Below are positions 1 to 64,000 of a stretch of 64,000 nt of DNA, piece by piece; position 1 is the first letter of the stretch; each line of letters starts with the position of its first letter. The translations under genes were made by a program, and so were the position numbers. The stretch covers positions 2,765,806 through 2,829,805 of the forward strand of contig NZ_OZ007039.1 in NCBI RefSeq assembly GCF_963931675.1. Direction: 5' to 3'. The notes beneath the pieces are model-generated. The model saw only the letters and a program-made list of their open reading frames with translations. It had not been told where the DNA came from and searched no databases. Source of the stretch: an uncultured Alistipes sp. GTDB taxonomy: Bacteria; Bacteroidota; Bacteroidia; Bacteroidales; Rikenellaceae.

Positions 1-15
1 GGGTATTTCGGGGTA

Positions 16-47
16 CAAAGATAATGCAAGTCGGGAGAAAAGCCAAA
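16..47 (-). promoter_or_regulatory. Promoter for a gene left of the window
   Basis: Read on the minus strand this is TTTG (44-47), a 20-bp spacer and TATCTTTG (16-23). That matches the Bacteroidota housekeeping promoter (TTTG, 19-21 bp, TAnnTTTG). It points out of the window to the left, divergent from argS; the gene it serves is not visible. Confidence 0.55.
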
Positions 48-63
48 AGAAAAGGTCCGGGAG

Positions 64-94
64 GTTGGTAATTCGTTGAAAAGCGTTAAATTTG
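64..94 (+). promoter_or_regulatory. argS promoter
   Basis: GTTG (64-67), 19 bp, then TAAATTTG (87-94), close to the Bacteroidota consensus. Transcription would start around 100. The box lies downstream of the possible TTG start at 76, so translation must begin at the ATG at 115. Confidence 0.6.
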
Positions 95-114
95 CGGACA
101 AAAATCAAACGGAC

Positions 115-1902
115 ATGAATATCGAGAATTATATTTCGGAAGCGGTTCGCGGTTCGGTCGAGTCGCTTTACGGTCCGCTCGGGGACGAGCAGTTGCAGAT
201 TCAGAAGACGCGTCGGGAGTTCGAGGGCGACTATACGCTGGTCACGTTTCCGCTGTTGCGCCGGAGCCGGAAGTCTCCGGAGGCCACGGCGACGGAGATC
301 GGGGAGTACCTGACGGCGCATGTTCCGGAGATCGGGTCCTATAACGTGATCAAGGGTTTTCTGAACTTGTCGTTGAATCCCGCGTTCTGGGGGTCCCGTT
401 TTTCGGAACTGGCCGCCGACGAGCATTACGGGGAGGCTCCGGCAACGGGCCGGACGGTGATGATCGAGTATTCCTCCCCGAACACGAACAAGCCTTTGCA
501 CCTGGGCCATATCCGCAACAACCTGCTGGGCTACTCGGTCGCGCAGATCCTGCAGGCGAACGGCCACCGGGTGATCAAGGCGAACCTGGTGAACGACCGT
601 GGGATCCACATCTGCAAGTCGATGCTGGCGTGGAAGCTCTACGGCGGGGGTGAGACCCCCGAATCGTCGGGCATGAAGGGCGATCACCTCGTGGGCAAAT
701 ACTACGTGGAGTTCGACAAGCACTACAAGGCGCAGGTCAAGGAGCTGATGGCCGCGGGGCAGTCGGAGGAGGAGGCGAAGAAGAACGCCCCGATCATGCG
801 CGAGGCGCAGGAGATGCTGCGGCGGTGGGAGGCGAAGGACCCGGAGGTCTACTCGCTGTGGGAGACGATGAACGGCTGGGTCTACGCGGGTTTCGACGTG
901 ACGTACAAGGCGCTGGGCGTGGACTTCGACAAGGTCTACTACGAGTCGCAGACCTACCTGCTGGGCAAGTCGCTCGTGGAGGAGGGCTTGAAGAAGGGGG
1001 TCTTCTATCGGCGTCCGGACAACTCGGTGTGGATCGACCTGACGGGCGACGGCCTGGACGAGAAGCTGCTGTTGCGCGGCGACGGGACGTCGGTCTACAT
1101 GACGCAGGACCTGGGTACGGCCTACCGCCGCTTCGAGGACAACAAACTCGACGACATGATCTACGTCGTGGGCAACGAGCAGAACTACCATTTCCAGGTG
1201 CTGAAACTCGTGCTGAAGAAACTGGGCTATGCCGAGTGGAGCGACCACATCACGCACCTGTCATACGGTATGGTGGAGCTTCCGGAGGGTAAGATGAAGT
1301 CGCGCGAGGGCACGGTGGTGGATGCCGACGATCTGATCGCCGCCATGGTGCAGACGGCGCGGGAGATGTCTGCCGAGCTGGGCAAGCTGGACGGCTGTAC
1401 GGAGGCGGAGGCCGATGCTGTTTCGACGATGGTCGGACTGGGCGCGCTGAAATACTTCATATTGAAGGTGGACCCGAAGAAGACGATGCTGTTCGACCCG
1501 CGCGAATCGATCGACTTCAACGGCAATACGGGCCCGTTCATCCAGTATACGCACGCGCGAATCTGCTCGGTGCTTCGGAAGGCCGCGGAGAGCGGGGTTG
1601 AGGCGGCGAAGGGGATTGGCGCGGATATTCCGCTGCTTGCGGAGGAGATCGACCTGATCAAGCAGTTGACGGAGTACCCGGCGACGGTGAAGGCGGCGGG
1701 CGACAACTTTGCTCCTTCGATCATCGGGGCCTATGTCTACGACCTTGCGAAGCAGTTCAACGGCTACTACCACGACCATTCGATCCTGCGGGAGGAGAAT
1801 GAGGCGGTTCGGTCGATGCGGCTGGCCCTGGCGCAGCAGGTTGCGCGTGTGATCCGCAAGGGCATGTCGCTGCTGGGCATCGAGGTCCCGGAGCGGATGT
1901 AG
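115..1902 (+). CDS. argS: Arginyl-tRNA synthetase
   Basis: Class I aminoacyl-tRNA synthetase that charges tRNA-Arg in the cytoplasm; 595 residues, normal for the family. Visible marks: an N-terminal Arg-S additional domain (about 1-95), the HIGH signature as HLGH at 129-132, the KMSKS-like loop as KMKSREG at 393-399, and an alpha-helical DALR anticodon-binding domain from about 470 to the end, which has the family-typical ending GMSLLGIEVPERM. A TTG at 76 opens the frame earlier, but a good promoter overlaps that stretch, so the ATG at 115 is chosen. It is monocistronic, with its own promoter and a strong terminator 44 bp after the stop. Confidence 0.96.
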   Translation: MNIENYISEAVRGSVESLYGPLGDEQLQIQKTRREFEGDYTLVTFPLLRRSRKSPEATATEIGEYLTAHVPEIGSYNVIKGFLNLSLNPAFWGSRFSELAADEHYGEAPATGRTVMIEYSSPNTNKPLHLGHIRNNLLGYSVAQILQANGHRVIKANLVNDRGIHICKSMLAWKLYGGGETPESSGMKGDHLVGKYYVEFDKHYKAQVKELMAAGQSEEEAKKNAPIMREAQEMLRRWEAKDPEVYSLWETMNGWVYAGFDVTYKALGVDFDKVYYESQTYLLGKSLVEEGLKKGVFYRRPDNSVWIDLTGDGLDEKLLLRGDGTSVYMTQDLGTAYRRFEDNKLDDMIYVVGNEQNYHFQVLKLVLKKLGYAEWSDHITHLSYGMVELPEGKMKSREGTVVDADDLIAAMVQTAREMSAELGKLDGCTEAEADAVSTMVGLGALKYFILKVDPKKTMLFDPRESIDFNGNTGPFIQYTHARICSVLRKAAESGVEAAKGIGADIPLLAEEIDLIKQLTEYPATVKAAGDNFAPSIIGAYVYDLAKQFNGYYHDHSILREENEAVRSMRLALAQQVARVIRKGMSLLGIEVPERM

Positions 1903-1945
1903 AGCGACACAGGAAGGGCGCAGATGTTCTGCGAACTGCCCGATA

Positions 1946-1988
1946 CGGAAAGCGGAGACTCCTATAGGAGGCTCCGCTTTCCGTTTTT
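1946..1988 (+). terminator. argS terminator
   Basis: A 12-bp perfect GC-rich stem (1946-1957 with 1972-1983) containing a second small hairpin in its loop, followed by a T run (1984-1988). It may also stop the opposing gene that ends at 2004. Confidence 0.85.
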
Positions 1989-2003
1989 ATTGGATATGCA
2001 ATG

Positions 2004-3035
2004 TCAGTTCAGAGGGATCAGATTGATGATTTTATTGCTGGATTCCTTCTCGTTGATGATCGAAATCCGGCCCTCGGTCGATACTTCACCGATCACGACC
2101 TTTCCGTCCTCATAGCGAAGCGCCGTAAATATCAGCCGTTTATTTGCTGCATCCGCAGTCATTTCATAAAGCTCGTATTCGTTATAGGGGAAGATGTAAG
2201 ACGTTTTCTGGATCGAATAATCATCCAGATTGATTGAATACATGGCGTCATTCGTAAAACTGATATTTGATTCAGGGATGGTTTTGTCGATATAATCAAA
2301 TATTATATAATCAAGTAAAGTTTGGTTATCGACCAGATTCCCGCCGTCATAGTAGGGTTGATCTGCCGGATAAGTCTTTTTTGCGGTAACTTTCGTTCCG
2401 TCAAACTCGTAAAGTTTATCGGCAACTCTTTCCAAACTTCCATCTTCACCATCTTCCGTAATGCCTGTCACGAACAAATCGACACCACTTTTCCCATTTA
2501 TCATGTGACAGGAGAAACTCTCATTGGAAGGATTTTCAAATTGGCAGACTGGTGTTTTTTCGATGTTGTCGACAGCTTTGGGCGTTATTCTGTAAAGCCA
2601 ATTTTCACTATTCTCAAAGACGTAGAAATTGCCATCTGTGGTAATAAAAGGCGCTGTACCGCCGTATGGGACAATGCTTCCATTAGGAAGCTTGAATTTG
2701 GAAGTTTCATACTGGTAATAGATAATACCATCCTTATTGACCAGACAGCCTCCACATTTTTGGCCCTCCGGTAATACGGATTCCCAAGTAAAATTTTGAG
2801 GATTCAATCTGTAAAGTTCGTAGTCATGTGTAATGAAATACAACATGCCATCAGCCCCCTCTGAATACGGGACAACAGAAGAACTTTGAAGCAATGAAAT
2901 ATTAGGAAACAGATATAATTTTTCCGTTTTCAGATCGGCGATCATCCTGGAATATAAGGCGGGCTCGATCAACAGGAGATTCTTGGTAAGTCTTTCGATA
3001 TTATCCCATTTCTCCCGGAGGAAATATGAATACAC
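2004..3035 (-). CDS. Orphan beta-propeller-like protein, probably lacking its N-terminus
   Basis: 343 residues that I cannot assign to a named family. Repeated blocks of the form YFITHDYELYRLN, NWLYRITPK and MYSINLDDYSI look like successive blades of a WD40/Kelch-type propeller (inference). The frame opens with GTG at 3035 only two codons after an in-frame stop. There is no signal peptide, whereas comparable Bacteroidales propeller proteins are usually secreted or lipid-anchored. The next ATG is at residue 31. The upstream 375 bp is non-coding and rearranged, so the 5' end was probably lost. Codon use is AT-richer than argS. It has no operon partner. It may be a decaying fragment rather than a working gene. 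Confidence 0.5.
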   Translation of the reverse strand: MYSYFLREKWDNIERLTKNLLLIEPALYSRMIADLKTEKLYLFPNISLLQSSSVVPYSEGADGMLYFITHDYELYRLNPQNFTWESVLPEGQKCGGCLVNKDGIIYYQYETSKFKLPNGSIVPYGGTAPFITTDGNFYVFENSENWLYRITPKAVDNIEKTPVCQFENPSNESFSCHMINGKSGVDLFVTGITEDGEDGSLERVADKLYEFDGTKVTAKKTYPADQPYYDGGNLVDNQTLLDYIIFDYIDKTIPESNISFTNDAMYSINLDDYSIQKTSYIFPYNEYELYEMTADAANKRLIFTALRYEDGKVVIGEVSTEGRISIINEKESSNKIINLIPLN

Positions 3036-3410
3036 TTTTTATTTAAAGGAATTCAAAGATACTCAAAAATTATCGTTAACCAAAAAACAGGTTGAAAAAA
3101 CTTTGATTGCACAAGTTTTTTGTGGGATGAAACTTGTGAAAATGGAAGTCGTTAACCAACACTCTACAGACGTGAAAACCATCGCACTGACGTACTGTGG
3201 CATGTGCTGTAGATGTGGCAACTGCCGCAACGGCCACATGAGCAAGCATGTTCAGACATCGATGGGAGAAGTGACCATAAACACTCTTACGGATCTCCAG
3301 AACAGAGGAGTTCACAGCCATCGAAGAAGAGATACGATAGAACTCAGAGAGCAAGGAAAACGAATTAAAAGAACCTCAAGCGGAAGGGTCATTGTCTACC
3401 CCCCCCCAAT
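3036..3410. other. Rearranged stretch without a recognisable gene
   Basis: Short open frames exist on both strands but none shows a domain, a plausible start or consistent codon use. It ends with a run of nine C (3399-3407) directly before the DUF3320 relic. It is probably part of the same decayed element. Confidence 0.4.
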
Positions 3411-3814
3411 ACCTCGGTTGAATCGATCCCTTGTGAGCAGGTTTTGGACACGGATGCTTCCGAGCCCGTCGAACAGGAGCCCGACGCACAGATATGTCCT
3501 TATCAGATTGCATAGCTGGAATATACGTCGGTAACATCGGATGACTTTGCACAAGGTTATTATGACTCACAAGTGATGGATAAAGTACGGTCTGTTATAA
3601 CAAAAGAGGCCCTGTCAGTCGAGCGTAGCTTTGTAAACGAGTACTGAATTCTTTTGCTATTGCTATCGCACACATGGGTACTCGGCTTGCGGCTCATATG
3701 GATTATTTTTTGAAACAAATGAACCTTCGAACTACGAGGAAAAGAACCACTCTCTATTGGAACGAAGATCAGTATCCGGAATCAAACAATCTTCAATCAA
3801 TCTTTAAGACAAAC
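3411..3814 (+). pseudogene. Relic of a DUF3320 domain (C-terminus of a large helicase-like protein)
   Basis: Frame 3 from 3411 reads CPYQIA, a stop (TAG), then LEYTSVTSDDFAQGYYDSQV and MDKVRSVITKEALSVE. The reading then shifts frame near 3635 and continues as RVLNSFAIAIAHMGTRLAAH and MDYFLKQMNLRTTRKRTTLY-W. This follows the DUF3320 pattern (an EAPI-like stretch, then RRVL-xx-FGIARAGSRI, then an F/YW near the end). That domain lies at the C-terminus of DUF4011/AAA helicase-nuclease proteins, some of them associated with defence islands. Both the stop and the frameshift are needed to follow the similarity, and the helicase part is absent. Assignment is by eye. Confidence 0.6.
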
Positions 3815-3922
3815 CATGCAAAAAAACGTTCCTGGGGGTGTGACGTTTTTGTTTCGGCTGTTTCCGCCTTCGGCCGTGATGCGGGGAGCAGACTCGGAGC
3901 GGAGTCAATTGCTTGTATAACA

Positions 3923-3958
3923 ACGGCCCGCAGCCTTTGAAGGTTGCGGGCCGTCTTT
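3923..3958. terminator. Strong hairpin downstream of the minus-strand operon
   Basis: A 14-bp GC-rich stem (3923-3936 with 3941-3954, one G-U pair) with a TTGA loop. The T-rich tail (CTTTTCC) is on the plus side. On the minus strand it lies 122 bp beyond the stop of the last gene of the 4-18 kb operon and could also serve it, though the U tract there is poor. Confidence 0.6.
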
Positions 3959-4076
3959 TCCGAAGGAGGTACCTCTGCCCCGCCTTCACCCAGTCGTTTT
4001 TTATTCGGGTCGAAGAGGTGGATTGTAAAAACCATGGCGGAGCCGTTCATGGAATGGCAGTTCGTCCGTATGCGGG

Positions 4077-5084
4077 TCAGTTTCCTCCGGAGACCACGAT
4101 GAGCGCCAATCCCAGGATGAACAGCACGAACATTCCAGTCAGGAGCCGATGGACCTTGGGACCGGTACCTTTGAACTCCTTCCAGACAAATACGCCCCAC
4201 AATGCTGCAATCATGGGTGCCCCCTGTCCCAGTGCATAAGAGACAGCAGCTCCGGCTTTCCCGGCCGCAATGTAGCTGAACAATGTTCCCAGAGCCCAGA
4301 TGCATCCGCCCAGGATTCCGACCAGATGGGTGGAGAAACTGCCCCGAAAATAACTCCCATAAGCGACCGGTTCTCCGGAGAACGGATATTTCATCACCAG
4401 TGTATTGAATACGAAATTGCTCAGGAAAACACCGACGGAGAAGAGAACAAAGGCACTGTACGGAGTTGCCAGTCCGGCTTTCGGTGCCGCGAAGTTTGTC
4501 AGATCCATGGCATCTGCCACGAAACGATAGAAAAACGACATTAAAATACCTGCCAACAACGCCAGGATCAGCCCTTTACTTTTTGAATGGCGATCGACAC
4601 CGTCCTGATTGTGTTTCGAGGCAATGCCATTGCAGACAACGGCCAAGACGACAAGGAGAACGCCCGCAAAGAGGAATACGGGATCACCTTTCGGGGCTCC
4701 GATGTAATTGATGATAACCCCCAACACCAGTGCGATTCCCACACCCAGCGGGAAGGCCACGGCCATGCCGGCCAAAGACACGGATGCCGAAAGCAGGATG
4801 TTCGAGGCGTTAAAAATCACACCGCCCAGGATGGCACTGCCCATTTTCCCGGGATCGATCTGTCCGATATCGGTCAAAAAACTGCGTCCTTCCGTTCCGA
4901 CGCTGCCGAGCGTAAAGGCCGCAAGGAGCGAGAAAATTAACATTCCAATCGTGTAATCCCAATAGTAAAGTTCATAGCGCCAGGTATTGGCAGCCAGTTT
5001 CTGCGTATTTCCCCAGGAACCCCAGCACAACATCGTCACGATGCAAAACACGACGGCCAGCGGATAACTTTCTACGATAAACAT
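4077..5084 (-). CDS. DMT-superfamily sugar permease, RusT-like (probable ribose/nucleoside uptake)
   Basis: 335 residues with about ten hydrophobic segments. The N-terminus (LCWGSWGNTQKL) and the segment GVIFNASNILLSASVSLAGM are typical of the GRP/ureide-permease branch of drug/metabolite transporters. The first gene upstream encodes a nucleoside hydrolase and a ribokinase follows further upstream, the combination known from the Bacteroides ribose-utilisation (rus) locus, where a permease of this kind carries ribose across the inner membrane. That match of gene content is the basis for the substrate guess. A rhamnose substrate is a possible alternative given the GH78 in the same operon. It is the last gene of the operon, 23 bp after the hydrolase. 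Confidence 0.75.
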   Translation of the reverse strand: MFIVESYPLAVVFCIVTMLCWGSWGNTQKLAANTWRYELYYWDYTIGMLIFSLLAAFTLGSVGTEGRSFLTDIGQIDPGKMGSAILGGVIFNASNILLSASVSLAGMAVAFPLGVGIALVLGVIINYIGAPKGDPVFLFAGVLLVVLAVVCNGIASKHNQDGVDRHSKSKGLILALLAGILMSFFYRFVADAMDLTNFAAPKAGLATPYSAFVLFSVGVFLSNFVFNTLVMKYPFSGEPVAYGSYFRGSFSTHLVGILGGCIWALGTLFSYIAAGKAGAAVSYALGQGAPMIAALWGVFVWKEFKGTGPKVHRLLTGMFVLFILGLALIVVSGGN

Positions 5085-5107
5085 ATCTTTCTCGGTTTTA
5101 ATTCATT

Positions 5108-6130
5108 TTAAATCGACTTCCCCGTGCAAACCTCAATCAGGCGGGTTGTTGCCGCCGGGATCTGCTCTTCGGAAAGGGTCAGATAACGATGGCGCCCTTC
5201 AGGGTCCGGAGTAAACCGACTGTATCCCTCCTCGGTGATGGTGATCCGTCCGGATTCGGACGTATCGAAGGAACCTTGCTCCGGTTCAATAGCATACAAT
5301 ACCGCCGTCAGATCCCAAGTTTCCCGGTCGTATGGCATGGGCAGATAAGTCTTGTATGAGATACACAACGGAGCGGTTTCCCCTCCGAAATCTCGAAGGA
5401 CGCTCTCGGCCGGATAATGAATGCGGGCCCCGACCTCCCATCCGCTTGCGATCAACGGTGTCGGCCATTCCGAGAAGAGGATCCGGGAGGCGTTCAGATC
5501 TTGCAGAATATTCCATTCCGGGTTGTTGAAGGTGGCGTCGTTGTAGGTGCCGCCCATCAGCGAAAGCAGTTTCACCTTCCGGGCAACCAGTTCCTGCCCG
5601 GTCATTGGAGAGATCTCGTCGCCTGGCGACTGCAAAAGCCGCGCGACGTTGGTGTAGGGCCCCACCGCGATGAACACCACCGAAGCGTCTTCGGCCTCGG
5701 CCAGCAACCGCCGGTAGAGTTTGTACCCCTCGGGGATACTGTCCGCAAAACTCCGTGCCGGCACAAGAACCGGTTTTCCGGAGATGAGCGTGTCGAGCGT
5801 CCGGTCGATGTAGTTTCCAGCTTCCGGATAGGGGTTGACCCCTTCATAAACATACCCCAGCGGGATGTCGGGTTCGCCATTGTAACGGCAATAGGCATCT
5901 ATGTACTCTATCGAACGGGGATACATCTTTCCGATTCCGATACCCCGAAGTTCTATCTTGCCGGCCTTGTGGTAATTCAACAGCATTTGCAGGGCCAGGA
6001 CATCGTCAATGTCGTTTCCCGGATCCGTGTCGAAGATTACGGGAACGGGAGCCGGATGTTGCGGCTGGTCGGAACAGCCCGTCCATGCAAACGACAGGCC
6101 GATCAACAGGAACAATACGATCGATTTCAT
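5108..6130 (-). CDS. Inosine/uridine-preferring nucleoside hydrolase, lipoprotein
   Basis: Cleaves the N-glycosidic bond of ribonucleosides to give ribose and a free base. The calcium-binding signature DTDPGNDIDD is at residues 34-43, and the later VFIAVGPYTNVARLL and LMGGTYND blocks fit the IUNH family. The N-terminus is a lipoprotein signal (lipobox ending in Cys19), so the enzyme should act in the periplasm or at the outer membrane rather than the cytosol. 340 residues is normal once the signal is included. It sits between the PKD lipoprotein and the permease. With ribokinase it forms a route from exogenous nucleosides to ribose-5-phosphate. Confidence 0.9.
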   Translation of the reverse strand: MKSIVLFLLIGLSFAWTGCSDQPQHPAPVPVIFDTDPGNDIDDVLALQMLLNYHKAGKIELRGIGIGKMYPRSIEYIDAYCRYNGEPDIPLGYVYEGVNPYPEAGNYIDRTLDTLISGKPVLVPARSFADSIPEGYKLYRRLLAEAEDASVVFIAVGPYTNVARLLQSPGDEISPMTGQELVARKVKLLSLMGGTYNDATFNNPEWNILQDLNASRILFSEWPTPLIASGWEVGARIHYPAESVLRDFGGETAPLCISYKTYLPMPYDRETWDLTAVLYAIEPEQGSFDTSESGRITITEEGYSRFTPDPEGRHRYLTLSEEQIPAATTRLIEVCTGKSI

Positions 6131-6197
6131 GTTTTTTCTGTTTGGGCTCTTTCCGAATGAAGGTTCCCCATCCGGAAAGAGCGTTTATATCTGTTTA

Positions 6198-7382
6198 TTA
6201 TTCTACCTGCGGCATGTCCTCCACCGCAATCATCTTGAACTCGTAATACTTGTCACCCAAGGCCTGGTAGTTCACGAAATCCGGGCGTCCGTCCGCACCG
6301 CAGCAGTAGAACGAATAGACCCCGATGCGGGTTCCATTGTCGGTCACGGTCAGACAACTGCTCATCAGATCGGGCGATGGATTGGGATGGCTGTCCCACA
6401 AGGCAAAGAAGTGTACGAAACGGACATCTCCCGTGCTGTTCACATCCATGAACCATCCATCCCACGGGTCGGCGCCCATTGCCCCCGTCACCGGATCCAC
6501 CGGATTGTTGGGCCAGGCCATTCCGGTCCATTGCAGGACGCTGTGCGTGGCGACATTATAGAAATTATAATACTCCAGAACAGGAACCGGTCCATAGCCG
6601 AAATGATACCCGTTGCGGAACATTTGCTTTTCGCTTCCGTCCCAGGTTTCGACCTTATAGGGAGCCGTCGTATTCTCGACGTCGGCTGCTACGACTTTGT
6701 TCAGGTCATCCTTCAGGCAAATGACATAATCCTTGCCCTCCCGCCATTTGAAGCGGTTCCCGTAATCACTCATGACGGCCGTCAACGTAAACTGAGTGGT
6801 GTAGGTTCCTTCCGCATAGGTCAGCGTATGCTTGATGAGCTTGGTGCCGGGCGTTGCCACGGAATAGTCCAACTGGCCCGTGGTCGAGATCTCTTTGCCG
6901 TCGACCGTCCACGATTGGGTTCCCGTAATATTATCGTCGAGTTTGGCCGTAATCCGGACCATTTCGCCGATACTGCGTTCGAAGGAGCGCTGATCGGTCG
7001 AGAAGGTGATTCCCGGATTGGTACCCTGGGATACAATGACCGTAAAGCTGTGCCGATCGGCTCCGTATCCGTTCAGTGCGGAATAGACCACCTCGAACGT
7101 TCCCGCTTCCGGGAATGAATATTCCAGACGGGCCTCTTTTCCGATGACCACATCGCCGATCCGCCATTCATGTTGGACGTTGTATCCTTGGGTGACGGTG
7201 GCTTCGAGGACGAACAGGGCTCCTGTCTTCGCCTCAAACGTGGTTTGGTCCGACGACAGAACGGCCTTGGGCGGGATGGTGTGCCCCGGAATATCGAGAT
7301 CATCTTTTTCCGAACATGCGGCCGTTGACAGCAGCAGGCAGAGAACAAACACCTTCGGGATAAACTGTTGAAACGTTTTCAT
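6198..7382 (-). CDS. PKD/Ig-like lipoprotein, probable surface ligand-binding protein
   Basis: 394 residues. A lipoprotein signal with Cys at about 23 is followed by two or three PKD/Ig-like beta domains of about 80 residues each (repeated VLEATVTQGYNVQHEWRIG-type blocks up to about 195). A unique C-terminal domain rich in Trp, Tyr and Gly follows (WAMPNNP-like stretch, FYCCGADGRPDF near 360). The layout resembles SusE/SusF-type glycan-binding lipoproteins, with the C-terminal part as the likely ligand-binding module; this is inferred from architecture and context only. It lies between ribokinase (12 bp) and the nucleoside hydrolase (67 bp) in one operon, so it may capture the operon's substrate. 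No catalytic motif was recognised. Confidence 0.7.
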   Translation of the reverse strand: MKTFQQFIPKVFVLCLLLSTAACSEKDDLDIPGHTIPPKAVLSSDQTTFEAKTGALFVLEATVTQGYNVQHEWRIGDVVIGKEARLEYSFPEAGTFEVVYSALNGYGADRHSFTVIVSQGTNPGITFSTDQRSFERSIGEMVRITAKLDDNITGTQSWTVDGKEISTTGQLDYSVATPGTKLIKHTLTYAEGTYTTQFTLTAVMSDYGNRFKWREGKDYVICLKDDLNKVVAADVENTTAPYKVETWDGSEKQMFRNGYHFGYGPVPVLEYYNFYNVATHSVLQWTGMAWPNNPVDPVTGAMGADPWDGWFMDVNSTGDVRFVHFFALWDSHPNPSPDLMSSCLTVTDNGTRIGVYSFYCCGADGRPDFVNYQALGDKYYEFKMIAVEDMPQVE

Positions 7383-7394
7383 AGGTTAGGTTCA

Positions 7395-8315
7395 TTAGAA
7401 ATTTCGATTCTTGACTAAAAACTCTTCTACTTCACTCCGGTTCGGGATGGAGGGTTGTGCCCCGCGTCGCATCACGCTGAGGGCCGAAGCAGCGCTGGCA
7501 AAGCGCATGGTATCAGCGGTGATTTCGGCTCCGCGGGCCTCTACGGCCAATGCTCCGCAGAAAACATCTCCTGCGGCGGTCGTATCTACGGCCTCGACCC
7601 GGAATGCCGGGATGGTCAGACTCCCGGATGCCCGATACAGGTAACAGCCCTGGCGACCCAGGGTTATGACGATTTGCCGGGCCCCGGCCTGATGTAGCCG
7701 TTCGGCGACTTTTTCCAGCGGATATTCATCCAGGGAGAGTCCGCTGACCAACGAGGCTTCCGAGCGATTTACGACCAGGATGTCAATGGCCGACATCAGA
7801 TCCGGATCGATTCGGCAGGCCGGTGCGGGGTTCAGCAAAACGGGAACACCCCTACGTTGAGCCGCAAAGGTGGCTTCCCGAATCGTCGCATAGGGAATTT
7901 CGGCCTGCAGCACCAGCATTCCAGCGCCCGAGAGTACCGATTCCCGTGATTTGAGAACCTCGGGGGTCAATGAATAATTGGCACCCGGAGCTACGGCAAT
8001 GGAGTTTTCGCCGCTTTGATCGACCAGAATCAGGGCAGTTCCGGTTGCCTTATCCGGGTCCGTAAAGATGTGTGAGACATCGATTCCTTCCGAAGCGAAA
8101 TGCTCCAGCATGGCACGGCCCGAGAGGTCATCGCCCAGGGCCGCCACCAGGACGACGTCGCCTCCCAACCGGGCTGCGGCTACGGCCTGATTGGCTCCTT
8201 TGCCGCCGAAGGCCTGCATGAAACGTGCACCTCCGACGGTTTCTCCGGGCCGCGGCATCCGCTCCACGACCGAAATCAGATCCATATTGGAACTTCCGAT
8301 GACAACTGTTTTCAT
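7395..8315 (-). CDS. rbsK: Ribokinase (PfkB family)
   Basis: Phosphorylates D-ribose to ribose-5-phosphate in the cytoplasm; 306 residues, standard length. The N-terminal substrate signature GSSNMDL and the GGKGANQAVAAARLGG block are typical of ribokinase. Near residue 250 the anion-hole/catalytic motif reads DTTAAGDVFCGAL, the same AAGD form as in E. coli RbsK, with the catalytic Asp present. The ATG overlaps the stop of the GH78 gene by four bases (ATGA), suggesting translational coupling. Downstream are a nucleoside hydrolase and a sugar permease, which explains the ribose supply. Another PfkB sugar kinase activity cannot be excluded. Confidence 0.9.
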   Translation of the reverse strand: MKTVVIGSSNMDLISVVERMPRPGETVGGARFMQAFGGKGANQAVAAARLGGDVVLVAALGDDLSGRAMLEHFASEGIDVSHIFTDPDKATGTALILVDQSGENSIAVAPGANYSLTPEVLKSRESVLSGAGMLVLQAEIPYATIREATFAAQRRGVPVLLNPAPACRIDPDLMSAIDILVVNRSEASLVSGLSLDEYPLEKVAERLHQAGARQIVITLGRQGCYLYRASGSLTIPAFRVEAVDTTAAGDVFCGALAVEARGAEITADTMRFASAASALSVMRRGAQPSIPNRSEVEEFLVKNRNF

Positions 8316-10687
8316 GACTTCGTATTTTTGAGTTCGAATTCATATTCTCCGGGCCACAGCGATTGCGGTTTTTGTCCCGGCAACCGCAATGTCGCGCGCG
8401 TATTGGGCGGGATCCGGAAGCGATACACCGTTTTCTGTCTGCCCACCCGCCATTCCGATTCGATTGTTCCGCAGATCGATCGATACGAGCCTTTCATCCA
8501 TCCGATCCGGGAATCTGGGTGCGGGGCGAGGATGATATGCCGAAAACCCGGACTGGCGGTCTCGATTCCGAGCGCGTAGCGGAAGAGCCATTCGGCGACG
8601 GATCCGAACGCATAATGGCTGAACGAGTTCATGCGAGCGTTGTTCTCTCCGGACCGGCCACCAAATCCATACTCCCGGGTGTAGCTGTCCCATCGTTCCC
8701 AGATCGATGTGGCGCCGTTGAGTATCGAATAGCCCCATCCCGGATAATCGGGCTGCAGCAGCAGATCGTAGTCCAGTTCGTCATAGCCGTACTGAGAGAG
8801 GACCATCATGACGTGTTTGGTTCCCAGGAATCCCGTGGTGAAGCGTCCTCCGTTCCGGACGATCATGTCGGCCAAACGGTCCGCAGCGGCCTGAGCCAGA
8901 GTCGTCGGATAGAGTCCGAAATAGAGAGCCAGCGCATAAGCCGTCTGGCAGTCGTTTCCGCGCAGCGTTCCGTCGGGTGCGATATACCGCTTGGCGAAAG
9001 CGCTCCGGATACGGGCTGCCAGCGAGGCGTAATGGACCGAATCCTGACGGGCGCCGAGGGCTCCGGCCATCTGTGACATCAAATCGGCATCATACGCATA
9101 GTAGGCATTGGCGATGAAGTCATCCGAGGCTGTTTTCCCTACGGCCAGCCAATCTCCGAACGTCGGAATCGGTGGCTGCAGGTCTTCCGAGGCGCTTTGC
9201 TCGTAGAACGAGAGGAAGCGTTTCATCCCGGGATACATCCGCTGCAGAACCCGGCAGTCGCCATAGACCTGCCAGAGTGTCCAGGGGACGATGACTCCCG
9301 CGTCCATCCACCCGGGGGCATACTCCATTGCGATGGCATACGGATACGGCGCATAGCTTGGATAGGCGCCATAGCTGCGCTGAGCATCGTCCAGATCGAC
9401 CAGCCACTTCGAAAGGAACGATTGGACATCGGAGTGGTACGTGGAAGATCGGGCGTAGATCTGAATGTCTCCGGTCCAGCCCAGGCGCTCATCCCGTTGG
9501 GGACAATCGGTCGGAATCTCGAAGAAATTCGCCCGCTGGGTGGTCGAAATGTTGGCCCAAAGCCGGTTCACGAGTTCATTCCCGCAGGAAAATTGTCCAG
9601 CCTCCTGAAACGAAGAGGTCAGGACGATTCCGGTGAGGGTCCGTTCATCCGGTTCATACCCCAGCCCCGAGAGCTCTACGTACCGGAATCCATGATACGT
9701 CATGCGGGGCATCCACGACTGGGAGCCGTTGCGCAGCGTGTAGTAATCCGTAGCGCGGGCGTATCGGAGATTTTCGGTCATCAGGCTTCCGTCCGCATTG
9801 AGCATCTCTCCGTATCGGAGTTTTACGGTCCTGCCCGCTTCTCCGTGCACCTGCAAGGCGACGGTTCCGGCAAAATTCCGCCCTAAGTCGAAGATCCAGG
9901 CATCGGGGCCCGTCCGCCGGATCGACACCGGGGTCAGGCGTTCGATTTCACGTACCGGGTCGGTCGGTGCGGCCATCAATGCCCCGTCGGGATTCATCGC
10001 CACGGAGGCGGGGGCCCAGGACTGCGCCTCGAATCCCGGGGAATCCCACCCCGGTTGTTCGAGACGTGCATCATAGACCTCCCCCATGAGCAGATCAGCC
10101 TGACGAATCGGGCCTTCCGCCGCCTTCCAGTCCGGTCCCGAGACCAATGCGGTGCGGCTTCCGTCGGCATATTCGATCTCGATCCGGCACAACAGGGCCG
10201 GATCGACTCCGTAGAACTCCCGGGAGCGTTCCAGGTGTTCCAGAATCCCGAATCCGACATATCCGGCATACCATCCGTCCGCGACGATGGCACCGATCGT
10301 ATTCTCTCCGTCCAACACCAGGTCGGTCAGATCGTACGTGTTGTAATAGATCCGTTTTCGGTAATCAGACCATCCCGGTGTAAAGTAGTCGGTACCGATC
10401 CGTTGTCCGTTCAGGCGCAGTTCATAAATGCCTTTGGCACTGGCATAGACTACGACTCGCCGGACCGGTCCGTCTATCACGAAATCGCGTCGGAAGTAAC
10501 GTGCCGGTGGCAGAACGAGTCCGGTGCTGTCGGCCGGAGTCTCGATCCGGTACGTAATCCACCGGGCCGGGGCCCAGTCCTGATAGGTTTGCAGTCCCAT
10601 GCTCCAGCGTGCCGGAGCGCTCCAGTCGGAGCTAAATTCATCACCGGGGATCTGTACATTTTCAAAAAAGATTACGGTGTTTCTCAC
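8312..10687 (-). CDS. Alpha-L-rhamnosidase, glycoside hydrolase family 78
   Basis: Releases terminal alpha-L-rhamnose. Domains in order: an N-terminal jelly-roll substrate-binding region (RRDFVIDGPVRRVVVYAS, YELRLNGQRIGTDYFTPGWS), the concanavalin-like domain, an (alpha/alpha)6 catalytic barrel with DCPQRDERLGWTGDIQ (general acid region) and IWERWDSY (second acidic residue), and a C-terminal beta-sandwich. The frame is open to an ATG at 10804, but that would overlap the upstream gene by 121 bases. A GTG at 10687 forms a four-base GTGA overlap with the upstream stop, so 791 residues is preferred. No signal peptide is seen with this start, suggesting a cytoplasmic or unusually exported enzyme. 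Confidence 0.9.
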   Translation of the reverse strand: MRNTVIFFENVQIPGDEFSSDWSAPARWSMGLQTYQDWAPARWITYRIETPADSTGLVLPPARYFRRDFVIDGPVRRVVVYASAKGIYELRLNGQRIGTDYFTPGWSDYRKRIYYNTYDLTDLVLDGENTIGAIVADGWYAGYVGFGILEHLERSREFYGVDPALLCRIEIEYADGSRTALVSGPDWKAAEGPIRQADLLMGEVYDARLEQPGWDSPGFEAQSWAPASVAMNPDGALMAAPTDPVREIERLTPVSIRRTGPDAWIFDLGRNFAGTVALQVHGEAGRTVKLRYGEMLNADGSLMTENLRYARATDYYTLRNGSQSWMPRMTYHGFRYVELSGLGYEPDERTLTGIVLTSSFQEAGQFSCGNELVNRLWANISTTQRANFFEIPTDCPQRDERLGWTGDIQIYARSSTYHSDVQSFLSKWLVDLDDAQRSYGAYPSYAPYPYAIAMEYAPGWMDAGVIVPWTLWQVYGDCRVLQRMYPGMKRFLSFYEQSASEDLQPPIPTFGDWLAVGKTASDDFIANAYYAYDADLMSQMAGALGARQDSVHYASLAARIRSAFAKRYIAPDGTLRGNDCQTAYALALYFGLYPTTLAQAAADRLADMIVRNGGRFTTGFLGTKHVMMVLSQYGYDELDYDLLLQPDYPGWGYSILNGATSIWERWDSYTREYGFGGRSGENNARMNSFSHYAFGSVAEWLFRYALGIETASPGFRHIILAPHPDSRIGWMKGSYRSICGTIESEWRVGRQKTVYRFRIPPNTRATLRLPGQKPQSLWPGEYEFELKNTKS

Positions 10688-12057
10688 AAGGCGAACTCCA
10701 CTTGATCGTAACGGTTCCATCCGCCGCGCGTAAAGTCGGGAATCTCGACCGGAACAGAGCCGTTGTCGAGCGAAATCTCCGACAGCGGAATCAGGCAGCA
10801 CCATTCGGCCAGATCGTAGACATCCATGTCCAGCGGCAAGCCGTTGCGCAGACAGTAGATCAGACGATAATCCATGATGAAATCCATGCCGCCGTGTCCA
10901 CCCACCTGCTTGGCTTTCTCCTCGATGTCGCGGACGATGGGATGCTTGTAGCGCTCCATCATGGCATTGAACACCTCTTTGGGCAGGAAACTGTGGGCAT
11001 TGAGGTTTTCGTGATCCTTGGCGGCTTCCGGATCGATGGCTTCACCGGCCAGCGCAAGCCCGCTGACGGGATATTTGTTGGCAAAGCCCCGGGTTCCGCT
11101 CAACTGGAACATCCGGCTGTACGGACGGGGTGACGAGACGTCATGCTCGATGAGAATCGAGCGGCCCTGCTCCGTGCGGATCATCGTCATCGTGTGATCG
11201 CCGTTCCGGAAGTCAGCGACCTCCTCTCCGGTTTTTTCGCGGATATAGGCGGGCTTGTTCACGGCCCTGGTGTCAAGCGATACCAGATAATTCATCTTGT
11301 CTCCGCGGTGAATGTTCATCGCCAGACATACGGGGCCGAGTCCGTGCGTGGGATAGACATCTCCCCGGTGGTGACGGTTGTAATCCATCCGCCAGTCGTT
11401 CCAATATTCATCCCAGAAGGCTTCCAGATTGTGGATGTAGGCACCTTCACCGTGGAGCAGATCGCCGAAAACGCCGTGCTGGGCCATGTTGAGACAGGTG
11501 AGTTCGAAGAAATCGTAGACGCAGTTTTCAAGCTGGATGCAATGTTTGCGGGTCTGTTCCGAAGTGTTGACCAATTCCCAGATCTCGTCCATGGTCATGG
11601 CGGCCGGGACCTCGATGGCCACGTGTTTGCCGCACTTCATGGCCTGGACGCCCATCCGGGCATGGTTCTTCCAGTCGGTGGCGATGTAAACGAGGTCGAC
11701 ATCGGGCAGTGCGACGACCTCCTGCCAAATCTCGGGATCGCCGGAGAACTCACGGGCTGCCGGAAGGCCCCGGGATTCCAGAATCCGGTTGCATTTGGCG
11801 GTGTTCTCCGGCAGGATGTCGCACAGAGCCACGATTTCGACGCCTTCGATGTGGGTCATCCGCTCGACGGCTCCCGGGCCGCGCATCCCCAGTCCTATGA
11901 ATGCCACGCGGACCGTGGGGATGGGTTCGGCGGCAAATCGGAGCATGTCGCTCTGCCCGGCCGGCCGGGGCGGGGTTGGCGTGTGGATCATGCCTGTCCG
12001 GGGATCCGAACAGGCGGCCGACAGCAGCAGGCCGGCGATAAACAGCAGTTTCTTCAT
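10684..12057 (-). CDS. GH109-like Gfo/Idh/MocA glycosidase, lipoprotein
   Basis: 457 residues. A lipoprotein signal (Cys near 16) precedes a Rossmann NAD-binding domain (VRVAFIGLGMRGPGAVERM, about 50-70) and the Gfo/Idh C-terminal domain. EVPAAMTMDEIWELV, the LENCVYDFFEL block and HHRGDVYPTHGLGP are characteristic of GH109. Those enzymes hydrolyse glycosides through transient NAD+-dependent oxidation at C3; alpha-N-acetylgalactosaminidase is the best known activity, but the family is broader. It is the gene immediately before the GH78 gene, with a four-base overlap, and shares its 3-keto chemistry with the DUF1080 and Gfo/Idh proteins upstream. The exact sugar specificity is open. Confidence 0.85.
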   Translation of the reverse strand: MKKLLFIAGLLLSAACSDPRTGMIHTPTPPRPAGQSDMLRFAAEPIPTVRVAFIGLGMRGPGAVERMTHIEGVEIVALCDILPENTAKCNRILESRGLPAAREFSGDPEIWQEVVALPDVDLVYIATDWKNHARMGVQAMKCGKHVAIEVPAAMTMDEIWELVNTSEQTRKHCIQLENCVYDFFELTCLNMAQHGVFGDLLHGEGAYIHNLEAFWDEYWNDWRMDYNRHHRGDVYPTHGLGPVCLAMNIHRGDKMNYLVSLDTRAVNKPAYIREKTGEEVADFRNGDHTMTMIRTEQGRSILIEHDVSSPRPYSRMFQLSGTRGFANKYPVSGLALAGEAIDPEAAKDHENLNAHSFLPKEVFNAMMERYKHPIVRDIEEKAKQVGGHGGMDFIMDYRLIYCLRNGLPLDMDVYDLAEWCCLIPLSEISLDNGSVPVEIPDFTRGGWNRYDQVEFAL

Positions 12058-12099
12058 TTCTTTAATTCATTAGATTATTCACTGATAAACCAGCTTGAA

Positions 12100-12492
12100 T
12101 TACAATAACCGATTCAAATGAGCAATGTTTTCAGATAAAAAACTCAACTGTTTCACATTTTCCTCGCCTTGGATGCAGGGTTTGAAACGCTCGTTTTCGG
12201 GAGTGGCGATCAAGACGGCATCCGCCGTCTGGGGAGGCTCGAAGAAACGGTTATAGCCCGCAAAACAATGCTCGGGATCGATTCCGAACTTGTCGGCCAG
12301 CGCTTTCCGGCGCAGCGGATTGGGTTCCACCACGCCGGCTGGTCGCAGCCGTTCGGGATGACGTACGGCATATTCGAGGTATTTGCTGGCCCGGTTTCCG
12401 GCGCCGGTGGCGACGATGGTCACCGGGCGTTTCAAAAAGGAGGTTCCGGCTATGGTTTGTATGTGAAGCAGCCTTGCGGGAGGGGAGGGCAT
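12100..12492 (-). pseudogene. Truncated Gfo/Idh/MocA oxidoreductase (N-terminal Rossmann fragment)
   Basis: About 130 codons. After an odd first 20 residues the sequence reads RPVTIVATGAGNRASKYLEY, then HPERLRPAGVVEPNPLRRKA, and later DAVLIATPENERFKP. This is the NAD-binding half of a GH109/Gfo-Idh protein of roughly 400 residues. It then runs into an unrelated tail and a stop; the catalytic C-terminal domain is missing. It lies in line with the operon (33 bp after the HEAT/DUF1080 gene, 42 bp before GH109), so it is probably a deleted paralogue left in place. Confidence 0.75.
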
Positions 12493-12525
12493 CCGAATGC
12501 GTGAGGCCCTCCCTCGCCGCAGGAT

Positions 12526-15300
12526 TCAGAGTTCTTTGATTCGGATGTTGCGGAACCGGATGCCGGGCCCGTGCCCGAGGAGTCCGATGTGCCCGCGTTT
12601 GTTGAAGAGTCCGGGATGGTTGCGTCCGTCGACCGTATAGGGGTTCTTGTTCGATCCGTCGGGAGCGACGTTGTGTCCCTTGCAGGCCGTGCGGATGTTT
12701 CCGTCGAGGATCACCTCGCCGTTCACGGTGACGGTGATACGGTCCCCTACGGCGCGGATCTCCTCGGTGTTCCAGGTGCCCAGTTCACCGAACACGACGT
12801 GTTTCTGTGCGGGAATGATGCCGTACACCGAGCCGTGCTGCTGGTAGATGCGCAGGTTCTTGTAGATCGGAGCGTCGTGGTCGAGGATCTGTATCTCCAT
12901 GCCGTGGTAGGCGGCATCGACCCCCATCGGGGTACGGATTCCGATGCCGTTGTTCACGCCCTCGCGGACGAACGAGAACTCGAACCGCAGGACGAAATCC
13001 CCGTACTCCTTGACGGTATAGAGGTTCCCGCTGCCTCCGAACTGTGCCGTGACGTAGATCGTGCCCTCCTGCGGGACGTAGTTGGTCTTGTTTCCGGTCC
13101 ACTTTTCGAGCGAGAGCCCGTCGAAGAGGAGTTCGAAACCCTCCTTCGCCTCGTCTTCCGGGAGTTCAAACCGCGGGATGGCGGCATAGCGCGCCAACAG
13201 TCCCTTGATCTGGTCGACGGCATATCCGGCATCGGGGTCGTTTTTTGCGAGTCCGGCATAGATCGTCCGGGCCTTTTCGAGCGCATCCACCACGCTTTCG
13301 CCGCCCATGCCGGGGTTCCGGGCCGCGATGCTCTTGACGGCGTAGGCGGCGGACTCTCCGGTTGCCGGATCGTCGAGGTATGCCGCGGCGATGTTCAGGG
13401 CAGGCAGCGAGCCGGTTTGGGCCAGGGCCCGGAGGAGTTTGTTCCGGACCTGTGCTCCGGGTCGGAGATCGAGCCCTTTGCGGTAATACTCGACCTGTCG
13501 GCCCGGCTCGGCTGTGGCGACGAAGTCGGCATAACGCGCGATGGCGGCATCGGTCCAGCGGGGATTCTGCCGGGCCAGCTCATGGAGCACATCGAGCATG
13601 GAGGGGTTGTCGACCGTGAGCAGGGCCTGGAATGCGGCCTCGGGGTCGGATGCGGCGAGCAGGTCGTCGATGGCCTGCCGGGTTCCGGCGAAGGCCAGCA
13701 GGGGGTAATAGCGCGTTTTCTCGGGTGCACTCTTCAAATGCTCCGCAACCCGTGCATAACGGGCATCGGGCTCCTGTGCGGCAAGCGCGTTTTTCAGCGC
13801 CGCCTGATAGTGGGTCACCTCTTTTTCGGACGCCTTGTCGAGCAGCGCGCAGAGCCGGTCGAAATCCCGCATCGTGCAGATCCCGGCCAGCGCCTCGATC
13901 GCGGCGTTGCGGACCTCCCCGCTGTCGGAGTCGAGGCGGTCAAAGACCTTCTCCGCCGCGGCCGAGATACGGCGTGCGGCGATCAGTTTCAGTGCGCGGA
14001 CCTGAATCCCGGGAGTGCGGTCGAGAGCTGCCATGAGCCCCTCGTTCACCGATCCGTTGAATGCCGCGAGGGCGGCCTCGGCTTCGGCGGCATGGGGGCC
14101 ATCCAGCGCGGCGATCAGGGCTTCGAGGGCCTGTTGGCCGCCGATCCGCCCTGCGGCGCGGATGGCAGCCGCAGCGAGTTGGTCGTCCGAGGATCCGATC
14201 AGCGGCGTGATGCGTCCGATCTGTGCCGCGGCATGGCGTTCTCCGAGCCAGTTGACCAGATCGGTGCGTGCCTCGTCGTCCAGTGACGGGATCCGTGCGG
14301 CCAGTGTGGCGCAGAGCTCCTCGTCGGCAAAATCCCGGGCGAAGTCAAACGCTGCCCCGCGGTATTGGCGGTTGGGATCCTCGAGTGCCTGAACCATCCG
14401 CCGGGTGCGTTTGCCGACGTCGTAGCGGAGCTGCAATTCCAGCGCTGCGATCCGTATATTGGTTCGGATGGCGGCCTTCGTCAGGGATTTTGCGGCAGCC
14501 AGCACCTGTTTCGTCTGTCCCATCTCGGCGAGACGCCCCAACAGCCGCAGGTAAGCCTCCGGGGCGTCGCTCGTCCCGGAATCATAGTCCGCAGCGGCCG
14601 CCGCATCGGCCAGTACGCGGAGCGAGGCCTTGCTTCCGCAGCATCCCAGGGCGTGATAGACGGCGTTGCGGGTTTCACCGTCGCACTCGCCGGCCCAGCG
14701 GAGCAGCGTCGGCTCTGCCGCCGCGACTCCTTTTGCTGCAGCGGCCAGCGCCAGCCGGGCGTCGGGTCGTTCGCTGTTGCGGATCAATCCGGCCAGGATC
14801 TCCTCACTGCCCGGAGTGGAGATCAACCCCCGGATGGCCACATCGGCAAGGTATTCGTCATGGGCGTATGCCTCGAAGAGCGGGGCATCCTCCGCCGTGG
14901 AGCAGAGCTGGAGCAGCGAAAGCAGGAAGGCCCGGTTGGGATTGTCCGTGCATGCGGCGATGCTCTGCGCGAGCCCTTGCCGCACGGCATTGCGGGCCTC
15001 TTCGCGTCCTTGTTCCGTTACGTAGTGGACCACGCCGCTGAGCGCATATTCCACCGGGGCGTTGGAACCCTCGGCTGCCGGGACGAGCATGCCGGCCATT
15101 TCGCGGATGCCGACGCTTCCCGTGGCGGCCAGCTCCTCCATCATCTCGTTGTACTGTACAGGGGTCTGGGCCGGGAGTTGAGCCAGGGCGTCGGCAATGA
15201 TCGTCGAGAGCGTCCGTTGTCGGGCATCCCTCACCTCCTGGGCCCCGGCGAACAGTGGCAGGAGCAGCCCGCCAAGCAGTATGATGAACAGTTTCTTCAT
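12526..15300 (-). CDS. Secreted HEAT-repeat protein with C-terminal DUF1080 domain
   Basis: 924 residues from the ATG at 15300, which begins a clean Sec signal (KKLFIILLGGLLLPLFAGAQ). The frame stays open to 16002 but that part lies inside the Gfo/Idh gene and is ignored. Residues about 25-690 are alanine/leucine-rich helical repeats of the HEAT/PBS-lyase type. From about 715 comes a DUF1080 (3-keto-disaccharide hydrolase, concanavalin-like) domain: FELLFDGLSLEKWTGN, then NGIGIRTPMG, and finally IGLLGHGPGIRFRNIRIKEL. DUF1080 proteins cleave 3-keto-glycosides produced by Gfo/Idh dehydrogenases, and such a gene lies 26 bp upstream. The repeat scaffold may hold partners or substrate in the periplasm (inference). 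Confidence 0.85.
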   Translation of the reverse strand: MKKLFIILLGGLLLPLFAGAQEVRDARQRTLSTIIADALAQLPAQTPVQYNEMMEELAATGSVGIREMAGMLVPAAEGSNAPVEYALSGVVHYVTEQGREEARNAVRQGLAQSIAACTDNPNRAFLLSLLQLCSTAEDAPLFEAYAHDEYLADVAIRGLISTPGSEEILAGLIRNSERPDARLALAAAAKGVAAAEPTLLRWAGECDGETRNAVYHALGCCGSKASLRVLADAAAAADYDSGTSDAPEAYLRLLGRLAEMGQTKQVLAAAKSLTKAAIRTNIRIAALELQLRYDVGKRTRRMVQALEDPNRQYRGAAFDFARDFADEELCATLAARIPSLDDEARTDLVNWLGERHAAAQIGRITPLIGSSDDQLAAAAIRAAGRIGGQQALEALIAALDGPHAAEAEAALAAFNGSVNEGLMAALDRTPGIQVRALKLIAARRISAAAEKVFDRLDSDSGEVRNAAIEALAGICTMRDFDRLCALLDKASEKEVTHYQAALKNALAAQEPDARYARVAEHLKSAPEKTRYYPLLAFAGTRQAIDDLLAASDPEAAFQALLTVDNPSMLDVLHELARQNPRWTDAAIARYADFVATAEPGRQVEYYRKGLDLRPGAQVRNKLLRALAQTGSLPALNIAAAYLDDPATGESAAYAVKSIAARNPGMGGESVVDALEKARTIYAGLAKNDPDAGYAVDQIKGLLARYAAIPRFELPEDEAKEGFELLFDGLSLEKWTGNKTNYVPQEGTIYVTAQFGGSGNLYTVKEYGDFVLRFEFSFVREGVNNGIGIRTPMGVDAAYHGMEIQILDHDAPIYKNLRIYQQHGSVYGIIPAQKHVVFGELGTWNTEEIRAVGDRITVTVNGEVILDGNIRTACKGHNVAPDGSNKNPYTVDGRNHPGLFNKRGHIGLLGHGPGIRFRNIRIKEL

Positions 15301-15326
15301 GGTTTGCAGATTTTGACGGTTGGCTA

Positions 15327-16610
15327 TCAGATTTTCCAGGGCGCACGCATCGGCTGGTCGATGAGTCGGTTTGCGGCGTCGTCGCCGATGAAGAGCTGGG
15401 ACTCGGGGTCGAAGTGCAACGTGCGGTTCAGCCGCAGGGCGCAGGCGCCCAGGTTGACCAGCGTCGAACTCCGGTGCCCCTTGGCCTCGTCGAGCGTAAA
15501 ACGCTCCCGCGTGCGGACGCAGTCCAAAAAATCGGTGTTCTGCGGCTCCGGGTCGGGCATCTCGGCCAGTTTGTTCATGATGTCGGGAATGGTGCACTCG
15601 AAACCCTTGTAGACCTTGCCTTCGGGACCTTCGATGTAGGGAACCTTTCCCTCGCTCTCGAAGCCTTCGCCTTCGAGCACGATCTGGCATCCGTCGTCGT
15701 AGGTGTAGGTGATCTTCCGCCAGATGCCCACGGCGTCGGGGTGCTGCTGCGGAGCGTCCACCTCGATCTTCACCGGCGAGGTGCCGTCCTTGCCCAGCAG
15801 GTACTGGACCGGGTCCATGTAGTGCTGCCCCATGTCGGTAAGGCCACCGCCGTCGTAATCCCAGTACCCGCGGAAGGTCTGGTGCGTGCGGTGGGCGTTG
15901 TAGGGCTTGTAGGGTGCGGGCCCGAGCCAGAGATCGTAGTCCAGCGCCTCCGGAACGGGCTGCGGAGCAAGGTGCTCCTTCCCGACCCAGAAGAATTTCC
16001 ACGTGAAGCCCGTGGCTCCCGAGATGGTCACTTTCAGTGGCCAGCCGAGCAACCCGCTGTCGATGAGCTTTTTGAGCGGCTGCACCGTGGTCCCGAGTCC
16101 GTAGAAGGTGTCCTTGAAGCGGAACCAGGTGTTGAGCCGGAAGATCCGGCCGTTCTGCCGGACGGCCTCCACGACGCGCTTGCCCTCACCGATGGTGCGG
16201 GTCATCGGCTTCTCGCACCAGATATCCTTCCCGGCGCGGGCCGCCTCGACGGCCATGATCCCGTGCCAGTGAGGCGGCGTGGCGATGTGGACGATGTCCA
16301 CGTTCGGGTCGTGGATCAGATCCCGGTAGTTATGGTAGGCTTGCAGCTTCTGCCCGAATTTCTGCTGTCCCAGCGCCACGGCGCTGTCCAGATGGTTCCG
16401 GTCCACGTCGCAGACGGCGACCAGACGGCATCGCGCGTCGCTGGTGAAGTGGTAGCTCGAACGGCCGATGCCGCCGACGCCGATGATTCCTTTGGTGAGT
16501 TGATCGCTCGGGGCGATGTGTTTCGGACCTCCCAGAACCCAGCGGGGTACGATCGTGAAGAGCGTTGCGGCACCCGCGGCCTTGAGAAATTCCCTGCGGT
16601 TGAGTCCCAT
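15327..16610 (-). CDS. Tat-exported Gfo/Idh/MocA oxidoreductase (probable glycoside 3-dehydrogenase)
   Basis: 427 residues. The N-terminus carries a twin-arginine signal (NRREFLKAAGAA), so the folded, cofactor-loaded enzyme is probably exported. A Rossmann domain (IIGVGGIGRSSYHF) and the Gfo/Idh signature EKP (WCEKPMTRTIGEGK) are present, followed by the alpha/beta substrate domain (GYWDYDGGGLTDMGQHYMDP). It is flanked on both sides by DUF1080 proteins, the arrangement seen in 3-keto-glycoside pathways: the dehydrogenase oxidises the C3 hydroxyl of a glycoside and a DUF1080 enzyme then breaks the glycosidic bond. The direction and sugar are not readable from sequence. Confidence 0.88.
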   Translation of the reverse strand: MGLNRREFLKAAGAATLFTIVPRWVLGGPKHIAPSDQLTKGIIGVGGIGRSSYHFTSDARCRLVAVCDVDRNHLDSAVALGQQKFGQKLQAYHNYRDLIHDPNVDIVHIATPPHWHGIMAVEAARAGKDIWCEKPMTRTIGEGKRVVEAVRQNGRIFRLNTWFRFKDTFYGLGTTVQPLKKLIDSGLLGWPLKVTISGATGFTWKFFWVGKEHLAPQPVPEALDYDLWLGPAPYKPYNAHRTHQTFRGYWDYDGGGLTDMGQHYMDPVQYLLGKDGTSPVKIEVDAPQQHPDAVGIWRKITYTYDDGCQIVLEGEGFESEGKVPYIEGPEGKVYKGFECTIPDIMNKLAEMPDPEPQNTDFLDCVRTRERFTLDEAKGHRSSTLVNLGACALRLNRTLHFDPESQLFIGDDAANRLIDQPMRAPWKI

Positions 16611-16644
16611 GTCTTTTGAAGTTTTGCGGTGGTTGTTCGTGTTG

Positions 16645-17937
16645 TCAGAGTGTCGTGAGTTTCAGGTTCCGCCATTGGACCTTGATGCCGCCGCCGTCGT
16701 GGATTTGCAGCGCGATGCGGCCCTGTGCGTCACCGATCTTAGCGTCGTGCAGGTCGCTCATGGGCTCGCCGTTGAGCCAGGTCTGGACATGGTCGCCCTC
16801 GACGCGCAGACGCAGCGTGTTCCAGTCGCCCTCTTTGAGGAGAGACTCCTTCTCTTCGGGAATCTCCGACAGCCAGCCCCGTCCGTAGGATTCGTAGATG
16901 CCGCCCGTATCGTTGCCCTTCGGCGCCACCTCGCACTGCCAGCCGCGGATCTTCACCGGCGGCAGCACGAACGACCGGAAGAAGAGGCCCGAATTGCCGT
17001 TGGACTGCTGGCGGAACTCGACCGTCAGATCGAAATCGTCGTAATAGGCGCGTGTGGCAAGGTAGCCGTATTGCTTGTCGGGACCGCTCTCGCAGACGAG
17101 GTTCCCCTCGGCGTCGACGTACCACTTCTCCGTGCCGTAGATCTCCCAGCCCGTAAGGTCGCGACCGTTGAAGAGCGTGATCTCACGGCCTGCTTTGCGG
17201 GGCAGCTCCTTGATCTTCAAATTGCGGAACGAGGCCGGATAACCGTGGTCTTGAAGGCAGATCACACCCCGGTGCGCCAATCCGTATTCGGGTGCGTTCT
17301 CCCACTTGCCGCTGTGCTTGCGGGCGAACCAGTCATCCGTCCAGGCCTCGAATTCGAGGATTTTGCGGCCGTTGAGCCAATGCTCGACGTGCCCGTTGTC
17401 AAAGACGATGCGCGAGGTGTTCCATTCGCCCTGCGGGTTGACCTGCATGGCCGACTTGTCGGGCAGATACATCGCGTAGTCCACGCCCAGACGCTGCCAC
17501 TCTTCGAGCTTCGTCGGTGCGTTGTCGGCCTCCCACCCCGCTTCGTCGATGAGCTGGTATTCCGGACCGGTGACGTAGGGAACCTCGAAGTTCGGATCCT
17601 CCACCACGTGGTAGAGCATGCCGCTGTTGCCGCCCGGGGAGAGTTTCCAGTCCCAGTCGAGAATGAAGTTTTCATACTGTTTTTTGGTGACGATGTATCC
17701 CGTAAGGTCGCTGCCGTCGCCTGCGGCCTGGATGCAGCCGTCGACAACGTGCCACGGCATCGTCAGCGAGTCGCCGTTGAAGTCTTTCCATTGGTCGAGC
17801 GTCTTCCCGTCGAAGAGCAGCTGCCAACCCTCGGCCTGCTCCTCCCGGGTCAAGGTATTTTGGGGCGTCGAACAAGCGACAAGGGACAAGGATAATCCCA
17901 AAAGAGAAGCAGTTACCTCTGCAACATATAACTTCAT
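16645..17937 (-). CDS. Lipoprotein with two tandem DUF1080 (3-keto-glycoside hydrolase) domains
   Basis: 430 residues. A signal with the lipobox cysteine near 22 is followed by two DUF1080 repeats: the first (about 35-225) opens with WQLLFDGKTLDQWKDF, the second (about 232-430) with ITLFNGRDLTGWEIYG. Each ends in the same way (ASFRNLKIKEL and VQWRNLKLTTL). Each repeat carries the NSGMLYHV or NSGLFFRS beta-sandwich motif. It is the first gene of the minus-strand operon, 34 bp before the Gfo/Idh gene. An IS982 relic begins 40 bp upstream of its start codon, so its original promoter region may have been altered. Confidence 0.87.
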   Translation of the reverse strand: MKLYVAEVTASLLGLSLSLVACSTPQNTLTREEQAEGWQLLFDGKTLDQWKDFNGDSLTMPWHVVDGCIQAAGDGSDLTGYIVTKKQYENFILDWDWKLSPGGNSGMLYHVVEDPNFEVPYVTGPEYQLIDEAGWEADNAPTKLEEWQRLGVDYAMYLPDKSAMQVNPQGEWNTSRIVFDNGHVEHWLNGRKILEFEAWTDDWFARKHSGKWENAPEYGLAHRGVICLQDHGYPASFRNLKIKELPRKAGREITLFNGRDLTGWEIYGTEKWYVDAEGNLVCESGPDKQYGYLATRAYYDDFDLTVEFRQQSNGNSGLFFRSFVLPPVKIRGWQCEVAPKGNDTGGIYESYGRGWLSEIPEEKESLLKEGDWNTLRLRVEGDHVQTWLNGEPMSDLHDAKIGDAQGRIALQIHDGGGIKVQWRNLKLTTL

Positions 17938-17976
17938 AGTCTTAAATGTTTATTTGTTAAAAATTATATTTAAAAA

Positions 17977-18216
17977 AACCGTTGGTGGAATTAAAGACAT
18001 AAAACTTTTATGGAGAAAAGGATGCGCATATTATATTTAGTAAATTAGATGTGCTCAAACATCTGATTTACATATACCGTATGCGCAACTTATATGCAAT
18101 ATTCGCAAAATATCTGGACATCTGCAAACAAAAAGCAGGAAATTTAGTCAATGAACAAGGTAATGTGCCCCGTCCGGGCGGGAAAATCTGCGCACTTACA
18201 ATCCTACAATATATTA
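17977..18216 (+). mobile_element. IS982-family relic with internal deletion
   Basis: Starts with a degraded inverted repeat (AACCGTTGGTGGAATTAA) and follows the intact element at 59347-60368 closely for about 200 bp. It then jumps at CCGTCCGGG to the last part of the transposase gene (GGGAAAATC...ATATTAA) before losing the right end. The missing block corresponds to 59553-60266, 714 nt, so the transposase frame (ATG at 18081) stays open across the junction. It cannot code for an active enzyme. It separates the 4-18 kb operon from the tricorn gene. Confidence 0.88.
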
Positions 18217-18388
18217 AGTTAAGGCTCTTTTGTTGTCCATGTAATATCATTTACCGAGGAGGCTAAATAGCTTGTATTGGTCATCGCAGAGAATAGCGGA
18301 CAGATCTCGTCCGTTGTGAGGTCGTACCTGCGAAATGGGATGATTTTTTATAATAACTATTACATATTCGATATATTTTCCGGTACTT
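18217..18388. other. Intergenic remainder between the IS relic and the tricorn promoter
   Basis: AT-rich, with no gene, strong hairpin or second inverted repeat recognised. The right end of the relic must have been lost here. Confidence 0.4.
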
Positions 18389-18421
18389 TTTGATTGTAAA
18401 CAGAATTTTTTGCTATATTTG
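18389..18421 (+). promoter_or_regulatory. Promoter of the tricorn-like protease gene
   Basis: TTTG (18389-18392), 21 bp, TATATTTG (18414-18421): a full match to the Bacteroidota promoter. Transcription would start about 18428, leaving a leader of about 90 nt. Confidence 0.7.
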
Positions 18422-18517
18422 CAATAGTTCGTAAAAGAGATTCTCATTCAGGCCGCCGTTACATCAATTGTTGAATTTAAGCCAGATCGATGATATAACG
18501 AATACCCTCACTTGGTT

Positions 18518-21500
18518 ATGAAACTGCGAATCGCATGCTTGCTGTACGTATTGGTTTCTACTGCTTCAATGGAAGCAGCACCGCTATGGCTGCGCTATCC
18601 TGCCATCTCTCCCGACGGTTCGCAGATCGCCTTTACCTATAAAGGCCGCATATACGTCGTTTCTGCAAATACCGGAGGGGGGGGGAATTTTGCCCGTTCT
18701 GTAACATCCGGTGAAAGTTACGCCTGTTATCCCGTCTGGTCGCCCGATTCGAAGATTTTGGCCTATGCCAGCGATCGGTACGGTAATTTCGACATCTTTA
18801 CCATTCCTGCCTCAGGGGGTGTTCCCACTCGCATAACTGCGAACTCGGCCCAGGAGACGCCTTTCGCGTTTTCGAACGACGGCCGCAGCATCTATTTCGG
18901 GGCTACCATTTCCGATCCGGCGCAGAGCGCGCTCTTCCCGAAAAGTTACATGGAGGAACTTTACCGCGTCAGCGTCCGGGGCGGCCGCTATGAGCGCGTA
19001 TTAGCCACGCCGGCCCAGTGGATATGCCTGAGCGACAACGGAGAATCATTTCTCTATCAGGACCGCAAGGGCGGGGAGAACGAATGGCGCAAGCATCATA
19101 CCTCTTCCGTCACCCGCGACATCTGGAGTTACGATATCGCATCGGGCAAACACACCCGTCTGACAACTTGGGAGGGTGAGGACCGCAATCCCCGATACTC
19201 ACCGGATAACCGATCCGTCTATTTCCTGAGCGAGCGCAGCGGAAGTTTCAATGTCTGGAACATGCCTGTCGATAATCCGTCGGAAGCCCGCCAGGTAACC
19301 TTTTTCAAGACCCACCCGGTGCGTTTTCTGTCGATTTCCCGCGACGGAACGCTCTGTTTTGGTTACAACGGCGAAATCTACACGATGAGCGGTTCCTCCG
19401 CGCCCCGAAAGCTCGACGTAGCGATCGTGCCCGAGGAACCCGCGGATAAGTACGCACGGCTACCGGTCAAGGAGGGCCACGACGCAGTCGTCTCTCCCGA
19501 CGGAAAACAGATCGCGTTCGTTTCCCGCGGCGAGATTTTCGTAACATCGTCTGCTTACAACACGACCCGGCGCATCACGACATCCGCAGAAGCAGAGGAG
19601 AGCCCTGTCTTTGCTGCCGATAACCGCACGCTGGCCTACGCTTCGGAACGCGACGGTTATTGGAACATATACACGGCGACGATCGTTCGGGATGAAGACC
19701 CCGATTTTCCGAATGCGACGATACTCGAAGAAAAACCGCTGTTCAAAGCCGGGAAAATCGACCGGACATGCCCGCAATACTCCCCCGACGGAAAGGAACT
19801 GGCTTTTGTCGAAGAGCGTTGCCGGCTGATGGTTCTAAACCTCGCCAGCGGCAAGATCCGCAGGATCACCGACGGCGAACGGTCGTATTCCACCGACGGA
19901 AGTATGGATTACGCATGGTCCCCCGACGGCAAGTGGTTCGCCCTGAGCTATACGGGCAACCGTCACTATCCCTATTCCGACATTGGCCTCGTTAGCGCCC
20001 AGGGCGGCCCGATCCATAACATCACCAACACGGGTTATTTCGACAGGCAGCCGGTATGGTCGCCGGACGGGAACGCGATTCTCTTCTCGTCGGACCGCTA
20101 CGGCATGCGCAGCCACGCTTCGTGGGGATCGCTGTATGACGTGATGGCCGTATTCCTGAATCGCAGGGCCTACGAGATCGCGCAGATGGACGAGGAGGAG
20201 TACGCATTTTACAAGGAGTCCGAAAAGCGTTCTGCTGAGGACGGCGATACAAAAGATCCCGAAAAAGAGAATGATTCCCCAAATTCTCCGAAAGATATTG
20301 TCGTGGAACTGGCCGGTATCGAGGACCGCATCGTACGTCTCACCCCCTTTTCCGGGAACCTGCGTGGATACACGCTCGACAAAAAGGGTGAACATCTCTA
20401 TTATTCGATGTCGTACGGAGCCGCCTACGACATTTGGCAGCTGAACCTGCGCAACCGGGAAAACAAGGTGCTGCACAAAGGACAGGGCGGCGCGCTCGCA
20501 TGGGACGAACGGATGGAAACGCTCTTCAGCTTCGGACGCGGCATGAAGAAGTTCAAGAACGGGACCGGTGCGGTGGAAACCGTACAGCCCAGCGGTGTCC
20601 TGCAACTCGACCGGCGCGCCGAGCGGGCCTATATGTTCGACCGCATCCGCCGGCAGGAACGGGAGCGTTTCTATGAGGAGTCGATGCACGGCGTCGAGTG
20701 GGAGGGCCTGTGCCGGAATTACGAACGTTTCCTGCCTCATATCGACAACGACTACGATTTCGCCGAGATGACCAGCGAATTGCTCGGAGAACTGAACGTC
20801 TCCCATACCGGATGCCGTTACAGCCGCCCGGCGAGCGACGATGACGACGCCACGGCCGATCTGGGGCTGATCTTCGATTTCGACTATCGGGGCGCTGGCC
20901 TGCTCGTGGCGGAGGTGGTCGCGGGAGGACCGTTCGACAAGGCGTCGTCGGAGGTCAGGGCCGGGGATATCGTGGAGCGAGTCAACGGACAGGAGATTCC
21001 GGCGGGAGCCGATTTCTATCCTTTGCTGAATCACCTGGCCGGACAACGCACGCTGGTTTCACTCTACCGGCCCTCGACCGGAAAACGCTGGGACGAAACG
21101 GTCGTCCCCATCTCCCAAAGCGCGCTGTCGAAACTGCTGTACAAACGTTGGGTAAAACGGCGGGCCGCCGATGTCGAACGGCTTTCGAACGGCCGTCTGG
21201 GATATGTCCACATCGAATCGATGGGCGATGCCAGTTTCCGCACGGTCTACGCTGACATGCTGGGTCGTTACAACCATTGCGAAGGAATCGTCGTCGATAC
21301 CCGATTCAATGGCGGAGGGCGGTTGCACGAGGACATCGAGATATTGCTCAGCGGGGAAAAATACCTGACCCAGGTCATTCGCGGCAAGGAGGCCTGCGAC
21401 ATGCCCAGCCGTCGGTGGAACAAGCCGTCGGTCATGCTCACGTGCGAAGCGAACTACTCGAACGCCCATGGAACCCCCTGGGTGTATCAATACCGTAAAA

Positions 21501-21769
21501 TCGGCAAAGTGGTGGGAATGCCGGTCCCGGGAACCATGACGAGTGTGTCGTGGGAGCGGTTGCAGAATCCCGCCCTTGTTTTCGGAATCCCGGTTGTCGG
21601 ATATCGAACGGCAGAGGGAAAGTATCTTGAAAATTCGCAATTGAACCCCGACATCACAGTCGCAAACACCCCCGAAATGGTGGTATGCGGTCGGGACGAG
21701 CAGTTGGAGCGGGCTGTAAAGACACTCATTGAGCAGATCGACGCTCCTGCCGGGCACCGGTATCGATGA
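18518..21769 (+). CDS. Tricorn-like S41 peptidase
   Basis: 1083 residues from the ATG at 18518 (a TTG two codons earlier is also in frame); length typical of tricorn homologues. A Sec signal is followed by two WD40/TolB-like beta-propellers (blades such as PVWSPDSKILAYASDRYGN and YSPDGKELAF), a C1 helical domain, a PDZ domain (about 760-850) and a C-terminal S41 protease domain. The latter shows VVDTRFNGGG and EANYSNAHGTPW, whose Ser is the likely nucleophile. It probably trims oligopeptides in the periplasm. A run of nine G (18677-18685) lies in codons 54-56; slippage there would end translation early. It is followed by SusC/SusD genes on the same strand. Confidence 0.9.
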   Translation: MKLRIACLLYVLVSTASMEAAPLWLRYPAISPDGSQIAFTYKGRIYVVSANTGGGGNFARSVTSGESYACYPVWSPDSKILAYASDRYGNFDIFTIPASGGVPTRITANSAQETPFAFSNDGRSIYFGATISDPAQSALFPKSYMEELYRVSVRGGRYERVLATPAQWICLSDNGESFLYQDRKGGENEWRKHHTSSVTRDIWSYDIASGKHTRLTTWEGEDRNPRYSPDNRSVYFLSERSGSFNVWNMPVDNPSEARQVTFFKTHPVRFLSISRDGTLCFGYNGEIYTMSGSSAPRKLDVAIVPEEPADKYARLPVKEGHDAVVSPDGKQIAFVSRGEIFVTSSAYNTTRRITTSAEAEESPVFAADNRTLAYASERDGYWNIYTATIVRDEDPDFPNATILEEKPLFKAGKIDRTCPQYSPDGKELAFVEERCRLMVLNLASGKIRRITDGERSYSTDGSMDYAWSPDGKWFALSYTGNRHYPYSDIGLVSAQGGPIHNITNTGYFDRQPVWSPDGNAILFSSDRYGMRSHASWGSLYDVMAVFLNRRAYEIAQMDEEEYAFYKESEKRSAEDGDTKDPEKENDSPNSPKDIVVELAGIEDRIVRLTPFSGNLRGYTLDKKGEHLYYSMSYGAAYDIWQLNLRNRENKVLHKGQGGALAWDERMETLFSFGRGMKKFKNGTGAVETVQPSGVLQLDRRAERAYMFDRIRRQERERFYEESMHGVEWEGLCRNYERFLPHIDNDYDFAEMTSELLGELNVSHTGCRYSRPASDDDDATADLGLIFDFDYRGAGLLVAEVVAGGPFDKASSEVRAGDIVERVNGQEIPAGADFYPLLNHLAGQRTLVSLYRPSTGKRWDETVVPISQSALSKLLYKRWVKRRAADVERLSNGRLGYVHIESMGDASFRTVYADMLGRYNHCEGIVVDTRFNGGGRLHEDIEILLSGEKYLTQVIRGKEACDMPSRRWNKPSVMLTCEANYSNAHGTPWVYQYRKIGKVVGMPVPGTMTSVSWERLQNPALVFGIPVVGYRTAEGKYLENSQLNPDITVANTPEMVVCGRDEQLERAVKTLIEQIDAPAGHRYR

Positions 21770-21890
21770 TCGTACCCGTGTACGTTCTTGCCGAATTGTC
21801 CACGGGTATGCGGTCATAGCAATTCCAGTCTTCGAAACTCCTGCGAGTTCTCATAAAACAATTCATTTCATTTAACCCAAAAGCAAAACG

Positions 21891-22067
21891 ATGAAAAAGA
21901 TCTGCATTCCGTTATTGCTTTCCCCGCTCATACGCCACGCGGGGAAGCGAACTCATTCAGCCCGAAAATCGATGGCCAACAGTATCGTTGCGGAAGTGAC
22001 AGCGAGTCGTAGGCATACACCGCTGAATCGATCGGGAGGACTGTCCAAAAGTTCCTTTTATTCCTAA
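21891..22067 (+). pseudogene. Signal-peptide stub in the gap before susC
   Basis: The 373 bp between the protease and susC contain a 58-codon frame beginning MKKICIPLLLSPLI, which looks like the start of an exported protein, preceded by an A-rich leader. After about 12 codons it turns into low-complexity, basic sequence and stops. I read it as the head of a deleted gene. No terminator or promoter consensus was found in the rest of the gap. Confidence 0.35.
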
Positions 22068-22142
22068 GGGCCCGGATCAGACCGGTCTGCAAAGAGAGGT
22101 CTTTTCCATGAACGGTATGCATTATTTCAATTTCAATTCCAT

Positions 22143-25100
22143 ATGATTAGAAAATTACTCGTATTGTTATCGACGGTTTTCTGCATAACGGCAGCTTCAG
22201 CCCAGACCCAGACGGTCAAAGGCCGGATCGTCGATGAAAACAACGCACCCGTCATCGGTGCGACCGTTGTCGTCAAAGACCGCCCGACAATCGGCACTTC
22301 GACCGATGTCAAAGGCGAGTTCGTCCTCGCGGGGGTTCCTCAGAAGGGGAAACTCCAGATCTCTTACGTCGGCTACAAAACGCAGGATGTGGATATTTCA
22401 ACATCGCTCATCAAGGTAAAACTCGAACCCGACTCCCAGGCTGTCGAGGCCGTTGTGGTGACGGGTATGACGAAAATGGACAAACGTCTGTTCACGGGAG
22501 CTGCCGACCAGTTAATCGCCGATGACGTGAAGCTGGCCGGTATGGCGGATATCAGTCGCGGTCTGGAAGGACGTTCGGCGGGAGTATCCGTTCAGAACGT
22601 CTCCGGTACGTTCGGCACAGCGCCGAAAATCCGCGTGCGTGGAGCCACCTCGATTTACGGCAGTTCGAAACCGCTGTGGGTCGTCGATGGCGTCATCATG
22701 GAGGATATTGTCGATATTGACGCCGATGCCCTCTCCTCGGGCGATGCCACAACGCTTATTGCATCGGCTATCGCCGGGCTCAATGCGGAGGACATCGAAA
22801 GTTTCAATATTCTGAAAGACGGTTCGGCTACCTCGATTTACGGAGCGCGAGCCATGGCGGGTGTGATCGTCATCACCACCAAGCGCGGCCGTGCCGGCGT
22901 CAGCAGCATCAATTACACCGGTGAATTCACCTACCGCATGATCCCGTCCTACAAGGATTTCAACATCATGAACTCGCAGGATCAAATGTCGGTGTACATG
23001 GATATGCAGCGGAAAGGATGGCTCAACCTCGCCGAAACCGTCACCGAATCGGAATACGGTGTATTCGGTAAAATGTACCAGCTTATCTCGGCGGGGCAGT
23101 TGCAAAACGACGATGCGAGTACCGCGGCATACCTGCGTGGGGCAGAATACCGCAATACGAACTGGTTCAAGGAGTTGTTCAACAATAACATCATGCACAC
23201 CCACTCGGTGAGCCTCTCGTCGGGTACCGAAAAATCGACGTACTATGCTTCACTGAGCGCCATGAGCGATCCGGGCTGGACGAAGGCCAGCAAAGTGGAA
23301 CGCTACACGGCAAATATCAACGCCACCTACAACATCTTCAAGAACCTGTCGCTGAACGTGATCTCGAACGGCTCCTATCGCAAGCAGGAGGCTCCCGGAA
23401 CCCTCTCGTCGGCAACCGACTACGTAACGGGCGAAGTGAAGCGTGATTTTGACATCAACCCCTATTCCTATGCCCTCAACACTTCGCGGACGCTCGACCC
23501 CAAGGAGTTCTACACGCGCAACTACGCGCCCTTCAATATCCTGCATGAGTTGGACAACAACTACATCGACCTTTCGGTCGTCGAGACCAAATTTCAGGCG
23601 GAACTGAAATGGACGCCTGTCGAAGGGCTCGATCTGAGTGCCCTGGGAGCCGTGAAGTACCAGGCTTCGACCCAGGAGCATAATATCACGGAGGCTTCAA
23701 ACCAGGCGGTTGCCTACCGGACGGTTGATCCGACCACGGTCCGGGATAAGAACCCCTACCTCTACACCGACCCGGACAACCCCTATGCCGTACCGGTAAC
23801 GGTTTTACCCGTCGGCGGTATCTATGAGCGGACGGATAACAAAATGCTCTCGTATGACTTCCGGGCTTCGGCCACCTACAACAAAACGTTCAACAACACA
23901 CATATCATCAGCCTCTACGGCGGTATGTCGGTGAACAAAATCGACCGCCACAACACCTGGTTCCGCGGTTGGGGACTCCAGTACGACATGGGTATGGAGC
24001 CTTATTACGATTACCTCGTCTTCAAGCAGGGCATGGAAAACAGCAGCAAGTACTATACGATCGGCGACTCGTTCTACCGCGAGGTGGCGTTCTTCTTTAA
24101 CGGCACTTATTCCTACAAGGGACGTTACACGATCAATGGTACATACCGCTACGAAGGGACCAACAAGATGGGCAAGAGCCGCAGGGCCCGCTGGCTGCCT
24201 ACGTGGAACATTTCCGGAGCGTGGAACGTCCATGAGGAGCGTTTCTTCGACCACATCCGGCCGGCGTTGTCGCATCTTTCGCTGAAAGCCTCCTACTCGC
24301 TGACCGCAGACCGCGGTCCGTCGTACGTCACCAACTCACTGGCCGTCATCGAAGCGACGACTCCCTGGCGTCCGTTCAGCGGCGACAGTGAAACCGGACT
24401 TGAAGTCTCCAGTCTCGAAAATGCACAACTCACCTACGAGAAGAAGCACGAGTTGAATCTCGGCCTCGATGCGGGGTTTGTCAACAACCGCATCAATCTG
24501 GCTTTCGACTGGTACAAGCGTGACAATTTCGATCTGATCGGAACGGTTACGACACAAGGCATCGGCGGCGAGGTCTCCAAATACGGCAATGTCGCCGAGA
24601 TGAAGTCGAACGGTGTCGAACTCAGTCTCTCGACCAAGAACATCCAGACCAAGAACTTCAGTTGGACGACCAATTTCATCTACTCGCACATTCATAACGA
24701 GGTGACCAAACTCGAAACCTCGACACGCGCGATGTCGTTAATTTCCGGTACGGGATTTACCATGGAGGGGTATCCTGCGCGTTCGCTCTTCTCGTTCCAG
24801 TTCGCGGGACTAAGCGAAACCGGTCTGCCAATGGTTGTCAATACGGAGGGTGAGGTCAGCTCCACATCATTCAACTTCCAGGACAGCAATGAAGACCATC
24901 TGAAAAAGAACCTCGTTTACTCGGGCCCTGTCGATCCGACTGATCTGGGTAGCTTTGGTAATATATTCCAGTATAAGGGCTGGCGTCTGAACGTCTTCAT
25001 GACCTACTCGTTCGGCAACGTTGTCCGGCTCGATCCCGTCTTCAGCGGCTCCTATTCGGACCTCGACGCCATGCCGCGTGAGTTCAAGAACCGTTGGATG

Positions 25101-25451
25101 ATCGCCGGCGACGAAGCGTACACGAATGTTCCCAGCATTGCATCGAAGCGCCAGCTGCAGCTGGACTCCTCCATCAAATACGGATACAGCGCCTACAACT
25201 ATTCGACGGCACGCATCGCCAAGGGCGACTTTATCCGCATGAAGGAGATCTCGCTGTCGTACGACTTCCCGAAGAAACTGATTTCAAAGATTCGTCTCTC
25301 GTCGCTGTCGCTCAAACTGCAAGCCACCAACCTCTTCCTGATCTATGCAGACAAGAAACTCAACGGTCAGGACCCGGAATTCTACAACACCGGAGGCGTC
25401 GCAGCTCCCGTTCCGCGTCAGTTCACGCTCACGGTACGAATCGGTTTATAA
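22143..25451 (+). CDS. SusC/RagA-family TonB-dependent outer-membrane transporter
   Basis: 1102 residues. Sec signal, CarboxypepD_reg-like domain (about 25-100, VKGRIVDENNAPVIGATVVV), plug domain (LWVVDGVIMEDI, LKDGSATSIYGARAMAGVI) and a 22-strand barrel ending in a typical aromatic/aliphatic C-terminus (FTLTVRIGL). It imports oligomeric substrates through the outer membrane with TonB energy. The next gene encodes the SusD partner (31 bp gap), and the further genes encode a metallohydrolase and a DUF4302 lipoprotein. With a tricorn-like protease upstream the cargo is more likely peptide than glycan; this is inferred from neighbours. Confidence 0.95.
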   Translation: MIRKLLVLLSTVFCITAASAQTQTVKGRIVDENNAPVIGATVVVKDRPTIGTSTDVKGEFVLAGVPQKGKLQISYVGYKTQDVDISTSLIKVKLEPDSQAVEAVVVTGMTKMDKRLFTGAADQLIADDVKLAGMADISRGLEGRSAGVSVQNVSGTFGTAPKIRVRGATSIYGSSKPLWVVDGVIMEDIVDIDADALSSGDATTLIASAIAGLNAEDIESFNILKDGSATSIYGARAMAGVIVITTKRGRAGVSSINYTGEFTYRMIPSYKDFNIMNSQDQMSVYMDMQRKGWLNLAETVTESEYGVFGKMYQLISAGQLQNDDASTAAYLRGAEYRNTNWFKELFNNNIMHTHSVSLSSGTEKSTYYASLSAMSDPGWTKASKVERYTANINATYNIFKNLSLNVISNGSYRKQEAPGTLSSATDYVTGEVKRDFDINPYSYALNTSRTLDPKEFYTRNYAPFNILHELDNNYIDLSVVETKFQAELKWTPVEGLDLSALGAVKYQASTQEHNITEASNQAVAYRTVDPTTVRDKNPYLYTDPDNPYAVPVTVLPVGGIYERTDNKMLSYDFRASATYNKTFNNTHIISLYGGMSVNKIDRHNTWFRGWGLQYDMGMEPYYDYLVFKQGMENSSKYYTIGDSFYREVAFFFNGTYSYKGRYTINGTYRYEGTNKMGKSRRARWLPTWNISGAWNVHEERFFDHIRPALSHLSLKASYSLTADRGPSYVTNSLAVIEATTPWRPFSGDSETGLEVSSLENAQLTYEKKHELNLGLDAGFVNNRINLAFDWYKRDNFDLIGTVTTQGIGGEVSKYGNVAEMKSNGVELSLSTKNIQTKNFSWTTNFIYSHIHNEVTKLETSTRAMSLISGTGFTMEGYPARSLFSFQFAGLSETGLPMVVNTEGEVSSTSFNFQDSNEDHLKKNLVYSGPVDPTDLGSFGNIFQYKGWRLNVFMTYSFGNVVRLDPVFSGSYSDLDAMPREFKNRWMIAGDEAYTNVPSIASKRQLQLDSSIKYGYSAYNYSTARIAKGDFIRMKEISLSYDFPKKLISKIRLSSLSLKLQATNLFLIYADKKLNGQDPEFYNTGGVAAPVPRQFTLTVRIGL

Positions 25452-25482
25452 ACTCCGGCCATTCCAACTAAAAAAGATTCTT

Positions 25483-27126
25483 ATGAAAAAAAGCATCATA
25501 TATTTATTGAGTACCGCGATCATCATCCCGGCATTGGTGTCGTGCAGCGATTTTCTGGATCAGAATCCCGACCTGCGCACGACGCTGGATTCCGAGGAGA
25601 AAATCGCCAATATTCTCGTTTCGGCTTATGTGAGCGGATCGGGCAGCTATCAGCTCGTCGCTGAATTGTCGTCGGACAACGTCTGCGACCGAGGTGTCAC
25701 AAAAGATTACAACCAGTTCTATCAGGATGTTTATGAATGGGCGGAAGATGTAACCAGCAACAACGATGCCCCGCGGAACATCTGGAGCGCCAACTACAGC
25801 AACATCGCCAATGCCAATCAGGCCCTCTCGGCTATCGAGGAAATGGGCGGTCCCATCACGGCATCGCTCAAGGCCAGCAAGGGCGAAGCGCTGTTGTGCC
25901 GGGCCTATTCGCACTTCGTGTTGGCCAACATGTTCTGTATGCCCTATAACGCCGAAACGGCGGAGAATTATCTGGGCATACCTTATATGGATCATGCCGA
26001 AACCGATCTTAATCCCCAATACGAGCGCGGGACGCTCAAAGAGGTTTATGAGAAAATCGGCCGGGACATCGAAGAGGGCATTCCCCTGATCGACGACACA
26101 TCCTATTCGGTACCCAAATACCATTTCAACTATAAGGCCGCCTGTTGCTTTGCCTCACGCTATTATCTCTTCATCCACGACTGGGACAATGCCATCAAAT
26201 ACGCGACGATGGCGCTGACCTCCAATCCGGAGTCGCTGCTGCGCGATTACGATGCGATCGCAGCCCTGCCCAACAGCTCCAGCCGACATCAGGAATACGT
26301 CAATTCATCCAGTAAGGCCAATTTCCTGCTTCAAGCCGCCACTTCGAGCAGCGGACTGGTTTTCGGATGGTACACGACTGCCGGACGTTACGCGCACGGC
26401 AAACTGCAGGGAACTTATGAAACCGTTCAGCCCAAAAAAGGCGGCCCGTGGGGCAGCGGAGTGAGCTTCAAGGCCGGGCATGCGGTGCTCGGCTCCTCCG
26501 GCAAATACATTCTTCCCCGAACATGGCGCGTATTCCAATATACCGATCCCGTGGCCGGAACCGGCTTTAACAAGGCTGTATCCGTCTTGTTCAGCACCGA
26601 AGAGGCACTGCTCAACCGCGCCGAAGCTTACATCATGAAAATGAGCGAAGATCCGTCAAACGCGGACCTCGCATTGGCGGACATGAATCTTTACGCCGGA
26701 AACCTCTTCTCATCAGGCTTCACCCCCATGACGCTCGAATCGATCAAGGAATGGGCGACGGTAACCTACAAGGATTATTCGGAACTCTATGTCGGGAAGA
26801 CTTCGACCACCAGTCCGCAGACGCTCAATCCCAAGAAAAAGCTTTTCGCCGCCCCCTACAACGCGCTGGAAGAGGAACAGGAAAGCATGCTGCAAGCGCT
26901 CATCTTCATGCGCCGCTACCAGTTCCTCCACGAAGGCATGCGCTGGTTCGACACGCGGCGTTTCGGCATCACGGTCTACCGCTACCTGCTCGACGAGGAC
27001 GATGAAACCATCCTGCAAATCACCGACAAAATCAGTGATGAAAACGGCACACCCGATCCCCGCCGGGCTCTCCAACTTCCGTCCGATGTCATTTCAGCCG
27101 GTCTGACTCCCAACCCGAGAAACTAA
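25483..27126 (+). CDS. SusD/RagB-family substrate-binding lipoprotein
   Basis: 547 residues from the ATG at 25483 (the open frame begins earlier inside susC). The lipobox lies at ALVSCSD (Cys near 18). TPR-like helices follow: RNIWSANYSNIANANQALSA and SKGEALLCRAYSHFVLANMF are SusD hallmarks. The C-terminal RYQFLHEGMRWFDTRRFGI block is the conserved SusD/RagB end motif. It forms the lid on the SusC barrel at the cell surface. It is 31 bp after susC and 11 bp before the metallohydrolase gene, so all are co-transcribed. Confidence 0.94.
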   Translation: MKKSIIYLLSTAIIIPALVSCSDFLDQNPDLRTTLDSEEKIANILVSAYVSGSGSYQLVAELSSDNVCDRGVTKDYNQFYQDVYEWAEDVTSNNDAPRNIWSANYSNIANANQALSAIEEMGGPITASLKASKGEALLCRAYSHFVLANMFCMPYNAETAENYLGIPYMDHAETDLNPQYERGTLKEVYEKIGRDIEEGIPLIDDTSYSVPKYHFNYKAACCFASRYYLFIHDWDNAIKYATMALTSNPESLLRDYDAIAALPNSSSRHQEYVNSSSKANFLLQAATSSSGLVFGWYTTAGRYAHGKLQGTYETVQPKKGGPWGSGVSFKAGHAVLGSSGKYILPRTWRVFQYTDPVAGTGFNKAVSVLFSTEEALLNRAEAYIMKMSEDPSNADLALADMNLYAGNLFSSGFTPMTLESIKEWATVTYKDYSELYVGKTSTTSPQTLNPKKKLFAAPYNALEEEQESMLQALIFMRRYQFLHEGMRWFDTRRFGITVYRYLLDEDDETILQITDKISDENGTPDPRRALQLPSDVISAGLTPNPRN

Positions 27127-27137
27127 AAACGACACGT

Positions 27138-28028
27138 ATGAAAAAGTCTCTGATTTATATTCCATTTTTAGTCGCACTGATTTCAGTGTGCGTAACATCG
27201 TGTTCAAACGATGATGACCTGAGCTCCACCAGCGTGGTTCGGGCGACGGCCACCGAAGAGAACGATTTCGACCGCTGGCTTACCCGCAATTACGTGGAAC
27301 CCTACAACATCCAGTTCAAATACCGGTTCGAGGACATCGAGTCGAGCATGTCGTATTATCTCACCCCCGCCAGCTACGAGCAATCGGTAGCCATGGCCAA
27401 ACTGGTGCGCCACATGTGTCTGGAAGCTTACGACGAGATCACCGGCAGCAAAGAGTTCATCAAGAACTATTTCCCGAAAATCCTTTACATGGTCGGCTCC
27501 TATGCCTACAAGACCAATGGATCCTTGGTGCTGGGAACAGCCGAAGCCGGGACCAAGATCACGCTCTACAATCTCGACAACCTGAACCCCAAGGCTGTCA
27601 ATGCGAAAACGGCCTACTTCAAGACGATCCATCACGAATTCGGCCATATCCTTAATCAGACAAAGCCCTATTCGACCGATTTCGCCGAAATCTCGGGCCC
27701 CGACTATGTCCAGGATCAGTGTTTCGATATCTACACGACTGACGCAAAAGCATTGCAGGCCGGATTCATCTCACCTTACGCTTCAAAGGCCGACAGCGAA
27801 GATTTTGTGGAACTCGTCGCGCTTTATGTGAACCGTACCGCTGATGAGTGGGAGGAGATGCTTGCGACAGCCGGCGACTCGGGACGCTCGAAGATCGAGT
27901 CCAAATTCGAAATCGTATACAACTACATGAACAACAGTTGGAACATCGACCTGGACGAATTGCGTGAGATCGTACTGCGCCGGGCTGCCGAAGCTCCCAA
28001 CCTCGATTTCGAATCTTTAGACGATTAG
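27138..28028 (+). CDS. Substrate import-associated zinc metallohydrolase lipoprotein
   Basis: 296 residues. A lipoprotein signal (SVCVTSCSND, Cys near 22) precedes a putative zinc-binding protease-like domain with the HExxH motif IHHEFGHIL near residues 168-176. A further acidic residue follows in a DFVELVALYV context. The family is known for lying next to SusC/SusD pairs and is thought to be a surface or periplasmic metallopeptidase. The position between susD and the DUF4302 gene is the usual order. Substrate unknown. Confidence 0.88.
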   Translation: MKKSLIYIPFLVALISVCVTSCSNDDDLSSTSVVRATATEENDFDRWLTRNYVEPYNIQFKYRFEDIESSMSYYLTPASYEQSVAMAKLVRHMCLEAYDEITGSKEFIKNYFPKILYMVGSYAYKTNGSLVLGTAEAGTKITLYNLDNLNPKAVNAKTAYFKTIHHEFGHILNQTKPYSTDFAEISGPDYVQDQCFDIYTTDAKALQAGFISPYASKADSEDFVELVALYVNRTADEWEEMLATAGDSGRSKIESKFEIVYNYMNNSWNIDLDELREIVLRRAAEAPNLDFESLDD

Positions 28029-28061
28029 AACAATTCCGAAACAAACGAATAATAAGACAAT

Positions 28062-29951
28062 ATGAAAAAAACAGCAATACTGGCGCTTCTGTCGCTTCCG
28101 CTCCTTCTCTCCTCGTGCCTGTTCGACGAGGAGGACGTGTTCGACAAATCCGCGTCGGAACGCATCGAGGCAGCCAAGATTGAGGCCAAAACGGTCCTCG
28201 AAGGGGCGCCGAACGGATGGCACGTCCGTTATTTTCCCTCCCCGACCCAGGAATTCGGCGGCTATAACGTATTCTTCAAATTCTCCGAGGGCAATGTCAC
28301 GATTGCCTCCGAAACCGAGACGGATCCTGCAACCGCTGAGACAAGCCTCTATACACTGGGTGAGGACCTGGGTGTCACGCTCAACTTCGACACGCAGAAT
28401 TCGGTTATCAACTATTTCGTCCATCCGCGCAACCCCGACGGGCTGGGCTCGACCTATAAGGGAATGGAAGGCGATTACAAATTCACGGTAATGAGCACTT
28501 CGCCCGAAGAGGTGCGTCTGCGCGGCATCATCTCGGGCAATACCTACATCCTGACCCCCCTGGCCGACGATGTCGTCTGGGCGACTGAAATGGAGACCTA
28601 TCAGGACTGTGCCGTGGATATGTCGTTCAACAGCTATTCGTGCGTGGTAAATGGGCAGACTTATCAGACTACCCTTACCAACCGCCGGTTCACGATCAAG
28701 CTCGATGATGAAACCACCATCTATGCTCCGTTCATCTACACCAAAGACGGCATCAGTCTCTACGAGCCGATCACGATCGACGGCGTGACGGCACAAGACT
28801 TCACATTCGTTGATGAATACTACTTCGTGGAGGCTGGCGGCGCCGACTTCAAAATCATGACACCCGAGCCGGTCCGTTCGGACATCACGTTCCAGGTGGA
28901 TGTTCCCGACGATACGAAGACCTACAATAAGGTCGTCGTAAATGCGGTTCCCTCGAACGATACGGAGTACTATTACATCGGAGTGATGCTGAAATCCGAA
29001 TTCGAAGCTCAACACGAAAAGAAACTCCTGCAAAGTCTGGTCAGCACGCTCAACGAAGACATCGGCGCAGGAGATGATGTAGAAACGATCGCAGCAAGCA
29101 GACTTCTGAAAGGAACAAGCACTTATACGATGGAGTACCCGAGTTTCTACGACGAATACGTGGCTATCGTATTCGGATGTGCGGTTTCCAATGGATTCAT
29201 AGTTTCCACAACGTCGATTACCTCAGTACCATTCTCAATTGACTCCTCGCTGCTGCCTTCGGATACCAGCGACCTGTACAAAAGATGGTTGGGCAAATGG
29301 AGAGTTACCAGCACCTCGTCGCAGGTAAACGGGGAACCCGTAACATTTGAAATAACCGTAAAACCGGGTACGGTCAATTCTTCCTATATGATCCGTGGAT
29401 GGGGTATTACGATTTACGGTGACATGTACGATTTGCGAGCCTATTACCAAGCGTCCTATAAAGGAACAAGCACTTCGGCCATTCCGATCCCGGAGTCCAC
29501 TGGTATTCTGTACACCAAGACCGATAACGATATTTACGGCTACGACGATATTTACCCGATTCGAACACGCTACTCCCGCATTACCTATTCGAGTGGGGCT
29601 TATTCGTCATTCACGACGACTCAGACCTCGCCCAAACTCGTTGGTATATATGACGATACGAAGACAGGCGAGGCGAAGATGTACGGCGTCCGTTTCAATA
29701 CCGGAACCGATTACGTCGGTATAGAGTTCTATCGGTGGTCGGAAAACATGGCATCCTACTACACCTCGCCGACCGTTCGTCCGGGCTATACCGCCAAAGA
29801 CTTCCCTGTGGGACCATTCACGTGGGTTCAGTTGGTGGATGCCGATGGAAACGTGCTTTCTTCCGACGAAGCCGTTACAACCAACACCGTTGCAACGTCC
29901 GGATCAGCCGCAAAAGTTGCCGGTTCGGAGAGTATCGCAGCTTGGGAATAA
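28062..29951 (+). CDS. DUF4302 surface lipoprotein
   Basis: 629 residues. Signal with lipobox (LLLSSCLF, Cys near 19), then a DUF4302 domain (ASERIEAAKIEAKTVLEGAP, then NGWHVRYFPSPTQEFGGYNV, about 30-400) and a beta-rich C-terminal region. DUF4302 proteins accompany SusC/SusD plus zinc metallohydrolase sets in Bacteroidales; they are presumed accessory binding proteins at the cell surface and no enzymatic residues are known. It is the last gene of the locus and is followed within 20 bp by a strong terminator. Confidence 0.85.
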   Translation: MKKTAILALLSLPLLLSSCLFDEEDVFDKSASERIEAAKIEAKTVLEGAPNGWHVRYFPSPTQEFGGYNVFFKFSEGNVTIASETETDPATAETSLYTLGEDLGVTLNFDTQNSVINYFVHPRNPDGLGSTYKGMEGDYKFTVMSTSPEEVRLRGIISGNTYILTPLADDVVWATEMETYQDCAVDMSFNSYSCVVNGQTYQTTLTNRRFTIKLDDETTIYAPFIYTKDGISLYEPITIDGVTAQDFTFVDEYYFVEAGGADFKIMTPEPVRSDITFQVDVPDDTKTYNKVVVNAVPSNDTEYYYIGVMLKSEFEAQHEKKLLQSLVSTLNEDIGAGDDVETIAASRLLKGTSTYTMEYPSFYDEYVAIVFGCAVSNGFIVSTTSITSVPFSIDSSLLPSDTSDLYKRWLGKWRVTSTSSQVNGEPVTFEITVKPGTVNSSYMIRGWGITIYGDMYDLRAYYQASYKGTSTSAIPIPESTGILYTKTDNDIYGYDDIYPIRTRYSRITYSSGAYSSFTTTQTSPKLVGIYDDTKTGEAKMYGVRFNTGTDYVGIEFYRWSENMASYYTSPTVRPGYTAKDFPVGPFTWVQLVDADGNVLSSDEAVTTNTVATSGSAAKVAGSESIAAWE

Positions 29952-29970
29952 TCCCTTAGCCTCCTGTATA

Positions 29971-30004
29971 AAAACTGTCTGCGTTAAGCAGACAGTTTTT
30001 ATTT
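29971..30004 (+). terminator. Terminator of the SusCD/DUF4302 operon
   Basis: A 12-bp perfect stem (29971-29982 with 29988-29999) with a GTTAA loop and a T-rich tail. Confidence 0.9.
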
Positions 30005-30241
30005 TGTATTGAGCGTCATGGGTATTTGCAGACTTTGGGCGGAGACCTGTGGGTCGATTGGTTGATAACCGCCCTTCTGGCGCTATTTCACGTAATTAGA
30101 CTGGATACTATGTTCTGGAGGAGTAAAGTGTAATTTTTAATCAACTCCTAAACTGAGTTGCCATTTCATCATCTGCCACAGGCCCGATTACGATGTCGAA
30201 ATGGTGTGTTGGATGCACACTGTTTCGGTCCCTGTTTCCCA

Positions 30242-30538
30242 TCACAAAGAGAGCCCATTCTTCATTCGGAGTTGCAAATTCCTTGATCGATAGCTGTAAT
30301 AGAGGCTGATTCCGTACTCCCTGGACAGGGGTTCGAGGATGTCCGTGCGGTGGATCTCCTTCGTGTCGAGGTTTACAAGGTGGTAGAGGAATCCGTTTGC
30401 CGTGTGCTCGACCCGGCAGATGACATAGCGTTCCTGCGACATGTAAGGGCCGAAGCCGATAACGATCTGATTCTCTTGGGCGACTTGGATTTCGGTGTCG
30501 GTGGTCGTACCTCCGAACAGGGAATAATACCTGGACAT
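30242..30538 (-). CDS. Small hypothetical protein of the integrase island
   Basis: 98 residues, no signal peptide or membrane segment, rich in Tyr and Arg, beta-strand-like (ERYVICRVEHTANGFLYHLV). I do not recognise the family. It lies downstream of a small membrane protein (58 bp) in the same direction, in a region that also holds a recombinase, so it may be mobile-element cargo. Confidence 0.55.
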   Translation of the reverse strand: MSRYYSLFGGTTTDTEIQVAQENQIVIGFGPYMSQERYVICRVEHTANGFLYHLVNLDTKEIHRTDILEPLSREYGISLYYSYRSRNLQLRMKNGLSL

Positions 30539-30595
30539 GGTGTTGTGTGTTTAGATGTTAGCAGACGAGAGAGAAGAGGAAGGAAAAGAGGCCGA

Positions 30596-30805
30596 TCAGC
30601 ACGACGGAGGAGAACAGGCGAGAAGACCCCGCAGGAGGTTAGAGCAGAAGAGAAGGGACAAAACGACCCCAAGAAAGCCATTCCCGAAGAGGTGGAAGTA
30701 GAGGACTGCCGCCCCGAGTTGAGCCGCCGCCCGTACCCCCAAACCGATGCTGAGTGGAAGGTTGGAGGTTTTCTGGTTCCTGTTGTTTTTCGTTGTGCTT
30801 TTCAT
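30596..30805 (-). CDS. Small membrane protein of the integrase island
   Basis: 69 residues with a basic N-terminus and one or two hydrophobic segments (LGAAVLYFHLFGNGFLGVVL). No recognised family. It precedes the 98-residue protein with 58 bp between them. Confidence is limited because of its small size. Confidence 0.4.
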   Translation of the reverse strand: MKSTTKNNRNQKTSNLPLSIGLGVRAAAQLGAAVLYFHLFGNGFLGVVLSLLFCSNLLRGLLACSPPSC

Positions 30806-31241
30806 AGCCTTCGACTTTTTTTTATGCCGTAGCGGAGCCGGTATGGATGGTATCTTGGTTCAGGAGCTATGCAAGGCCGGGCTTAGCCCGAGCAAGATTT
30901 TTGCGCCAAATACGCTCGCCCGCAGGGAAAGAGGAAGATTTTGCGCAAAACCCCCGAGGGGCCTGATCTTGAACGGGCGTGAAGCCCGAAGATACCTTCG
31001 CTGCTGAACCGGGATACCTTCCATCCGATCCGGGAAGGTGGTCGTGAAGGAGGAGAAGGTTATAGGAAAAGGATAACGAAAAATGCGAACGCAGGTAGGG
31101 GTGATTATTCTTTAATCACTGCGGAATGCAGAATCGCATTCCGAAGGATTCCATCAGATAAGATGCTATGATGGATTATAGGTATAATAATAAGAGCAAC
31201 ACCGTATTGGCGTTGCTCTTACGATAAATGGTTTTGTAAAT
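30806..31241. other. Non-coding island stretch with paired hairpins
   Basis: Two GGGC...GCCC hairpins about 95 bp apart (CCGGGCTTAGCCCG near 30881 and CGGGCGTGAAGCCCG near 30975) surround GCGC-rich sequence. An 86-codon plus-strand frame (30747-31007) crosses it but lacks domain features. A hairpin at about 31196-31224 (AGAGCAACACC...GGCGTTGCTCTT) probably terminates the gene ending at 31242. The rest shows nothing I can name; an origin-of-transfer-like or regulatory role is possible but not supported. Confidence 0.35.
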
Positions 31242-31610
31242 TTAGCTCACCGGATATTGATCGTCTAAATCGAACGGCATGACGACCATTTTGTGTTGCG
31301 GACGGTAAAGCAACCATTTCCGGAAGGCTTCGGATTCCATGGTGCGAACTCTAAATGACAGAGCCGCGATCATCTCCAGATTGTAAAGATCCACATAGCC
31401 GGACATTTGATGCGTGTGAAATTCATCCATCCGTTTGTCTTTGTAGATTGCCCGAATATTGCTGCTGATGGCAGCCGGGAAAACCCCGAAGAGCCGGGCT
31501 ATCTGCAACTGTGTCATCCAAACCGTTCCATCGGGTGAGAGGTGAACCGTAACACGATTGTTTTCTGCGTCAATGGTTATTGAACCGAATTTTATCTCGT
31601 ATGCCTCCAT
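31242..31610 (-). CDS. Small RhuM/Fic-N-like DNA-binding protein
   Basis: 122 residues from the ATG at 31610 (the open frame begins earlier, inside the recombinase gene). VWMTQLQIARLFGVFPAAIS is a helix-turn-helix typical of the virulence-RhuM family N-terminus, followed by YNLEMIAALSFRVRTMESEA, the second conserved block. The family is normally longer (about 330 residues), so this is a short stand-alone version. It starts 20 bp after the recombinase stop and is probably co-transcribed. A role as regulator or recombination accessory factor is an inference. Confidence 0.7.
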   Translation of the reverse strand: MEAYEIKFGSITIDAENNRVTVHLSPDGTVWMTQLQIARLFGVFPAAISSNIRAIYKDKRMDEFHTHQMSGYVDLYNLEMIAALSFRVRTMESEAFRKWLLYRPQHKMVVMPFDLDDQYPVS

Positions 31611-31630
31611 AATTATGTTGCAGTGTTTTA

Positions 31631-32872
31631 TTATATAACGCTTGTCGTGCGGTGTTTTCGTGTGCCGACGTGATTGAGTTTTTGGGCCAGTAAATCCATG
31701 TCCTTGCTGACTTTTCGGTCTGTGATTCTGGCGTAGATCTGCGTGGTGCGGATATTCGTATGACCGAGAATCTTCGAGACGGTTTCGATGGGCACGTCGT
31801 TGGCCAGCAGCACCGAGGTGGCGCAGCTGTGCCTTGCCATATGGAAGGTCAGTTTCTTGTTTATCCCGCACATGGCGGCAATCTCCTTCAGATAGTCATT
31901 CACCCGCTGGTTGCTGATTACGGGCAGCAGTTTTCCGTCGGGGAGCTTACCCTTGTACTTTTTCAGGATGGCAATCGGAATATCCAGCAGACGGATCGAT
32001 GCCGTTACCTTGGTCTTGTGCCGTTTGCGGATGATCCAGAGGTTGCCGTCGAAGCCGGTGCTGATGTCGTCGGGCTGCAGCTCGCAGACGTCGATATAGG
32101 AGAGAGCCGTGAAGCAGCTGAAGATAAACAGGTCGCGGACCTGTTCAAGCCGTCGGGAGGGGAACGTGTGGTGGTAGATGGCCATAATCTCCTCCATGGT
32201 CAGGTACCCGCGGTCGGTTCGTTCGAACTTGACCTTGAAGTTTCCGAAGGGATCTGCGAAGAGCATACCCGTATTCTTGGCGAAATTGACCACGGTGCGG
32301 AGCCGCTGGACGAATTTCATGGCCGTGTTGTGGTTGCAGCCGTGGACATTTTCGTTGAAGAGCAGGAAATTTTCGACGAACAGGACGTTGATATCCTTCA
32401 GCGGCATGTCCGACACGGAATACTTGTATTTGATAAACTCTTCGAGCCGGCGCCTGGTCAGCTCGTAGCGCCAGTAGGTTTTATTGGTCGGATCCATCTT
32501 CACCTTCTGCAGATACTGCTCGTTGTGCTGTGCAAAGAATTCGAGGATGGTGCGCGTTTTTTCTGTTTTTCCCAGGTAGGCGTCTCTGACTCGCTCGGCC
32601 GTAACGTAACCATCGATATCAAGAAGAGTATGATAATGTCTCTGGACCTTCATCTTGATATCTTCAAGTAACAGGTTGATTCTCACCGATTCGGTAGTTC
32701 GACCAGCGGCTTTTCCCAAAGAGACGCTCCACAGTTTGGGGTCTATTTCCAGTTGGGTGTTAAACTGGCTGATGGCCTGATCGACGGTAATGCGGGCAAT
32801 AATTGGCGCTTTTCCGGTCTTTTTGACCGCGTTTCTCTTCACATAGAAGAGTACCTTGAAAGTGTTTTTCAT
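31631..32872 (-). CDS. Tyrosine recombinase (Bacteroidales mobile-element integrase)
   Basis: 413 residues. Arm-binding N-terminal domain (about 1-100), SAM-like core-binding domain (about 105-205) and C-terminal catalytic domain. The position of the first catalytic Arg reads CFTALSYIDVCEL, the Bacteroidota variant. The box II motif is HMARHSCAT and the C-terminal LGHTNIRTTQIYAR carries the Tyr nucleophile. It lies 268 bp from the 3' end of tRNA-Lys, a common target for such integrases. Only a RhuM-like gene and two small genes lie on the other side, so the original element is mostly gone or very small. Confidence 0.92.
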   Translation of the reverse strand: MKNTFKVLFYVKRNAVKKTGKAPIIARITVDQAISQFNTQLEIDPKLWSVSLGKAAGRTTESVRINLLLEDIKMKVQRHYHTLLDIDGYVTAERVRDAYLGKTEKTRTILEFFAQHNEQYLQKVKMDPTNKTYWRYELTRRRLEEFIKYKYSVSDMPLKDINVLFVENFLLFNENVHGCNHNTAMKFVQRLRTVVNFAKNTGMLFADPFGNFKVKFERTDRGYLTMEEIMAIYHHTFPSRRLEQVRDLFIFSCFTALSYIDVCELQPDDISTGFDGNLWIIRKRHKTKVTASIRLLDIPIAILKKYKGKLPDGKLLPVISNQRVNDYLKEIAAMCGINKKLTFHMARHSCATSVLLANDVPIETVSKILGHTNIRTTQIYARITDRKVSKDMDLLAQKLNHVGTRKHRTTSVI

Positions 32873-32940
32873 AACCTCATTCTTTAGGTTGTAAAATTAT
32901 TGTAATTAGTTAAAAATGAGGAGTATAAAACACAGACAAA

Positions 32941-33060
32941 TTGCGACAGGAAGCTGCCAATTTGCGACTTTTTGTGACCTAAAATTGAAAAACAAAAATC
33001 GGTCACGAATTGGTCACAAAACTCTGTCAAAATATGGCTGTTTTGTGTCCGAAATTGGCT
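32941..33060. promoter_or_regulatory. Candidate recombinase arm-binding repeats
   Basis: Between the integrase start and tRNA-Lys: two TTGCGAC copies (32941, 32962), TTTTTGTGACC (32969-32979) and, inverted, GGTCAC (33001) and GGTCACAAAA (33012-33021). Clusters of short direct and inverted repeats next to an integrase gene are typical of arm sites in att regions. Based on pattern only. Confidence 0.4.
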
Positions 33061-33070
33061 GACCGACTCA

Positions 33071-33108
33071 ATAAAAAAATCTCACAATACCCTGATATTG
33101 TGAGATTT
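33071..33108 (-). terminator. tRNA-Lys terminator
   Basis: A 13-bp perfect stem (33077-33089 with 33096-33108), followed on the minus strand by a run of T. It lies 33 bp beyond the tRNA 3' end. Confidence 0.85.
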
Positions 33109-33140
33109 GGCTAATTTTTGTCCGGATTTGTCCGGATAGG

Positions 33141-33216
33141 TGGTGAACCCGCTGGGGCTCGAACCCAGGACCCCAACATTAAAAGTGTTGTGCTCTACCT
33201 GCTGAGCTACGGATTC
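33141..33216 (-). tRNA. tRNA-Lys (anticodon TTT)
   Basis: 76 nt including an encoded CCA. Acceptor stem GAATCCG/CGGGTTC, D arm GCTC/GAGC, anticodon loop CTTTTAA, T arm CTGGG/CCCAG. The encoded CCA and the recombinase gene behind its 3' end make it a plausible integration site. Confidence 0.97.
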
Positions 33217-33254
33217 TCCCGAGCCAAAAGGTTTGAATCTCCGTTTTGGTGGTG

Positions 33255-33285
33255 CAAATGTACGGATTTATTTTGAATTTCCAAC
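33255..33285 (-). promoter_or_regulatory. tRNA-Lys promoter
   Basis: On the minus strand GTTG, 19 bp, TACATTTG (33255-33262); it ends 39 bp before the tRNA 5' end. Confidence 0.6.
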
Positions 33286-33384
33286 ATCCGACCTGAAAAA
33301 TTCTGCAAATATCGCTTTTCGATTGCTTCCTTGCTTCGTATTCCCGTTCCCGACATTCCCGATTGCGAAATTTCCCGTGCCGAT

Positions 33385-33415
33385 TTTGTTTTGCCGAAAT
33401 AAAAAGATAATTTTG
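33385..33415 (+). promoter_or_regulatory. Promoter of the carboxynorspermidine dehydrogenase gene
   Basis: TTTG (33385-33388), 19 bp, TAATTTTG (33408-33415): a full match to the Bacteroidota consensus, 43 bp before the start codon. Confidence 0.7.
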
Positions 33416-33458
33416 TAGTCGTTAAACCCGAAAGTTCACTTTTAAACCCTGTATATCT

Positions 33459-34649
33459 ATGTGTAAAGCGCTGATTATCGGAGCCGGAGGTGTTGGGACC
33501 GTGGTGACCCAGAAGATTGCCGCCAATCCCGTCTTCACGGATGTGATGCTGGCCAGCCGTACCAAATCCAAATGCGATGCCGTGGCTGCGGCCATCGGCG
33601 GCAACCGTGTGAAGACCGCCGAGGTCGATGCCGACAACGTGCCGCAGCTGTGCGAGTTGTTCCGGTCCTTCAAGCCGGATATCGTGGTCAACGTGGCGCT
33701 CCCGTACCAGGATCTGACGATCATGGATGCCTGCCTGGAGTGCGGCTGCAACTACCTCGACACCGCGAACTACGAGCCCCGCGACGAGGCGCATTTCGAA
33801 TATTCGTGGCAGTGGGCCTACCAGGACCGCTTCAAGGCTGCGGGGCTGACGGCGATCCTCGGCTGCGGCTTCGACCCGGGCGTGACGGCGATCTTCACGG
33901 CCTACGCCGCCAAACACCACTTCGACGAGATCCACTACCTCGACATCGTGGACTGCAACGCCGGGAACCACGGCATGGCCTTCGCCACGAACTTCAACCC
34001 CGAGATCAACATCCGCGAGGTGACCCAGAAGGGCCGCTACTACGAGAACGGACGGTGGGTCGTAACCGAACCGCACGAGATCCACAAGCCGCTGAACTAC
34101 CCGGGGATCGGCGAGCGCGAATCATACGTAATCTACCACGAGGAGCTGGAGTCGCTGGTGAAGAACTACCCGACGATCAAACGGGCGCGCTTCTGGATGA
34201 CCTTCGGGCAGGAGTACCTGACACACCTGCGCGTGATCCAGAACATCGGCATGGCGCGCATCGACCCGATCATTTACAATGGGGTGGAGATCGTTCCGAT
34301 CCAGTTCCTGAAGGCGGTGCTTCCGGACCCGAAGTCGCTGGGTGCGAACTACCACGGCCAGACCTCGATCGGCTGCCGGATCCGCGGCGTGAAGGACGGC
34401 AAGGAGCACACCTATTATATCTATAACAACTGCGACCACGAACAGGCCTTCAAGGAGACCGGTACGCAGGCCGTGTCGTTCACGACGGGCGTTCCGGCGG
34501 CGCTGGGCGCTTCGATGTGGGCCAAGGGGCTGTGGCGCGGAGCGGGCGTCTTCAACGTCGAGGAGTTCGATCCGGATCCGTTCCTGGCGGAGCTGGGTGA
34601 GCAGGGCCTTCCGTGGCACGAGCTGTTCGACGTCGACCTGGAGGTGTGA
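33459..34649 (+). CDS. Carboxynorspermidine dehydrogenase (saccharopine dehydrogenase family)
   Basis: 396 residues. Makes carboxy(nor)spermidine from aspartate semialdehyde and a diamine with NADPH. The dinucleotide-binding signature ALIIGAGGVGTVV starts the protein, and the central stretches NVALPYQDLTIMDACLECG and ANYEPRDEAHFEY agree with the CANSDH subgroup of the saccharopine dehydrogenase fold. A carboxynorspermidine decarboxylase gene lies 1.3 kb downstream on the same strand, which supports a role in polyamine synthesis. It has its own promoter and terminator. Confidence 0.9.
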   Translation: MCKALIIGAGGVGTVVTQKIAANPVFTDVMLASRTKSKCDAVAAAIGGNRVKTAEVDADNVPQLCELFRSFKPDIVVNVALPYQDLTIMDACLECGCNYLDTANYEPRDEAHFEYSWQWAYQDRFKAAGLTAILGCGFDPGVTAIFTAYAAKHHFDEIHYLDIVDCNAGNHGMAFATNFNPEINIREVTQKGRYYENGRWVVTEPHEIHKPLNYPGIGERESYVIYHEELESLVKNYPTIKRARFWMTFGQEYLTHLRVIQNIGMARIDPIIYNGVEIVPIQFLKAVLPDPKSLGANYHGQTSIGCRIRGVKDGKEHTYYIYNNCDHEQAFKETGTQAVSFTTGVPAALGASMWAKGLWRGAGVFNVEEFDPDPFLAELGEQGLPWHELFDVDLEV

Positions 34650-34659
34650 TTCCCCGATT

Positions 34660-34697
34660 AAATTGCGGATGTGTTTTAGCATCCGCAATTTTTTTCT
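34660..34697 (+). terminator. Terminator after carboxynorspermidine dehydrogenase
   Basis: A 12-bp perfect stem (34660-34671 with 34680-34691) and a run of T. The following 290 bp up to 34987 hold only a weak GACGCC...GGCGTC hairpin near 34760 and no gene I can support. Confidence 0.9.
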
Positions 34698-34987
34698 TAA
34701 ATTTGCTTTGGAACCCCAAATCTGTCCTGCCTATGACATAATCCAATGAATCCTGATCGAGACGCCCGGACATAGGCGTCGAACATATATATAAAAGCGC
34801 ATTGGCTTTTTTTCTTACTCCCGAAAATTGGACACTTTCGCACAACGTAAGGAACAAAGGTTGATGCTTGCGCTGTTTATCAGCGTGGGCATTGTCTTAT
34901 ATTCTACGTTGTGTGGGTCGTCCAATACCCCGGGAGTGGATATAATGATATGTCCACGTTTTTTTATTGAAACAATCCATTGTTGTT

Positions 34988-35776
34988 ATGAAAAGGTATA
35001 TTTTACTTGTTTTTTGCATCGTCCTGGGAATTATTTTTTTATACATGCCGCTGGCCTACGTCGAAGCCTTCGGATCCGGCCAGGGCCTCGATTTCGAATA
35101 CTACATCATATATAGCAATGCCGCCGGCGATGATGTGACCTCGGTCGCCTTGACGATCTCGTTTTTTTCCTATTTTCTGATTTTCGCGGCATTGCTGCTC
35201 CGGTGGATCCGGATCGCCAAATGGCTGAGTGCGCTGGCGCTCATTTCTCCGGTTGTTTTGCTGTTTTATCTCGATTTCATAAGCGGTGTGGATTACACCG
35301 GCACGTTCGTATATGTATTGTTGAGCGTCGTATTTTTCATTCTTTGCCTGACGCTCAAGCCCAACCGGCGACCCGACAAAAAAACGGCCGGGGCAGCCGA
35401 GTACAACCGAAACGAGGATATCGCACGGAATAAGTGGATCAGCGTTTGCTCCTATTTGGGCATTCTGGTGTTGATCCCGCTGTTTGGCGGCAGGGATTCA
35501 CGCTTCGCGCGCTTTCACGCCAACCAGGGCCTGGTTCTCCTGATCGGCTTTGTCGCCGTGTATGTTCTGAAATGGATCCTGTGGAAAGGCCTGTGGGTAT
35601 GGCTGATGGAGGATTCGTCCGAACCCGGAGTACCTTGGATATGGGTTGTTTTCAATAAGTTCGAGATATTGGTCACGCTGTTTTTTATTTTCCTGGCTGC
35701 ATTTGGAATCACCAATGTCCTCCGAGGACGGGAGGAGCGGCTGCCGTTGATCGGGAAAATCCGTTTGCTGAAATAA
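34988..35776 (+). CDS. Membrane protein with DUF4870-like C-terminal region
   Basis: 262 residues from the ATG at 34988. About seven hydrophobic segments. The C-terminal part (NKWISVCSYLGILVLIPLFG, RFARFHANQGLVLLIGF) has the aromatic/His pattern of DUF4870-type small membrane domains; the N-terminal four-helix half is not recognised. Function unknown. It lies between the two polyamine genes but has its own terminator. Confidence 0.75.
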   Translation: MKRYILLVFCIVLGIIFLYMPLAYVEAFGSGQGLDFEYYIIYSNAAGDDVTSVALTISFFSYFLIFAALLLRWIRIAKWLSALALISPVVLLFYLDFISGVDYTGTFVYVLLSVVFFILCLTLKPNRRPDKKTAGAAEYNRNEDIARNKWISVCSYLGILVLIPLFGGRDSRFARFHANQGLVLLIGFVAVYVLKWILWKGLWVWLMEDSSEPGVPWIWVVFNKFEILVTLFFIFLAAFGITNVLRGREERLPLIGKIRLLK

Positions 35777-35832
35777 TTCCGTGTCCGATCTTCGCAGAAC
35801 GGACAAGTAGGTATAAATACCTATTTTGCAAG

Positions 35833-35880
35833 AAATCATCGGCCGCAAGTCGCTCCGAGCCGATGATTTTCTTATTTTTG
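35833..35880 (+). terminator. Terminator overlapping the nspC promoter box
   Basis: An 11-bp perfect stem (35833-35843 with 35859-35869) followed by a T-rich tail. The tail also contains TATTTTTG (35873-35880), a good -7 box for the gene starting at 35908. Confidence 0.8.
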
Positions 35881-35907
35881 TCCCTGTTTTGAGCAAAAAA
35901 CGACGCG

Positions 35908-37047
<1,140 letters not shown>

Positions 37048-37091
37048 CGGGCCCGCAAGCCATACGAACACAAACAAGAACCCCAAGATAG

Positions 37092-38387
37092 ATGGAAAAA
37101 TTCGAACCTACCGCTTATACGCTCGAATGCGTGGCCACGGGCCGCGAGTTCGAGGATACGGGCTGGATGCTCTCCGACTCGCAGTGCAAGGAGCCGTCGC
37201 TGATCCGCGCACGGTATGCCAAGAAGCAGATCGAGGTGAAGCCCGCCGAATGGGGGCTCTACCGCTTTGCGGACTGGATGCCGGTGCGCCGGATGCTGAA
37301 AGGCTCGTCGGCCCCGGTTACCTATCGCAGCAAGGGCCTTGCCGAGCGCCTCGGACTGGAAAACCTCTGGATCACGTTCAACGGCTATTATCCGGCCATC
37401 GGCGCGACGATGACGACCTGCTCGTTCAAGGAGACCGAAGCCTATTCGGTGTGCGGACGCGCGGCGGCCGACGAGGATCGGGTGCTGGTGGTGGCTTCGG
37501 CCGGGAATACGGCGCGGGCCTTCGCCAAGGTTTGCTCCGACAATGGCATCAAGCTGCTGCTGTCGGTGCCGTATGACAACATCGACGCACTGTGGTTCGA
37601 GAAGCCGCTGAATCCCTGCGTGAAGCTGATCTCGTGCGCCGCGGGCGGCGACTATTTCGATGCTATCCACCTGAGCGATCTGGCGCTCAAGGGCAAGGGC
37701 TTCTACGCCGAGGGCGGTGCGAAGAACATCGCGCGCCGCGACGGCATGGCCTGTACGGTGCTGTCGGCCGTAACGACCATCGGCCGCATCCCGGACTACT
37801 ATTTCCAGGCCGTCGGCAGCGGTACGGGCGCCATTGCGGCGTGGGAGGCCAATATGCGCCTGATCGAGGACGGGCGTTTCGGCAAGAACCTCATGAAGCT
37901 GATGGTTTCGCAGAATGCGCCGTTTGTTCCGATGTACGATGCCTGGCAGGCGTCGTCGCGGGCCATGCTGCCCTACGACAGCGACAAGGCACGGCGCGAT
38001 GCGGAGATCATCGACGCCAAGGTGCTCTCGAACCGCAAGCCGCCTTACAGCCTGGCGGGCGGTCTGTACGATGCACTGAAGGCCACCGGCGGGGAGGTGT
38101 TCGCCGTGACGAACGCCATGGCGCGCAAGGCCCGCAAGCTCTTCAAGGAGCTGGAGGGTGTGGATATCTACTCGGCTGCGGGTGTGGCGCTGGCCTCGCT
38201 CATCAACGCGGTGAATGCCGGGAAGATCGCCAGGGACGCCACGGTAATGCTGAACATCACGGGCGGCGGTGAAGAGCACTTCAAGGAGGCTAAGGAGCTC
38301 TGGTACCTGAAGCCGAGCCTGGTTTTCCCGCTGGATCCCGACACCGACGAGGTGGTCTCGAAGGTCGAGGCGCTGTTTGCCGAGTAA
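37092..38387 (+). CDS. Cysteate synthase-like PLP enzyme (threonine synthase family)
   Basis: 431 residues. Fold type II PLP enzyme related to threonine synthase: PLP lysine in MTTCSFKETEAYS (Lys113), phosphate-binding loop VGSGTGAIAAWEA near 236. The opening YTLECVATGREFEDTGW and the overall length match cysteate synthase, which makes L-cysteate from O-phosphoserine and sulfite. In Alistipes and relatives cysteate is the head-group precursor of sulfonolipids (capnine, sulfobacins). The later genes of that pathway are not in this window. A genuine threonine synthase is the alternative; the non-canonical SFKET motif (instead of SFKDR) argues against it. Confidence 0.8.
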   Translation: MEKFEPTAYTLECVATGREFEDTGWMLSDSQCKEPSLIRARYAKKQIEVKPAEWGLYRFADWMPVRRMLKGSSAPVTYRSKGLAERLGLENLWITFNGYYPAIGATMTTCSFKETEAYSVCGRAAADEDRVLVVASAGNTARAFAKVCSDNGIKLLLSVPYDNIDALWFEKPLNPCVKLISCAAGGDYFDAIHLSDLALKGKGFYAEGGAKNIARRDGMACTVLSAVTTIGRIPDYYFQAVGSGTGAIAAWEANMRLIEDGRFGKNLMKLMVSQNAPFVPMYDAWQASSRAMLPYDSDKARRDAEIIDAKVLSNRKPPYSLAGGLYDALKATGGEVFAVTNAMARKARKLFKELEGVDIYSAAGVALASLINAVNAGKIARDATVMLNITGGGEEHFKEAKELWYLKPSLVFPLDPDTDEVVSKVEALFAE

Positions 38388-38427
38388 AGGGCGGACTCCG
38401 GTCCCGGAGCAATCCAGCCGAATTCAG

Positions 38428-38456
38428 AAAAAGCGACCTTCGGGCCGCTTTTTTAT
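38428..38456 (+). terminator. Terminator after the cysteate synthase gene
   Basis: A hairpin with a C(TTCG)G tetraloop (stem 38429-38438 with 38443-38452, one mismatch) and a T run. Confidence 0.85.
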
Positions 38457-38470
38457 TTTCCCGAAATACT

Positions 38471-38478
38471 TATCTTTG
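38471..38478 (+). promoter_or_regulatory. -7 box of the TonB-dependent receptor gene
   Basis: TATCTTTG, a consensus -7 box, with no clear -33 partner. It leaves a GC-rich leader of about 75 nt that can fold (GGTTCC...CGGACC) but does not match a riboswitch I know. Confidence 0.4.
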
Positions 38479-38559
38479 TCGGCGGTTCCGCCCGGGGCGA
38501 AGCAGCCGGACCCGGAGGGGCCACGGACACAAGTTTTATTAACCCAAAATTCAACATTT

Positions 38560-40572
38560 ATGGAACACATCCAGGCACAGATGCTCCCCGCGGGGATGCG
38601 CTGGCGGCGTTGGAACCGCAAGGGCTGGTCGGCCTTTGCGAGTCTGAACCGGAGCGTGTCAATCGGGGTGCTCGCTGTGGGGATGTCGATCCTGCTGCTT
38701 GCGACGCCGAGTGCGTTGGCGCAGACCTCCGACACGACCGCGGTCCTGAAGACCCTTCGGATCCGGGAAGTGGGGGTCACGGGGAGCCAGACGGCCCCCA
38801 CGCGCAACGCCCAGTCGCACACTCCGCTTTTCGACCGGAAAGCCCAGGCCGCGGCGCCTGTCCAGACGCTGGAATCCGCCCTGCGCCTCACGCCTTCGGT
38901 CGACATCCGCGAACGCGGGGGGAGGGGAGCGCAGGCCGACATCTACATCCGCGGCGGATCATCCGACCAAACCATGATTCTGCTCAACGGCATCGACTTC
39001 ACGGATGCCCGCACGGGACACCAGTCCCATGCGCTGCCGGTCGATCTCGACTGCATCTCTTCCGTCGAGCTCATCGACGGAGTTCCGGGCGTGGGGGCCT
39101 ACGCCGGGGCGGTGAACATCCGCACGGCGCCCCTGCGCCCGACCTATATCCGCTTCGAGGGCTCGGGCGGCCAGTACGGCTACGGCTACGGCAATCTCTC
39201 GGGTGCCGTGACGTCGGGACGTTTTTCGGTGCTGGGCGCGGCGTCGTACCGCCGCAGCGACGGCTACCGCCACAACACCGACTTCACGAACTGGAATACC
39301 TTTGTCCGGGCGACTTACGACGGCCGCCGGGCGGGCTTCTTCGATTTCCAGGCCGGGTGGCAGGACCGCGATTTCGGCTCGAACGGCTTCTATGCGGCCT
39401 ACAACCCCGACCAGTGGGAGCATACGGCTACGGCCTTGACTTCGCTGCGGTGGACGAAGCGTGTGGGGCGCTTCTCGCTGGGAGCGGCGGTGAGCTACCG
39501 ACTGAATTTCGACCGCTACGACTGGACGCGCGGCACGGCACTCAACCGCCACCGGACGGACAATGCCGGGGCAAAGGTGTGGGCCGACTGCAACTGGCGG
39601 TGGGGCACGACGACCGTGGGCGGCGACTGGGCCTTCAACCACATCTACAGCACGAACCTCGGCGAACCGCTCGCTGTTCCCGAGGGACACTACACCCGCG
39701 CCAAGGCGCGTCATACGGGGAACGTGTGGCTGCGGCACGCGCGGAGCTGGCGGCGTTTCGACCTTGCCCTGTCGGGCGGTGTGAGCCTGACGCCCTACGG
39801 AACATCGGCGCTGTGGAGTGCTTCGGCGGGCTATGCGCCGACGGACGGGCTGCGGATCGAGGCCGGGGCGTGGCAGTCGATGCGGCTGCCGACCTTCACC
39901 GATCTCTACTACAGCTCCCCGGCACAGATCAACAACTTGGACCTGACACCGGAACGCGCTGTCACATACCGCATCGGCATGAGTTATATGAAGCGTTGCT
40001 GGAACCTGTCGGGACAGCTCTACTACCGCCTCGGGCGCGACATCATCGACTGGGTCTGGTACGAGGATTCGGACGAGAGCCCTGCCGCCTGGCGCGGGAA
40101 GTGGCACTCCGAGCAGTCGAGCCGTCTCAACACCTTAGGGGTCGAGATTTCGGGCGGTTACGCCGTCACGGAAGGGTTCCTGCGGCGCGTGACGCTCTCC
40201 TACGGCTACATCACCAACGACCGCCGCTCGGACCTCATCGCCAGGAGCGCCATGGACTTCATGCGCCACAAGGCGGCCCTGTCCGTCGGTGTGCATTTCC
40301 TGCGGCGGCTGTCGCTGACGCTGACCGGCTCGGTTTACGACCGCAACGGCAGCTACACGGCCTATCCCGTCACGGGGAACTCGTCGATCACCGAGGTGCG
40401 TGATTATAAACCCTATTTCCTGCTGGACGGACGTCTTGCGTGGGAGAAGGGGTGGTGCCGCCTCTATGTCGACGTTGCGAACCTCACCGATACCCGTTAT
40501 TGCGACATCGGGGGCATCCCGCTGCCGGGCATCTGGTGCACGGGGGGCGTGGTGCTGACCTTCGGCTCGTGA
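38560..40572 (+). CDS. BtuB/CirA-type TonB-dependent outer-membrane receptor
   Basis: 670 residues from the ATG at 38560. An extended, basic N-terminus and signal peptide (SIGVLAVGMSILLLATPSAL-A) precede the plug domain (about 65-165; IYIRGGSSDQTMILLNGIDF) and a 22-strand barrel rich in Trp and Tyr. It lacks the CarboxypepD_reg domain of SusC proteins and has no SusD partner, so it resembles receptors for cobalamin, haem or siderophores. Substrate not readable. It lies just before the hut operon but ends with its own terminator. Confidence 0.88.
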   Translation: MEHIQAQMLPAGMRWRRWNRKGWSAFASLNRSVSIGVLAVGMSILLLATPSALAQTSDTTAVLKTLRIREVGVTGSQTAPTRNAQSHTPLFDRKAQAAAPVQTLESALRLTPSVDIRERGGRGAQADIYIRGGSSDQTMILLNGIDFTDARTGHQSHALPVDLDCISSVELIDGVPGVGAYAGAVNIRTAPLRPTYIRFEGSGGQYGYGYGNLSGAVTSGRFSVLGAASYRRSDGYRHNTDFTNWNTFVRATYDGRRAGFFDFQAGWQDRDFGSNGFYAAYNPDQWEHTATALTSLRWTKRVGRFSLGAAVSYRLNFDRYDWTRGTALNRHRTDNAGAKVWADCNWRWGTTTVGGDWAFNHIYSTNLGEPLAVPEGHYTRAKARHTGNVWLRHARSWRRFDLALSGGVSLTPYGTSALWSASAGYAPTDGLRIEAGAWQSMRLPTFTDLYYSSPAQINNLDLTPERAVTYRIGMSYMKRCWNLSGQLYYRLGRDIIDWVWYEDSDESPAAWRGKWHSEQSSRLNTLGVEISGGYAVTEGFLRRVTLSYGYITNDRRSDLIARSAMDFMRHKAALSVGVHFLRRLSLTLTGSVYDRNGSYTAYPVTGNSSITEVRDYKPYFLLDGRLAWEKGWCRLYVDVANLTDTRYCDIGGIPLPGIWCTGGVVLTFGS

Positions 40573-40653
40573 CTTTTTCGGGGAACAGGATTCGGCTCGT
40601 CGGGTTTTCCGGCGGAGGCCGGCGCCTCGATTCCCTGTCTCCGGCTGCAATTC

Positions 40654-40692
40654 AGGACCGCCCGGTCTTCCCGGGCGGTCCTTTCTGTTTTT
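40654..40692 (+). terminator. Terminator after the TonB-dependent receptor
   Basis: A 12-bp perfect GC-rich stem (40654-40665 with 40671-40682) and a T-rich tail. Confidence 0.9.
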
Positions 40693-40746
40693 CGGAAAAT
40701 AGCGCCTTTTTGTTACGCTCTGTCGGAAAAATTCCGAAAAAATTCG

Positions 40747-40754
40747 TATATTTG
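40747..40754 (+). promoter_or_regulatory. -7 box of the hut operon
   Basis: TATATTTG, a consensus -7 element 29 bp before the ftcD start. A TTTTTG lies further upstream (40707-40712) but at 34 bp the spacing is too long, so expression may need an activator. Confidence 0.45.
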
Positions 40755-40783
40755 AAGCAGAAGAACCCTAAAAGCAGTAATTT

Positions 40784-42484
40784 ATGCGGAAACGTATCGT
40801 GGAGTGCGTGCCCAATTTCAGCGAGGGACGCGACAAGGAGGTGATCCGGCAGATCGTGGCGGCCATCGAGTCGTCGGGAGGTGTGAAGGTGCTCGACGTG
40901 GATCCGGGCGAGGCGACCAACCGCACGGTCGTAACCTTTGTCGGCGACCCCGAATCGGTTGTCGGAGCGGCTTTTGCCGGCGTGAAGCGGGCCGCGGAGC
41001 TGATCGACATGCGCCGCCACAAGGGGGCGCACCCGCGGATGGGCGCCACGGACGTCCTGCCGCTGATCCCGATTGCGGGAATCACCCTGGAAGAGTGTGC
41101 GGCACTGGCCCGCGACCTGGCGAAACGCATTGCCGATGAACTGCTCATCCCGACCTACTGCTACGAGGCGGCGGCCTTCCGCCCCGAACGGAAGAACCTG
41201 GCGGTCTGCCGCGCCGGCGAGTATGAGGCGCTGCCCGAGAAGTTGGCCCATGCGGAGACGGCCCCCGATTTCGGGGCGCGGCCCTGCGACGAAGGGGTGG
41301 CCCGCACGGGCGCCACGACCGTCGGGGCGCGGGATTTCCTGATAGCCGTGAACTTCAACCTCAATACGACCTCCACGCGGCGGGCCAACGCCATTGCGTT
41401 CGATGTGCGTGAGAAGGGGCGCCCGGTGCGTGAGGGGAATCCCATCACGGGCAAGGTGGTGAAGGATACCGCGGGCAATCCCGTGATGCAGCCCGGCACC
41501 CTGAAGGCTACGAAGGCGATCGGATGGTTCATCGAGGAGTACGGCATCGCGCAGGTCTCGATGAACATCACGGACATTTCGGTCACGCCGCTGCACGTGG
41601 CTTTCGACGAGGTGTGCCGTCGGGCCGATGCACGGGGCGTGCGCGTCACGGGTACGGAGATCGTGGGACTGGTCCCGAAACGGGCGCTGGTCGAGGCCGG
41701 GAAATACTTCCTGCGCAAGCAGCACCGCTCGGTGGGGATCTCCGAGGAGGAGATCGTGCGGCTGGCCGTGAAGTCGATGGGCCTGGACGATCTGAAACCC
41801 TTCAAACCCGAGGAGAAGGTGATCGAATACCTGCTTGAAGCGCAGGTTGAGAAGAAGCGGCTGATCGACATGACCTGCAAGGGGTTTGCCGAGGAGACCG
41901 CAAGCGAATCCCCGGCTCCGGGCGGCGGGTCGATTTCGGCCTACATGGGGGCGCTGGGCGCCGCGCTCGGGACGATGGTGGCGAACCTCTCCTCGCACAA
42001 GGCGGGGTGGGACGACCGCTGGGAGGAGTTTTCCGACTGGGCCGAGAAGGGGCAGACGGTGATGCAGGAGCTGCTGCACCTCGTGGATGAGGATACCGCG
42101 GCCTTCAACCGCATCATGGCGGTCTTCGCCATGCCGAAGTCGACCGATGAGGAGCGGGCGGCCCGGAGTGCCGCGCTGCAGGAGGCGACGCTCTATGCCA
42201 CGGAGGTGCCGCTGCGCACGATGCGGGCGGCGCTGTCGGTCTTCCCGATCGTTCGGGCGATGGCCGAAGAGGGGAACCCCAATTCGGTGTCGGACGCCGG
42301 GGTCGGGGCGCTGGCGGCCCGGAGCGCGCTCTTCGGGGCGCGGCTGAACGTCAGGATCAACGCCGCCGGGTTGAAAGACCGTGCAAAGGCCGACGCGCTG
42401 GTGGCCGATGCCGATGCCCTGGCCGCCGAAGCCGAACGGCTCGAAAGGGAGATCCTGGAGATCGTCGAACGGAAAATAGGGTAG
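40784..42484 (+). CDS. ftcD: Bifunctional glutamate formimidoyltransferase / formimidoyl-THF cyclodeaminase
   Basis: 566 residues with the full fusion: formiminotransferase N- and C-subdomains (about 1-180 and 181-300; opening IVECVPNFSEGRD, catalytic region KGAHPRMGATDVLP) joined to the helical cyclodeaminase domain (about 345-560; ESPAPGGGSISAYMGALGAA). It moves the formimino group of formiminoglutamate to tetrahydrofolate and then releases ammonia, leaving methenyl-THF and glutamate. It completes the histidine pathway in place of HutG. First gene of the operon; the next gene starts 44 bp after its stop. Confidence 0.96.
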   Translation: MRKRIVECVPNFSEGRDKEVIRQIVAAIESSGGVKVLDVDPGEATNRTVVTFVGDPESVVGAAFAGVKRAAELIDMRRHKGAHPRMGATDVLPLIPIAGITLEECAALARDLAKRIADELLIPTYCYEAAAFRPERKNLAVCRAGEYEALPEKLAHAETAPDFGARPCDEGVARTGATTVGARDFLIAVNFNLNTTSTRRANAIAFDVREKGRPVREGNPITGKVVKDTAGNPVMQPGTLKATKAIGWFIEEYGIAQVSMNITDISVTPLHVAFDEVCRRADARGVRVTGTEIVGLVPKRALVEAGKYFLRKQHRSVGISEEEIVRLAVKSMGLDDLKPFKPEEKVIEYLLEAQVEKKRLIDMTCKGFAEETASESPAPGGGSISAYMGALGAALGTMVANLSSHKAGWDDRWEEFSDWAEKGQTVMQELLHLVDEDTAAFNRIMAVFAMPKSTDEERAARSAALQEATLYATEVPLRTMRAALSVFPIVRAMAEEGNPNSVSDAGVGALAARSALFGARLNVRINAAGLKDRAKADALVADADALAAEAERLEREILEIVERKIG

Positions 42485-42528
42485 TGCCCTCGAACAACTC
42501 ACGAAGAATGACGAAAAACACGAAAAAT

Positions 42529-44550
42529 ATGACAAGGGAAGAGTTCCAGAACGATATTCGCGCGGGAATCCCGGACCGGCTGCCCGCCGCGAAACCTTAC
42601 GACAAACAGATCAACCACGCCCCGAAGCGCAAGGAGATCCTCTCGGACGAGGAGAAGGTCCTCGCGCTGAAGAACGCCCTGCGTTACTTCCCGGCCAAAC
42701 ACCACGCCGTGCTGGCCCGGGAGTTTGCCGAGGAGCTGCGCCGGTACGGCCGGATCTACATGTACCGCCTGCGACCCGACTACGAGATGTATGCGCGTCC
42801 GATCGACGAGTATCCGGCACGGTGCCGTCAGGCCGCAGCCATCATGCTGATGATCCAGAACAACCTCGACCCGCGCGTGGCGCAGCATCCCCACGAACTG
42901 ATCACCTACGGCGGAAACGGTGCCGTGTTCCAGAACTGGGCGCAGTACCGGCTGACGATGAAATACCTCTCCGAGATGACCGACCGGCAGACGCTGGTCA
43001 TGTATTCGGGTCATCCGCTGGGTTTGTTCCCTTCGCATCCGTGGGCGCCGCGCGTTGTGGTGACCAACGGCATGGTGATCCCCAACTACTCGAAACCCGA
43101 TGACTGGGAGCGCATGAACGCCCTGGGGGTCTCGCAGTACGGGCAGATGACCGCCGGGTCGTACATGTACATCGGCCCGCAGGGCATCGTCCACGGCACG
43201 ACCATTACGGTGATGAACGCCGCGCGCAAGCGTTTCGCCCCGGGGCAGACCGATGCCCGGGGGATGCTGTTCGTCTCGTCGGGACTCGGCGGCATGTCGG
43301 GAGCCCAGCCCAAGGCGGGCAACATCTCGGGTATGGTCTCGGTCATCGCCGAGGTCAACCCCAAGGCCGCGCAGAAGCGTTACGAGCAGGGATGGGTCGA
43401 CGAACTGCATGAAGCACTGGATGAACTGATACCGCGTATCAGACAGGCCGTCAAGGAGAAAGAGGTCGTCTCACTGGCCTACGTGGGCAACGTTGTCGAC
43501 CTCTGGGAGCGTCTTGCCGCCGAGCAGATCCCGGTCGACCTGGGGTCGGACCAGACCTCGCTGCACAACCCCTGGTCCGGCGGCTACTATCCCGTCGGGC
43601 TGAGTTACGAAGCCTCGAACAAGATGATGGCCGAGGAGCCGGTGCGTTTCCGCGAATGTGTGCAGGAGTCGCTGCGCCGTCAGGTCGACGCCATCAACAA
43701 ACTCGCCGCGCGCGGCATGTACTTCTTCGATTACGGCAACGCCTTTCTGCTCGAAGCCTCGCGCGCCGGGGCTGCCGTCATGGGGCGTGAGGGGCGTTTC
43801 CGCTATCCCTCCTATGTCGAGGACATCATGGGACCGATGTTCTTCGACTACGGCTTCGGGCCCTTCCGCTGGGTCTGCACCTCGGGCCGCGAAGAGGACC
43901 TCGCCACGACCGACGCGCTGGCCGCCGAGGTGCTCGAAGAGATCCGCAAGGATGCTCCGGAGGACATCCGCGGGCAGCTGGACGACAATATCCACTGGAT
44001 CCGCGAGGCCGGGCGCAACCACCTGGTCGTCGGTTCGCAGGCCCGGATCCTCTACGCCGACTGCGAGGGGCGCACGAAGATCGCGCTGGCCTTCAACCGC
44101 GCCGTGGCCGACGGACGTTTGTCGGCTCCCGTGGTGCTGGGGCGCGACCACCATGACGTCTCGGGAACCGACTCGCCCTACCGCGAGACGGCCAACATCT
44201 ACGACGGTTCGAACCGCACGGCCGACATGGCCGTGCAGAACGTCATCGGCGATTCGTTTCGCGGCGCCACATGGGTCTCGATCCACAACGGCGGCGGCGT
44301 CGGCTGGGGCGAGGTGATCAACGGCGGCTTCGGCATGGTGGTCGACGGCACGGAGGAGTCCGAGCAGCGGATCCGCGGGATGCTCTTCTGGGACGTCAAC
44401 AACGGCATTGCCCGCCGCAGTTGGGCCCGCAACGACGGAGCCCGTGCCTCCATTCTCCGCGAGATGGAGCGCACTCCCGAACTGCGGGTGACGATGCCCC
44501 ATTCGGCCGATGATGAACTGGTGCGCAACGCATTGAACAAAAAAGGGTAA
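42529..44550 (+). CDS. hutU: Urocanate hydratase
   Basis: 673 residues, the longer Bacteroidota form. Adds water to urocanate to give 4-imidazolone-5-propionate, using tightly bound NAD+. GGNGAVFQNWAQY, SGLGGMSGAQPKAGNISGMV (the NAD-binding loop) and DQTSLHNPWSGGYYPVGL are the family signatures. The ATG at 42529 begins the conserved MTREEFQNDIRAGIPDRLP; an ATG at 42508 and a GTG overlapping the ftcD stop (42484) are also in frame and less likely. hutH follows after 15 bp. Confidence 0.96.
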   Translation: MTREEFQNDIRAGIPDRLPAAKPYDKQINHAPKRKEILSDEEKVLALKNALRYFPAKHHAVLAREFAEELRRYGRIYMYRLRPDYEMYARPIDEYPARCRQAAAIMLMIQNNLDPRVAQHPHELITYGGNGAVFQNWAQYRLTMKYLSEMTDRQTLVMYSGHPLGLFPSHPWAPRVVVTNGMVIPNYSKPDDWERMNALGVSQYGQMTAGSYMYIGPQGIVHGTTITVMNAARKRFAPGQTDARGMLFVSSGLGGMSGAQPKAGNISGMVSVIAEVNPKAAQKRYEQGWVDELHEALDELIPRIRQAVKEKEVVSLAYVGNVVDLWERLAAEQIPVDLGSDQTSLHNPWSGGYYPVGLSYEASNKMMAEEPVRFRECVQESLRRQVDAINKLAARGMYFFDYGNAFLLEASRAGAAVMGREGRFRYPSYVEDIMGPMFFDYGFGPFRWVCTSGREEDLATTDALAAEVLEEIRKDAPEDIRGQLDDNIHWIREAGRNHLVVGSQARILYADCEGRTKIALAFNRAVADGRLSAPVVLGRDHHDVSGTDSPYRETANIYDGSNRTADMAVQNVIGDSFRGATWVSIHNGGGVGWGEVINGGFGMVVDGTEESEQRIRGMLFWDVNNGIARRSWARNDGARASILREMERTPELRVTMPHSADDELVRNALNKKG

Positions 44551-44565
44551 CAACGGTTATTTAAC

Positions 44566-46050
44566 ATGGAAATTCATCATATCTCGACGGCGCGGCTGAC
44601 CATTGGCCGTGTCCGTGAAATCCTCGAACGCCACCTGCCGATCGACCTGGGCGCCGATGCCAGACGGCGCATCGTCCGCTGCCGTGAATACCTCGACCGC
44701 AAGATGGAGAACCCCGACCGCCCGATTTACGGCATCACGACCGGGTTCGGGTCGCTGTGCGACATCTCGATCGGCCGCGGGGACCTCGCGCAGCTGCAGC
44801 GCAATCTGGTCATGTCCCACGCCTGTGGAACCGGGGAGCGCGTTCCCTCGGAGATCGTCCGGCTGATCCTCCTCTTCAAGATCCAGTCGCTGGCCTACGG
44901 ACATTCGGGTGTGCAGCTGGCAACGGTCGAACGGCTCGTGGAGTTTTTCAACCGCGGCATCCTGCCCGTCGTCTACCAGCAGGGATCGTTGGGCGCTTCG
45001 GGCGACCTGGCTCCGCTGGCCCACCTGAGCCTGCCGCTGCTGGGTCTCGGCGAGGTCGAATACAAGGGTGAGGTCCGTCCCGCGGGCGAGGTCCTCGACG
45101 AGTTGGGCTGGCAGCCCATCGAGCTGCAGTCGAAAGCCGGGCTGGCCCTGCTCAACGGCACACAGTTCATGAGTGCCTACGGCGTCTGGTCGGTGATCGC
45201 CGCACAGCGGCTGAGCGGGTGGGCCGACCGTATCGGCGCCCTTTCGCTCGACGCCTTCGACGGCCGCATCGAACCCTTCTGCGACGAAGTGCACCGCGTC
45301 CGTCCCCACAAAGGGCAGCGCGAGACCGCACGGGTCATCCGCACGCTGCTCGAAGGCAGCGAACTGATTGCCCGACCGAAGAAGCATGTGCAGGATCCCT
45401 ATTCGTTCCGCTGCATCCCGCAGGTGCACGGCGCCTCGAAGGATACGATCGACTACGTGGCCGGGGTCCTCGAAACCGAAATCAACTCCCCGACGGACAA
45501 CCCCACGGTCTTTCCCGAAGAGGATATGGTCGTCTCGGCCGGGAATTTCCACGGCCAGCCCATTGCCCTGGCGATGGATTTCCTGGCCATCGCGCTGGCC
45601 GAGCTGGGCAACATCTCCGAGCGGCGGACTTACCAGCTGATCTCCGGAGCCCGCGAGCTCCCGAAATTCCTCGTCGCCAATCCCGGGCTGAACAGCGGCT
45701 TCATGATCCCGCAGTACACCGCGGCGTCGATCGTCAGCCAGACCAAGGGGTTGTGTATGCCCGCGTCGGTCGACTCGATCCCCTCGTCGCAGGGGCAGGA
45801 GGATCATGTCAGCATGGGCTCCAACGCCGCCACGAAGCTCTGGCGCGTGGTCGGCAACACGGAGCGCGTCCTGGCCATCGAACTCTTCAACGCCGCACAG
45901 GCCCTCGAATTCCGCCGCCCGGCCCGCACGTCGCCCGTTCTGGAGCGTCTGGTCGCCGAGTACCGCAGGCGGGTCCCCTTTATCGACAACGACCAGGTGA
46001 TGTATCCCCACATCGCCGCGTCGGTCGAATTTCTGCGTGAACAACGATGA
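44566..46050 (+). CDS. hutH: Histidine ammonia-lyase
   Basis: 494 residues. Deaminates L-histidine to urocanate, the first step of the pathway. The Ala-Ser-Gly that forms the MIO cofactor is at 144-146 (SLGASGDLAPLAHL). YGITTGFGSL near 55 and QVHGASKDTIDY also fit. The start of hutI overlaps its stop by four bases (ATGA), indicating translational coupling. Confidence 0.97.
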   Translation: MEIHHISTARLTIGRVREILERHLPIDLGADARRRIVRCREYLDRKMENPDRPIYGITTGFGSLCDISIGRGDLAQLQRNLVMSHACGTGERVPSEIVRLILLFKIQSLAYGHSGVQLATVERLVEFFNRGILPVVYQQGSLGASGDLAPLAHLSLPLLGLGEVEYKGEVRPAGEVLDELGWQPIELQSKAGLALLNGTQFMSAYGVWSVIAAQRLSGWADRIGALSLDAFDGRIEPFCDEVHRVRPHKGQRETARVIRTLLEGSELIARPKKHVQDPYSFRCIPQVHGASKDTIDYVAGVLETEINSPTDNPTVFPEEDMVVSAGNFHGQPIALAMDFLAIALAELGNISERRTYQLISGARELPKFLVANPGLNSGFMIPQYTAASIVSQTKGLCMPASVDSIPSSQGQEDHVSMGSNAATKLWRVVGNTERVLAIELFNAAQALEFRRPARTSPVLERLVAEYRRRVPFIDNDQVMYPHIAASVEFLREQR

Positions 46051-47309
46051 AACGGCTGCTGGTTAAAAACATCGGCCGCATCGTCGGCATTCAGCCCGTC
46101 GGGCGGCAGCGCATTTGCGGCGCGGAGATGGACCGTCTGGAGACGCTCGACGACGCCTGGCTGCTCGCCGACGGCGAACGGATCGCCGCATTCGGGCGCA
46201 TGGAGTCGCTCGACGGCGTGACGGCCGACGAGGTGGTCGATGCCGGAGGCGGGATGCTCTTCCCGTCGTTCTGCGATTCGCACACCCACCTGGTCTATGC
46301 CGGGAGCCGCGAGCAGGAGTTTTTGGACAAGATTCACGGGCTCTCCTACGAGGAGATCGCCCGTCGTGGCGGCGGGATTTTGAACTCCGCCGACCGGCTG
46401 CACGAAACCTCCGAGGAGGAGCTCTACCGCCAGGCCATGGAGCGCGTCCGCGAGATCATCGCAATGGGAACCGGCTGTGTCGAGATCAAGAGCGGTTACG
46501 GACTTTCGACCGAGGACGAACTGAAGATGCTGCGCGTGGTCCGCCGCATCCGGCAGACCGCACCGCTGGAGGTGCGTGCCACCTTCCTCGGCGCCCATGC
46601 CGTTGCGCGGGCCTATCGCGGACGGCAGGCGGAATATGTCGATCTGGTCTGCCGCGAGATGATCCCCGCCGTGGTCCGCGAAGGGTTGGCCGATTTCGTC
46701 GACGTCTTTTGCGACGAGGGGTTCTTCACCGTTGACGAGACGCGCCGCATCCTCGATGTGGGGCGGCAGTATGGTCTGCGGGCCAAGATTCACGCCGATG
46801 AACTGGCGGTTTCGGGAGGTGTGGAGGTCGGCGTCGCGTGCGGGGCCCTTTCGGTCGACCATCTCGAACGCGCCGGAGAGGCCCAGATCGAGGCGCTGCG
46901 CGGTTCGGAGACGATGCCCACGCTGCTGCCCGGTGCCGCCTTCTTCCTCGGGATGAGTTATCCCCCGGCCCGGGCGATGATCCGCGCGGGGCTGCCCGTG
47001 GCGCTGGCTTCGGACTACAATCCCGGCTCGTCGCCCTCGGGGAACATGCGCATGGTCGTCTCCCTGGCCTCCATCCGCATGAAGATGACCCCCGCCGAGG
47101 CCATCCATGCCGCCACGCTCAACGGCGCCTGTGCCATGGGGTTGAGTGCCGATTTCGGAAGCATTACTTCCGGTAAGGCAGCCAACTTCTTCATTACGAA
47201 GCCTATGCCTTCCGTCGAGTTCTTCTCCTATGCTTATCAGACGCCCGTTATCCGCAGGGTATTCCTGCAAGGGCGTCCGATAATAACGCTTCCTGACCCG
47301 ATGGCGTGA
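46047..47309 (+). CDS. hutI: Imidazolonepropionase
   Basis: 420 residues of the amidohydrolase superfamily. Opens the imidazolone ring to formiminoglutamate, which FtcD then uses. The metal-binding HxH is at His79/His81 (FCDSHTHLVYAGSRE), a further His lies in KIHADELA, and the catalytic Asp in ASDYNPGSSPSGNM. It closes the complete hut operon ftcD-hutU-hutH-hutI. The next gene begins 70 bp later and may be read through. Confidence 0.96.
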   Translation: MKRLLVKNIGRIVGIQPVGRQRICGAEMDRLETLDDAWLLADGERIAAFGRMESLDGVTADEVVDAGGGMLFPSFCDSHTHLVYAGSREQEFLDKIHGLSYEEIARRGGGILNSADRLHETSEEELYRQAMERVREIIAMGTGCVEIKSGYGLSTEDELKMLRVVRRIRQTAPLEVRATFLGAHAVARAYRGRQAEYVDLVCREMIPAVVREGLADFVDVFCDEGFFTVDETRRILDVGRQYGLRAKIHADELAVSGGVEVGVACGALSVDHLERAGEAQIEALRGSETMPTLLPGAAFFLGMSYPPARAMIRAGLPVALASDYNPGSSPSGNMRMVVSLASIRMKMTPAEAIHAATLNGACAMGLSADFGSITSGKAANFFITKPMPSVEFFSYAYQTPVIRRVFLQGRPIITLPDPMA

Positions 47310-47379
47310 TGCCGATTGTGCCGATTGATCCCGCAGGCTCTCCGATTTTCCCCTCCCCACAACCGAATCCGTGTCATCC

Positions 47380-48282
47380 ATGAACAGTCTGAAAGGTATC
47401 CTCTGGGCGGCTCTCTCGTCGTCCACGTTCGGCCTGGCGCCCCTCTTTACGCTCCTGTTGCTCGGGGTCGGTTACTCCTCCTGCGAGGTGCTTGCCTATC
47501 GCTGGGGCGTCGCCTCGATCTGTCTCATCGCTTTCGGGGCGTTGTCCGGCCGCAACTTCAAACTCTCCCGCGACGAATGGAAGAGCGTGCTGCTGTTGAG
47601 CCTCTTCCGCGCCACAACCTCCTTCAGCCTGGTGATCGCCTATCAGAACATCGCCAGCGGCGTGGCGTCGACCATTCACTTCATGTATCCGCTGGCCGTG
47701 GCGCTCGCCATGATCTGCTTCTTCCGGGAACGCGGCTCGGTCCGCATCTTCCTGGCCGTCGCCCTCTCGATCGTCGGGGCCGTGCTCCTGTCGCTCGGAA
47801 ACGAAGGGTTCGTCCGCGGAAATACCACCCTCGGAGTCGTTGCCGCCGCCGTCTCGGTATTCTCCTATGGCGGCTACATCGTCGGCGTGCGCCGAAGCCG
47901 CGCCGTACAGATCGACTCCATCGTCCTGACCTGCTACGTGATGGGAATCGGCGCCCTGCTCTTCTTCATCGGCGGGTGCTGCTCCGGCGGCGTGCGGATA
48001 GAAACCGACCCCCGGGTCTGGCTCTATATTCTCGGAATCGCAATCCCCGCTACGGCCGTCTCGAACATGGCGCTCGTCAAGGCCATCAAGAGCATCGGCC
48101 CCACGATGACCTCGATCCTCGGCGCCATGGAGCCCTTTACGGCCGTGGTGATCGGAATCCTCGTCTTTGCCGAACCCTTCACCGGACAGGGCATGGCGGG
48201 AATCCTGCTGATTGTGGCCTCCGTTACGATCGTCGTGTGGAAGGAGCGCCGGAGCGAAGGTCGGGCAGAAATATCGCAATGA
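47380..48282 (+). CDS. EamA-family (DMT) transporter
   Basis: 300 residues with ten predicted membrane helices and two EamA repeats (helix pairs such as LVIAYQNIASGVASTIHFMY and IGPTMTSILGAMEPFTAVVI). Start at the ATG at 47380; a GTG at 47371 is also possible. It follows hutI on the same strand with no terminator seen, so it may export or import a metabolite linked to histidine breakdown, but this class transports many compounds. Its 3' end overlaps the convergent MFS relic by 59 bp. Confidence 0.85.
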   Translation: MNSLKGILWAALSSSTFGLAPLFTLLLLGVGYSSCEVLAYRWGVASICLIAFGALSGRNFKLSRDEWKSVLLLSLFRATTSFSLVIAYQNIASGVASTIHFMYPLAVALAMICFFRERGSVRIFLAVALSIVGAVLLSLGNEGFVRGNTTLGVVAAAVSVFSYGGYIVGVRRSRAVQIDSIVLTCYVMGIGALLFFIGGCCSGGVRIETDPRVWLYILGIAIPATAVSNMALVKAIKSIGPTMTSILGAMEPFTAVVIGILVFAEPFTGQGMAGILLIVASVTIVVWKERRSEGRAEISQ

Positions 48283-48514
48283 TGCCCAACAGCGGCAGGA
48301 AAATCGACGAGGTGATCTGAAAAATCAGCGTGATGAGCCCGATCTGCGCGAAGGTGAAGCCGAAACTCTCCCGGAAGATCGGGTACATGGCCGGAATCAC
48401 CGACTGGATCATGTCGTTCAGCAGATGGCAGAAGCCGATTGTGAAGAGGATCGGGTAGGCTGTTTCCGCCTTGAGCGTCGGGTGTCCCTTGAGTTTGTCC
48501 AGCAGGCTTTTCAT
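48224..48514 (-). pseudogene. Internally deleted MFS transporter (Fsr-like)
   Basis: 96 codons. The first 70 follow the N-terminus of fosmidomycin-resistance-type MFS proteins (LFTIGFCHLLNDMIQSVIPA, YPIFRESFGFTFAQIGLITL). It then jumps directly to what looks like the last helix (FLPLLGIIAIFLPDL) and ends. About 300 residues of the usual 390 are missing and the frame is kept, so a single large in-frame deletion explains it. It cannot be a working transporter. Confidence 0.75.
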
Positions 48515-48620
48515 CGCTTATCTGTTCGGTTTGCGGATCGTCCGCGCGGGCAATCCGGCCGCAAAGATAGCAATTTTTACCCGACCCCGGCACCTCCTGC
48601 CTGCCCGTCTGCCCGCCCGC

Positions 48621-49550
48621 TCACTTGCTCGACCGGTACGCCGAAGGGGTCATCCCCGTGTGCTGTTTGAAATACCTTCCGAAAAACGACTGGTTCGAAA
48701 AGTTCAGGTAGTAGGCGATCTCCTGGATGTTCATCGGCGAGTGTTTCAGCAGATTCTTCGCCTCCAGCACGACGTATTCGTCGATCCACTCCGTTGCCGT
48801 GCGCCCGGTCGTCGTACGCAGGAGCGTGGTCAGGTATTTCGGCGTCAGGTGCAGTTGCTCGGCATAGAATCCTACCGAGCGCTCCTGCATGTAGTGCTTC
48901 GACAACTCCTCGATAAAGGCATTGAAATAGGTGTTGTTGCGCTTGCGGGTCGGATTTTCCTCCGTTTCGAGGCTTTTATGCCCTCCGCCGGTCCGGTTGT
49001 CGATGAGCCGGCACAGCCGGTAGGCCAGCGTCCGGAACAGCGTGCGCATGATCTCCTTCGACAGCGGGTCGCGGCGTCCGCTCCGCCATTCGGACGTAAT
49101 CTCAGACAGGCTCCGGAGAATTTCGTCCAGCTCCTCGCGGCTCAGCGGAAGACACGGGTTTTCCCGTACCGCCATGAAGAGGTGTATCATCTGTTTCAGG
49201 TCGACCTGTATCCGGCTCAGGAACTCCTCCTCGCACAGAATAAAGTGGACCGAAACCTCCTCCTGCGACTCCACCTGGACGATCGTTCGCGGCGGACAGA
49301 CGAACAACGTCTGGGATTCGACCACGCAATGCTTCAGATTCGAGGTGACCGTCATCGAACCTTTGGAACAAAATATCGCCCCGAAAGCATTGACCCGGGT
49401 CGGAAACCGGAACAGGCTCATCGCCTCTTCCGTATCCAGACCCTCCCGGTGTCCCAGAATGCAGCCGTCGTAGTAGAGATCCTCCGGTTGCGGCGGGTAA
49501 ATGGCAATCAGGGAGGCCAGCGAGAAACTTGAAATTTCCTTTTCGTTCAT
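48621..49550 (-). CDS. AraC-family transcriptional regulator
   Basis: 309 residues. N-terminal cupin-like sensing region and a C-terminal double helix-turn-helix (about 205-305): VGFYAEQLHLTPKYLTTLLR and IQEIAYYLNFSNQSFFGRYF, ending KQHTGMTPSAYRSSK. It is divergent from the RND efflux operon (163 bp between starts), the usual position of a local activator for such pumps. A minus-strand TATTTTTG box (49571-49578) lies 21 bp upstream of its start. Confidence 0.9.
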   Translation of the reverse strand: MNEKEISSFSLASLIAIYPPQPEDLYYDGCILGHREGLDTEEAMSLFRFPTRVNAFGAIFCSKGSMTVTSNLKHCVVESQTLFVCPPRTIVQVESQEEVSVHFILCEEEFLSRIQVDLKQMIHLFMAVRENPCLPLSREELDEILRSLSEITSEWRSGRRDPLSKEIMRTLFRTLAYRLCRLIDNRTGGGHKSLETEENPTRKRNNTYFNAFIEELSKHYMQERSVGFYAEQLHLTPKYLTTLLRTTTGRTATEWIDEYVVLEAKNLLKHSPMNIQEIAYYLNFSNQSFFGRYFKQHTGMTPSAYRSSK

Positions 49551-49713
49551 TTTTTTACTCGATTTTTTCGCAAAAATAAATATTTATCGTTATCTTTTTG
49601 TCGAAAAGTACGAAATCGAACCTTTCGGCGAATTCGTCCGACGCGGAGGCCTTTTCCGTCGACGCCGAAAAGGGGATATTTGCATCGGAAAACAAACGGA
49701 AATTAGAATCGAT

Positions 49714-50730
49714 ATGAAACGTATGCTTTTTGCCGCCGCACTCCTGTTGGGAGGCGGTTGTGCCTCTTCCGGAACCTCTTCCGCACCGTCCGGACCCCTG
49801 AGCGTCGGAACCCTTGTCGTCGAACCGCGGGCCGACATCGATGCCGGACGCTATGTCGGTGTCATCGAGGAGACGGAGGCTGCGGCCCTCAGTTTCCCGA
49901 CTTCCGGGACCATCCTCCGGATGTCGGCCGAAGAGGGTGACAGGGTCCGTCGCGGTGACCTGATCGCAGAACTCGATCCGACGTCGGCACGCCAAACCTT
50001 CGAAGCCACCGAGGCTGCGCTCGGGCAGGCCCGCGATGCCTGCGCACGCCTGCGGCAGCTCCACGATGCCAACAGCCTGCCCGAAGTCCAGTGGATCGAG
50101 GCCCAAACCCGCCTCCGGCAGGCCGAGGCGGCCTTCGGAATCGCCCGGAAAAACCTCGATAACTGCAAGCTCTACGCCCCCTTCTCCGGGGTCGTCGGAA
50201 CGAAACGGGCGGCGGTCGGCGAAACGGCCATGCCCGGCGTACCGGTCGTGACCCTTCTGGAAATCGGCTCCGTGAAGGTGCGCTTCTCGGTCCCCGAGCA
50301 GGAGATCGCTGCCATAAGCGCCGACAGCCGGGTGACCCTGCGCGTTCCGGCACTGGGTGATTCGCTCTTCACGGCCGGGCCCGTCGAGAAGGGGGCCGTG
50401 GCCAATCCCGCCGCACATACCTATGACGTCCGGGCCGTGCTGCCCAACCCCGGTGCAAAACTCCTCCCCGGGATGGTCTGCCACGTGACGGTCGTACCCG
50501 CCGGGGCTGTCGAGGAGATTGCCGTACCGGTTCGGGCCGTGCAGCAGGCCGGTGACGGCAGCCGTTTCGTCTGGTGTGTCAAGGGCGATTCGGTCGTGCG
50601 GGCCGAGGTCCGCACGGGACGCTTCGTCGGAAACGAGGTCGTGATCGAGTCCGGGCTCCGGGCCGGTGAGCGCATCGTGACGGACGGTATGCAGAAAATC
50701 GGTCAGGGTTCCAAAGTCTCGCTGCGATGA
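49714..50730 (+). CDS. RND efflux periplasmic adaptor (membrane fusion protein)
   Basis: 338 residues from the ATG at 49714. Lipoprotein signal (LLLGGGCASS, Cys near 13), then a lipoyl/beta-barrel layout: LSFPTSGTILRMSAEEGDRV, a helical hairpin (about 85-130), LYAPFSGVVGTKRAAVGETA and a C-terminal MP domain. It connects the inner-membrane pump to the outer-membrane channel. The pump gene overlaps its stop by four bases (ATGA). Confidence 0.93.
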   Translation: MKRMLFAAALLLGGGCASSGTSSAPSGPLSVGTLVVEPRADIDAGRYVGVIEETEAAALSFPTSGTILRMSAEEGDRVRRGDLIAELDPTSARQTFEATEAALGQARDACARLRQLHDANSLPEVQWIEAQTRLRQAEAAFGIARKNLDNCKLYAPFSGVVGTKRAAVGETAMPGVPVVTLLEIGSVKVRFSVPEQEIAAISADSRVTLRVPALGDSLFTAGPVEKGAVANPAAHTYDVRAVLPNPGAKLLPGMVCHVTVVPAGAVEEIAVPVRAVQQAGDGSRFVWCVKGDSVVRAEVRTGRFVGNEVVIESGLRAGERIVTDGMQKIGQGSKVSLR

Positions 50731-53700
50731 AAGCCTCGAACAACATCATAGCCTGGTCCATGCGGAATTTCCGCATCACCTTCCTGATCATAGGCTGCCT
50801 TTTCGCCTTCGGGGTCTATGCCCTGGTGCACATCCCCAAGCAGGAGTTCCCCGAATACACCATCCGCCAGGGCGTTGTCGTCGGACTCTATCCCGGCGCT
50901 ACGACCGAGGAGGTCGAGGAGCAGTTGGCAAAGCCCCTCGAACAGTTCCTGATGACCTACAAGGAGGTCAAGCGCAGCAAAACGACCTCCACGTCGCAGA
51001 ACGGCATGTGCTACGTCATGGTCGAGCTGAACGACGACGTCAACAACAAGGACGAAGTGTGGTCGAAGATCAAGCACGGACTGGCCTCCTTCAAGGCGCA
51101 GCTGCCTGCCGGAGTGGTCGCCCTGGTGGCCAACGACGACTTCGGGGACACCTCGGCGCTGCTCATCACGCTGGAGTCCGATACGCGCTCCTACCGCGAA
51201 CTGAAGGAGTACATGGATGAACTGAGCGACCGCCTGCGCCGCATCGAGTCGGTCTCGAACCTCCGCCCCTACGGCGTGCAGCAGGAGCAGATCTCGGTCT
51301 ACGTCGACCGCGAGCGGCTGGCCGCCTACGGCATCGGCGAGAAGGTCGTCTCGTCGGCCCTTGCCGCGCAGGGGCTCACCCCGCTGGGCGGTTCGGTGGG
51401 CAACGCCGAGACCGAAACCCCGATCCATCTCGCACCGTCGCTCGCCGGGGAGCACGAGGTCGCCGAACAGATCGTCTGGAGCGATCCCGACGGCCATGTC
51501 CTCCGCGTGAAGGATGTGGCGCGCGTCGTGCGCGAATACGACGACCCGGACAGCTACATCCAGAACAACGGACACCGCTGCGTGCTGCTCTCCATGGAGA
51601 TGCAGGCCGGGAACAACATCGTCGAGTACGGCAAGGAGGTCGACGGAGTGCTGCGGCAGTTCGTCGAGGAGGTGCTCCCCGCGGATGTCTCCGTCGAGCG
51701 CATCGCCGACCAGGCCAAGGTCGTCGGCGACTCCGTACACTCGTTCCTGAGGGACCTCTTTGTCTCGATGGCCATCATCATCGTCGTGATGATGATTCTC
51801 TTCCCGTTCCGTTCGGCGCTCGTCGCCGCCATCACCATCCCCGTCTCGACGTTCATCTCCGTCGGGGTGATGTACCTTTTCGGGATACCCCTCAATACGG
51901 TGACACTCGCCGCGCTGATCGTCGTCCTCGGCATGATCGTCGACAACTCGATCGTCGTCATCGACGGATACCTCGACCTCCTCGGACGCGGCCACTCGCG
52001 CTGGTATGCCGCCGTCGAGAGCGCCCGCGAATTCTTCCCCTCGCTGCTGCTGGCTACGGTCTGCATCTGCATGATCTTCTACCCGCTGCTCTTCACCATG
52101 ACGGGCATGTTCCTCGACTTCCTGAACTTCTTCCCCTGGACGGTTACGATCAACCTGATGGTCTCGCTGCTGTTGGCCGTGCTGGTGATCCCCTTCCTGG
52201 AGGTGCTCATCATTCCCGCCGTCCAGCCCCGCAGGGAGGACCGGGTGTCGTTGACGGACCGCGTGCAGAACTTCTACCGCCGCGTCCTGGCCTGGACATT
52301 CCGCCACGGATGGCTCACCATCTCGATGGGCGTCGCTTCGGTGGTCATCGCCCTGGCGATCGTTCCGCTGCTCAAGTTCCGCATGGTGCCCTTCGCTGAC
52401 CGCGACCAGTTCGCCGTGGAGATCTACCTCCGGTCCGACGTCCCGCTCGAACGGACCGCTGCGGTGGCCGACTCCGTATACCGGGTCCTGCATGACGACG
52501 AGCGCGTGAAGTCCGTCACGTCGTTCGTCGGATGCTCCTCGCCCCGGTTCCAGATGAGCTACGCCCCGCAGATGGCCGGGAAGAACTACGCCCAGTTCAT
52601 CGTCAATACGGCGTCGGTCAGTGCCACCGAGGAGATCCTCGACGAATATGCCGATGCCTGGGCCGACCGTTTCCCCGAAGCCTATGTCAAGTTCAAGCAG
52701 CTCGACTATCAGAACGTCCCCTCGCTGGAATTCCGCTTCTACGGCGACAATCTCGACTCGCTGCACGTGGTTGCCGAACGCCTGATGGAGCGGATGAGGG
52801 AGATGCCCGAACTGCAGTGGGTTCACTCCGATTACGAGGACCCGCGGGCGATTGCCGAAGTGGCGCTCGACCCCGTGACCGCCCCGCAACTGGGTGTTAC
52901 CCGCGCCCTGACTGCTGCCAATCTGGCCCTCGCGGCCGGAGATGTCGCCGTGGGAAGCATCTGGGAGGGCGATTACAAACTCCCCGTCGTGCTGAAGAAC
53001 GACCCCCGCAACGGCGAACGCTCGCTGTCCGACATCGGCGATACGTATGTCTCGTCGCTCGTCCCGGGTGTGAGCGTCCCCCTGCGGCAGATCGCCACGG
53101 TCGAGCCCCGCTGGAGCGAAACGAAAATCATCCACAGAAACGGAATGCGCTGCATCACCGTCTCGGCCGACCTCAAACGCGGGGTGAATGCCATGCGCAT
53201 GACCTCCCGGATCCAACAGGTCGTCGATAACGAACTGACGGTCCCGGCCGGGGTTACGACGGAGGTTGGCGGCGCCCGCGAGTTCGATGCCGAGACGCTT
53301 CCGCCCATCATTTACGGATTGAGCATCTCGCTGGTCATCATCTTCTTCTTCATCCTTACGAATTTCCGCAAGTTCGGCATTTCGCTGGTCATCATGGCTG
53401 CCATGTCGCTCTGTCTGTTCGGCGCGATGGTCGGGCTGTGGATTGCCAACTTCACCATCGGGCTGACCTCCGTGATGGGATTTATCACGCTGCTCGGCAT
53501 GATCGTGCGCAACGTCATCCTCATGTACCAGCACGCCGAGGACAAACGCAAGGTCTGCCACTGGTCGGCTCGCCTGGCCGCCTACGATGCCGGAAAGCGG
53601 CGCATGGTCCCCATCTTCCTGACAACGGCCACGACCGCCGTGGGTGTCGTGCCCATGATGCTCGGCAGCAGTACCTTCTGGGCGCCGGTCGGCGTGACGA

Positions 53701-53777
53701 TCTTCGCCGGAGGCATCGGGTCGCTGATCCTCGTGGTGACGATTCTTCCGGTTCTCTATTCCAAAATCTACAAGTGA
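50727..53777 (+). CDS. RND-family efflux pump, inner-membrane subunit
   Basis: 1016 residues, standard for AcrB/MMPL-type pumps: twelve membrane helices in two sets of six with two large periplasmic loops. GMIVDNSIVVIDGYL in helix 4 carries the proton-relay Asp, and VMGFITLLGMIVRNVILMY in helix 11 is the matching block. The first loop contains YPGATTEEVEEQLAKPLEQF, typical of the family. Whether it handles drugs, bile acids or metals is not clear; no metal-specific motif was noticed. It is joined to the adaptor by a four-base overlap and to the channel gene by a one-base overlap. Confidence 0.95.
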   Translation: MKASNNIIAWSMRNFRITFLIIGCLFAFGVYALVHIPKQEFPEYTIRQGVVVGLYPGATTEEVEEQLAKPLEQFLMTYKEVKRSKTTSTSQNGMCYVMVELNDDVNNKDEVWSKIKHGLASFKAQLPAGVVALVANDDFGDTSALLITLESDTRSYRELKEYMDELSDRLRRIESVSNLRPYGVQQEQISVYVDRERLAAYGIGEKVVSSALAAQGLTPLGGSVGNAETETPIHLAPSLAGEHEVAEQIVWSDPDGHVLRVKDVARVVREYDDPDSYIQNNGHRCVLLSMEMQAGNNIVEYGKEVDGVLRQFVEEVLPADVSVERIADQAKVVGDSVHSFLRDLFVSMAIIIVVMMILFPFRSALVAAITIPVSTFISVGVMYLFGIPLNTVTLAALIVVLGMIVDNSIVVIDGYLDLLGRGHSRWYAAVESAREFFPSLLLATVCICMIFYPLLFTMTGMFLDFLNFFPWTVTINLMVSLLLAVLVIPFLEVLIIPAVQPRREDRVSLTDRVQNFYRRVLAWTFRHGWLTISMGVASVVIALAIVPLLKFRMVPFADRDQFAVEIYLRSDVPLERTAAVADSVYRVLHDDERVKSVTSFVGCSSPRFQMSYAPQMAGKNYAQFIVNTASVSATEEILDEYADAWADRFPEAYVKFKQLDYQNVPSLEFRFYGDNLDSLHVVAERLMERMREMPELQWVHSDYEDPRAIAEVALDPVTAPQLGVTRALTAANLALAAGDVAVGSIWEGDYKLPVVLKNDPRNGERSLSDIGDTYVSSLVPGVSVPLRQIATVEPRWSETKIIHRNGMRCITVSADLKRGVNAMRMTSRIQQVVDNELTVPAGVTTEVGGAREFDAETLPPIIYGLSISLVIIFFFILTNFRKFGISLVIMAAMSLCLFGAMVGLWIANFTIGLTSVMGFITLLGMIVRNVILMYQHAEDKRKVCHWSARLAAYDAGKRRMVPIFLTTATTAVGVVPMMLGSSTFWAPVGVTIFAGGIGSLILVVTILPVLYSKIYK

Positions 53778-55075
53778 TGAAAACTCCTTTCATATATCTG
53801 TTCCTCGGGGCGGGCCTGCTGTGCACCGTCCCGGCTGCGGCCCGGACGCTGACGCTCGAAGCGTGCCGCGAGGCTGCCGCGGAGCACAACCGCACGCTGC
53901 AAAACAGCCGTTTCGATCTGGAAGCCGCACTCCAGACCCGGCGTGAAGCCTTCACGAACTACTTCCCGCAGATCTCCGCTTCGGGCGGCGTCTTCCAGGC
54001 CCAGCACGGGCTGGTACAGGCCGATTTCGGGGTGACGATCCCCCAGATGGGGACGATGAATCTCCCGATCTCGATGGTCAAGCGCGGCGCGTTCGGCAGC
54101 ATCACGGCCGTGCAGCCCGTGTTCGCAGGACTGAAGATCGTCAACGGAAACAAACTGGCCCGGTTGGGCGAAGAGGTCGGGCAGCTCCAGGTGCGGAAGA
54201 CCGAAGCCGAGGTCCGCGAGCAGACCGATACCTATTTCTGGCAGATCGTCTCGTTGAAGGAGAACCTCTCGACGCTCGATGCCGTTGAGCGGCAGTTGGA
54301 TGAAATTCACCGTCAGGTCGAACTCTCGGTCAAGGCGGGGCTCGTGACGGCGAACGATCTGCTGCGGGTCGAGTTGCGGTGCCAGGAGATCGCTTCCGAC
54401 CGGCTGAAGGTCGAGAACGGGCTGAAGGTCTCGAAACTCCTCCTGGCCCAGCATATCGGCGTCGACTGGCACGGTTTCGACATCGAGATGCCCGCGCTGG
54501 CCGAACCCGAAGCGCCGGAGCGTTTCTACGTCCCGGTGGAGGAGGCCCTCGACCGCAGGGCCGAGTACCTGCTGGCTGAAAAGAACGTCGAGGCGCAGAA
54601 GTATCAGAAGCGCATGGAGCGAGGCAAACGCCTGCCGACGGTCGGCGTCGGGGCCGGGTATCTCTACTACAACATGACGGAGAAGGATGTCGATGACGGG
54701 ATGGTTTTTGCGCAGGTGTCGGTGCCGATCTCCGAGTGGTGGGGCGGGGCCCACGCCCTGAAGAAGGCCCGCATCCGCGAGCAGCAGGCCGAGAATGACC
54801 GCCTGCAGGCCCGCGAAATGCTGGTCGTGGAGATCGAGAAGACCTGGAGCGAGGTCCAGGAGTCCTATGCCCAGATCCTGCTGGCCCGTCGTTCGGTAAC
54901 CTCCGCCACGGAGAACCTGCGCCAGAACCGCAACTTCTACGAGGCCGGTACCGCTCCGCTGACCGATCTGCTCGATGCCGAAACGCTCTATACCCAAAGC
55001 TGCAACGACCTGACGTCGGCCTGTGCCGCCTATCGCACGTCGCTGGCCCGCTACATGCGGGTCACCGGACGGTAG
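53777..55075 (+). CDS. TolC-family outer-membrane channel of the RND pump
   Basis: 432 residues from the ATG at 53777, whose A is the last base of the pump stop (TGATG). Sec signal (IYLFLGAGLLCTVPAAA), then two OEP repeats of alternating coiled-coil and barrel strands (about 30-210 and 240-430; NRTLQNSRFDLEAALQTRRE, NFYEAGTAPLTDLLDAETLY). It completes a tripartite efflux system with the two genes upstream. Confidence 0.93.
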   Translation: MKTPFIYLFLGAGLLCTVPAAARTLTLEACREAAAEHNRTLQNSRFDLEAALQTRREAFTNYFPQISASGGVFQAQHGLVQADFGVTIPQMGTMNLPISMVKRGAFGSITAVQPVFAGLKIVNGNKLARLGEEVGQLQVRKTEAEVREQTDTYFWQIVSLKENLSTLDAVERQLDEIHRQVELSVKAGLVTANDLLRVELRCQEIASDRLKVENGLKVSKLLLAQHIGVDWHGFDIEMPALAEPEAPERFYVPVEEALDRRAEYLLAEKNVEAQKYQKRMERGKRLPTVGVGAGYLYYNMTEKDVDDGMVFAQVSVPISEWWGGAHALKKARIREQQAENDRLQAREMLVVEIEKTWSEVQESYAQILLARRSVTSATENLRQNRNFYEAGTAPLTDLLDAETLYTQSCNDLTSACAAYRTSLARYMRVTGR

Positions 55076-55173
55076 GGGAGCCGCGCGTGGAGTGCCGGAT
55101 GCGGAGGGACGGCCCGGAGCCGCACCTCCGCATCTTTTTATTTCGGGTGCGATTTCGTATCTTTGCCGCGGGT

Positions 55174-55734
55174 ATGCTGCTGCGCATCAAAAATATGGTT
55201 TGCGACCGTTGCGTAATGGTTGTCCGCACCGAGTTGGAGCGGGCGGGGTGTCGCGTGCTTGCCGTCCGCCTGGGCGAGGCCGAGGTCGAGGGCGGATTGT
55301 TGCCCGGGGAGAAGGCCCGGCTGGCCGAAAGGCTCGAAGCCCTGGGGTTCGAACTCCTCGAAGACCGCCGTGCCCGGATGATCGAGGCCGTCAAGCGGGC
55401 CGTGATCGAACTCGTCCGCGCGGAGGAGGTGATGCCCGACGTGCGCCTCTCGGAATACCTGCAGGAACGCCTGCGGGTCGATTACCGGCAGATCAGTACG
55501 CTCTTTTCCGAAACCGAGGGCCGGACCGTAGAGAAGTATTTCATCGCCCAGAAGATCGAACGTGTGAAGGAACTGCTCGTCTACGACGATCTCTCGCTCG
55601 GCGAGATCGCCTTCCGGCTCGGCTACTCCAGCGTGGCGCATCTCAGCGCCCAGTTCAAGCAGGTGACCGGGATGACCCCCAGCCGCTACAAACTCATGGG
55701 GTCGGCCGGCCGCCGCACCATCGACTCCGTATAG
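55174..55734 (+). CDS. HMA-like/AraC-type regulator, probable metal sensor
   Basis: 186 residues. A short N-terminal domain with CxxC (MVCDRC, residues 8-13) resembles a heavy-metal-associated fold. It is fused to an AraC helix-turn-helix (about 85-180; SLGEIAFRLGYSSVAHLSAQ, FKQVTGMTPSRYKLMG). The ATG at 55174 is supported by the conserved opening MLLRIKNMVCDRC. TATCTTTG (55158-55165) ends only eight bases before it, so the message is nearly leaderless. The next gene encodes a metal permease with a CNHC HMA domain, and a 21-bp direct repeat lies in front of it, so this protein probably controls that gene. Confidence 0.85.
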   Translation: MLLRIKNMVCDRCVMVVRTELERAGCRVLAVRLGEAEVEGGLLPGEKARLAERLEALGFELLEDRRARMIEAVKRAVIELVRAEEVMPDVRLSEYLQERLRVDYRQISTLFSETEGRTVEKYFIAQKIERVKELLVYDDLSLGEIAFRLGYSSVAHLSAQFKQVTGMTPSRYKLMGSAGRRTIDSV

Positions 55735-55887
55735 TTCCCGGGGCAGGGCCGGTGCCGGTGCCGATTCGGTCCCTGTCCTTCCTCCGCTCTCCCGTCTGCG
55801 CCGTCCGGCTTTCCCGTTTCGGGCCGTTCGCACGCCACACCCCTCCCGCCCCGGGGTGTTTGCACCGTTTCCCCGCCCCTCATCCCT

Positions 55888-55952
55888 GAAAAATCCTGTA
55901 ACGGAAACCGAAAAATCTGTAACGCCGAAGCCCTCCCCGCGCGCTACCTTTG
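55888..55952 (+). promoter_or_regulatory. Candidate operator repeats and promoter of the metal permease
   Basis: Two near-identical copies of GAAAAATC(C)TGTAACG at 55888-55903 and 55910-55924; the TGTAACG cores (55897 and 55918) are exactly 21 bp apart, two helical turns, as expected for AraC-type direct repeats. The second copy covers the -33 region of TACCTTTG (55945-55952), which lacks a consensus -33, a layout typical of activator-dependent promoters. Confidence 0.6.
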
Positions 55953-55973
55953 CAGCAGAAAAACCGATCTGTC

Positions 55974-57230
55974 ATGCAGGAGTATATCATGCCGTTCGTC
56001 GGGCTGCTCAACGAAATGTCGCCCTATCTGTTGTTGGGATTTCTGATCGCCGGGGTGTTGCACGCCTTCGTGCCGGGCCGTTTCTATGCCCGCTATCTGT
56101 CCCGCAACGACTTCCGTTCCGTGGCGTGTGCCGCACTCTTCGGCGTGCCGCTGCCGCTCTGCTCCTGCGGCGTCATCCCCACGGCCATGGCCATGCGCCG
56201 CGAGGGAGCTTCGCGGGCCGCCACGGTTTCGTTCCTGATCGCCACGCCCCAGACCGGTGTCGACTCCATCCTGGCAACCGCCGCACTGCTCGGCCTGCCC
56301 TTCGCCCTGATCCGTCCCGTCGCGGCTTTCGTGACGGCGTTGTTCGGCGGGATGCTGGTCGGACGGGTCGTGCGCCGGAGCGAAGCGGTGGCTGAAAGCA
56401 CGGCTGCGGAGTCCGAAAGTCTCCGACGGCCGTTCCTCGAAAAGTGCCGGGAGGTATTCCGTTACGGGTTCTCCGGGATGATGCAGGACATCGGCCGCTG
56501 GCTCCTTGTCGGACTGCTGCTCGCCGGGGCCATTACGATCTTCGTTCCCGATGACTTCTTCGCCGTCACGGGACAACATCCCCTGTTGGAGATGCTGCTC
56601 GTACTCGGGCTTTCGATCCCGATGTACCTCTGCGCTACGGGGTCGGTGCCCATTGCCGCGGCGCTGATGCTGAAGGGGCTCTCGCCCGGGGCCGCTTTCG
56701 TGCTGCTGATGGCCGGGCCCGCCACCAATATCGCCGCCATACTCGTCGTCGGGAAGGTCCTCGGGCGCAGAACCCTGTGGCTCTATCTCGCCGCCATCAT
56801 CGTCGGAGCCGTGGGTTTCGGATTGGCAATCGATACGCTGCTCCCCGCCGGGTGGTTTCAGCCCCGGGCGTTTGCCGCCTGTGCGGAGCATTGCACCGAT
56901 GCGGCTGTCCCCTGGTGGAAGGCGGCATCGAGCGTGCTCTTTCTGCTGCTGCTCACTGCGGCGCTTGTCCGCCGGTTCCGGAAATCCTCAAACGACAAAC
57001 TCGATAAACCTATGGAAAAACGTTTCAGAATCGAAGGCATGATGTGCAACCACTGCAAGGCCCATGTCGAACGAGCCTTGTCCCGGGTCGAAGGGGTGAC
57101 GGCCGTGGAGGTCGACCTCGCGGCGGGTATCGCCCGTGTCGAGGGGAAGTTCGAGACCGAAAGTGTCCTCTCCGCGGTCCGTGAACTGGGATACGGATGT
57201 TCGGAACAGGGGACGGTCAACGCACGATAA
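55974..57230 (+). CDS. SO_0444-type Cu/Zn efflux permease with C-terminal HMA domain
   Basis: 418 residues. An ArsP/DUF318-type permease (about 1-330) with two sets of membrane helices. The first set holds LCSCGVIPTAMAMRREGASR and ATPQTGVDSILATAALLGLP, the second has SVPIAAALMLKGLSPGAA. A Cys/His pair (CAEHC near 306) and an HMA domain follow from about 350, with CNHC as the metal ligand. It exports thiophilic or divalent metal ions from the cytoplasm. The start at 55974 sits 22 bp after the promoter box. Confidence 0.88.
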   Translation: MQEYIMPFVGLLNEMSPYLLLGFLIAGVLHAFVPGRFYARYLSRNDFRSVACAALFGVPLPLCSCGVIPTAMAMRREGASRAATVSFLIATPQTGVDSILATAALLGLPFALIRPVAAFVTALFGGMLVGRVVRRSEAVAESTAAESESLRRPFLEKCREVFRYGFSGMMQDIGRWLLVGLLLAGAITIFVPDDFFAVTGQHPLLEMLLVLGLSIPMYLCATGSVPIAAALMLKGLSPGAAFVLLMAGPATNIAAILVVGKVLGRRTLWLYLAAIIVGAVGFGLAIDTLLPAGWFQPRAFAACAEHCTDAAVPWWKAASSVLFLLLLTAALVRRFRKSSNDKLDKPMEKRFRIEGMMCNHCKAHVERALSRVEGVTAVEVDLAAGIARVEGKFETESVLSAVRELGYGCSEQGTVNAR

Positions 57231-57411
57231 TCTCGTCGGTGAAGAGCCCGCCGCCCGGACTCCCGTTGTACAGGGCCCGGCAGCCCGGCAACCTGCACGC
57301 CCGGGCCCGTTCGGTCAGCCACAGCGCCCAGCGGTGGAAATCGGCGTAATTTTTCCCTCCGGCGTGCTCCACGCCACCTCCGCTTCTCCGCAAGTACGAA
57401 TCGGTCGGCTG
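57217..57411 (-). pseudogene. C-terminal fragment of an unidentified protein
   Basis: An open minus-strand frame with protein-like composition: PTDSYLRRSGGGVEHAGGKN, then YADFHRWALWLTERARACRL, then ALYNGSPGGGLFTDEIIVR and a stop inside the 3' end of the permease gene. There is no start codon in a sensible place, and a GC-rich hairpin interrupts the region upstream. It resembles the tail of a cytosolic enzyme but I cannot name the family. The 3' overlap and missing 5' part suggest a relic. Confidence 0.35.
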
Positions 57412-57413
57412 AC

Positions 57414-57456
57414 GGCTCCGGAACCGGGTCTCTGCAAATGCCCCGGAGCCCTTTTG
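57414..57456 (+). terminator. Likely terminator after the metal permease
   Basis: Stem GGCTCCGG/CCGGAGCC (57414-57421 with 57443-57450) followed by CTTTT. Confidence 0.5.
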
Positions 57457-57521
57457 CGGCCCGGGACATTTGCTTTTTCGGGCGGATTTCCGTAATTTGG
57501 CACCCGCAAAATCTCCGAGAA

Positions 57522-58169
57522 ATGGCTGACAACTATCTGGGCCGCAAGATGGAGGAGTACCGGGCCCGAAAGGATGCCCCGGTCCGCCGCCCGGCGATGA
57601 CCCTGACGAAACTCCTGTTGCGCAACCGCAGCTACAGGGGGTATGACCCCCGCTTTGAGGTCCGCGAGGACCAGCTTCGAAGCCTCATCGAGGTCAATAC
57701 CCGGATCCCTTCGGCGCGCAACCAGCAGGTCTTGCGTTTCCGGCTGGTGCTTGCCGACGAGGCTCCGCGGCTGCTGCCGCTTATCCGCCTGGGCGGGGCG
57801 CTCCCCGAACTGCACCTGCCGTTGCCCGGTACCGAACCCAATGCCTTCATCGTCATCTGCGCGACCGTTGCCGAGGACCGCTATGTGGATATCGACCTCG
57901 GGATCTCAGCCCAGAGCATGTTGCTGCGGGCTGCCGAGATCGGGCTGAACGGCATCTGCATCGGGGCGTTCGACCGGACGCGGGTCCGCGAGGTGCTTCG
58001 CCTGCCTTACGATCCGCTGCTGATCCTGGCCGTCGGGAAGGGGGCCGAACGGATCGAACTCGTGGAGATCGCCGCCGAGAAGAGCCATGCCTATTACCGG
58101 CGTGAGGGCGTGCACTACGTGCCGAAAGTCCGGCCCGACGACCTGCTGATCGCCCCGAGTTCCGACTGA
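57522..58169 (+). CDS. Nitroreductase-family protein
   Basis: 215 residues from the ATG at 57522. FMN-dependent reductase fold: LLRNRSYRGYDPRFEV (the SxRxF-like opening), NTRIPSARNQQVLRFRLV (flavin contact) and DIDLGISAQSMLLRAAEIGL-N. A TAATTTG box close to consensus precedes it (57493-57499). The physiological substrate cannot be told. Confidence 0.88.
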   Translation: MADNYLGRKMEEYRARKDAPVRRPAMTLTKLLLRNRSYRGYDPRFEVREDQLRSLIEVNTRIPSARNQQVLRFRLVLADEAPRLLPLIRLGGALPELHLPLPGTEPNAFIVICATVAEDRYVDIDLGISAQSMLLRAAEIGLNGICIGAFDRTRVREVLRLPYDPLLILAVGKGAERIELVEIAAEKSHAYYRREGVHYVPKVRPDDLLIAPSSD

Positions 58170-58687
58170 TCCCCGGGCCCGGGCATCCCGACACCTCTTT
58201 CAGAAGTTTGAGAAAGTTTCTTGCCGGATGTTTGCTGTTGTTTCGAGGCCGTGATGCCATTCGAAGGAATGGCAATAGCGATCTGGGGGTCATCGGGAGG
58301 CATACAACGCTGATCCTTGCAGATCATCCATCCGACAGACACTCCAAGAACAAAAAGCCTTGTAAACAAACAGTTTACAAGGCTTTTGCTTCATTTGGCT
58401 CAACTCTATGTCGGCGCCTCATTCATATCGGCAGACTTCTTCGTCACCCCCCCCCTCCCTGGCGGTGTGTAGGGTGGGGTGGATGCTTGTCCGCACCATG
58501 AAGATTATCAGCAGGATATGTGGCAGCAAAACATGGCCCACCGATCAGGTGTCTTCACATATCCGCCCATCTCTTATTGGGTGATGGCAATGTTACGCAC
58601 CTGATCCTCAAATTCGCTGCGAACGCAAAGTACGCGGTTTCGGATTTTCGACCGATAGTTGCAAATAGTACTTATCGAATACCGTAG
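58170..58687. other. Edge of the mobile scar, no gene
   Basis: Apart from the hairpin at 58353-58391 the stretch holds a run of nine C (58447-58455) and GC-rich sequence without a supportable gene. It marks the transition from the core genome to the mobilisation remnant. Confidence 0.4.
58353..58391. terminator. Bidirectional terminator
   Basis: A 15-bp perfect stem (58353-58367 with 58373-58387) with a 5-nt loop; A-rich on the left, T-rich on the right, so it can work in both directions. Confidence 0.85.
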
Positions 58688-59344
58688 AAATGTCGAAGAT
58701 TCAGGAGCGTCGTATCGGAGATACGCACGGACAAGCTCAAAAGCGCGGCTACCGATGCTGCCACTGTCATAGCAAGCGGAGTGGGTTCTCTTTTCGGCAG
58801 CGGAAAAATGAAGAAACTGGAGCAATCCAATGAAGAATTGTGTCAGGAAATTGCCAAACGGGACAAGGACATTGATGACTTGAAAGCCCAAATGCAACGT
58901 ATGCAGGAACAGCACGGCAAGCAGATACGCAACCTGCAAGGAATACACAACCAGGAACTTGAAGCCAAAGACAAGGAAATATCACGGTTGAATACCCTGC
59001 TTGAAAAGGCTCTCAAGTGGTTTCCGATGCTCAGGGAGATGTTGAGAATGGAAAAGTTGTGCGCTGCCATCGGCTTTACCAAAGAAATGATAGAGAGCCT
59101 CCTGACCAAGAAAGAGGCTATCAGGTGCAACGGCAGGATTTATTCCGAAGAACACAGGCGGAAGTTTGACATCAAGAACGATATTTTCAAGGTGGAAAAG
59201 AATCCGACAAATGACAGCAAACTGGTACTGACCATAAACAGACAGCCGATTGGCGAATGGTTCAAAGAGCAGTTTGATAAGTTACGGCAAGGCTTACGAA
59301 TATCAACAGAAGAACCCCAAAAAAGTAGAGGATTTAAATTGTAA
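58688..59344 (+). pseudogene. C-terminal part of a MobV/Pre-type relaxase
   Basis: The frame is open from 58688 (after TAG at 58685) and reads FRSVVSEIRTDKLKSAATDA, then TVIASGVGSLFGSGKMKKLE. It continues as a coiled coil (about 30-100) and a terminal domain (IYSEEHRRKFDIKNDIFKVE, PIGEWFKEQFDKLRQGLR). This is the tail of the plasmid-mobilisation/recombination proteins of Bacteroides mobilisable elements. The N-terminal catalytic relaxase domain (about 250-300 residues) is missing. An IS982 element inserted right behind it: the 7-bp target duplication covers the stop codon. Confidence 0.8.
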
Positions 59345-59346
59345 TT

Positions 59347-60368
59347 ACCCGTTGGCGGAATTAAAGGCATAAAACTTTTATGAAGAAAAAGTTGCGCATA
59401 TTATTGGTGTTTAGTAAATTAGAGGTGTCTAAACATCTGATTTACATATACCGTATGCACAACTTATACGCAATATTCGCAAAATTTCTGGACATCTGCA
59501 AACAAAAAGCAGGAAATTTAGTCAATGAACAAGAGAATGTGCCCCGTCCGGGTGTTGTCCCCAAGTTTTCCGACCTTGAGGTGGTCGCTCTGAGCATGGC
59601 ATCCGAAGCGGTCGGAATAGACAGCGAGTCCCTGTTGTTTTCCAGATTGAAGGAATACGGGGACAAAATGCCGAACCTTATATCCCGGAGGCAATACAAC
59701 GACAGGCGCAAGTTTACGGCACAGCTCTGCAGGCTCATCCGGGAGAGAATCGCCAATGAGATGGATGGCGGCGAAGATTATTTCTGCATTGACTCCAAGC
59801 CGGTAGAGGTATGTCGGATAGCACGCGCCAAGCGTTGTACGATGGGCGGGAATGACTACCGGAAAGCCCCGTCCTACGGATATTGTGCCTCACAAGGTAC
59901 ATACTACTATGGGTATAAGCTGCACGCCGTCTGCGGGTTGAGCGGGGTCATACACTCTTTCGACCTGACGAAGGCGGGCGTGCATGACATCAATTACCTG
60001 AAGGATGTCAAGGTCGATTATTCCAACTGCACTGTGATTGGAGACAGGGGCTATATCAGTGCCGATGTGCAACTGGACCTTTTTGAGACGGCCCATATTC
60101 GTTTGGAAGTGCCTTACCGGAGAAACCAAAGGGACTGGAAACCTGTCTTCCATCCATTTGCCAAAGCCAGGAAAAGGATAGAAACCTTGTTCTCACAGCT
60201 ATGTGACCAGTTTATGCTCATACGCAATTATGCGAAAGACACGGATGGGTTGTTCGCCCGGATTATCGGGAAAATCAGCGCACTTACAATCCTACAATAC
60301 ATTAACTACAAAAACAACAAGCCCATTGGAAGAGTCAAGTATGCGCTGACTTAATTCCGCCAACGGGT
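59347..60368 (+). mobile_element. IS982-family insertion sequence, apparently intact (1022 bp)
   Basis: Perfect 18-bp terminal inverted repeats (ACCCGTTGGCGGAATTAA at 59347-59364 and its complement at 60351-60368) starting with ACC as usual for IS982. The flanks carry a 7-bp duplication, TGTAATT, at 59340-59346 and 60369-60375, within the family's range. It encodes one DDE transposase. A relic of the same element is at 17977-18216. Confidence 0.96.
59455..60354 (+). CDS. IS982-family transposase
   Basis: 299 residues from the ATG at 59455; an ATG at 59380 is also in frame, but MHNLYAIFAKFLDICK is the natural start. DDE domain: first Asp in DYFCIDSKPVEVCRIARAK, second in VIGDRGYISADVQL, and a downstream Glu in KARKRIETLFSQL. 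No frameshift or stop is seen, so it should be active. It ends three bases inside the right inverted repeat. Confidence 0.95.
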   Translation: MHNLYAIFAKFLDICKQKAGNLVNEQENVPRPGVVPKFSDLEVVALSMASEAVGIDSESLLFSRLKEYGDKMPNLISRRQYNDRRKFTAQLCRLIRERIANEMDGGEDYFCIDSKPVEVCRIARAKRCTMGGNDYRKAPSYGYCASQGTYYYGYKLHAVCGLSGVIHSFDLTKAGVHDINYLKDVKVDYSNCTVIGDRGYISADVQLDLFETAHIRLEVPYRRNQRDWKPVFHPFAKARKRIETLFSQLCDQFMLIRNYAKDTDGLFARIIGKISALTILQYINYKNNKPIGRVKYALT

Positions 60369-60449
60369 TGTAATTGTTAAATCGCTCAAATTTAGCAGGA
60401 AGGAGTAAGCGAATAGCATTTTGGTTACTCCTTTTTTCCTATCTTATGC

Positions 60450-60457
60450 TATCTTTG
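60450..60457 (+). promoter_or_regulatory. -7 box of the aspartic protease gene
   Basis: TATCTTTG, consensus -7; a TTTG upstream is at 26 bp, longer than normal. Confidence 0.45.
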
Positions 60458-60491
60458 CACCCGTGTTTAATTTATCATTTACATTTCAGTT

Positions 60492-61781
60492 ATGGGAATT
60501 ATAAAAAGAATGTCCGTTCTCCTAATAGTTATTCTGTTAGGTTATACTTCTGTCTATTCACAAACACCGGCGGATGTGAAAATGGGTGAAATCCTGAACC
60601 ATGGTGATTTATTTCAAATTAAGGAGCAATATCCGATATTAAGGGATTCTGTCAGCATAGAAATGTTGAATCTTGTGTCTGAAGCGCAACTCGGTGTAGG
60701 TTTCAATCAACTGGAAAGAGCAGGTGTTGCATTGGATAGTCTGTTGCAGTTTCATCAGGCCGAGCTTGGTGCAGAGACATCAATAGGAATGGCAGCCTTG
60801 CAAGGCATGAATTTCTTGAATTTGGGAATGTATGAGCAAGCTGGAAAAGTTGGAGAAGGTTTGGTTAATACGCTTAAAAAATCTGTACCGTTTGAAGCTC
60901 TTTATAGTTTTGTGTTTATAGAGAAAGTCGGCAAAGCACTTGCCAATGTACCTAAGCCTTATCTTGAACGCCCTGACCGGGACATTACTGTACCGTTAAT
61001 TGTGGAAACCGTAGGAAGAGGCAAACATATTTATATTCCTGTGGAAGTAAATGGCATAACGAAAAACTATATTTTCGATACGGGCTGTTCATTTGGAAAT
61101 TTCGTTTCAGAAAAGTATGCGGAAGAAGTTGGTTTAAAGGTTTTGGCGGATTCAATTCCTGTATCGGGTATGGAAATAGGCTTTGTAAAGCTTGCTATGG
61201 CAGATTCATTGAGAATCGGAGAACTGGTATATCATAATCCTGTTTTTATGGTTGCACCTCCTGACAATGAAGTGGACCCAGTGTTTGCATTTGACGGAGT
61301 ACTGGGTTATCATTTTATCAGAGATGCAAGGGAAATAATCATAGACAATGAAGCGGGCGAATTTGTATTTCCACAGAAAATATCTGATGGAGAACCGAAT
61401 ATGTATCTGTCATCAAATACACCTCAAGTAAGGATTAGTTATGATGGACATCCTTTTGATTTGATTTTTGATACAGGCAATGTAAAATCTGATTTGGGGA
61501 ATAAATTTGCAGAAACATTTCCCGATGCAATTGAGGGGCTCACGGAACAGACAACCTCCCGTGGAGGCTTTGGTGGTATATCTCAAACAAAAGCAGTCGT
61601 ATTACCTGAATTTCGTTTTGAGGTGGCAGGTTCCACAGTTACATTATATAATACAGAAGTCATTAAAAATACGGAATCCGGTAGTCAGTTATTTTCTGGC
61701 TCATTAGGAGCGGATTTCGTGTTATCATTCAAACGGTTAGTTATTAACTATCAAAGCATGTTTATACGTGGAGAAAAATAG
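60492..61781 (+). CDS. Retropepsin-like aspartic protease with two DTG motifs
   Basis: 429 residues. Sec signal (SVLLIVILLGYTSVYS), a helical region with TPR-like features (about 30-160), then two aspartic-protease-like halves. The first carries YIFDTGCSFGNFVSEKYAEE (DTG near 197-199), the second DLIFDTGNVKSDLGNKF (near 323). Two DTG motifs in one chain suggest an intramolecular pair instead of the usual retropepsin homodimer. The gene is clearly AT-richer than its neighbours and lies directly behind the IS982 element, so it was probably acquired with the mobile element. It is exported; substrates are unknown. Confidence 0.82.
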   Translation: MGIIKRMSVLLIVILLGYTSVYSQTPADVKMGEILNHGDLFQIKEQYPILRDSVSIEMLNLVSEAQLGVGFNQLERAGVALDSLLQFHQAELGAETSIGMAALQGMNFLNLGMYEQAGKVGEGLVNTLKKSVPFEALYSFVFIEKVGKALANVPKPYLERPDRDITVPLIVETVGRGKHIYIPVEVNGITKNYIFDTGCSFGNFVSEKYAEEVGLKVLADSIPVSGMEIGFVKLAMADSLRIGELVYHNPVFMVAPPDNEVDPVFAFDGVLGYHFIRDAREIIIDNEAGEFVFPQKISDGEPNMYLSSNTPQVRISYDGHPFDLIFDTGNVKSDLGNKFAETFPDAIEGLTEQTTSRGGFGGISQTKAVVLPEFRFEVAGSTVTLYNTEVIKNTESGSQLFSGSLGADFVLSFKRLVINYQSMFIRGEK

Positions 61782-61805
61782 CAATAGTCGCAATAAATGA
61801 AATGA

Positions 61806-61842
61806 GGGGCAAACTTCAAGGTAAGTTTAGCCCTTTGTTTTT
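61806..61842 (+). terminator. Terminator of the aspartic protease gene
   Basis: Stem GGGC-AAACTT with AAGTTTAGCCC (one-base bulge) and a T-rich tail. Confidence 0.75.
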
Positions 61843-61855
61843 GCTTCATAATAGA

Positions 61856-61897
61856 AAACACCCGACCTTACATTCTTGGGTGTAAAATCGGGTGTTT
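61856..61897 (-). terminator. tRNA-Asp terminator
   Basis: A 10-bp stem (61856-61865 with 61888-61897) with a 22-nt loop; on the minus strand T-rich sequence follows. Confidence 0.6.
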
Positions 61898-61930
61898 AAT
61901 TTGCAAAACATTGATTTTCAATGTTTATTG

Positions 61931-62004
61931 CGGTGCGTAGGGGACTCGAACCCCTGACCCCGTGCGTGACAGGCACGTATTCTAACCAGCTGAACTAACG
62001 CACC
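61931..62004 (-). tRNA. tRNA-Asp (anticodon GTC)
   Basis: 74 nt without an encoded CCA. Acceptor GGTGCGT/ACGCACC, D arm GTTC/GAAT, anticodon stem CGTGC/GCACG with loop CTGTCAC, T arm AGGGG/CCCCT, discriminator G. Confidence 0.97.
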
Positions 62005-62024
62005 CCTTTTCGGTATTGCGAATG

Positions 62025-62055
62025 CAAAGGTAGTGTATTTTTTTGAATCGGCAAG
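62025..62055 (-). promoter_or_regulatory. tRNA-Asp promoter
   Basis: On the minus strand CTTG, 19 bp, TACCTTTG (62025-62032), just behind the rsmD stop. Confidence 0.6.
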
Positions 62056-62059
62056 CGTT

Positions 62060-62596
62060 TCAGGCCTTTTTGAAGAAAGAAAATTGTACGCTTCCGTAAC
62101 TTCTTAATTGCCAGAACTCCGGATAATCCTCAAAATCCATTTTTCTGGAATGTTCGAAAATCAGCATTCCGTCCTGCCGCAGCAGATTGCGGTCCAGCAC
62201 CTCCCGAATGACCGATTCGCTACCTTCGAGATCGTAGGGAGCGTCCGAAAAGATGATATCGAACTGCTTGGCGCAACTCTTCAGATAGAGAAAGACGTTG
62301 GCCTTGACGGGGTGGAGGCTTTCGATTCCCAAATTCCGGGCCGTCTGCCGGATAAAGTCGTAATGCACGGGATTGATCTCCACGGAGGTGACGCTCCGGG
62401 CACCTCGCGAGGCGAATTCGTAGCTGATCGACCCGGTTCCGGCGAAGAGGTCCAGGACGTCGCACTCCTCGAAATCGACGAGGTTGTTCAACACGTTGAA
62501 AAGATTCTCCTTGGCGAAATCGGTCGTAGGCCTTGCCTTGAGATTCCGCGGGGGATTGATCGCCCGACCCTTGTATTTTCCGCTGATTATTCGCAT
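62060..62596 (-). CDS. rsmD: 16S rRNA (guanine-966-N2)-methyltransferase
   Basis: 178 residues from the ATG at 62596, where the conserved MRIISGKYKGRAI begins (the longer frame adds ten unconserved residues). Rossmann methyltransferase: SAM loop LDLFAGTGSISYEFASRGA and the N6/N2-methyltransferase motif IV as DAPYDL instead of the more usual DPPY. The start overlaps the DUF3822 stop by ten bases. Confidence 0.93.
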   Translation of the reverse strand: MRIISGKYKGRAINPPRNLKARPTTDFAKENLFNVLNNLVDFEECDVLDLFAGTGSISYEFASRGARSVTSVEINPVHYDFIRQTARNLGIESLHPVKANVFLYLKSCAKQFDIIFSDAPYDLEGSESVIREVLDRNLLRQDGMLIFEHSRKMDFEDYPEFWQLRSYGSVQFSFFKKA

Positions 62597-63207
62597 GTCA
62601 CGGTTTTGAATTTTTTCCCGAACCATTTGCGGAGATCCCGGTCCTCGTGTCCGGCGAGTCTCAGGTCGTATTCCGCGAGCGGGAAGCTTTGCGCGAGCCG
62701 TTCGATGAAGTAGGTTGTTTCCTCGGGGCTGGGGGCCGGGATCACCTCGGCGAACTGCAGCACGCCGTCACGGTATATTTTCGTGTAGAGCAGGTTTTCC
62801 CGGCGGGTGATCCAGACTGTTTTTTCGCGTTTTTCGGGCTGGTGGAGCAGCGGCGTGGAGAAACTCAGCCGTCCGGAATATCGCGTTTCGAGTTGTTCGA
62901 GGAGCGTTCCGTCCACGGCGACCAGGGCCACAACACCGTTTCGGGGTCCGCAGCAGACGACTTGTTCATTGTCATGGGCCGGGGTCCCGTTAGCGGTGAG
63001 GAGTTCGCGGGCGGCCTGGGGGTCGAAGAGGTGCTCCGGGACGAGCACGGTGCGGGGGAGGATGAGCTCCACCTCCAGTGTTTCAGCGCCTTCGGCCGCG
63101 GGCCACCGGGCAGGCTCGGGGCGTGAAAAAGAGTGTCCATCCAACGACTGCTGAATGGACACTCCGAAGGATGAGGATGCGGAATTACTCCCAGTTACCT
63201 GCTTCAT
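62587..63207 (-). CDS. DUF3822 family protein
   Basis: 206 residues from the ATG at 63207, which overlaps the end of the upstream gene by 23 bases; an upstream in-frame ATG at 63246 would increase that overlap. DUF3822 proteins have an actin/ASKHA-like fold and are often found directly before rsmD in Bacteroidota, as here. LYTKIYRDGVLQFAEVIPAP fits the family. Function unknown; the constant link to rsmD suggests a role near ribosome maturation (inference). Confidence 0.82.
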   Translation of the reverse strand: MKQVTGSNSASSSFGVSIQQSLDGHSFSRPEPARWPAAEGAETLEVELILPRTVLVPEHLFDPQAARELLTANGTPAHDNEQVVCCGPRNGVVALVAVDGTLLEQLETRYSGRLSFSTPLLHQPEKREKTVWITRRENLLYTKIYRDGVLQFAEVIPAPSPEETTYFIERLAQSFPLAEYDLRLAGHEDRDLRKWFGKKFKTVTCE

Positions 63208-63820
63208 TGTTACCGGCATCCATGGAGCCGAACTTGAGTCCGGCATAACGGTTGAAGTTGTTCTCCTCGTCGTCGATGAGGTTGATGACCTCCTGGCGGT
63301 AAGCGATCGTATCGAGGAACATCTTGTAGGGGGCGCGGCACTCTACGACGGGGATTACGACTTTGGATTCGGTGGTGATGATACCTGCCTCCAGGATGAA
63401 CTGTGCCTTGTTGTCGGTTCCGGGGATGTATCGGAATGCCTGGACATCCTCACGGGTGAGTTTCTTGGGGGCGAAGATGGTATCGATGACTGCGATTTTG
63501 AACTTTTCGACATTCTTGCGGCCCGATTTCTTCAGCATGGCCATAGCGACGGAGTCATCTTCGTCGACGATCTTTCGTTCGAGTTCGAGGGTATCGGTCA
63601 GGACGAAGGCCTCCAGGGTATCGAAGCTGGCGGTAAAGCGCTGATATTTGGTTTTGAAGGCGCGCTCAGCGGTACGGATGTCCTGCAGGCGTTCGATGAC
63701 CAGCGCTTTTTTCTCCTTGGTTTCCTGTTCGAACCGGATCGGGGTTGAGATCTGGTCGTAGATGACATAAACCAGTACGATGATAGCTACAGCAAGAATG
63801 ATTTGAAAGAGTTTTTTCAT
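63185..63820 (-). CDS. Conserved membrane-anchored protein, function unknown
   Basis: 211 residues with one N-terminal membrane helix (LFQIILAVAIIVLVYVIYDQ) and a helical-to-beta soluble part likely in the periplasm (RTAERAFKTKYQRFTASFDT resembles the helix-loop after a pilin-type anchor, but the residue pattern is not a true pilin). It is the first gene of the operon with the DUF3822 gene and rsmD. I do not recognise a named family. Confidence 0.8.
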   Translation of the reverse strand: MKKLFQIILAVAIIVLVYVIYDQISTPIRFEQETKEKKALVIERLQDIRTAERAFKTKYQRFTASFDTLEAFVLTDTLELERKIVDEDDSVAMAMLKKSGRKNVEKFKIAVIDTIFAPKKLTREDVQAFRYIPGTDNKAQFILEAGIITTESKVVIPVVECRAPYKMFLDTIAYRQEVINLIDDEENNFNRYAGLKFGSMDAGNNEAGNWE

Positions 63821-63890
63821 TTTATAAAATATTTGTTGTTAATTTTGCACGGTAAATCAGCGCCACATGTTCAGTACACGTATTGCGACC

Positions 63891-63898
63891 CAAATTTA
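63891..63898 (-). promoter_or_regulatory. -7 box of the rsmD operon
   Basis: On the minus strand TAAATTTG, 70 bp upstream of the start at 63820. No consensus -33 was found. The last 100 bp of the window show nothing else. Confidence 0.4.
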
Positions 63899-64000
63899 CG
63901 GTAAAATTTGTTTCGAAACAACTCCCGGACAAAAAAAAATCATAGAAAAATTGTCTGAATACCTTTCTGACGGGGATTTTTCGAAGATTTTCGTCTTGAA

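Follow-up and report, generated by a model that had tools for sequence, protein, structure and literature searches.

An AraC-type regulator encoded in an Alistipes genome is likely to be a metal-responsive activator, whose HMA domain would sense a metal, probably Cu(I), and which would act via a compact, conserved operator on an SO_0444-type target gene, as judged from sequence comparison and a structure model. The locus comprising regulator, operator and permease is situated in a 64,000-nucleotide stretch of DNA, here termed the window, from a single-contig genome of 3.38 Mb with a completeness of 99.87%. The domain make-up, the conservation and fixed geometry of the operator, its linkage to the regulator family and the genes faced by the sites were established by computation; feature coordinates are compiled in Table 1. 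The initial annotation had proposed a metal regulatory pair, in which a metal-bound AraC protein activates a metal exporter, and the present analysis supports this model on comparative grounds.

Table 1. Features of the regulator-permease locus and the upstream operon (positions refer to the window).
Feature	Position	Strand	Basis
Adaptor gene of RND efflux operon	49711-50730		
RND pump gene	50727-53777		
TolC-like gene of RND efflux operon	53777-55075		
Probable intrinsic terminator, 10-bp stem GATGCGGAGG / CCTCCGCATC then TTTTT	55098..55143	+	read from sequence
TATCTTTG, Bacteroidota-type -7 box of regulator gene	55158..55165	+	sequence
HMA-AraC regulator, 186 aa	55174..55734	+	HTH_18/HTH_AraC above Pfam cut-offs
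N-terminal HMA-like (Atx1/CopZ) domain, residues 1-63	55174..55362	+	profile matches, model, fold matches
C-D-R-C putative metal site, residues 10-13	55201..55212	+	CxxC conservation in regulator family
AraC-type HTH_18 DNA-binding domain, residues 98-173	55465..55692	+	Pfam PF12833, fold matches
Whole operator as matched by 41-bp matrix	55887..55927	+	score 27.9
Operator half-site 1, AAAATCCTGTAACG	55890..55903	+	direct repeat; kept in relatives
Operator half-site 2, AAAAATCTGTAACG, at -33 position	55911..55924	+	direct repeat; fixed -7 distance
TACCTTTG, -7 box of permease promoter	55945..55952	+	sequence and conservation
SO_0444 family Cu/Zn efflux transporter, 418 aa, fused HMA domain	55974..57230	+	NF033936, PF03773 ArsP_1
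Permease C-terminal HMA domain, M-C-N-H-C, CxxC at 57045-57056	57024..57194	+	PF00403

Domain make-up of the regulator and the permease

The regulator matched PF12833 with 65.3 bits (cut-off 33.6), which places it in the AraC/XylS family, and carries the motif MVCDRC at residues 8-13, so that the AraC protein with an N-terminal CxxC domain described in the initial annotation was found as such. AraC-type HTH families were the sole matches in Pfam and NCBIfam, where a MerR DNA-binding domain was absent from the regulator. The DNA-binding domain gave fold matches to MarA, AraC and SoxS, and resembles that of these E. coli proteins by both sequence and fold.

Across the family, CxxC is kept in 121 of 122 aligned members, with M8, V9, C10, R12 and C13 each being at least 99% conserved. 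In a family profile, residues 2-60 matched the HMA domains of CopZ, CopA and ATP7B, and the remainder matched AraC-type DNA-binding domains. The AlphaFold2 model (mean pLDDT 87) predicted a beta-alpha-beta-beta-alpha-beta N-terminal domain, a linker helix and a double HTH. Structural comparison of the N-terminal domain revealed GolB, CopZ, PacS, Atx1 and MerP with Z values of 7.2-7.8; since a Z of 7-8 is modest alone for a ferredoxin-like fold and unrelated folds of this type, such as ACT domains, scored nearly as high, the HMA assignment is carried by the profile matches and the CxxC. The curated Pfam HMA profile PF00403 did not match the regulator and matched 7 of 62 family members weakly. 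As this profile misses most members, the regulators are annotated merely as AraC family; NCBIfam contains no model naming the HMA-AraC family. Profiles and model together indicate that the N-terminus is an HMA-like (Atx1/CopZ) domain fused to an AraC DNA-binding domain.

With Atx1/CopZ chaperones and the HMA domains of CopA and ATP7B, the regulator shares the ferredoxin-like domain and a loop of the MxCxxC type. It differs from Atx1/CopZ in the fusion to a DNA-binding domain, the MVCxRC motif with its invariant Arg, and an HMA domain that is shorter and, in most members, too divergent for Pfam HMA. Compared with AraC/XylS activators, the sensing domain is HMA-like instead of a cupin, and the whole protein has 186 aa.

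The permease scored 363.7 bits against NCBIfam NF033936 (cut-off 300), which assigns it to the SO_0444 family, and its C-terminal domain matched PF00403 with 59.8 bits (cut-off 24.8). This match includes CNHC, in agreement with the annotated permease with a C-terminal CNHC domain following the AraC gene. Transport of Cu/Zn by the Alistipes permease is predicted to run outward. In Shewanella oneidensis, SO_0444 shares its operon with the gene of a ZntR-like regulator of the MerR type and is needed for growth under Cu/Zn stress, with mutants being sensitive to Zn and Cu (PMC3219624); within the family, Cu/Zn resistance is known solely for this protein. While passing the curated cut-off of this family, the Alistipes permease differs from the Shewanella protein in its C-terminal HMA domain and in being paired with an HMA-AraC regulator instead of a ZntR-like MerR protein.

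The operator in the permease promoter

Between the two genes, a direct repeat with a start-to-start distance of 21 bp was found, the copies of which read GAAAAATCCTGTAACG and GAAAAATCTGTAACG. The first copy has one extra base between GAAAAATC and TGTAACG relative to the second, and the in-register common unit is therefore approximately AAAATcnTGTAACG. Thus, the two copies and their spacing, as initially described, could be retraced, but the copies are not identical. The -7 box of the permease promoter, of the type TAnnTTTG, begins 27 bp downstream of the first base of the second TGTAACG, placing this copy at the -33 position and confirming the proposed overlap of the repeat with the -33 region.

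With 8 occurrences in the window, where 4.6 are expected, TGTAACG is not a rare motif by itself, as would be in line with a chance repeat in the permease promoter; this explanation has a negligible probability, being refuted by conservation and by the family-wide spacing peak reported below. Another exact copy of the 21-bp pair was absent from the 3.38-Mb genome. When the window was scanned with a matrix built from other loci, leaving out the own locus and near-identical copies, the operator stood out from the next best site in the 64 kb, which scored 7.6. A relaxed search of the own genome yielded ten matches versus 5 + 5 for the reversed control; as the matches besides the operator scored at most 17.2 and none of them showed the -7 geometry, no second target was found in this genome.

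The 41-bp matrix revealed no operator site at the regulator's own promoter and, hence, no sign of autoregulation via that site. The terminator listed in Table 1 probably sets the regulator apart from the upstream RND efflux operon; a shorter form of the hairpin was listed at 55115-55130 by a scan in which terminators were no commoner than in shuffles. An operator copy was not found in the RND operon, which therefore probably lies outside the HMA-AraC regulon; NCBIfam profiles left metal versus drug efflux undecided for this operon. On the 3' side of the permease, a nitroreductase-family gene (57522-58169) has its own promoter-like TAATTTG and is devoid of an operator copy. Further downstream, an ORF at 59380-60354 reads like an insertion-sequence transposase.

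The search for relatives of the regulator covered 101 genomes of the genus, 13 of which were positive, 295 of the order, with 135 positives, and a species-level collection of genomes, of which 80 loci were kept. The permease adjoins the regulator in six Alistipes genomes that are closely related and at one distant locus (L039). Among the former, the intergenic DNA is variable in both length and sequence, whereas the two TGTAACG copies and their 21-bp spacing are kept; the second copy of one locus (L017) is degraded to CGTAATG. The distance from the second copy to the -7 box (TAnCTTTGC) is 27 bp in all seven clade relatives. The absence of repeats at orthologous loci, which had been named in advance as evidence against the regulatory pair, was thus searched for, and the repeats were present with the 21-bp spacing retained.

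The operator across the regulator family

The remaining regulator loci, about 115 in number and corresponding to 890 kb, contained 30 TGTAAC pairs at exactly 21 bp, distributed over 27 separate loci, when no more than a single mismatch per pair was allowed, compared with approximately 3.6 pairs for each other spacing (Poisson about 6e-18, a figure that ignores relatedness). An excess of pairs at 9 bp was rejected as a set of operators, the examples being the regulator's own C-N-R-C codons (TGT AAC CGC TGT). The consensus of the 41-bp matrix is AAATnnTGTAA-n11-AAATnnTGTAAC. Trained on half of the loci, the matrix recovered sites in 43-48 of the 59 loci withheld from training; at the true spacing, it yielded 50-71 sites, as opposed to 0-18 when the spacing was altered by 1-5 bp. 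These figures are somewhat generous because some relatives fall in both halves. Overall, 91 of 118 regulator loci carried an operator site, the remaining 27 having none above the threshold, and 81 of 120 sites were on the same strand and at most 400 bp downstream of the regulator's end. Among 107 good sites, 49 had a strict TAnnTTTG box within 70 bp, which was exactly 27 bp away in 45 cases, 26 bp away in three and elsewhere in one.

Such a base-exact distance is expected of an activator touching the polymerase and is unneeded for blocking, as would be exerted by an apo-regulator sitting on the -33 region until released by metal. Repression of this kind was judged improbable: a site at -33 could indeed block polymerase, and many metal-efflux regulators, e.g., CsoR, CopY and ArsR, are generally known as repressors, but TGTAAC occurs at -33 instead of the TTTG known from constitutive Bacteroidota promoters, and AraC-family activators typically have direct repeats beside the core promoter. 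In araI1-araI2, two direct half-sites are located 21 bp apart beside the core promoter. The layout of the Alistipes operator resembles this arrangement of E. coli AraC, with the difference to AraC/XylS activators that it sits on a -33/-7 Bacteroidota promoter. Activation, therefore, is the preferred reading; we infer class II activation from the fixed geometry, the half-site at -33 and the AraC-type domain.

As a control, CopA-type loci from genomes scored regulator-negative were searched, and a site was found in 3 of 18, compared with the 91 of 118 regulator loci (Fisher p about 1e-6). These three matches would agree with binding of the repeat by a factor other than the AraC neighbour, for example another metal regulator or an ECF sigma factor with TGTAAC as -35 element. 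However, the strongest of them originates from a genome of 79% completeness, whose congener has the regulator, and the sites accompany the regulator gene also at loci with a non-metal gene faced. Furthermore, the -7 box is the housekeeping TAnnTTTG, and a sigma -35 element needs no two copies at 21 bp; the ECF candidate found no support in the promoter geometry, with nothing relevant retrieved by a literature search. Altogether, another binder is very improbable, and the data indicate that the operator is linked to the HMA-AraC regulator family across Bacteroidota, with a fixed spacing and a fixed -7 distance.

The strict 21-bp pattern was also evaluated for genome-wide regulon finding in the 295 genomes of the order. 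It matched in 33 genomes versus 13 for a spacing-22 control, and was weakly richer in regulator-positive genomes (21 of 135) than in negative ones (12 of 160); given this weak split, the matches are mostly chance. Only five of them adjoined a regulator gene, and the pattern was discarded as too loose.

Arrays of TGTAAC with a 21-bp period (TGTAACCGnnGGnnAAAnn) were observed in two genomes of one genus with the regulator not nearby (L244, - strand, ~4792-4918 of the reverse complement; L245:3711-3811; L246:4084-4189). Four loci labelled Gammaproteobacteria (Woeseia, Porticoccaceae and others; L102, L106, L117, L121) carry the regulator and operator-like sites, in three cases before HMA or CopA genes; they may reflect either horizontal transfer or misbinned contigs.

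Genes faced by the operator and the inducing metal

For 122 loci, the genes faced by the sites were sorted by a crude, motif-based procedure, in which some of the entries classed as other are truncated or misframed: CopA-type ATPase, 46; HMA chaperone-like, 21; SO_0444 permease, 8; cupin, 4; B12-radical-SAM-like, 3; other, 9; no site, 31. In most loci, the faced genes thus appear to be metal exporters or metallochaperones, mainly CopA or HMA proteins. One regulator subclade (11 rows, support 100/96; L034, L035, L046, L051, L052, L054, L055) has retained the CxxC and the same 21-bp operator, and the genes it faces are cupin-like and B12-binding radical-SAM-like and do not encode exporters.

From the faced genes and the HMA domain, we infer Cu(I) as the first and Zn(II) as the second candidate metal. 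With the same regulator and operator, the inducer could also be Zn(II), Cd(II), Hg(II), Ag(I) or thiol redox at MVCxRC, which we regard as rather unlikely, albeit the most probable of the alternatives. It is generally known that CPC motifs are also present in Zn-type P1B ATPases, one subclade faces non-transport genes, and GolB and MerP are among the fold neighbours of the N-terminal domain; in addition, SO_0444 responds to Zn too, and the regulator in the Shewanella operon is ZntR-like (PMC3219624). Against a non-copper inducer, the ATPase beside the regulator in seven Alistipes genomes passed the Cu-specific TIGR01511 far above its cut-off (566-595 bits versus 397), and the profile neighbours of the N-terminal domain are Cu proteins.

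In the proposed mechanism, the HMA domain (MVCxRC) of the cytosolic regulator would sense the metal, most likely Cu(I), and the AraC-type domain would bind both half-sites (AAATnnTGTAAC), arranged as a direct repeat with 21-bp spacing. Of these, the one closer to the promoter would replace the -33 element, and RNA polymerase is therefore proposed to need the bound regulator. The single target in this Alistipes would be the SO_0444-type exporter with its own HMA domain, in CopA's place. We further consider it plausible, with less assurance than for the mechanism itself, that the HMA-AraC proteins form a class of their own among cytosolic copper sensors and the general CueR/CsoR equivalent of Bacteroidota, with one operator re-used for swapped effectors, namely CopA, HMA chaperones and SO_0444 permeases. 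Such a role, i.e. copper export being switched on when copper rises, would be like that of CueR, CsoR, CopY and CusR, which belong to different protein families.

AraC regulators, HMA domains, and exporters of the SO_0444 and CopA types are all established kinds of components, but a search of the open literature found no description of a metal sensor that combines an AraC-type protein with an HMA domain, nor of its operator. The phylum Bacteroidota is dominant in gut and soil; for one member, Bizionia argentinensis, a recent survey named no cytosolic copper sensor, and found neither a copper-site protein of the MerR or CopY type nor a regulator beside the copA genes (PMC11213822); this would fit a sensor unrecognised by annotation. 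If true, the presence of such a compact regulator throughout the phylum, with its defined operator, would fill this copper-sensor gap and join the AraC family to metal sensors. Metal-response genes would become predictable, and metal-inducible promoters could be built in gut Bacteroidota, from sequence alone.

Within the genus, five of the 13 regulator-bearing Alistipes genomes, including the own genome, have an SO_0444 permease and no ATPase above the TIGR01511 cut-off, whereas the other eight have an ATPase above it and no SO_0444 permease above its cut-off; some of the 13 genomes are 85-90% complete, and another of the five SO_0444 genomes is 99% complete. CopA was accordingly not found in the own genome despite its near-completeness. 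The five genomes form one clade, which implies one swap event, not five. In this clade, the SO_0444 exporter appears to stand where relatives have CopA, the exporter having changed while regulator and operator stayed. The distant locus L039, which also faces an SO_0444 permease, is placed elsewhere in the regulator tree, and the pairing of regulator and SO_0444 permease, thus, arose at least twice.
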